Of a DNA stretch of 27,467 nt, positions 1 through 27,467 are shown piece by piece (positions within the stretch are counted from its first letter, which is position 1; every line of letters starts with the position of its first letter). Source of the stretch: Chloroflexota bacterium (GTDB lineage: Bacteria; Chloroflexota; Dehalococcoidia; UBA1151; TMED-70); assembly GCA_002719425.1 (NCBI GenBank), contig PBHA01000003.1, positions 26,343 to 53,809 of the forward strand, read 5' to 3'. The translations under genes were made by a program, and so were the position numbers. Under the pieces are notes generated by a model, which saw nothing but the letters and a program-made list of their open reading frames with translations, had not been told where the DNA came from and searched no databases.

Positions 1-1
1 T

Positions 2-484
2 AAAGAAACAAAACTACTAACAGAAAATAACTTAATAAGATCAATTGCATCTAACATAATCAATAATGATAAATCAGAGTATAACGTAGGTATTGAGTGT
101 TTTTATTGCTGGCATGAGGCAATGAATGACTTAAGAATATGGGCATTGGTAAAAAATAAAAAAGAGTATATAAACTGTGCTGTTTTTAGTTCGTTGATCA
201 TAGAATGCCTGTATCCAGCTGTTTTAAAAATGATAAATAAAGTTAACGAATTTAATAACTTTGACTTTCTTTTTTCAAAAAATCATAATGAAATTTCTTA
301 TGAGAATTCAAAATATATTTTTTCCAATAATATGATCGATTCAAAAAGATTATTGATAGCAGAAAATATAGATTTATATGATGATAATTTAGATTCGATA
401 AATGCATTAGTGAAGATTAATATATTCAAGAATAAATATTCTACAGAATATTTTTATGTTTCGCCAAATTGTACGCACATTTAG
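2..484 (+). CDS. Hypothetical protein, 5' end cut by the window edge
   Basis: The frame is open from base 2 with no stop until TAG at 482-484, so about 160 C-terminal residues are visible and the true start lies off the left edge. An internal ATG at 122 would give 120 aa, but the frame is equally open upstream of it, so I see no reason to start there. The visible part is Lys/Asn/Ile-rich and largely hydrophilic. It has a pair of cysteines in an ECFYCWHE motif just before that ATG, one mildly hydrophobic stretch around the ECLYPAVLKM segment, and no recognisable catalytic motif. I do not recognise the family. It is followed 10 bp later by the small Cys/HTH gene on the same strand, so the two are probably co-transcribed. 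The two cysteines could bind a metal, but only two are seen and this is speculation. Confidence 0.6.
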   Translation, partial: KETKLLTENNLIRSIASNIINNDKSEYNVGIECFYCWHEAMNDLRIWALVKNKKEYINCAVFSSLIIECLYPAVLKMINKVNEFNNFDFLFSKNHNEISYENSKYIFSNNMIDSKRLLIAENIDLYDDNLDSINALVKINIFKNKYSTEYFYVSPNCTHI

Positions 485-494
485 AGGCTTAATT

Positions 495-833
495 ATGACA
501 ATGATAGAAGATAAAAACTCTTCAACCAAAGATTATTTTTATGATGATGGATGTGAGTATTCCAAGACATGCTTAGAATGCCCTTTAGTTCTTTGTAAGT
601 ATGATGACCCTATTTTAGATAATTCAAAATCTAAAAATAATAGAAATATGATCATATCTAATATGAAAAAAACAAATATGACAAATAAAGAAATAGCAAA
701 AACATTAAATATTTCTACTAGAACTGTTCATAGAGTGTTAAATCAGGATAATCATGAAGATCAAAAGTTTGTATTAGAGCTTAAGAATCAAAACATAATC
801 AAGAAGTCTAAGTTAATATCTATGAGGAACTAA
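495..833 (+). CDS. Small Cys-motif plus helix-turn-helix protein (putative DNA-binding regulator)
   Basis: A 112-residue protein. The start at ATG 495 is chosen because AGAGG at 483-487 sits 7 nt upstream. A longer in-frame start at 456 would overlap the previous gene and lacks such a site. The N-terminal third carries Cys20, Cys26, Cys29 and Cys34 in a C-x5-C-x2-C-P-L-x2-C arrangement, which may bind a metal such as zinc (inference). Residues about 62-84 form a convincing helix-turn-helix of the resolvase/LuxR type: MTNKEIAKTLNIS, turn, then TRTVHRVL as recognition helix. The C-terminus is basic. No catalytic domain accompanies the HTH, so this is likely a site-specific DNA-binding protein rather than a recombinase. 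Small Cys-HTH proteins of this look occur in mobile or phage-derived settings, but nothing else here proves that. The target and function are unknown. Confidence 0.7.
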   Translation: MTMIEDKNSSTKDYFYDDGCEYSKTCLECPLVLCKYDDPILDNSKSKNNRNMIISNMKKTNMTNKEIAKTLNISTRTVHRVLNQDNHEDQKFVLELKNQNIIKKSKLISMRN

Positions 834-901
834 AATTCATACAGAGAGAAAAGTACCCCTCAGGCTTTTCTTAAACTACCTCCCAATCGTAAAGTGGTGT
901 A

Positions 902-931
902 AAAATGGTGAAAACCATTTTTCACCATTTT
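902..931. terminator. Perfect 13-bp hairpin between convergent genes, likely bidirectional terminator
   Basis: AAAATGGTGAAAA at 902-914 is followed by the loop CCAT and the exact reverse complement TTTTCACCATTTT at 919-931. It lies between the end of the Cys/HTH gene and the stop of phoU (936-938), which converge. The stem ends in T runs on both strands, as expected for an intrinsic terminator read in either direction. The stem is AT-rich for a terminator. A weaker hairpin (GAAAAG 848-853 with CTTTTC 865-870, followed by CTT) lies just upstream and could serve the plus-strand gene. An alternative reading as a protein-binding site is given in the findings. Confidence 0.5.
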
Positions 932-935
932 ATGC

Positions 936-1583
936 TTAATTTCCGACAAGTTGCATAGATCTTTCTGCTATATTGACTCCTCTATCCGCTATTCTTTCAA
1001 GATTATGAGCAACCCACAATAAATAAGTTGCTCTTTCAATCTCATGAGGCTTATTTTTCATAAGTTGAATTAACCTTCCTCTAACATCAGTATTTAAGTC
1101 ATCAATAACATCATCTTGTTTTCTTATAGCTTTATATTTTGCTTTTACTTCTTTGGGATCTTTTATAAGAAAGGTATCAGTGCTCATTCGTAGTATTTCA
1201 ATAGTTTTTATACTCATTTTAGGAATAATAACTAGATCAGTTGGCAGTGGTCTTATTCCTATTTTTATTGTTAGTACAGCAATTCCTTCTGCGTAGTCAC
1301 CTATTCTTTCTAATTCTTCAATCACATACATGCAAGAAACTATTTCTCTTAAGTCAGATGCTAAAGGAGCTTGTCTCCTCAAAATACTCATACAAAGGTC
1401 TTCTATATCTCCACACATTTTATCTATGACATCATCACCCTTGATAACATCTTTTGCTAAATCCATATCTTGCTCAAGAAGGGAATTAATTGATTTTTCT
1501 ATAGCGGACTCAACTGTTGATGCCATTATCTTAATTTCTGTTTCTAATCTTTCTAGTTCCTGATCAAATTCTACTCTAGCCAT
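936..1583 (-). CDS. phoU: Phosphate-uptake regulator PhoU
   Basis: A 215-residue protein, the usual PhoU length, built of two three-helix PhoU repeats (about residues 10-100 and 115-205). PhoU links the PstSCAB phosphate importer to a PhoR-type histidine kinase and restrains phosphate uptake. The sequence shows the family pattern of acidic metal-binding positions: D-x3-D around VIKGDDVIDKM in the first repeat and KQDDVIDDLN in the second, then the ERIGDYAEGIA and ERIADRGVNIAE signatures that close each repeat. The ATG at 1581-1583 shares one base with the pstB stop, so the two are translationally coupled. No other pst genes are nearby. Identification is firm; the kinase partner is not in the window. 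Confidence 0.95.
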   Translation of the reverse strand: MARVEFDQELERLETEIKIMASTVESAIEKSINSLLEQDMDLAKDVIKGDDVIDKMCGDIEDLCMSILRRQAPLASDLREIVSCMYVIEELERIGDYAEGIAVLTIKIGIRPLPTDLVIIPKMSIKTIEILRMSTDTFLIKDPKEVKAKYKAIRKQDDVIDDLNTDVRGRLIQLMKNKPHEIERATYLLWVAHNLERIADRGVNIAERSMQLVGN

Positions 1584-2383
1584 TATCCTATCCTTCCAGT
1601 TACGTAATCTTCAGTTCTCTTATCTTTGGGATTTCCAAATACAGAATCATTTGTACCATATTCAATTAGTTCTCCTATACGCTCTTGTCCTGCCATCATA
1701 ACTGCTGCATAGTCACATATTCTTGTTGCCTGTTGCATATTATGGGTGACTATTACAATTGTTACATTTGATGATAAATCCTTAATAAGATCCTCTAATT
1801 TAGATGTAGAAACGGGATCAAGTGCAGATGCTGGTTCATCCATCAAAATTATATCTGGATTTACTGCAAGTGCTCTTGCTATACAAAGTCTTTGTTGTTG
1901 ACCTCCAGATAACTCTAATCCATTATCATTTAGCCTATCTTTAACCTCATCCCATAAAGCAGCTTTTTTTAATGATGTTTCTACAATACCTTCGATCTCA
2001 TTTGATTTAAATCCATTTATTTTAGGACCAAAGGCTACATTTTCATATATGCTTTTTGGAAAAGGATTGGGTTTTTGAAAAACCATTCCAATTTTAAATC
2101 TAATAAATGTTGGATCTGACTTATCTGAGTAAATAGAAGTTTGATTGTATGTGACATCACCTTCTACTTTTGCACTAGGAATTAAGTCGTTCATTCTATT
2201 AAAACATCTAATTAATGTACTTTTACCACAACCAGAAGGACCTATAAGAGCAACAATTTTATTTCTAGGGATGTTAAAAGAAACATTGCTTACAGCTTTA
2301 GTTTTTCCATAATAAACTGAGAGATCTTTAGTAGTTAATATTGATATACTACCGTCTATAGAATCTATAAATTCTTTGTTCAT
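1583..2383 (-). CDS. pstB: Phosphate ABC transporter ATP-binding protein PstB
   Basis: A 266-residue cytoplasmic ATPase that powers high-affinity phosphate import by the PstCA channel with the binding protein PstS. It has Walker [10 protein letters not shown] (48-56), a Q-loop in [20 protein letters not shown] (starting about residue 100), which is a PstB hallmark, the ABC signature LSGGQQQR (158-165), Walker B IILMDEP (178-184) followed by ASALDP, and the H-loop THNM. The ATG at 2381-2383 begins the minus-strand transcript. Upstream lies a divergent spacer and then rlmN, so pstS, pstC and pstA must be encoded elsewhere. This differs from the common pstSCAB-phoU order. The spacer carries an inverted repeat that could be a phosphate-responsive operator. 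Confidence 0.96.
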
Positions 2384-2417
2384 TTTGGAATAATCTGTAT
2401 TTGTTTATTCTTATATA

Positions 2418-2449
2418 TCTTAACACATCATAATTTATAATTGTTAAGA
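2418..2449. promoter_or_regulatory. Inverted repeat in the pstB/rlmN divergent spacer, candidate operator
   Basis: TCTTAACA at 2418-2425 and its exact reverse complement TGTTAAGA at 2442-2449 are separated by 16 AT-rich bases. They are centred in the 86 bp between the divergent starts of pstB (2383) and rlmN (2470). The half-site contains TTAACA, the core of the PhoP box known from Bacillus subtilis, although there the units are direct repeats. A related ATCTTAAACA lies at 2461-2470. No convincing -35/-10 pair could be picked out. Phosphate control of pstB-phoU is inference. Confidence 0.35.
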
Positions 2450-2469
2450 CACTATTAATAATCTTAAAC

Positions 2470-3558
2470 ATGGAAGATATTTATAATCTAAATAAGTTTG
2501 ATATAGATCAGTTAATTGAAAAGCAACAATTTCCTGGCTACCGTGCCGAACAGATTTGGAGATATTTGTATAAAAACGAGGTTGAAACCTTTAATGATAT
2601 GAAAAATATTTCATCAAAGCTTATAGATTTCTTAAAGCAGAATTATTTTATAGGAAGCGTAAATGAGATAAGAAGTATTATTTCTAAAGATAAATCTACT
2701 TATAAAAGTCTTTTTTCTCTAAATGACGGTCTGAATGTAGAATCTGTGCTAATGAATTATCCTTCAGACAACCATAGAAAACCTAGAAAAACAATTTGTA
2801 TCTCTAGCCAAGTTGGATGTGCTTTAGGATGTACCTTCTGTGCGACAGGTCAACAAGGGTTTACAAGAAATCTAACTTCTGGAGAAATTGTTTCGCAAGT
2901 TTTATATTATAAAAAACTGGATAAAAATGGTTTCTTTGATGAAATTTTAGATAAGCCTGAAACTTCATATAAGGGTATAAAGAATATAGTTTTTATGGGT
3001 ATGGGTGAGCCATTAGCTAATTATGAAAATACAATAAAAGCTATAAAGATTTTGAATGATGATAAGGGGCCAAATTTTGGAGCTAGAAATATTACTGTTT
3101 CTACAGTTGGATTAGTTCCTCAAATATTACGTTTAGCAGAAGAAAAAATTCAAATAAATCTAGCTGTTTCAATTCATGCCCCAGATAATAAAACAAGATC
3201 TGAAACTGTTCCGATAAATAGAAGATATCCAATTGAAATCTTAATAGATGCTTGTAAGGAATATATAAGTAAAACAAACAGAAAGATTTTTTTTGAATAT
3301 GTTTTATTAAATGGTCAAAATGACTCAATAGAACATGCTATTAAGCTTGGAAGCCTATTAAGTAATTTATTATGCCACGTAAATCTGATTCCTGTAAATC
3401 CAACCTTAAGAGCAGATTTCTTAAGATCAAATATTTCTGATATTAAGATTTTTCAAAAAGAATTAATGTCTTATGGTGTCCCTTCAACTATCAGAATGGA
3501 GAAAGGAATAGAAGTAAGTGCAGGTTGCGGGCAATTAGCAAACTCTAACTCTTATTAG
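2470..3558 (+). CDS. rlmN: Dual-specificity 23S rRNA/tRNA adenine-C2 methyltransferase RlmN
   Basis: A 362-residue radical-SAM enzyme that methylates C2 of A2503 in 23S rRNA and A37 in some tRNAs. The N-terminal accessory region (about 1-75) has the FPGYRAEQIWRYLY motif of the family. The [4Fe-4S] motif C-x3-C-x2-C is at Cys117, Cys121 and Cys124 (CALGCTFC). GMGEPLANYEN marks the SAM-binding region. The C-terminal catalytic cysteine that accepts and resolves the methyl-transfer intermediate is Cys353 in VSAGCGQLA. Length and motif spacing are normal. The start ATG at 2470 follows the divergent spacer shared with pstB. The stop shares four bases with the convergent FAD/Fe-S oxidoreductase gene. 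RlmN is favoured over Cfr by the overall match and by the housekeeping context. Confidence 0.95.
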   Translation: MEDIYNLNKFDIDQLIEKQQFPGYRAEQIWRYLYKNEVETFNDMKNISSKLIDFLKQNYFIGSVNEIRSIISKDKSTYKSLFSLNDGLNVESVLMNYPSDNHRKPRKTICISSQVGCALGCTFCATGQQGFTRNLTSGEIVSQVLYYKKLDKNGFFDEILDKPETSYKGIKNIVFMGMGEPLANYENTIKAIKILNDDKGPNFGARNITVSTVGLVPQILRLAEEKIQINLAVSIHAPDNKTRSETVPINRRYPIEILIDACKEYISKTNRKIFFEYVLLNGQNDSIEHAIKLGSLLSNLLCHVNLIPVNPTLRADFLRSNISDIKIFQKELMSYGVPSTIRMEKGIEVSAGCGQLANSNSY

Positions 3559-6467
3559 AAATCAATTGCTTCTGCTAAAACTTCAACAAGATATTTTGGT
3601 TTTTTGGTTGATAAATCTTGAATTTGATCATGACAAGAAATTCCTGTAACAATTATTTCTTGTTTTTTAGAAGAATTATTTATGGTTGGTAAAAGCCTAT
3701 CTTCTGCCATTTTTTTTGAAATATCATAATGCTCTTTTTCCATTCCGAAAGAACCTGCCATACCACAACATCCAGCATCAATTAAATTTGCATTAAATTT
3801 ACTTGGTAGATTTAATGATCCTAGTGAGTTTGAGGTACCATCAAGAGCTCTTTCGTGGCAATGGACAAATAGTAGAAGATCTTTAGTTGTGCTATTCCAG
3901 TTAATTTGTTGTTTACCATCATCTTGTATTTGCATAAGTAAATCTTGAACAGTAAATGTATTTTCTGATATTTCTTTAGCTTTAGCTTTATCAGTAGCAA
4001 GATCTGGAAATTCATCCTGCATTGCGGACATACAACTAGCTTCTACTCCTACAATCTGAATACCTTGTTTAACATATTTGTAAAGTAAGCCTGTATTAAA
4101 ATCTACATTCTTTTTTGCCTCATCAAGAAGCCCTTTAGAAATCATTGTACGGCCACAACATTTTCGATTTGCTATTTCAACTTCATAACCAGCAGCTTCA
4201 AGAATTTTCACTGCAGATTTACCTACTTCAGGATGAATAAAATTTATATGTGTGTCATGAAAAAATAAAATTTTACCTCTAGATTTAGAAGTATTAGATT
4301 TTCTTTTTTTAAACCAAGATTCAAATGTATAGTTGCTTATTTTTGGTAGTTCTCTATTTTTATGAATTCCTATTAATTTTTCATTTATAATTTTTGTGAT
4401 AGGAAGCTTGTTGAAGAAATTAAAAATGTGAGCCTGGGGGCCAGCTATTAATTTATATAAATTTGGGACACTTCCAACAAGTTTTGATCGAAGTGGTGTT
4501 TTATGCTTTTTATAATAGTTATGTAGAAATTCATACTTGATTTTTGCCATATCTACATTTGCTGGACATTCAGATTTACAAGATTTACATTCAATACATA
4601 AATCTAAAACTTTTAACATTTTTTTACTTGTTAGTAGGTCTTCTTTCAAAGCTCCAGATAGTACACCTCTCAGAGCATTAGCTCTTCCTCGTGTAGAATG
4701 AACTTCTTCTCTGGTAGCCATATATGAAGGACACATCGCTCCTGCATTGAGTTTCCTGCATGCTCCAACTCCTATACATTTTTCTACAGCTCCTTCAAAA
4801 CCACCTTCTTTAGTGAAGTCTAGAACAGTATCCATAGATTTTAACTTATAATCTGTACCAAACCTTAAGTTATCTCCCATTTTAGGAGTATCAAATATTT
4901 TTCCAGGATTCATAATTGATTCTGGGTCAAAAGCTTGTTTCAAGTCTCTAAAAGAATCAATAATTTTAGGTCCATACATCTTTTCAGACCAAACTCCCCT
5001 TACTATTCCATCTCCATGTTCACCACTTAAAGATCCATCAAATTCTTTAACAAGATCAGATATTTCATCAGAAATCTTAATCATTCTGTCTATACCTTCT
5101 TGGTTTTTTAAGTTGATAGTTGGTCTTATATGTAAACATCCTTCTGATGCATGACCATAATATCCTGCTTCTGTTCCATTATTTCTCACTATTTCATCAA
5201 ATCTTTTTACATATTCCGGTAATTTTTCTGGAGAAACAGCTGTATCTTCAACAAAAGGAATAGGTTTTTCATCACCTGGAATATTCATCATTAATCCTAA
5301 GCCAGCCTGTCTCATTGCCCATACCTGTGCTATTTGGGAAGGTTCATACAGTTTTGTTATTGCATAGGAAAGTTTTAATCTATTCATTTTTTGAGAAAGA
5401 TTATCTATTTTACTTCTTACTTCACTTTGAGTATTTCCATTCATTTCTACTACAAGAATATCCGTTGGATCTCCTTGTAAAAAGTCAAGATTTCTAGAAA
5501 ACCCTAAAGATTGTTTTGCTTGAGTAATAATCATCTCTCCAATATGTTCAACAGCCGCGGGCCCTTCATCTAAGGTAGCTACCGTTGCTTCCATTGATTC
5601 TATTAAATCTTTGAAATGAAGAATAGCTAATCCAACAAATTTTGGTATTGGTTCAAGATTTAACTTTGCCTTTGTTACTGCAGCTAAAGTTCCTTCAGAA
5701 CCTACCATTATATTCACTAGGTTTATCTTATTTGAATTTGGATGAACTAGATCTAGATTGTATCCACCAACTCTTCTATTAACTTTAGAATATTTGTTTG
5801 ATATTTCATTATAGTATTTTGATGATAAGCTCATTACATCTCTATATATTTTCCCTTCAAGATTAGAAAGAGAAATTTTATCTTCTAAGATTTTTCCTGA
5901 TATTTCTTCAAAATAAGCTTTAGAACTATCTGATAGTATTACTTCCATTTCTTTAACTTGATCTACAGTTTTTCCATAAATTACAGAATGAGCTCCACAA
6001 GAATTATTTCCCATTGCTCCACCTACATTTGCTCGAGATTTGGTTGAAGGATCTGGGGTAAAGTGAAGATTTGTATTCTTGAGTCTTTGATTTAAGTTAT
6101 CGATTGTTATTCCAGGCTCTGTAATTACGTAATTCTCTTCAGGGTTTATTTCTAAAACATTATTCATATACTTAGAAAAGTCCATAACAACAGCAGAGTT
6201 TACAGTTTGTCCTGATAAACTTGTACCTCCACCTCTAGGAAGGACAGCTGTATTATTTTTATTACAAATATCAATTATTGCTGAAACATCATCTGGATTT
6301 TTAGGTAAAGTGACACCTATAGGAGTCATACTGTAGATTGAGCCATCTGTTGAGTACATCTGTTTGTATACTTCATCGAAATTAACTTCACCTTGTATAC
6401 TTTTTTTTAGCTCGTTCTCTAGGTAAGAATATACATCATCAGATTTCTTTTTCTTTGCTAGAGTCAT
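3555..6467 (-). CDS. FAD-linked oxidase with C-terminal Fe-S and CCG domains (2-hydroxyacid/D-lactate dehydrogenase type)
   Basis: A 970-residue three-part oxidoreductase. Residues about 45-270 are an FAD-binding PCMH domain, with PRGGGTSLSGQ (77-87) and NNSCGAHSVIYGKT (154-167) contacting the flavin. Residues about 275-525 are the FAD-oxidase C domain, closing with SGEHGDG (481-487) and MNPGKIF. Then come two Cys groups typical of [4Fe-4S] clusters: Cys564, Cys570 and Cys579, then C-x2-C-x2-C-x3-C at 624-634. The C-terminal third carries two CCG-type repeats (RKCCGRTM and DAGCCGMAGSFG), as in GlpC/heterodisulfide reductase subunits. The family oxidises 2-hydroxyacids such as D-lactate, glycolate or D-2-hydroxyglutarate and passes electrons towards quinones; the substrate cannot be read from sequence. 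It lies 4 bp after greA, so co-transcription is likely. There is no signal peptide or obvious membrane span. Confidence 0.88.
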   Translation of the reverse strand: MTLAKKKKSDDVYSYLENELKKSIQGEVNFDEVYKQMYSTDGSIYSMTPIGVTLPKNPDDVSAIIDICNKNNTAVLPRGGGTSLSGQTVNSAVVMDFSKYMNNVLEINPEENYVITEPGITIDNLNQRLKNTNLHFTPDPSTKSRANVGGAMGNNSCGAHSVIYGKTVDQVKEMEVILSDSSKAYFEEISGKILEDKISLSNLEGKIYRDVMSLSSKYYNEISNKYSKVNRRVGGYNLDLVHPNSNKINLVNIMVGSEGTLAAVTKAKLNLEPIPKFVGLAILHFKDLIESMEATVATLDEGPAAVEHIGEMIITQAKQSLGFSRNLDFLQGDPTDILVVEMNGNTQSEVRSKIDNLSQKMNRLKLSYAITKLYEPSQIAQVWAMRQAGLGLMMNIPGDEKPIPFVEDTAVSPEKLPEYVKRFDEIVRNNGTEAGYYGHASEGCLHIRPTINLKNQEGIDRMIKISDEISDLVKEFDGSLSGEHGDGIVRGVWSEKMYGPKIIDSFRDLKQAFDPESIMNPGKIFDTPKMGDNLRFGTDYKLKSMDTVLDFTKEGGFEGAVEKCIGVGACRKLNAGAMCPSYMATREEVHSTRGRANALRGVLSGALKEDLLTSKKMLKVLDLCIECKSCKSECPANVDMAKIKYEFLHNYYKKHKTPLRSKLVGSVPNLYKLIAGPQAHIFNFFNKLPITKIINEKLIGIHKNRELPKISNYTFESWFKKRKSNTSKSRGKILFFHDTHINFIHPEVGKSAVKILEAAGYEVEIANRKCCGRTMISKGLLDEAKKNVDFNTGLLYKYVKQGIQIVGVEASCMSAMQDEFPDLATDKAKAKEISENTFTVQDLLMQIQDDGKQQINWNSTTKDLLLFVHCHERALDGTSNSLGSLNLPSKFNANLIDAGCCGMAGSFGMEKEHYDISKKMAEDRLLPTINNSSKKQEIIVTGISCHDQIQDLSTKKPKYLVEVLAEAIDF

Positions 6468-6471
6468 AGAA

Positions 6472-7326
6472 TTATTTTATTGCATCAATCGTGTAAACTT
6501 GCTCTCCTGCTGGAGTACTAACTGTTACTTCATCTCCCAATCTTCTACCAAGTATTGCTGCACCAACAGGTGATACACTGGAAATTTTACCAACTAAAGG
6601 ATTGGCTTCGTTTGCTTCTACCAATTGATATTCATGATTATTTTTGCTCTGGTGGTTAATTACACTAACTTTTGAACCGATAACAATTTGATCACCTTGT
6701 GAACTACTATCAATAATATTAGCCACTTTCAATATAGCTTCAATCTCATAAATTTTGGAATTTACCATTTCTATTTTTTCTCTTGCGGCATCTAAAGGAG
6801 CATTTTCTCTGATGTCACCATCTGCTGCTGCTTTTCTAACTTCTTCAGCTAATTTTGGCATCTCTGTTTTATAATCCTTTAATTGTTTTTTGTAATCCTT
6901 ATAACCTGCTTCTGTAAGATTTATTTCTTCACCTTTTGTAGCCTCAAGTTTTTTAGTGATTTTTCCTACGTTTGATTTTTTCATTCTCAAATGAGAAGCA
7001 AGATTCCCACTAGATAAATCATTGTTTTTTAGGAATGTGAGGAATTTTTTTAGGTATGCAACTTTTTGAGGAGCAGTGTCAGTACTTGTTCTTTTTGCAA
7101 ATTCGTCAGAATAAGCCCCAATTTCTGATGGAGTTATAGTAGTAATTTCCCTTTCAGGGCCTATCCATCTAACCATTCTTCCAATTTCTTGTTGAGCAAC
7201 ATTATTTAGTTTTCTTGGAGAGTTTTGAACATAATATTGGAAGGCTGCAGTTAAGTCTGTTAGTAATAGATGTTCTTCAATTGAATTTTCTTCAGAATTT
7301 TTAGTTTTAGTCAATTTAGCCCCCAC
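6472..7326 (-). CDS. greA: GreA transcript-cleavage factor with an extra N-terminal SAM-like domain
   Basis: A 284-residue protein. Residues about 134-284 are a complete GreA (usual length about 158): a coiled coil with the acidic tip GDIRENAPLDAA (170-181; Asp171 and Glu174 at the catalytic tip positions), then the FKBP-like C-terminal domain ending near VSPVGAAILGRRLGDEVTV. GreA reaches into the RNA polymerase channel and stimulates cleavage of backtracked RNA. The first about 130 residues are additional. Residues 20-100 resemble the SAM-like core-binding domain of tyrosine recombinases (a helical DNA-binding fold: LTDLTAAFQYYV, then ITTITPSEIGAY, then YLKKFLTFLK), but there is no recombinase catalytic domain. 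The start is GTG at 7324-7326, with AAGGA about 14 nt upstream, which is rather distant. It is the first gene of a pair with the FAD/Fe-S oxidoreductase. Confidence 0.92.
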   Translation of the reverse strand: MGAKLTKTKNSEENSIEEHLLLTDLTAAFQYYVQNSPRKLNNVAQQEIGRMVRWIGPEREITTITPSEIGAYSDEFAKRTSTDTAPQKVAYLKKFLTFLKNNDLSSGNLASHLRMKKSNVGKITKKLEATKGEEINLTEAGYKDYKKQLKDYKTEMPKLAEEVRKAAADGDIRENAPLDAAREKIEMVNSKIYEIEAILKVANIIDSSSQGDQIVIGSKVSVINHQSKNNHEYQLVEANEANPLVGKISSVSPVGAAILGRRLGDEVTVSTPAGEQVYTIDAIK

Positions 7327-7504
7327 AGTTAAATTTCGTATCCTTATATTTTAAATCAAATTTTTTATTAATGTATTCAAATAAGACTTGTTTTTGTAAA
7401 GAAATAATTCATTTTAGATTTTTTTTTGGTAATATTAAATAATTCATAAAAGTAAAAAAACAACAGATAAAAAAAAGAAGTTATCCAGAGAAAATTTATA
7501 AGAA
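7327..7504. promoter_or_regulatory. AT-rich divergent intergenic region between greA and rpmH
   Basis: These 178 bp separate the minus-strand greA pair from the plus-strand rpmH cluster, so both promoters should lie here. It is very AT-rich with several A and T tracts. I could not choose a convincing -35/-10 pair for either side. TTATCCAGA at 7481-7489 matches the DnaA box TTATCCACA at 8 of 9 positions. A single imperfect box without dnaA or dnaN nearby is not enough to call an origin. No tRNA, hairpin or further gene was seen. Confidence 0.4.
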
Positions 7505-7642
7505 ATGCCAAAAAGAACTTATCAACCTAAGAATAGAAGAAGATCAAGAGTCCATGGATTTAGGAGTCGAATGAGAACTCCTAGTGGAAGACGAGTTTTG
7601 GCTAGAAGAAGAAGTAAAGGCCGAGAAAAACTAACTGTATAA
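7505..7642 (+). CDS. rpmH: Large-subunit ribosomal protein bL34
   Basis: A 45-residue, strongly basic protein that starts [19 protein letters not shown] and continues with [17 protein letters not shown], the signature of bL34, with the family's usual length. It is a structural protein of the 50S subunit bound to 23S rRNA. The ATG at 7505 is fixed by the conserved MPKRTYQP start. No good Shine-Dalgarno is visible (AGAG about 14 nt upstream), as for many genes in this window. It heads the classic rpmH-rnpA-yidD-yidC-jag order. rnpA starts only 8 bp after its stop. Confidence 0.97.
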
Positions 7643-7650
7643 ACCAAATT

Positions 7651-7980
7651 TTGGAAATAAAAAATCTAAATAAAAAGTCAGAATTTTCTTACTTAAGAAG
7701 ATTCGGAATCAAAAATAAATTCAATTTTATAACTATCAGTACACTGCAGAACGAAAATAAAGATTTTAAGCTTGGATTTCAAATAAATACTAAAACAGGA
7801 AATGCAGTTTTTAGGAACAGAATTAGGCGGCAATTAAAACATATCTTTTATCAGATTTTCAAAAAATATGATAATGATCCTTCTAAATCAGGGTTATGGA
7901 TTTTAGTAAATGTAAATCCAAAAATTGAGAAGTTTGATTTCTCTGAGTATAAATCTTTTTTAGAAAAGATAGATTTATAG
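7651..7980 (+). CDS. rnpA: Ribonuclease P protein component
   Basis: A 109-residue basic protein that binds the RNase P RNA and helps it remove 5' leaders from pre-tRNA. The family signature is NAVFRNRIRRQLKHIF, matching the conserved RNR motif in VxRNxxKR. The N-terminal LRRFGIKNKF and the central LGFQINTKTGNAVFRN fit the rest of the fold. The start appears to be TTG at 7651, since no ATG or GTG precedes the conserved region in frame after the rpmH stop; ATT at 7648 is a less likely alternative. Position directly after rpmH supports the call. Sequence divergence is high outside the RNR motif, as usual for RnpA in AT-rich genomes. The stop shares one base with the GTG start of the next gene. 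Confidence 0.88.
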   Translation: MEIKNLNKKSEFSYLRRFGIKNKFNFITISTLQNENKDFKLGFQINTKTGNAVFRNRIRRQLKHIFYQIFKKYDNDPSKSGLWILVNVNPKIEKFDFSEYKSFLEKIDL

Positions 7981-9404
7981 TGAAAAAAATGAAAATTAGT
8001 TCGGCTAATGATTGGCTGAGTTATTCATTAGCTAACGTTTTAGATTTCTATAAAATGTGTATATCTCCATACATTAATAGTCAATGCTCTTATGTTGAAA
8101 CTTGTTCTACATACTCTAAAAGGAACATATTAGAAAGAGGAGTTATTTTTGGTTTATTTTTGACATTCATTAGATTGATTTCATGTACTTTCAACCCAAT
8201 AATTTATCAGTTTAAGAAAATTAAAAAAAATAAAATATTATTATTTACATTTCCTATGGTTTCTATTTTTTTTATTTCATGCATGAGTTTTTCATATGAG
8301 GGAGGTTGGTCCAATATTGTTTATTCTGAACCCGATGATTCTTACTTGGTAACTACAAATGAAGGTAAATTACATAAATTCAAGTTATTTGAGGGTGTCC
8401 CAGGAGTTGAATGGTCCTATCCCGAGGAAACAAAAAATACTTCTTATTCTGATCCTTTGATATTTGAAAACTCTGTTATAAGTTCAAATTTTAGCTGTCG
8501 AGGTAACTCATGTGAAGGTGAAATTTTTCAATTAGATTTACAAAGTGGTGATTTGCAATGGAAGATTAATACTACCACCAAAATCAGTTCTAAAATTGCT
8601 ATTAATGAAAATGTCCTTGCTTACGCTACCCTAAAAAAACAAACTGAAGTATCTAATAATAAAGAAGCAGAAATTCATTTTATTAAATTATCAGATAATA
8701 CTTATGAATTTTTAGGTAAGATAACTCTACAGGGAGAAATTTGGACAGGAGTATATTTATTTGATGAAAAGTTTGTAATTTCTACTTTAGATGGATGGAT
8801 ATATATTTTAGATGCTAACTTTGATTTATCAGAAGATATTTCTCTAGATTCTATAACCATAGATTCCAGAAAATTTCCATTTTCTATAAATTCACCAATT
8901 GCTTATTCGAATAACCGATTATTTTTCTCGGATGTTTCAGGAACATTTTATTCTGCTGATTCAAATAATTTAACTTCTAGTATTTCTAGCGATATTGGTA
9001 ATTGGATGGTTTCGTCTCCTATTTTTCAAGGATCTAAAATTTATGTTTTTACAGTGAATGGAGATTTCTTAGTTCTGGATTCACAAAATCTTAAATTATT
9101 GGAAAGTTTTTCTACTGAAAAAATTATAGTGGGGTCACCAACAATAGTTTCTTATGACAAAAATGATTATGTTCTAATTCCAACTGAAAAAAATGGAATT
9201 GAGGTTATGAGCAATAAAGAAGCTGACTTTGCTCAGAGTCAAGGAAGCTATGCAACTGATAATAAAAAAATCTATAGTTCTCCTTTTGTTAGAGATAATA
9301 ATTTATTAATTCATACTCAAGATGGGCAAGTCTTATTTTTTAGACTAAAATCAAGAGATTTGATTTATTGTCTAGATTTAAATGAAAGAAAGATTTGTGA
9401 TTGA
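7980..9404 (+). CDS. yidD: YidD membrane-insertion factor fused to an extracytoplasmic PQQ-like beta-propeller
   Basis: A single 474-residue frame. Residues about 15-75 match YidD, a small membrane-associated partner of YidC-dependent insertion: LDFYKMCISPYI, then a Cys motif QCSYVETCSTYS (family pattern CRFxPTCSxY), then ERGVIFGLFLTFIRLISC. YidD normally ends near here at 70-90 aa. Residues 85-100 are a hydrophobic segment ending FFISC (Cys101), like a lipoprotein signal but with Phe at -3, so either a lipid-modified Cys or a plain membrane anchor. Residues about 105-470 hold repeated propeller blades of the PQQ/BamB type (GKLHKFKL, GEIFQLDLQSGDLQW, GWIYILDA, GTFYSADS, GDFLVLDS, GQVLFFRL). 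Start: GTG at 7980 overlapping the rnpA stop, or ATG at 7989. The context between rnpA and yidC supports the YidD half. Whether it is one protein in vivo is open; see findings. Confidence 0.85.
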   Translation: MKKMKISSANDWLSYSLANVLDFYKMCISPYINSQCSYVETCSTYSKRNILERGVIFGLFLTFIRLISCTFNPIIYQFKKIKKNKILLFTFPMVSIFFISCMSFSYEGGWSNIVYSEPDDSYLVTTNEGKLHKFKLFEGVPGVEWSYPEETKNTSYSDPLIFENSVISSNFSCRGNSCEGEIFQLDLQSGDLQWKINTTTKISSKIAINENVLAYATLKKQTEVSNNKEAEIHFIKLSDNTYEFLGKITLQGEIWTGVYLFDEKFVISTLDGWIYILDANFDLSEDISLDSITIDSRKFPFSINSPIAYSNNRLFFSDVSGTFYSADSNNLTSSISSDIGNWMVSSPIFQGSKIYVFTVNGDFLVLDSQNLKLLESFSTEKIIVGSPTIVSYDKNDYVLIPTEKNGIEVMSNKEADFAQSQGSYATDNKKIYSSPFVRDNNLLIHTQDGQVLFFRLKSRDLIYCLDLNERKICD

Positions 9405-9414
9405 TTTATAAACA

Positions 9415-10362
9415 ATGAATATTTTTAGCCTTTTTTGGAACAACTTAATAATGAAACCTATGATAAATAGCTTGTCTATTTTGTATGATCTCTTGGGAGA
9501 TAATCTGGGTTTATCTATTATTTCATTCACTATAATTATCAGATTTATATTAATCCCTCTGACAATAAGACAGACCAAACAAATGAAGAGGATGCAAGAG
9601 ATACAGCCACAACTCCAAGCTATTCAAAATAAGTATAAAAATAAGACTGTGCAAAATAGACAAAAAATGCAACAAGAAACTATGGCTTTATACAGAGAAG
9701 CTGGGGTTAATCCCATAGGGTGTTTGGGTCCACTTATTATTCAAATGCCGATTTGGATAGGATTATATCGAGCAATTTTTAAGAGTGCTCCTTCTTCTCC
9801 AGAAGGTTATGTTGAACTTTCTAAGAATTTTTATTCATGGAATCAATCAATTGCCAAAGTTCCTTTCAACACAGAATTTCTAGGAATTGATCTAGTTGAT
9901 TTTGTTCAATATGCACCTTCACCATGGCAATTTGCCTTGCCAGTAATAGTAGGTCTTTCAATGTATATTCAACAAAAATTTACAATGTCACCAACTACTG
10001 ATCCTAGGCAGCAACAAACTCAACAAATGATGTTGTGGATGATGCCTATAATGTTTGGAGTATTTACATGGCAATTTCCTGCTGGATTAGCAGTTTATAT
10101 TCTTTTTTCAAATATTATTGGGATTTTTATTCAATATTATATTGGAGGTAAACAACCAATAATGCTATTTGGAAAATTGTATTTGGGAACAGATGAATCA
10201 AGAAAAAATTATCTAGATAAATTAGATGATCAAAGAAAAAGTAAAACAAGCAAAAATGAAGAGGAGGATACCGATGAATCCAAAAATATTCAAAGGGAGA
10301 ACAGTAGAAGAAGCAACAGAAGAAGCTCTAAAAACTCTAAACGAAGATCTAGAAAATCTTGA
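9415..10362 (+). CDS. yidC: Membrane protein insertase YidC/Oxa1
   Basis: A 315-residue insertase for integral membrane proteins, acting with or without Sec. The short form lacks the large periplasmic domain of proteobacterial YidC. It shows the Oxa1 core: a first hydrophobic helix with the groove arginine Arg43 (IIIRFILIPL), the cytoplasmic coiled-coil pair around QPQLQAIQNKYKN (about 55-95), the AGVNPIGCLGPLIIQMPIW motif, and later helices including LPVIVGLSMYIQQKF and MMLWMMPIMFGVFTWQFPAGLAVYI. After the last helix (about 240) comes a charged tail rich in Arg, Lys, Ser and Asn, which may contact ribosomes (a role known for basic YidC tails; here inference). The last 89 bp also encode the start of jag in another frame. 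The ATG at 9415 lies 10 bp after the YidD-fusion stop. Confidence 0.95.
   Translation: MNIFSLFWNNLIMKPMINSLSILYDLLGDNLGLSIISFTIIIRFILIPLTIRQTKQMKRMQEIQPQLQAIQNKYKNKTVQNRQKMQQETMALYREAGVNPIGCLGPLIIQMPIWIGLYRAIFKSAPSSPEGYVELSKNFYSWNQSIAKVPFNTEFLGIDLVDFVQYAPSPWQFALPVIVGLSMYIQQKFTMSPTTDPRQQQTQQMMLWMMPIMFGVFTWQFPAGLAVYILFSNIIGIFIQYYIGGKQPIMLFGKLYLGTDESRKNYLDKLDDQRKSKTSKNEEEDTDESKNIQRENSRRSNRRSSKNSKRRSRKS
10261..10267 (+). promoter_or_regulatory. Strong Shine-Dalgarno that sets the jag start inside yidC
   Basis: GAGGAGG at 10261-10267 lies 6 nt before ATG 10274. It is one of the best ribosome-binding sites in the window, where most genes have weak ones. It favours ATG 10274 over the in-frame ATG at 10226, and it sits within the yidC coding sequence. 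Confidence 0.8.
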
Positions 10363-11053
10363 AATAAAGATTATTGATACCGGTCGAAATGGTATATTAG
10401 GTTTAGGTGGACATCCAGCCGAAATTGAAGTTTATGTGTTAGGATCTTCAAACGTAAATGCGACTGAAAAACCTAAAACAAAACAGAAGAAAGTTAAGAA
10501 AGATACAAAACCCAAAAGATCAACTTCTTTGAAGAAGAAAAAAGAAGATTCTAAAGAAGATAAAAATGATATAAGTATTCCTACTGAGAAAGATTCTGAA
10601 ATAGAAGAAGTAGTAGGTAAAATACTTAATAATCTAATAAACTCTACAGGTTTAGATGCTGATGTTTATGTTAGAGATCAGATGGAGGAGGGTTCAATTG
10701 TTTTTGAACTTGAAGGACAAGATTCAGGATTATTAATTGGTAGAAGAGGAGAAACTCTTTCATCCTTGGAATATCTAGTAAGATTAATGGCTAGTAAGGC
10801 ATTAGATAAAAGAGCAAATATCATGATCGATGTAGAAGATTACAAACTTAGAAGAAAAGAGAAATTAGAGAATATAGCTAAAAAAACTGCTGAAAAAGTT
10901 TCTAAGACAGGGAAAAGAATTAGCCTAGAGCCAATGTCAGCAGCAGATAGAAGAATTGTTCATATGACTCTAGCGGAATCTAAAAATGTTAGCACTCAGA
11001 GTAGGGGTGAAGGTATGCATAGAAAGGTTGTAATAAATCCAGTTAGTGAGTAA
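10274..11053 (+). CDS. jag: RNA-binding protein Jag/KhpB (Jag-N, KH and R3H domains)
   Basis: A 259-residue cytoplasmic RNA-binding protein, known as Jag, EloR or KhpB and tied to cell elongation and sporulation control in Firmicutes. Residues about 5-55 are a Jag-N domain (FKGRTVEEATEEAL, then GRNGILGLGGHPAEIEV). A Lys-rich linker spans about 60-110. A KH domain has its GxxG loop in LIGRRGETLSSLEYL. The R3H domain carries ADRRIVHMTL near residue 230. The conserved Jag-N motif starts right after ATG 10274, which is preceded by a strong Shine-Dalgarno. The longer start at 10226 would add 16 non-conserved residues. It follows yidC as in many Gram-positive-type genomes. It overlaps yidC by 89 bp and the next gene by one base (TAATG). 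Confidence 0.94.
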   Translation: MNPKIFKGRTVEEATEEALKTLNEDLENLEIKIIDTGRNGILGLGGHPAEIEVYVLGSSNVNATEKPKTKQKKVKKDTKPKRSTSLKKKKEDSKEDKNDISIPTEKDSEIEEVVGKILNNLINSTGLDADVYVRDQMEEGSIVFELEGQDSGLLIGRRGETLSSLEYLVRLMASKALDKRANIMIDVEDYKLRRKEKLENIAKKTAEKVSKTGKRISLEPMSAADRRIVHMTLAESKNVSTQSRGEGMHRKVVINPVSE

Positions 11054-11874
11054 TGATTGATATTTTAGTCATTGGAAATCCAACTCTAGATTATATAGAA
11101 GGTAAATTTTTTGGACCTGGAGGAGCAGTAACGTATGTCAATAACTCCTTATTTCAAATGGGACAATCATCTGTCACAATAATCACAAGTTTTGGTGAAG
11201 ATTTTTCAGAAAAAAATCTCTTGAGTCCTAAAAAATTAATAAATATCAAAAGTGAATTAACTAATAAATTTGATTTTCATCTGTCTTCTAATGCTAGAGA
11301 TATGCAAGTTTCCTCTGAAGGAAGAAATATAAAATTTGATCAGATCGAACTTAAAACTACCCCAGAAATAATATTTATATCACCTGTTTTGTATGAAATT
11401 TCTATAGATGAAACTAAATCATTAATGAATCGATTTCAGTCATCAATTTTTGTTGGAATGCCTCAGGGATGGATTAGAAAGTTAGAGAATAAAAAAATTC
11501 TTTTTGATTTCTCAAAAGTAAAAAAAATTCCTTATTTTGATATCCTTTTTTTTTCTGAAGAAGAAATAACAAAAAGCAAAATTTCTAAAGAAGACTTTAT
11601 TGTTTTGTCGAAAATATTAGTCATAACAAAGGGAGACAAAGGAGCTGATATTTATTTTGAAGATCAAATAATAAAAATAGAACCCATTAAATCAAAATCT
11701 CAAAATACTATTGGAGCAGGAGATATTTTTGCATCAGTATTTTCAATAGAATTTTTTAAGACAAATAATCTACTATCATCAGGAAATATTGCTAATGAAA
11801 TAGCTGCTAAAAGTACAGAGTATTCAGGGTTGAAAGCAATCAATTCAGATGTTTTTAATAGATTTCTGAAATAA
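11053..11874 (+). CDS. PfkB/ribokinase-family carbohydrate kinase
   Basis: A 273-residue kinase, slightly shorter than the usual about 300. The N-terminal sugar-binding signature is seen as FGPGGAVTYVNNSLFQMG (about 20-37). The C-terminal ATP/anion-hole signature is NTIGAGDIFASVFSIEFF (about 217-234), with the catalytic Asp in GAGD. TKGDKGADIYF precedes it as in ribokinases. The substrate could be a sugar, nucleoside or sugar phosphate; the sequence does not decide. It is translationally linked to jag (start ATG shares the last base of the jag TAA). Its 3' end overlaps the convergent UbiA-type gene by 20 bp. The nearby PRPP-using enzymes make a ribose- or nucleoside-related role thinkable, but this is only context. 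Confidence 0.85.
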   Translation: MIDILVIGNPTLDYIEGKFFGPGGAVTYVNNSLFQMGQSSVTIITSFGEDFSEKNLLSPKKLINIKSELTNKFDFHLSSNARDMQVSSEGRNIKFDQIELKTTPEIIFISPVLYEISIDETKSLMNRFQSSIFVGMPQGWIRKLENKKILFDFSKVKKIPYFDILFFSEEEITKSKISKEDFIVLSKILVITKGDKGADIYFEDQIIKIEPIKSKSQNTIGAGDIFASVFSIEFFKTNNLLSSGNIANEIAAKSTEYSGLKAINSDVFNRFLK

Positions 11875-12721
11875 ATATTGAAACAACGTACAAAAAAACT
11901 GAAATCTGAATAAGCTTATCACTGATAATAATAGATTCTGGAGATTCTCCTTGAGTACTATTTTTTGTTATATAAAAATATCTCGTTATACCTAAAGTAA
12001 AAAAAACTATAGTTAGTCCAAAAAATATATTTTTTTCTGAATTAATAATTTCTGAGACTGAATAAATTGAGTATGAAAATATATTTATTGCCAGAACTAA
12101 AGTGACAATCACAGACTTTGAAATTTTTTTGTAAAAATATACTATTTTTTTATCTCTATAATCCCCTGATTTTGATTCACTAATCCTTTTTATAAGAATT
12201 ATGAACAAAGCTGAAAAAAAAGTTAGTATGTATAACCATATTGAGATACTCAATGTTATAGAATAGGCTCCTGCTATCATTCTAAGGATATAAAAAATAG
12301 TTATAGAAATAGAGTCAACTATGATAAAATTTTTCAGTTGATAACTATATAAAAAACTAAATATTATGTATGAAAAAAATAAAATTAATACATAAAAGTT
12401 TACTATCCAAGAAAAAATTATTCCAAGTAATAAACAAATCATATTAAAAATAAATATCTCTTTATTTGAGATTTCATTATTTGCTATTGGTCTAAGTTTT
12501 TTAGAAGGATGTTTTTGATCAAATTTTTTATCAAGTAAATCATTGACCTGATAACCAATTATTGATGATGAACAAAAAGCTAAAAAACATAAAAATGAAT
12601 TAGTTAAGATACTAGATATTTGATCTAAACTCCATTGATCCAATGTGAAAATTAGAGGAATAAAGATAACAAAATTTTTTAATATTTGCTTAGGTCTTGC
12701 AGAAATAACAAATTTTTTCAT
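11855..12721 (-). CDS. UbiA-superfamily prenyltransferase, decaprenyl-phosphate phosphoribosyltransferase type
   Basis: A 288-residue polytopic membrane protein with about eight to nine predicted helices. The first Asp-rich motif is NDLLDKKFDQKHPSKKLRPI (residues 60-79; Asn60, Asp61, Asp64, Asp68). The following H-P-x-K-x2-R-P-I is characteristic of the 5-phosphoribosyl-1-diphosphate:decaprenyl-phosphate transferase branch (Rv3806c-like) rather than ubiquinone or haem A synthesis. VDSISITIFYILRMIAGAYS and KRISESKSGDYRD provide the second conserved region. The reaction in that branch moves ribose-5-phosphate from PRPP to polyprenyl phosphate at the membrane, giving lipid-linked pentose for envelope polymers. 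No DprE1/DprE2-like partners are in the window. It is divergent from purF across 133 bp and convergent with the PfkB kinase. The family is sure; the exact substrate is likely. Confidence 0.85.
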   Translation of the reverse strand: MKKFVISARPKQILKNFVIFIPLIFTLDQWSLDQISSILTNSFLCFLAFCSSSIIGYQVNDLLDKKFDQKHPSKKLRPIANNEISNKEIFIFNMICLLLGIIFSWIVNFYVLILFFSYIIFSFLYSYQLKNFIIVDSISITIFYILRMIAGAYSITLSISIWLYILTFFSALFIILIKRISESKSGDYRDKKIVYFYKKISKSVIVTLVLAINIFSYSIYSVSEIINSEKNIFFGLTIVFFTLGITRYFYITKNSTQGESPESIIISDKLIQISVFLYVVSIFISEIY

Positions 12722-12808
12722 GAATAAACTTTTAGATCATTATTGTATATTTAATGTAAATAATTCAAAACTTACTAATTATCTACTTTATAATTTTGTA
12801 TGAAAATG

Positions 12809-12826
12809 TCACTATGGTATTAGTGA
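12809..12826. promoter_or_regulatory. Inverted repeat upstream of purF, candidate operator
   Basis: TCACTA (12809-12814) and TAGTGA (12821-12826) are exact reverse complements with a 6-bp spacer. They sit 28 bp before the purF start in the 133 bp divergent spacer shared with the UbiA-type gene. A possible promoter overlaps it: TTGTAT at 12796-12801, then TATTAG at 12818-12823 with 16-bp spacing. A purine-responsive repressor site is a guess. The repeat is short and could be chance. Confidence 0.3.
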
Positions 12827-12854
12827 TAACTCTTCAAATAAAATTATATTATTT

Positions 12855-14270
12855 ATGGCTATAGAATCATTAAATGAAGAATGTGGAGTTTTTGGTATAT
12901 ATAATCCAAGTGAACCTGTAGCTGAGTCTATTTATCTTGGTTTATTTGCACTTCAACATAGAGGACAAGAAAGTGCAGGTATTGCAACTACTGATCATCA
13001 TGAAATTTTCTATAAAACAGATACAGGATTAATAGCAAATGTTTTTGGAGACTATGATGTCAATCAACTTAAAGGAAATATAGGCATAGGTCATACTAGA
13101 TACTCAACAACAGGTAGTGATAGCAAAAAAAATGCTCAACCACTTCAAGTTATTGGAATAAATGGGGAAATAGCTTTAGGGCATAATGGAAATATAGTTA
13201 ATTCTGAGGAGCTTAAAGAACAATTCCTAAATCAGTACAATATAAATTATAAAACTACATCTGATTCAGAAGTGATAGCTTATATGTATGCAAATGCTAT
13301 CGGAAAAGATTGGTTTGAGAAATCTAATTATTGTATGAGATATATCAAAGGAGCCTTTTCTCTTCTGATTATGACAAAAGATCAAATGATTGCAGTAAGA
13401 GATCCATTGGGAATAAGACCTCTATGCTTGGGTAAAAAAGATGATTCATGGGTTATTTCATCTGAGTCCTCTGCATTATCTCACATAGGGGCTGAATTTA
13501 TAAGAGAAATTGATAATGGAGAAACTATCGTAATTGATAAGAAAGGGATGAAATCTTCTAAATATCCATCAAGATCAAAAGATCATAAAATGTGTATTTT
13601 TGAACAAATATATTTTTCAAGACCGGACTCTGTAATTGATGGACAATTAGCTTATGAGTCAAGATTAAAAATGGGTAGAAGTCTGGCTAAAGAACATCCT
13701 GTTGAAGCAGATATTGTAATAGGAGTTCCTGATTCAGCTATTCCTGCAGCTATCGGTTATGCTAATGAGAGTAAAATACCTTACACAGAGGGACTTATTA
13801 GAAATAGATATGTTGGAAGAACCTTTATTTCTCCAAACCAAAAATTAAGAGAATTAGGTGTAAAAACCAAATTTAATGTATTAAATGATGTAGTAAGAGG
13901 GCAAAGAATAATATTAATTGATGATTCTATTGTAAGAGGAACAACTACTTCGAGGGTTATAGAAATGATAAAAGATGCAGGTGCTAAAGAGATTCATATG
14001 AGAGTTTCATCTCCACCTATTACCTCTCCTTGTTTTTTCGGTGTTGATATGGCTACATCATCAGAATTAATAGCAAATAAATTATCTGTAGAGAAAATTA
14101 GAAAATTAATTGGAGCAGATTCATTGGGATTCTTAAGTGTTGAAAATCTCAAAGAGTCAGTCGAAGCATCGGATAATAATTATTGTAAAGCTTGTTTTAC
14201 AGGAGATTATCCTATGCCTGTGCAATTAGACTTTGACAAATTTCATCTAGAAAAAACAAGACAAAAGTAA
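12855..14270 (+). CDS. purF: Amidophosphoribosyltransferase (Fe-S type PurF)
   Basis: A 471-residue enzyme catalysing the first committed step of purine synthesis: PRPP plus glutamine gives 5-phosphoribosylamine. Residues 1-9 are a short propeptide. Cys10 (ECGVFGI) would be the mature N-terminal nucleophile of the class II glutaminase domain, with LQHRGQESAGI following. The phosphoribosyltransferase domain carries the PRPP loop IILIDDSIVRGTTTSRV (about 354-368). Four cysteines, Cys247, Cys393, Cys444 and Cys447 (YCKAC), match the pattern of the [4Fe-4S] cluster of the Bacillus-type enzyme, so this is the oxygen-sensitive, processed form. Start ATG 12855 gives the expected short propeptide. 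It is first of a purF-purM-purH run with 6 and 12 bp gaps. Confidence 0.97.
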   Translation: MAIESLNEECGVFGIYNPSEPVAESIYLGLFALQHRGQESAGIATTDHHEIFYKTDTGLIANVFGDYDVNQLKGNIGIGHTRYSTTGSDSKKNAQPLQVIGINGEIALGHNGNIVNSEELKEQFLNQYNINYKTTSDSEVIAYMYANAIGKDWFEKSNYCMRYIKGAFSLLIMTKDQMIAVRDPLGIRPLCLGKKDDSWVISSESSALSHIGAEFIREIDNGETIVIDKKGMKSSKYPSRSKDHKMCIFEQIYFSRPDSVIDGQLAYESRLKMGRSLAKEHPVEADIVIGVPDSAIPAAIGYANESKIPYTEGLIRNRYVGRTFISPNQKLRELGVKTKFNVLNDVVRGQRIILIDDSIVRGTTTSRVIEMIKDAGAKEIHMRVSSPPITSPCFFGVDMATSSELIANKLSVEKIRKLIGADSLGFLSVENLKESVEASDNNYCKACFTGDYPMPVQLDFDKFHLEKTRQK

Positions 14271-14276
14271 AACGAT

Positions 14277-15296
14277 ATGACTAGTGAATATAAAAGATCG
14301 GGAGTTGATTTAGAAAAATCTGATCTGATTAAAGATAAACTAATAAATAATATTCTTCAAACTCATAATGAATTAGTAATTAATAATGGAGATGGATTTG
14401 GAGGCCTTTTTTCAAGTAATAATATTAATAAAAATTCTATATTAGTTTCAACAACTGATTCTGTAGGCACTAAAGTTAAAATATCTGCAAAACTTGGCTT
14501 ACATAAAAATTTAGGTATGGATATCGTAAACCACTGTATAAATGATCTTATCCCCCAAGGTGCTAGACCAATGTTTTTTTTGGATTATTTAGCGTTTGCT
14601 TCCTTAGATGAGAATATAGTTTTGGATGTCATTGAAGGTATAGGTGAAGCTTGTTCAAATGTGGGTTGTGCAGTAATTGGTGGAGAGACAGCTACTCTTC
14701 CTGGTGTATACAATGAAGGTGACTACGATGTTGTTGGTTTTATGGTAGGTTCTGTTGATAAAAAAAATCTAAAAACAGTAGAAAATTCAAAGGAAGGTGA
14801 TGTACTAATTGCTTTACCGTCTAGTGGACTTCATACAAATGGATATTCTTTAGTAAGAAAAATTTTTAATTCCGATGAAAATAGCTCTAATTTGTTAAAA
14901 AAAGTGGATGGAGAAGAAAAAAATTTAGGAGAACTACTTGCTGAACCACACAGAGAATACTTGACTACTATAGATCCTGTTTTAGATGAAATTAATGCTA
15001 TTTCTCATATTACTGGTGGAGGCCTCAAAAAAAATTTGCCTAGAGTTTATAGTAAAAAATTAACAGCAAAGATTAATAAAAATTCTTGGACAGTCCCACC
15101 TCTTTTTAGACACATAATGAAAGAAGGAAATGTTTCTGAAAATGAAATGTTTGATGTATTCAACATGGGTGTTGGAATAATTTTGATAGTGGATCCTGCT
15201 AAAAAGAATCATATTCTTGCTCAATGTGAAAATTCTTGGGTCATAGGAGAACTATTTCCTAAGAAACAAAATGAAGAGAATGTTCAGATTTTGTAG
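14277..15296 (+). CDS. purM: Phosphoribosylformylglycinamidine cyclo-ligase (AIR synthetase)
   Basis: A 339-residue cytoplasmic enzyme that closes the imidazole ring of AIR from FGAM using ATP, the fifth step of purine synthesis. Visible family motifs are YKRSGVDLEKSD at the start, STTDSVGTKVKISAKL, the long central block with HCINDLIPQGARPMFFLDYLA, VIGGETATLPGVY, GLHTNGYSLVRKIF and HITGGGLKKNLPRV. Length is normal (about 340-350). It lies 6 bp after purF and 12 bp before purH. No purN, purL or purD is present in the window, so the rest of the pathway is elsewhere. Confidence 0.97.
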   Translation: MTSEYKRSGVDLEKSDLIKDKLINNILQTHNELVINNGDGFGGLFSSNNINKNSILVSTTDSVGTKVKISAKLGLHKNLGMDIVNHCINDLIPQGARPMFFLDYLAFASLDENIVLDVIEGIGEACSNVGCAVIGGETATLPGVYNEGDYDVVGFMVGSVDKKNLKTVENSKEGDVLIALPSSGLHTNGYSLVRKIFNSDENSSNLLKKVDGEEKNLGELLAEPHREYLTTIDPVLDEINAISHITGGGLKKNLPRVYSKKLTAKINKNSWTVPPLFRHIMKEGNVSENEMFDVFNMGVGIILIVDPAKKNHILAQCENSWVIGELFPKKQNEENVQIL

Positions 15297-15308
15297 GCAG
15301 GATTTTTT

Positions 15309-16823
15309 ATGAGAGCTCTAATAAGTGTGTATGATAAAGGTGGATTGGATGAGTTTTGTAAAATTCTTGATTCTTTAGGATATGAAATATACTCAACTGG
15401 GGGAACTTTAGACTATATAAAAAAATTGGGTATAAATGCTTTTTCAATTTCAGAAATAACTAATCATGAAGAAATCCTTGAAGGTAGGGTAAAAACCTTA
15501 CATCCGAGAATTCATGCGGGTATCTTAGCTGATCCCGATAATCCAAATCATACTTCTGACATAAAACGTCTAAACTTACAATTATTTGATATTGTTGTGA
15601 ATAATTTATACCCTTTTGAAAAAGTTTCTCAAGATTCGAATTCTTCATATGATGAGATTATTGAAAATATAGATATTGGGGGTCCTTCAATGTTGAGAGC
15701 AGCAGCAAAAAATTATAAGCGTATGATTGTTTTATATGATCCTGAAGATTATTCAGATGTTGCAAAAAAACTAATTGAAAAGAATGTTGATCTTGAAACT
15801 AGAAAAAAATTAGCAAAAAAGATTTTTAAAATAACATCTGATTATGATAAAAAAATATTTAGTTTTCTGGATAAAAATGAAGATAAAACGATTATGCCTG
15901 ATGAATTGGATATTAATTTATCAAAGATATCTGACTTAAGGTACGGGGAAAACCCACATCAACTTGGAGCAGTCTATTCTGACCAAAATGAAGGAGTGGC
16001 GAATTCAAAGCTCCTACATGGAAAAGCAATGTCTTACTTGAACTATTTAGATGCAGATTCTGCTTTCAGTTCTGCGAATTCTTTTCCAAAGAAATGTGTA
16101 AGTATTATAAAACATACAAATTCATGCGGTCTTTCATACCATGAAAATCAGCTTGAAGCATACAAATTAGCTTTGAGAGGTGACCCTATTTCGGCTTTTG
16201 GAGGTATTATAGGATTGAATTCAGAGCTTCAATCAGATACTGCTTTGGAAATTTCTAAAACATTTTATGAAGTAATAATTGCTCCCAGTTTTTCAAAAGA
16301 AGCTCTAGAAATTTTAACCGCAAAAAAAAATATTAGACTTATAAAATCAACTCTATATAAGCAAAATAAAGAATATAGAACTATAAATGGAGGTGTTCTC
16401 TATCAAGAGAAAGATAATTTTGAGATTGATATTTCAAATTGGGAATTTGTAACAAAAATCAAACCAAAAAAAGAAGATATGGAAAAATTGAAGTTTGCAT
16501 GGAATTCAATAAGATTTATAAAGTCTAATGCAATCGTAATAACTGAAGGAAACTCAATAATAGGAATTGGTGCTGGTCAACCAAACAGAATTAATAGCGT
16601 AAATTTAGCAGCCAAAAAAGCTGAAAATTATATAACCGAGAATTCCATATTGGCTTCTGATGCTTTTTTCCCCTTTTCTGACAGTATAGATCTCGCTGAT
16701 AAGTACGATATAAAAACAATAATACAACCAGGGGGATCAATAAGAGATAACGAGGTAATAGAAAAAGCTAACGAGTATAAAATAAAAATGATTTTTACAA
16801 ATCAAAGGCATTTTTCACATTAA
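15309..16823 (+). CDS. purH: Bifunctional AICAR transformylase / IMP cyclohydrolase
   Basis: A 504-residue enzyme for the last two purine steps. Residues about 1-145 form the MGS-like IMP cyclohydrolase domain (LISVYDKGGLDEF, IYSTGGTLDYI, ILEGRVKTLHPRIHAGIL). The rest is the AICAR formyltransferase, with LRYGENPHQ, the catalytic Lys268-His269 in KHTNSCG, DPISAFGGIIGLN, and the C-terminal FFPFSDSIDLA, IIQPGGSIRDNE and NQRHFSH signatures. The usual KHxNPCG has Ser for Pro here; the catalytic pair is intact, so activity is expected. AGGCAGGA just upstream with a T-rich spacer is a plausible ribosome-binding site for ATG 15309. Only 4 bp separate it from the glycosyltransferase downstream. Confidence 0.97.
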   Translation: MRALISVYDKGGLDEFCKILDSLGYEIYSTGGTLDYIKKLGINAFSISEITNHEEILEGRVKTLHPRIHAGILADPDNPNHTSDIKRLNLQLFDIVVNNLYPFEKVSQDSNSSYDEIIENIDIGGPSMLRAAAKNYKRMIVLYDPEDYSDVAKKLIEKNVDLETRKKLAKKIFKITSDYDKKIFSFLDKNEDKTIMPDELDINLSKISDLRYGENPHQLGAVYSDQNEGVANSKLLHGKAMSYLNYLDADSAFSSANSFPKKCVSIIKHTNSCGLSYHENQLEAYKLALRGDPISAFGGIIGLNSELQSDTALEISKTFYEVIIAPSFSKEALEILTAKKNIRLIKSTLYKQNKEYRTINGGVLYQEKDNFEIDISNWEFVTKIKPKKEDMEKLKFAWNSIRFIKSNAIVITEGNSIIGIGAGQPNRINSVNLAAKKAENYITENSILASDAFFPFSDSIDLADKYDIKTIIQPGGSIRDNEVIEKANEYKIKMIFTNQRHFSH

Positions 16824-16827
16824 GTTT

Positions 16828-17559
16828 ATGAATATTGAAGTAATATTTCCCGTTTATAACGAATCAGAAACGTTATATGAACAGATAAAAAAATTTAATG
16901 ATTTTTTTGATGAGCAATTTAAAGAAAATATTTTTATAACTATTGCAGATAATGGGTCTATAGATTATACAGCTAGTATTTCAGATAAATTATTGAAAAA
17001 AAAATTAATTCATAAGTATGAGTTCATCCCTCAAAAAGGTAGAGGAAGAGCCATTAAGGATTGTGTGAAAAAATCTAAAGCAGACATTGTTTGTTACATG
17101 GATATTGATCTATCAACAGACTTATCACATTTTAGCGAGCTGATAAATTCAATCGCTAAGAAAGGGAATGATATTTCAATAGGATCTAGATTGTCTAAAA
17201 CTTCTAAGGTAGTTGGTAGAAAAAAAATTAGAGAGTTTACATCTAGAGCTTATAACCTTTTAATTAAGTTTTTTTTTCCAATGAGTGGTATAAAGGATAT
17301 GCAATGTGGATTTAAGGCTTTTTCTAGAACAAAAATTTTACCTGTTATTGATCTGGTTCAAAACAATAGGTGGTTCTTTGATACTGAACTGATAATAATT
17401 TCTAGAAAACTTAATTTGAAGATCGATCAAATTCCAGTTAAATGGACAGATGACCCTAATACTAGTGTCAATATAATTAGCACAGCTATTGAGGATATAG
17501 TAGGATTAACTAAATTGAGATTCAAATTATTTAAGAAAATTAATATAAAAAATGACTAA
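16828..17559 (+). CDS. GT2-family glycosyltransferase, dolichyl/polyprenyl-phosphate glucosyltransferase-like
   Basis: A 243-residue soluble glycosyltransferase of the GT-A fold. The nucleotide-sugar end begins VIFPVYNESETL, ADNGSIDYT follows, and the metal-binding DxD is MDIDLSTD (Asp92, Asp94). Later motifs KDMQCGFKAFSR and WFFDTELIIISRK are those of the DPG-synthase/DPM1-like subgroup, which puts a hexose on a polyprenyl phosphate. No C-terminal membrane helices are seen, so it resembles the single-domain form acting at the membrane surface. It lies 4 bp after purH and overlaps the next gene by 8 bp. The sugar and lipid acceptor are not decidable. Presence near a polyprenyl-phosphate phosphoribosyltransferase suggests shared lipid-carrier chemistry, as inference. 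Confidence 0.85.
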   Translation: MNIEVIFPVYNESETLYEQIKKFNDFFDEQFKENIFITIADNGSIDYTASISDKLLKKKLIHKYEFIPQKGRGRAIKDCVKKSKADIVCYMDIDLSTDLSHFSELINSIAKKGNDISIGSRLSKTSKVVGRKKIREFTSRAYNLLIKFFFPMSGIKDMQCGFKAFSRTKILPVIDLVQNNRWFFDTELIIISRKLNLKIDQIPVKWTDDPNTSVNIISTAIEDIVGLTKLRFKLFKKINIKND

Positions 17560-18553
17560 TAATCAAAAACAACAAGTTGATCGTTCTATAATTGTGGGTG
17601 AAACTTCTGAGGTATATTTACACAGAACGTTAAACATACTTAGAAATGAAGGATTAAACCCTTTTGTAACATATGAGATAGAATCAACAGATTCAGGAAT
17701 AGTTTGCGGAATAAACCAAATAATTGATTTGCTTGATCATGTTTTACCTGAAGCTGATAGGGAAGTCTGGGCATTACAAGAAGGATCAGAAATTTCTGAA
17801 AATGAGATAATTATCAGAATAAAAGCAAGATTTGCTAGTTTTGGTCTATATGAAACTTCTATGTTAGGTACATTAACTTCATGTTCTTCATGGGCAACAG
17901 CAGCTCACAAATGTGTATCGGCAGCGTCAGGAATTCCAGTAGTTAGTTTTGCTTCAAGGTCTGTTCATCCTTCTGTTGCAGGTCAAGTAGACTATTCTGC
18001 ATATGTTGGAGGATGTTCAGCTGTCAGCTCATTGATTGGTGGTAAAATGACTCAAACAACTCCTTCAGGGACTATGCCTCATTCTTTAGTACTTATAATG
18101 GGAGAAACAGTAAGAGCAGCTTTAGCATTTGATAGACATATGGAAAAAAATGTTCCAAGAGTAGTATTAATTGATACATTTAAGGATGAAGCTGAAGAAG
18201 CTATTCAGGTTGGTAGAGCTATGAAAAATACCCTGCGAGGAATTAGAATAGAAACTCCCATAGAAAGAGGAGGTATAACTCCTAATTTAGTAGATGAAAT
18301 AAGTAAAAAATTAGAAGGAGAGCAACTTCAAGGTTGTGATATTTATGTTAGCGGAGATATGACTCCCGATGATATTAAGGAATTTGTGGAAAAAAAATCT
18401 AATGTTGCAGGATTTGCAATAGATAATTATATTGCTAGAGGTTCAAAGATCAATTTTAGAGCTGATATAAAAGAAATTGAAGGAAAGGATATAGCTAGAA
18501 GAGGACGAATACCTGGTGCAAAAATCTCTTCAAGATTAGATAGGATTTTCTAG
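17552..18553 (+). CDS. pncB: Nicotinate phosphoribosyltransferase (short form)
   Basis: A 333-residue type II phosphoribosyltransferase that makes nicotinate mononucleotide from nicotinic acid and PRPP, the entry to Preiss-Handler NAD synthesis. Key blocks are ASRSVHPS with His139 as the probable catalytic histidine, then QVDYSAYVGGCSAVSS, PSGTMPHSLVLIMG with His177, VVLIDTFKDEAEEA and IYVSGDMTPDDI, as in the short archaeal/Gram-positive enzymes of about 340-390 aa. Quinolinate phosphoribosyltransferase is less likely because its Arg/Lys pattern is missing and the GTMPH block fits the nicotinate enzyme. It overlaps the glycosyltransferase by 8 bp and the convergent tilS by 18 bp. NadE, the last step of the same route, is about 5 kb away. 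Confidence 0.88.
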   Translation: MTNNQKQQVDRSIIVGETSEVYLHRTLNILRNEGLNPFVTYEIESTDSGIVCGINQIIDLLDHVLPEADREVWALQEGSEISENEIIIRIKARFASFGLYETSMLGTLTSCSSWATAAHKCVSAASGIPVVSFASRSVHPSVAGQVDYSAYVGGCSAVSSLIGGKMTQTTPSGTMPHSLVLIMGETVRAALAFDRHMEKNVPRVVLIDTFKDEAEEAIQVGRAMKNTLRGIRIETPIERGGITPNLVDEISKKLEGEQLQGCDIYVSGDMTPDDIKEFVEKKSNVAGFAIDNYIARGSKINFRADIKEIEGKDIARRGRIPGAKISSRLDRIF

Positions 18554-19873
18554 AAAACTAACTTCTAAAACTTTACTGTCATTTTTTTTGACATACGAAC
18601 TAATTGATTGTTTTATCCCAACAAGCCAAAGTACTTCTTCTTTTGACCTTAATACTAATATTTTTTGTTTGTTTTCAATTTTTTTTTCATTTGATAGGAC
18701 CTTCTTAACTCTAGTATAAATATTTGGCATAGAGTTAATTCTATCTCCTTCATATCTAGATGTTATTCTTAAGTCTTCAAATAAAAATTTTTTATTTATA
18801 TATATTTTATTATTATCTGAGTTGTCTAGATCAAAAGGATTATTAATTAACTTAGTGAATATTTTTCCGGTATCAGGTATATTTGTTATTCCAGGAATAT
18901 TTATTTTTTTATTTATTTTTTTAATTTTATTTTTTTTTGAATAATCTTCAAAAAAAATATTTTCACCTTTTCTTAATAATCTAATTTTTTTTGGTAAGTT
19001 TTCAGAGTAAGATTTTTCTAGTAATATTTTTTCAAACATTTCATAATGAATTTTACCTAGAAAAGTATTTGGCATATATTCAAGATATTTATTTGATAAA
19101 ATTTTAATACCATCTTCTAAACTTAAGTTCTTTAGATTACTAAACTTAATTTTTTTTTTGTTATTTTTATCGTTCATAATTTCTGAAAGAGAATTTATTG
19201 ATTTTAAGAAATTAGGATTTATTTTTTCAATCTCAGGAATAATCTTATTTCTGAGTTTATTTCTTGAGTATTTATTTTTATTATTGGAAGAATCAATATT
19301 GTATTTGAGATTTTTTTTGTCACAAATTATTTTTATTTTATTTTTGGATAATTCAATCAAAGGCCTCATCAAATACATTGGATGTTTATCTACTACAATT
19401 CTTTTTTGTGATTTTATTCCTTGCAATCCCTTAAATCCAGTTCCTCGAATTATATTAAAAAAAATTGTTTCTGTGTGGTCATTGAAGTTATGACCTAGAA
19501 AGATATATGGAGTTTTATATTTTTTTGAAAGTTCGCCAAATATACTTAATCTTATTTCTCTTGCTTTTTCTTGGACACCCTTACTTCTTGGATTGATTGG
19601 ATTATTAAATTTTTCCAGTATTAAATTTTCGTTTTTGCAGACTTCAGATACCAAATTTTCATCTGAATATGATTCTTCAGAACGCAAAAGATAATTGATA
19701 TGAGCAACTATGATGTTATCCTTAGGATTTCTAATCGAGCTATTTAAGAAATCTAAAAGTAACCTAGAATCTGGACCCCCAGAAAATCCTACTATAACCC
19801 TAGATTCTCCATTGATTATTGATTGTGGTAAACTTAGTTCTAATTTTTTGTAAATGTCATTAATTTTTAACAT
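18536..19873 (-). CDS. tilS: tRNA(Ile)-lysidine synthase
   Basis: A 445-residue N-type ATP pyrophosphatase that converts C34 of the CAU-anticodon isoleucine tRNA to lysidine, which prevents misreading of Met codons. The PP-loop is FSGGPDSRLLL (Ser31-Ser36). Other family marks are HINYLLR, FLGHNFNDHTETIFFNIIRGTG, RPLIEL and SRNKLRNKIIPEIEKINPNF. The C-terminal half is very rich in Lys, Asn and Ile and holds the poorly conserved tRNA-binding region, ending with ITSRYEGDRI and VLWLVGIKQSISSYVK as in other TilS C-terminal domains. The start ATG 19871-19873 overlaps the upstream transporter gene by 14 bp. The 3' end overlaps the nicotinate phosphoribosyltransferase. A low-complexity AT-rich middle makes fine alignment uncertain, but the identity is firm. 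Confidence 0.95.
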   Translation of the reverse strand: MLKINDIYKKLELSLPQSIINGESRVIVGFSGGPDSRLLLDFLNSSIRNPKDNIIVAHINYLLRSEESYSDENLVSEVCKNENLILEKFNNPINPRSKGVQEKAREIRLSIFGELSKKYKTPYIFLGHNFNDHTETIFFNIIRGTGFKGLQGIKSQKRIVVDKHPMYLMRPLIELSKNKIKIICDKKNLKYNIDSSNNKNKYSRNKLRNKIIPEIEKINPNFLKSINSLSEIMNDKNNKKKIKFSNLKNLSLEDGIKILSNKYLEYMPNTFLGKIHYEMFEKILLEKSYSENLPKKIRLLRKGENIFFEDYSKKNKIKKINKKINIPGITNIPDTGKIFTKLINNPFDLDNSDNNKIYINKKFLFEDLRITSRYEGDRINSMPNIYTRVKKVLSNEKKIENKQKILVLRSKEEVLWLVGIKQSISSYVKKNDSKVLEVSFLENPI

Positions 19874-21143
19874 TTTTTTTTGGAGCTAATGTTGGGATTC
19901 TAATTTGTATTTTTGAAATTTTATTTTTTGATGTTTCTAAAATAGTAAATCTGTATCCTTTATAGTTTGTGGTGGTGTTTTTTTCTGGTATTGATTGTAA
20001 TCTATCAATTATAAATCCCGCTAAAGTCTCATATCTTCCTTCAGGGATATCAAAATTTATTTCATCATTAATTTCATTTATTGATATGCTTGCATCTACT
20101 ATAAATTGTTCGTTTGAAATCTTAACTATTTTATTCTTGTTATTACCATTTTCTTCAATGCTCTCTCCAACTATTTTTTCTAAACATCTTGATAATGTGA
20201 GTAGTCCTGAAATCTCACCAAATTCGTCTATTGCTAGCGTTATTTTGTTACCAGTATTTTGAAATTCTTCTAATAATTCATCTAGTAATTTCATTTCTGG
20301 AGAGAATAAGCATTGCTTAATTAAAGTGCTTATTGGTTTATTTATATCTGCTTTTTCATTTGAAAGATAAAGCATTACTTCTTTAATGCTGATTATTCCT
20401 AAAATATCATCCAGCGAACCTTCACAAACAGGAAATCTTGTATGCGATGTTTTTTTGTAGATTTTTAGAAAGTTACTGATTGAAATATTTTTGTCAACCC
20501 AAACAATTTCGGGTCTTGGAGTCATAATATCCTTAATTTGCATTTCTCCAAATCTAAAAATATTTTCTAACATTTCACCTTGTGAGACATCTACTGTTCC
20601 TTCTTCTTCTCCCAAATCTATTAATTTTCTTAGTTCCCCTGTTGTTACTAAAGGATTTTCTTCTATTGTTGACTTCAAAAATGTTCGAGTGATGATCTTA
20701 GGAATCATAGCAAAAGTCCAAACAGCTGGTGTTGAAATAAACATTAGGCCTCTAATAATTTTTATAACAAATAGAGACCATTTATCAGCTATTCTTGTAG
20801 AAATTGATTTAGGAGTTAGTTCCCCAAAAGTTACAACAATTATAGTCGAGATGGCTGTTGCTATAATAACGCTAGTTACACTACCTTTACCTACTAAATT
20901 GATTATTAAGGTTCCAACTAATGTAGCAATTAGTACATTAAGTAGGTTTCCAAATAGTAGCAATGTACCAAAAAACTTCTCATTTTCTTCAAGAGTTTTC
21001 TCAATAGCTTTTGCTTTTTTATTACCTTGATCTGATAAATTTCTTATTCTAACTCTGTTTACAGCTATAATAGATGCTTCTGAAGCGCTTATGAATGCGC
21101 TTCCAAAAAGAGCAAGAATTATTATTATTATTAAAACTTCCAC
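19860..21143 (-). CDS. CNNM/HlyC-CorC family membrane protein with CBS pair
   Basis: A 427-residue membrane protein with the CNNM order. An N-terminal DUF21 transmembrane domain (about 1-190) has an EASIIAVNRVRIRNL motif, FGNLLNVLIATLVGT and the FGELTPKSI signature. Two CBS domains (about 205-325) start at DIMTPRPEIVWV, and a C-terminal CorC/HlyC domain includes DEFGEISGLLTLS and EGRYETLAGFIIDRL. Relatives take part in magnesium/cobalt efflux or other divalent-cation handling; the old name hemolysin C is misleading. The start is GTG at 21141-21143, since an in-frame TAA lies 12 nt upstream of it; no good ribosome-binding site is seen. It follows recA by 57 bp and overlaps tilS. The substrate ion is not certain. 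Confidence 0.9.
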   Translation of the reverse strand: MEVLIIIIILALFGSAFISASEASIIAVNRVRIRNLSDQGNKKAKAIEKTLEENEKFFGTLLLFGNLLNVLIATLVGTLIINLVGKGSVTSVIIATAISTIIVVTFGELTPKSISTRIADKWSLFVIKIIRGLMFISTPAVWTFAMIPKIITRTFLKSTIEENPLVTTGELRKLIDLGEEEGTVDVSQGEMLENIFRFGEMQIKDIMTPRPEIVWVDKNISISNFLKIYKKTSHTRFPVCEGSLDDILGIISIKEVMLYLSNEKADINKPISTLIKQCLFSPEMKLLDELLEEFQNTGNKITLAIDEFGEISGLLTLSRCLEKIVGESIEENGNNKNKIVKISNEQFIVDASISINEINDEINFDIPEGRYETLAGFIIDRLQSIPEKNTTTNYKGYRFTILETSKNKISKIQIRIPTLAPKKNVKN

Positions 21144-21200
21144 AATATGATTTTACAATTAAATTCATATTTGAAGAAATAAATTAAGTTTAGTTGCTTC

Positions 21201-22229
21201 CTAAACTTCTTCTAGGTCATCATTTTCTTCACTTGGATTTGTGATAAGATTTTCAATTTTATCTGATATTTCAGGATTATTCTTGAGAAACTTTCTTACT
21301 GATTCTCTTCCTTGACCCAGACGTTCTCCTTCAAATGAATAAAAGGATCCATTTTTATCGATAATATTTTTTGTGACACCTAGATCTAATATTTCTGCTT
21401 CTTTTGAGATTCCTTCATTATAAAGTATTTCTAATTCAGCCTTTTTGAACGGAGGAGCAACTTTATTTTTTACTACCCTTACACGTACTTTATTACCAAT
21501 TAAATCCTCGCCGATTTTTATTGATTCTGATCTTCTAAGATCTATTCTAACTGAACTATAAAATTTTAACGCTCTTCCACCAGGAGTTACCTCTGGTGAG
21601 CCAAATATTACTCCAACTTTTTCTCTTAGTTGATTAATAAAAATACATGTAGTATTAGTTTTATGTATTGTAGCTGTTAGTTTTCGAAGAGCTTGGGACA
21701 TTAATCTTGCTTGAGCTCCTACATGGTAATCTCCCATTTCACCTTCGAGCTCTGCTCTTGGAACTAGAGCTGCTACTGAGTCTACAACTATTATATCTAG
21801 CGCCCCTGATGCCACTAAATGATCTGTAATCTCTAGGGCTTCTTCTGCAGAGTTTGGTTGTGATATTAATAACTCTTTGTTATCAACACCAATTTTTTGC
21901 GCATAACTTGGATCCATTGCATGTTCCACATCTATATATGCTGCCTGACCTCCATTTTTTTGTGCTTGCGCTAAACAAGATAGAGCTAATGTGCTTTTAC
22001 CTGCACTTTCAGCTCCAAAAATTTCAACTATCCTTCCTCTAGGAACTCCTCCAATACCTAATGCTTGATCAAGTCCTATTGATCCAGTTGAAATAGATTG
22101 TATATTCTCTGCCATGTCTCCGGATTCATTCATCCGCATCACAGCACCCTTACCGAAGCTCTTTTCAATTTGCTCAATAGTCAATTCTATTGTTTTATTC
22201 TCAGTTTTGACAGTTTTTTTGTTAGCCAC
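21201..22229 (-). CDS. recA: Recombinase RecA
   Basis: A 342-residue DNA strand-exchange protein and LexA co-protease of homologous recombination. [13 protein letters not shown] opens the core. Walker A is GAESAGKST (72-80), with Ala for the usual Pro at the second position. [39 protein letters not shown] (Walker B), then [16 protein letters not shown] and [22 protein letters not shown] (loop L2) are all present. The C-terminus is acidic (EENDDLEEV), as in other RecA proteins. The start is GTG at 22227-22229, with AGGAG at 22238-22242 at 8-nt spacing. A promoter with an embedded LexA-like palindrome lies just upstream. Read-through from the protease gene is also possible. Confidence 0.98.
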
Positions 22230-22260
22230 TTTTTCGTCTCCTAGATGGTAATATATTATG

Positions 22261-22290
22261 AATATAGCACAAATGTTCTAAATGATTCAA
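22261..22290 (-). promoter_or_regulatory. Putative sigma-70-type promoter of recA
   Basis: On the minus strand TTGAAT (22285-22290) is followed after 18 bp by TATATT (22261-22266). These match TTGACA at 4 of 6 and TATAAT at 5 of 6 positions. The spacer holds the LexA-like palindrome. It is 31 bp upstream of the recA GTG start and lies in the 82 bp between the protease stop and recA. Confidence 0.55.
22265..22280. promoter_or_regulatory. LexA-like SOS box in the recA promoter
   Basis: TAGCACAAATGTTCTA is an imperfect 16-bp palindrome. On the minus strand its core reads GAAC-ATTT-GTGC, against the Gram-positive LexA consensus GAAC-N4-GTTC, so 7 of 8 core bases match. Its position between the -35 and -10 of recA is where LexA would block RNA polymerase. 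No lexA gene is in the window. Confidence 0.55.
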
Positions 22291-22301
22291 GTAATCTGTC
22301 C

Positions 22302-22321
22302 ACCTGATTTCTTAATCAGGT
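22302..22321 (-). terminator. 8-bp hairpin straddling the stop codon of the protease gene
   Basis: ACCTGATT (22302-22309), loop TCTT, and AATCAGGT (22314-22321) pair perfectly. The TAA stop of the protease gene (22312-22314) lies in the loop and stem edge. On the minus strand the stem is followed by GGACAGATT and not a T run, so it is a poor intrinsic terminator. It may protect the mRNA 3' end or act with Rho. Confidence 0.35.
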
Positions 22322-23418
22322 CTTGCTTCCAGATTCACATCAAGTTCTATATAGTTATAATCTCTAACTACTTCTATTTTTACTATATCCCCAGCTGTTG
22401 TGTTAAGTGCTAAATAGGACATTAAGTCCTCAAATGTATCAACTTTATAATCGTTTATTTTAGTTATGATGTCACCGTCAAAATTAAGATCAGGTTGTAT
22501 AGAGGAGTCTCCTTTTATTCCAGCAAGATGAGCAGGTCCTTCATTGAGAACATCTAGTATAAGAACTCCCTTAAAATTTTCCTGAACATTTGCCCTAATC
22601 CTAGATCCATAATCTAAGTTTAAGGCATTTATACCAAGGTAAGAGTACATATGTTTGTTTCCATTAATAATACTTGGAACAACTTGTTTTGCTAGATTTA
22701 CTGGAACTGCAAAGCCAACTCCTGAATTTTGCCTTGAATTACTTTTTATTTGAGTGTTAATTCCTATTACCTTGCCCTCAGAACTCAGTAGTGGACCACC
22801 AGAATTACCAGGATTTATTGCTGCATCAGTTTGAATAACACTAGGAATTTTGTATGGAGTAAAAGTTGAATCTAAAGTTCTTCCTATTGCACTTACAATT
22901 CCTGTTGTTAGGGTAAATTCTTGGTCAAAAGGATTCCCTATAGCAAGTGTTAGTTCTCCAGGAGATATGATATCTGAATCATATAATTCAAGAGGGGTGA
23001 AATTTTCTTCAGTTTGTATTTTGATAATTGCTAGATCAGAATATGAATCATATCCTTGAATAAACGCTTGATATTCATCGTTTTTATAAGTTCTAACTAT
23101 TATGGAAGAGTTTCTAGAATTTATTGCAGGTTGAATCACATGATAATTAGTTAATATATTCCCATTACTATCCCAAAAAAAACCTGAACCTGCTCCAGTT
23201 TTATTTGCAGGAATGCCTCTAGTATCTGTATTATACAAGTTGATTTGGACAACCGATTCTACTACATTTGAAAAAACATCTTTGTAATTATTCTCAAAAA
23301 TTGTAGAAATTTCAGATGGATTATACTCTTTTTGGCTATTTGGCTCTTCCCAATTTTGATTATCACAGGCAAAAACGAAGAATAGACTAAGAAAAAATAT
23401 TAATTTAAATTTGTTCAT
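22312..23418 (-). CDS. Lipoprotein trypsin-like serine protease with PDZ domain (HtrA/Deg family)
   Basis: A 368-residue envelope protease. Residues 1-18 are a lipoprotein signal: KFK, then a hydrophobic run, then VFAC with Cys18 as the lipidation site. The protease domain (about 45-250) has the full triad: His93 in LTNYHVI, Asp128 in YSDLAII, and Ser206 in INPGNSGGPL. A single PDZ domain follows (about 265-360), with GVLILDVLNEGPAHLAGIKGDS and GDIITKINDYKVD. HtrA proteins clear or refold damaged extracytoplasmic proteins. This one-PDZ form with a lipid anchor would sit on the outer face of the cytoplasmic membrane (or the outer membrane, if there is one). It lies 40 bp after nadE and upstream of recA. 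The start ATG 23416-23418 fits the signal peptide. Confidence 0.93.
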   Translation of the reverse strand: MNKFKLIFFLSLFFVFACDNQNWEEPNSQKEYNPSEISTIFENNYKDVFSNVVESVVQINLYNTDTRGIPANKTGAGSGFFWDSNGNILTNYHVIQPAINSRNSSIIVRTYKNDEYQAFIQGYDSYSDLAIIKIQTEENFTPLELYDSDIISPGELTLAIGNPFDQEFTLTTGIVSAIGRTLDSTFTPYKIPSVIQTDAAINPGNSGGPLLSSEGKVIGINTQIKSNSRQNSGVGFAVPVNLAKQVVPSIINGNKHMYSYLGINALNLDYGSRIRANVQENFKGVLILDVLNEGPAHLAGIKGDSSIQPDLNFDGDIITKINDYKVDTFEDLMSYLALNTTAGDIVKIEVVRDYNYIELDVNLEARPD

Positions 23419-23458
23419 CTTAAAATTATAGTTGAGAAATATGAATTTTTTATGAAGA

Positions 23459-25177
23459 TTAATAATCTCTATAGGTATATTTATAATCTGAAGCTATTGG
23501 ATATCTTCTATCTCTTCCAAATGCCAAGGGAGTTATTTTTATTCCAGGTGGAGACTGCCTTCTTTTGTATTCATTTCGATCAATCATTGAAAGAATGTCT
23601 AATAATTTTTCTTTAGAAATATTTTTAATTATTTGTTGATTGTTTGCTATTTCATTAAAAGTTTTCTTATTTTCAACGTAGAGCTCAATTATTAGGTCTA
23701 AAATCTCATAATCAGGAAGAGTATCATGATCAAATTGATCTGGTTTTAACTCTGCAGATGGTGGTTTATTGATAATATTTTTTGGAATTATTTCTATATT
23801 TTTATTTATATGATTGGCTATTTGATAAACGATTGTTTTAGGGACATCTTTTAAGACAGAAAATCCACCTGCCATGTCTCCATATAACGTAGCATAACCG
23901 GTTGCCATTTCTGATTTATTTCCAGTTGATAATACCAACCATGAAAATTTATTTGATATTGACATAATTAAGTTTCCTCTAATCCTAGCCTGAAGATTTT
24001 CTTCTGCATTATTTGATTCTGTTCCTTCAAATAAATTCTTTAAGCTATTAGTCATTGAACTATGTGATTCTATTATTGGTATTTTTATCAAATCTAATCC
24101 TAAATTATCACAAAGTTTCTTAGAATCTGTAACAGAATGTTCAGAAGAAAATTTCGAAGGTAGTGTAACTGCTCTTACATTTTCAGCTCCTATTGCTCTA
24201 CAGGCAATCGTAGTCACTAATGCTGAATCTATTCCTCCAGATAGGCTTACTAAGCATTTTTCAAAACCATTTTTATCAGCATAGTCTTTTGTTCCTAAAA
24301 TTAAGGCATTTAGAATATCTTCTATTCTAGAAGTATCAGAATTGTCTTTCTTATTATCTATAAAGCTATGAGGTTTTATGTTTATTTCTTTCTCACTAAC
24401 TTTGAATTTTTTTGGAGATTTTATTTGTTTTATATCTTTGGGTTCTAATGATATTGTTAGTTCTTCACTCGTTTCTATAAAGCTTGGTAAAGAAAAAATT
24501 TTGTTTCCCATACCATCATAAACAAGTGAACTTCCATCAAAGATCAACTCATCTTGTCCTCCAACTGAATTTACGTAGATTAGGTGTGAATTACACTCTC
24601 TAGAAACGTTTGATAGTAGTTTTTCTCTAAGTTCTTTCTTGTTTGTATCGAAAGGAGACCCATTTATATTTATTATCAGATTACATCCCAATTCTGATTG
24701 AAATTTACAAACTTCATAATCCTCCCAGATATCTTCACAAATACTGATTCCAATCTTCACACCTTTATGGTTAAGAGTGATAATCTTATTTCCTGATGTA
24801 AAATATCTTTTTTCATCAAATACTCCATAATTAGGGAGTTTATTTTTTCTGTAAGTGGCAATTAATTTTTGATCTGAAATTATTGCAGCAGAGTTAAATA
24901 ATTTATCTTTATCTTTGTCAATAAATCCAACTATAGCTGTTATATCTTTTGTAGTTTTAATTATATTTTTTAATGCTTTTAAGTTATTATCAACGAAATT
25001 TTCACTTAGTACTAAATCTTCAGGAGGATAGCCTGTTATTGTTAGTTCTGGGAAGCAAACTATATCACAATCTTTATTGATTGCATGGTTGATTTTTTCA
25101 ATAATCTTTTCTGTATTGGAGAATAAAGAACCAACTTTTGTGTTTATTTGATTGATTGATATCTTGATATTAGACAT
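23459..25177 (-). CDS. nadE: Glutamine-dependent NAD+ synthetase
   Basis: A 572-residue two-domain enzyme converting nicotinate adenine dinucleotide to NAD+ with ATP and glutamine. The N-terminal nitrilase-type glutaminase (about 1-265) has the Glu-Lys-Cys triad: Glu44 in CFPELTITGYPPEDL, Lys111 in RKNKLPNYGVFDE, and Cys147 in ISICEDIWED. The C-terminal synthetase carries the PP-loop SLSGGIDSALV, then STGNKSEMATGYATLYGDM and KPPSAELKPDQ. The start ATG 25175-25177 (MSNIKISINQ) is chosen because the glutaminase fold begins there. An ATG at 25303 would add 42 unrelated residues overlapping gltD. It lies 16 bp downstream of gltD. With the nicotinate phosphoribosyltransferase it marks the Preiss-Handler route; nadD is not in the window. 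Confidence 0.96.
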   Translation of the reverse strand: MSNIKISINQINTKVGSLFSNTEKIIEKINHAINKDCDIVCFPELTITGYPPEDLVLSENFVDNNLKALKNIIKTTKDITAIVGFIDKDKDKLFNSAAIISDQKLIATYRKNKLPNYGVFDEKRYFTSGNKIITLNHKGVKIGISICEDIWEDYEVCKFQSELGCNLIININGSPFDTNKKELREKLLSNVSRECNSHLIYVNSVGGQDELIFDGSSLVYDGMGNKIFSLPSFIETSEELTISLEPKDIKQIKSPKKFKVSEKEINIKPHSFIDNKKDNSDTSRIEDILNALILGTKDYADKNGFEKCLVSLSGGIDSALVTTIACRAIGAENVRAVTLPSKFSSEHSVTDSKKLCDNLGLDLIKIPIIESHSSMTNSLKNLFEGTESNNAEENLQARIRGNLIMSISNKFSWLVLSTGNKSEMATGYATLYGDMAGGFSVLKDVPKTIVYQIANHINKNIEIIPKNIINKPPSAELKPDQFDHDTLPDYEILDLIIELYVENKKTFNEIANNQQIIKNISKEKLLDILSMIDRNEYKRRQSPPGIKITPLAFGRDRRYPIASDYKYTYRDY

Positions 25178-25193
25178 CTTGATTTCCAATTTT

Positions 25194-26648
25194 CTATAAT
25201 TTATTCCTGAAATATCCTCTAACATCCGGTAGGTTAGATTTTCCTTGTAAAAAGATATCAATTTTCTTGGCACATGATCGTCCACTTGCAATTGCATGAA
25301 CAACTAATGATTGCCCTCTTTCCATATCCCCACAAGAAAAAACACCATCCACATTAGTCATTAAATTATTGTCAGTTCTCACGTTTCCTCTTTCATCAAA
25401 CTCAACATCAAGATCATTTAGTAAACCTTCTTGAAGAGGGTGAACGAATCCCATTGCCAATAAAACTAGATCAGCATCAATTTCAAATGCACTATTTTCA
25501 ATAGGTTTTAAGTCTTGCCTTCCTGTATCTTTATTATCTATCCATTCAACTTTTTCGCATACAAGTTTTTTAACATTACTTTTACCTGAGAAATTTTTTG
25601 TCATAACACTAAATTCTCTGTGCCCACCTTCCTCATGTGCTGAAGATGTTCTAAGAATCATGGGCCATTCTGGCCAAGGATTACTGATCTTTCTAATTTC
25701 TGGAGGCTCAGGCATAATTTCTATCTGTGTTATTTTTTTTGCACCCTGTCTGATTGATGTTCCTAAACAATCAGCACCTGTATCTCCTCCACCAATAATA
25801 ACAACATTTTTGTTTTTGGCAGATATTGGAACTTTCTTAGAATTTACTTCCCAGTTTGGCTGAGAAAGAAGTTCCATTGCAAAATGTACTCCGTCTAGAT
25901 TTCTCCCTTCTATTGGAAGATCTCTAGGGACAGTTGATCCTCCAGCAAGACAGATTGCATCAAATTTATTCATAAGTTCATCTGATTTAATATCAATTCC
26001 TACATTTATAGAGCATTTAAATTCAATACCCTCTTCTTCAAGTAGATCAATTCTTCTTCTTACGATATTTTTTTCTAATTTGAACTCAGGAATACCATAT
26101 CTTAGAAGTCCACCAGGCTCCTCATTTCTTTCAAATACAGTCACGTTATGTCCTGCTCTATTTAACTGTTGAGCAGCAGCAAGACCAGCAGGGCCTGATC
26201 CAATAACAGCTATTTTTTTATCAGTTCGACTTTTTGGAGGCTCTGGTTTTACAAATCCTGATTCAAAAGCTTTTTCAATAATATTTTTTTCAATCATCTC
26301 AATACTTACAGGATCATTATTAATTGAAAGAGTACAAGAAGCTTCACAAGGTGCAGGACAAATTCTTCCCGTAAATTCCGGGAAATTATTTGTTGCAGAC
26401 AATCTTTTGTATGCAGTTTCCCAATCCTGCTTATACACAAGATCGTTCCATTCTGGTATAAGGTTTCCAAGAGGACATCCATTGTTACAAAAAGGAACTC
26501 CGCAATCCATACACCTAGAGGCCTGAACAGAAGCTTCCTCTTTTGACCAAGGAACATAAATTTCTTTCCAGTTTTTAACCCTATTAGTGACAGAAAGACG
26601 TTTTTCTGTATTTCTATTTACTTCTTTAAAGCCTGAAACTTTACCCAT
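25194..26648 (-). CDS. gltD: Glutamate synthase small subunit (NADPH-type GltD)
   Basis: A 484-residue flavoprotein that takes electrons from NAD(P)H and passes them through Fe-S clusters to the large subunit GltB, which makes glutamate from 2-oxoglutarate and glutamine. The N-terminal Cys-rich segment CMDCGVPFCNNGCPLGNLIP and the CPAPCEASC block bind [4Fe-4S] clusters. The FAD dinucleotide fold is IAVIGSGPAGLAAAQQL (about 149-165) with GGLLRYGIPEFKL. The NAD(P)H fold is VVIIGGGDTGADCLGT. The end shows GVFSCGDMERGQSLVVHAIASGR. Size is normal for GltD. The ATG 26646-26648 overlaps the gltB stop by 8 bp, so the subunits are translationally coupled. Confidence 0.97.
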   Translation of the reverse strand: MGKVSGFKEVNRNTEKRLSVTNRVKNWKEIYVPWSKEEASVQASRCMDCGVPFCNNGCPLGNLIPEWNDLVYKQDWETAYKRLSATNNFPEFTGRICPAPCEASCTLSINNDPVSIEMIEKNIIEKAFESGFVKPEPPKSRTDKKIAVIGSGPAGLAAAQQLNRAGHNVTVFERNEEPGGLLRYGIPEFKLEKNIVRRRIDLLEEEGIEFKCSINVGIDIKSDELMNKFDAICLAGGSTVPRDLPIEGRNLDGVHFAMELLSQPNWEVNSKKVPISAKNKNVVIIGGGDTGADCLGTSIRQGAKKITQIEIMPEPPEIRKISNPWPEWPMILRTSSAHEEGGHREFSVMTKNFSGKSNVKKLVCEKVEWIDNKDTGRQDLKPIENSAFEIDADLVLLAMGFVHPLQEGLLNDLDVEFDERGNVRTDNNLMTNVDGVFSCGDMERGQSLVVHAIASGRSCAKKIDIFLQGKSNLPDVRGYFRNKL

Positions 26649-27467
26649 TTATTTTTTCGCTTTTTTTATTTTCTTTTTTCTCTAATATTTTTGCATAATC
26701 TCTTGGAATCACTTTCTTAAATTTCTTTATTTCCGCACTCCAATTTTCAATTATCCTTTTAGCTTGACCAGAATTAGTATACTTATAGTGATTTTTAATT
26801 AGAGATAATAATTTTTCCTCATCCTTTGATTTTACTAAAACTTTTTCTAAGTTGGATAATTCAGAATTAAAGTTTTTTTCAAAAGTAGATTTCGCGTCAT
26901 AAATATATGCTATTCCTCCACTCATCCCCGCAGCAAAATTACTACCCACTTCTCCAAGAATTACAACATTTCCACCTGTCATATACTCGCATCCGTGATT
27001 TCCTATTCCTTCTACAACGGCATCAGCAGCTGAGTTCCTAACGCAGAACCTTTCTCCGGCCATACCATTTATATAAACTTCTCCTCCAGTCGCACCATAT
27101 AGCGCAACATTTCCAATAATTATATTTTCTTCTGGTATAAAATCAGGATTTATATTGTCTGGACTTACAACAATTTTTCCTCCTGATAGACCTTTGGCAA
27201 AATAATCGTTTGCATCTCCTATTAAGTTGAAGAAAATACCTTTAGACAAGAAGGCACCATAGCTTTGTCCTGCTGACCCATGAAAATTAATTTTTAAGTT
27301 ATCAGCAGGAATTCCTTTTTCACCAAATTTCTTTGTTAGTTTACCTGAAATTATTGCTCCTACTGTTCTGTTTATATTTTTGATTTTAAAATCTAATTCT
27401 TTTTTCTGATGTGAGATTTTATCTAAATTGATTTCTTGCATAATTTTTTTATCTAAGGCAATATCTA
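26641..27467 (-). CDS. gltB: Glutamate synthase large subunit, C-terminal part (cut by window edge)
   Basis: About 275 residues of the C-terminal GXGXG beta-helix domain of GltB (full length about 1500). The reading frame stays open across the internal Met at 27441 to the right edge, and the residues before it read IALDKKI, which fits the LDxxLI linker of GltB, so this is not a separate short gene. Glycine-rich repeats characteristic of the domain are GLSGGKIVVSP, NVALYGATGGEVYINGMAGERF, GNHGCEYMTGGNVVILGEVGSNFAAGMSGG (in pieces) and IAYIYD. The ending is Lys-rich. The domain holds the synthase parts together rather than carrying catalytic residues. The N-terminal glutaminase and FMN domains lie off the right edge. 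It is the upstream partner of gltD. Confidence 0.96.
   Translation of the reverse strand, partial: DIALDKKIMQEINLDKISHQKKELDFKIKNINRTVGAIISGKLTKKFGEKGIPADNLKINFHGSAGQSYGAFLSKGIFFNLIGDANDYFAKGLSGGKIVVSPDNINPDFIPEENIIIGNVALYGATGGEVYINGMAGERFCVRNSAADAVVEGIGNHGCEYMTGGNVVILGEVGSNFAAGMSGGIAYIYDAKSTFEKNFNSELSNLEKVLVKSKDEEKLLSLIKNHYKYTNSGQAKRIIENWSAEIKKFKKVIPRDYAKILEKKENKKSEKING

Follow-up and report, generated by a model that had tools for sequence, protein, structure and literature searches.

An in-frame YidD-propeller gene beside yidC in a Chloroflexota clade, with a predicted lipoprotein signal peptide at the junction

In the window (the whole stretch of 27,467 nucleotides analysed here), a single gene between rnpA and yidC joins YidD to a BamB-like propeller, and the hydrophobic segment at the junction is, judged by its sequence features, a lipoprotein signal peptide placed behind YidD. 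We think it probable that the gene yields a single precursor with YidD inside, which LspA would cut to leave a membrane-anchored YidD and a lipid-anchored propeller. The features of the locus are:

7651..7980, + strand: rnpA (RNase P protein), whose TAG stop shares one base with the GTG that starts the fused gene
7980..9404, + strand: the yidD-propeller lipoprotein fusion, 474 codons beginning with GTG; an ATG at 7989 is another possible start
7980..8201, + strand: YidD domain, residues 1-74; Pfam match over residues 18-70, profile positions 5-57 of 67
8202..8234, + strand: basic linker, residues 75-85 (IYQFKKIKKNK), which would be the n-region of the signal peptide
8223..8230, + strand: A8 tract near the junction
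8235..8279, + strand: hydrophobic helix, residues 86-100, the putative h-region of the signal peptide; a low-confidence helix in the model
8271..8282, + strand: lipobox F98-I99-S100-C101, with a predicted LspA cut before C101 and predicted lipidation on C101
8280..9401, + strand: BamB-like propeller, residues 101-474, with probably eight blades, judging from the closest solved folds
9415..10362, + strand: yidC, 315 aa; PF02096 over residues 32-243

The frame is unbroken from its GTG start and sits between rnpA and yidC, in agreement with the original prediction, and the reading of its product as YidD followed by a propeller is borne out by a PF01809 match above the cut-off (44.6 bits against 27) and by a model of the C-terminal half as a propeller. 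Comparison with homologues had been proposed as a check on whether the two domains belong to one open frame. We searched 5.8 billion proteins and obtained 19 matches, 15 of which have both domains in one frame (43-100% identity among the two-domain matches, which include the partial protein P0014); because both domains recur together in this way, the in-frame join of YidD and propeller is not a matter of chance. At the protein level, the remaining four matches are P0004, which begins inside YidD, P0005 and P0013, which begin at a Met after the lipobox Cys, and P0019, which begins later. A search of 100 relatives of genome G001, itself reached via locus L001, gave a match in 89, and one open frame runs across both domains in seven of the eight best-scoring genomes (G002-G008). 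The eighth, G001 (L001, Chloroflexi isolate EAC10, an N-rich MAG), has a one-base break at the junction, its two frames lying at L001:8001-8321 and 8305-9423. Rather than all carrying two separate genes, an outcome that the original prediction had allowed for, the close relatives are fused and two genes are found in more distant ones. Labels on the records name a Chloroflexota YidD protein (P0014), a Chloroflexi MAG (L001) and a Dehalococcoidia bacterium (P0020). The fused clade consists of AT-rich Chloroflexota, and we take it to be marine SAR202. This YidD-propeller fusion was not found among the papers listed by a literature search that screened titles and abstract openings.

The A8 tract at 8223-8230, which the original prediction had singled out as a place where a sequencing frameshift might hide, is indeed present. 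A slip there during sequencing or assembly could mask a normal stop and so create the fusion as an artefact, an explanation favoured by the tract itself, by the frame break near the junction of the MAG G001 and by the fact that P0005 and P0013 begin just past the lipobox Cys. However, the nine fused loci differ in their longest run of A around the junction, which measures 8 in the window, 7 in L007, L009 and L010, 6 in L005 and only 3-5 in L002, L004, L006 and L008, so that five of the nine have just 3-6 A at this place. The frame is open through the junction in L004, L006 and L008, as it is in L005, L007, L009 and L010, and because the loci with short A runs (L004, L006, L008) keep the frame, homopolymer error is not the cause. 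Furthermore, the two-domain matches come from several sources, and the break in L001 comes down to a difference of one base in an N-rich assembly; over the 40 codons upstream of the Cys, its downstream frame (as L002) contains no ATG, GTG or TTG. The artefact explanation is already contradicted by these observations, and we find it hardly credible. Given the L001 break and the starts of P0005 and P0013 just after the lipobox Cys, broken copies may exist in nature. Slippage of transcripts on the A run, which would release free YidD, was set aside in view of the same run lengths; it is possible where the run is long.

The relatives in which the two genes are separate suggest how the fusion arose. 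We took the best matches of the G001-relatives search as a set of 29 loci from 29 genomes (L004-L032), 7 fused and 22 unfused. Every one of the 29 has the propeller after yidD, and in 28 of them the gene that follows is yidC (L013 stops at the contig edge). Every unfused locus (22 of 22) has at least one stop between yidD and the propeller match and a lipobox-type Cys in the propeller frame, the latter found by script in 20 and by reading the translations in L028 and L031. Junction codons were read in eight of the 22. In some unfused loci the two genes are very close: in L011 and L031 the TAA of yidD is followed directly by an ATG in the same phase, L015 shows an ATGA overlap of the two genes, and L017 and L022 have a single base between TAA and GTG. 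On a YidC tree of 39 rows, 38 of them different (L031 and L046 are one genome, and L039 is labelled unfused), the nine fused rows are split off together from the others by a branch supported at 100/100, and likewise in all 200 bootstrap trees; because they form this one group, a single origin of the fusion would suffice for the clade. The fused gene would have arisen through loss of the yidD stop and of the start of an older downstream propeller lipoprotein gene.

We also looked for YidD joined to other sequences. In a class-wide survey, YidD was found in 359 of 393 genomes, and the two longest frames among the matches listed were read. The long YidD frame of G143 (L040) was rejected as a fusion, since it reads through from upstream and the propeller lies in a different frame. 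One Dehalococcoidia genome (G427) does contain a second join, distinct from the first: at L039:762-2150, a complete YidD is followed in frame by a propeller lipoprotein. Among the best 120 of the 728 matches to its protein, only the L039 protein itself has a YidD domain, and because of this and of the GTG codons in its linker, the L039 join appears to be a case apart, limited to a single species. A search for YidD within long proteins of other kinds gave 2 matches among 326 candidates, the L039 protein and P0140; P0140 was rejected as a YidD-propeller case, its upstream part not resembling a propeller.

An exact parS site (TGTTTCACGTGAAACA, which we take to be the parS consensus) lies at or just past the yidD end in L039 (position 1015) and in L041 (positions 1205 and 1405); in the window there is none within 3 mismatches. 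Within the first 110 residues of the best 50 matches listed for the L039 protein (P0020-P0069), the peptide FHVK, often as MFHVKH, occurs in 34 and VSRET in 3 more, both being peptides that a parS site can encode. From this pattern, a chromosome-partition site seems to be built into the lipoprotein N-terminus. A literature search for parS in coding sequence with FHVKH gave none with FHVKH among the matches listed.

The YidD half of the fused protein is diverged. TIGR00278 is matched only narrowly (41.1 bits, cut-off 40), and in the window, as in 8 of 8 fused-clade genomes, the YidD profile match stops at position 57 of 67, leaving the last ten positions, the C-terminal GGYDPV tail, unmatched, so that the window does not hold a complete YidD profile. 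In the unfused genomes searched alongside, the match reaches position 67 in four of four. YidD scores are 45-56 bits in seven fused genomes, 30 in the N-rich G001 and 77-82 in the four unfused genomes. To judge by these profile matches, loss of the YidD tail accompanied the fusion. The fused copy is the sole YidD match in each of the 8 fused-clade genomes. No solved YidD is among the structure matches listed, and the YidD part of the model is of low confidence. The role that we would give this half, aid to membrane protein insertion by Sec/YidC, is assigned from its family and position. YidD is entered in the table of a review as a putative membrane protein insertion efficiency factor, with citations of in vitro transport and cross-linking work (PMC8082313).

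The C-terminal part scores below the cut-offs of both PF13570 (71.1 bits, cut-off 133) and PF13360 (22.3 bits, cut-off 27.6), and its predicted structure is a propeller closest to eight-bladed ones. The Foldseek match of rank 1 is 2yh3 (TM-score 0.68 by target, E 9.6e-15); equally good alignments are obtained with other structures, designed eight-bladed propellers among them, and the fold match thus does not single out BamB. Against TIGR03300, the BamB equivalog, the window scores 35.2 bits, short of the cut-off of 285.2.

The core of the window's yidC product starts at residue 32, leaving little room for a large external domain before it. The frames of yidC (9415-10362) and jag (10226-11053, + strand) overlap, as they do in L001, and the likely jag start near 10274, placed by eye, still overlaps the yidC end by about 90 bases. 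Elsewhere in the window, at 6472-7326 on the minus strand, the N-terminal domain of GreA is preceded by about 135 residues with a weak match to an integrase SAM-like domain (E 0.0026, under the cut-off).

The hydrophobic, signal-like segment that had been placed at residues 85-101 is there, with Met93 as its only ATG, as originally noted; the predicted helix spans residues 86-100, and at its end is a lipobox whose Cys is residue 101 (codon 8280-8282), a feature absent from the original prediction. The window has the anatomy of a bacterial lipoprotein at this point, with a basic n-region, a hydrophobic stretch and a lipobox Cys. Of the 20 rows of alignment A1, 17 have letters at the lipobox, and in each of these the Cys at +1 is preceded by Ser at -1, while the hydrophobic positions are variable. 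Position -3 is Phe in 16 and Cys in one, the motif being mostly FISC or FVSC, and the stretch before the hydrophobic segment is mostly rich in Lys/Arg. When a PROSITE-style lipobox pattern was applied to the nine fused loci, seven passed, the window included, and L009 and L010 failed through a Cys at -3. Lgt and LspA are each encoded in 8 of 8 fused-clade genomes, relatives of the window.

Estimates of dN/dS (NG86) for seven pairs of fused loci are rough, since several dS values exceed 1 and the linker has 23-25 codons per pair. YidD has ratios of 0.15-0.52, the propeller 0.07-0.39 and the linker plus signal 0.43-1.78 (one pair undefined), and in the L005/L008 pair the linker ratio (0.43) is near that of the propeller (0.35). 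Taken at this resolution, YidD and propeller both appear to have been kept as proteins by purifying selection, and the linker appears mostly to drift as signal peptides do, with the exception of Ser-Cys.

The main rival to a processed precursor is that the segment stays in the membrane as a signal anchor, so that YidD (inside) and the propeller (outside) would form one single-pass protein at YidC. The single frame fits such a protein, as does the helix at 86-100, predicted with low confidence. However, a plain anchor needs neither Ser100 nor Cys101, and the Ser-Cys pair is invariant while the rest of the segment varies (the Cys might be retained for another reason); the unfused relatives, moreover, encode a separate lipoprotein. 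Because the segment would be a signal peptide inherited from that separate lipoprotein gene, which still follows yidD in 22 of 29 loci, cleavage by LspA is the likelier fate, and we consider a permanent tether unlikely. Of the new insertase-tethered propeller that was originally proposed, the genuine, conserved single frame at the insertase locus stands, and the lasting attachment to YidD is weakened.

Two proteins could also be made if translation of the propeller still began on its own inside the frame that it shares with YidD, at a weak or non-standard codon. The window offers ATT at 8220 as an example, from which a textbook signal peptide would result. We scanned the 40 codons before the Cys in the nine fused loci. 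In-frame candidates are present in the linkers of L005 and L006 (ATG at -27), L008 (TTG at -32) and L009 (TTG at -16, directly before the hydrophobic stretch), and GTG codons are present in the linker of L039, the relative with a join of its own, all of which would suit internal initiation. These candidates lie at differing places, however, and no canonical linker start is shared across the nine fused loci: in the window and L004, every ATG or TTG falls either in YidD or in the hydrophobic stretch itself, L007 lacks any candidate across the 40 codons, L002 is out of phase in the scanned region, and L010 has no visible start but contains N bases, the codon matching the TTG of L009 being unreadable. 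The counterpart of ATT 8220 in L004 is TTA, and no SD-like motif precedes the candidates, save one before the ATG within YidD of L004; yidC in the window, read by eye, likewise has no clear SD. We regard a separate start as quite improbable for the propeller of the fused gene, and internal initiation may operate in some lineages.

Under the processed-precursor reading, which we prefer, the fused gene would be translated as one polypeptide, a step with support from sequence, and the retained lipoprotein signal peptide would direct its insertion such that YidD stays inside and the propeller is placed outside. Cys101 would be lipidated by Lgt, after which LspA would cut before it. The products would correspond to the two ancestral parts, namely a YidD anchored in the membrane at its C-terminal end by the used signal peptide and, next to YidC, a propeller anchored by its lipid. 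Counting against this reading are the Phe or Cys at lipobox position -3, the pattern failures of L009 and L010, the diverged YidD half, the linker ATG or TTG codons in four loci (L005, L006, L008 and L009) and the rough linker ratios. A literature search for internal lipoprotein signals gave no paper evidently on point among the matches listed.

As to what the propeller would do, its likeliest task, by analogy with BamB as a scaffold at the BAM complex, would be to dock or hold external domains as they emerge from Sec/YidC. We put forward tentatively, as possible rather than probable, the wider view that Chloroflexota YidC, having no large external domain, works with a lipid-anchored propeller as an outside folding or docking subunit and with YidD inside, and that one clade makes both as an LspA-processed precursor; that the propeller supplies an outside function to YidC is a proposal. 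If it is true, then the precursor would fix the ratio and place of propeller and YidD, and a lipoprotein signal peptide would become the membrane anchor of YidD. When neighbouring genes become fused, this is evidence that their products cooperate. The present fusion ties YidD, whose role is poorly defined, to an external BamB-like lipoprotein encoded after yidD in 29 of 29 loci, and suggests an unrecognised outside subunit of the Chloroflexota insertase. The fused gene is also a natural test of whether LspA can process a lipoprotein signal that lies inside a protein, with about 85 residues ahead of it; two membrane proteins would then be obtained from one frame by an unusual route.

Compared with known systems, the YidD half resembles the YidD family (PF01809, TIGR00278) in its rnpA-yidC position, its above-cut-off profile score and, by eye, three Cys common to unfused relatives, but differs in lacking the GGYDPV tail and in being followed in frame by a signal peptide and a propeller. 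The propeller half shares with BamB and PQQ-like propellers its fold (2yh3 being the top Foldseek match), a lipoprotein signal and a membrane-protein assembly setting; it differs from BamB in scoring far under the equivalog cut-off (35.2 against 285.2 bits) and in being encoded with yidC. To our knowledge, the phylum Chloroflexota is usually regarded as having no BAM-type outer membrane. The separate propeller lipoprotein encoded after yidD in Chloroflexota/Dehalococcoidia is alike in position and related in sequence, and the fused half is the same protein, except that the separate form has its own frame, at least one stop away from yidD in 22 of 22 loci. For the precursor as a whole, a parallel is provided by the cytochrome b-c1 polyprotein (FbcH) of Bradyrhizobium, in which two subunits of a membrane complex are made as one precursor and split at an internal signal peptide by signal peptidase I; a literature search on this precedent gave no paper evidently about it among the matches listed. 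Both would be two-subunit precursors separated at an internal signal peptide, although the proteins are unrelated and the signal predicted here is of the lipoprotein type, to be cut by LspA.
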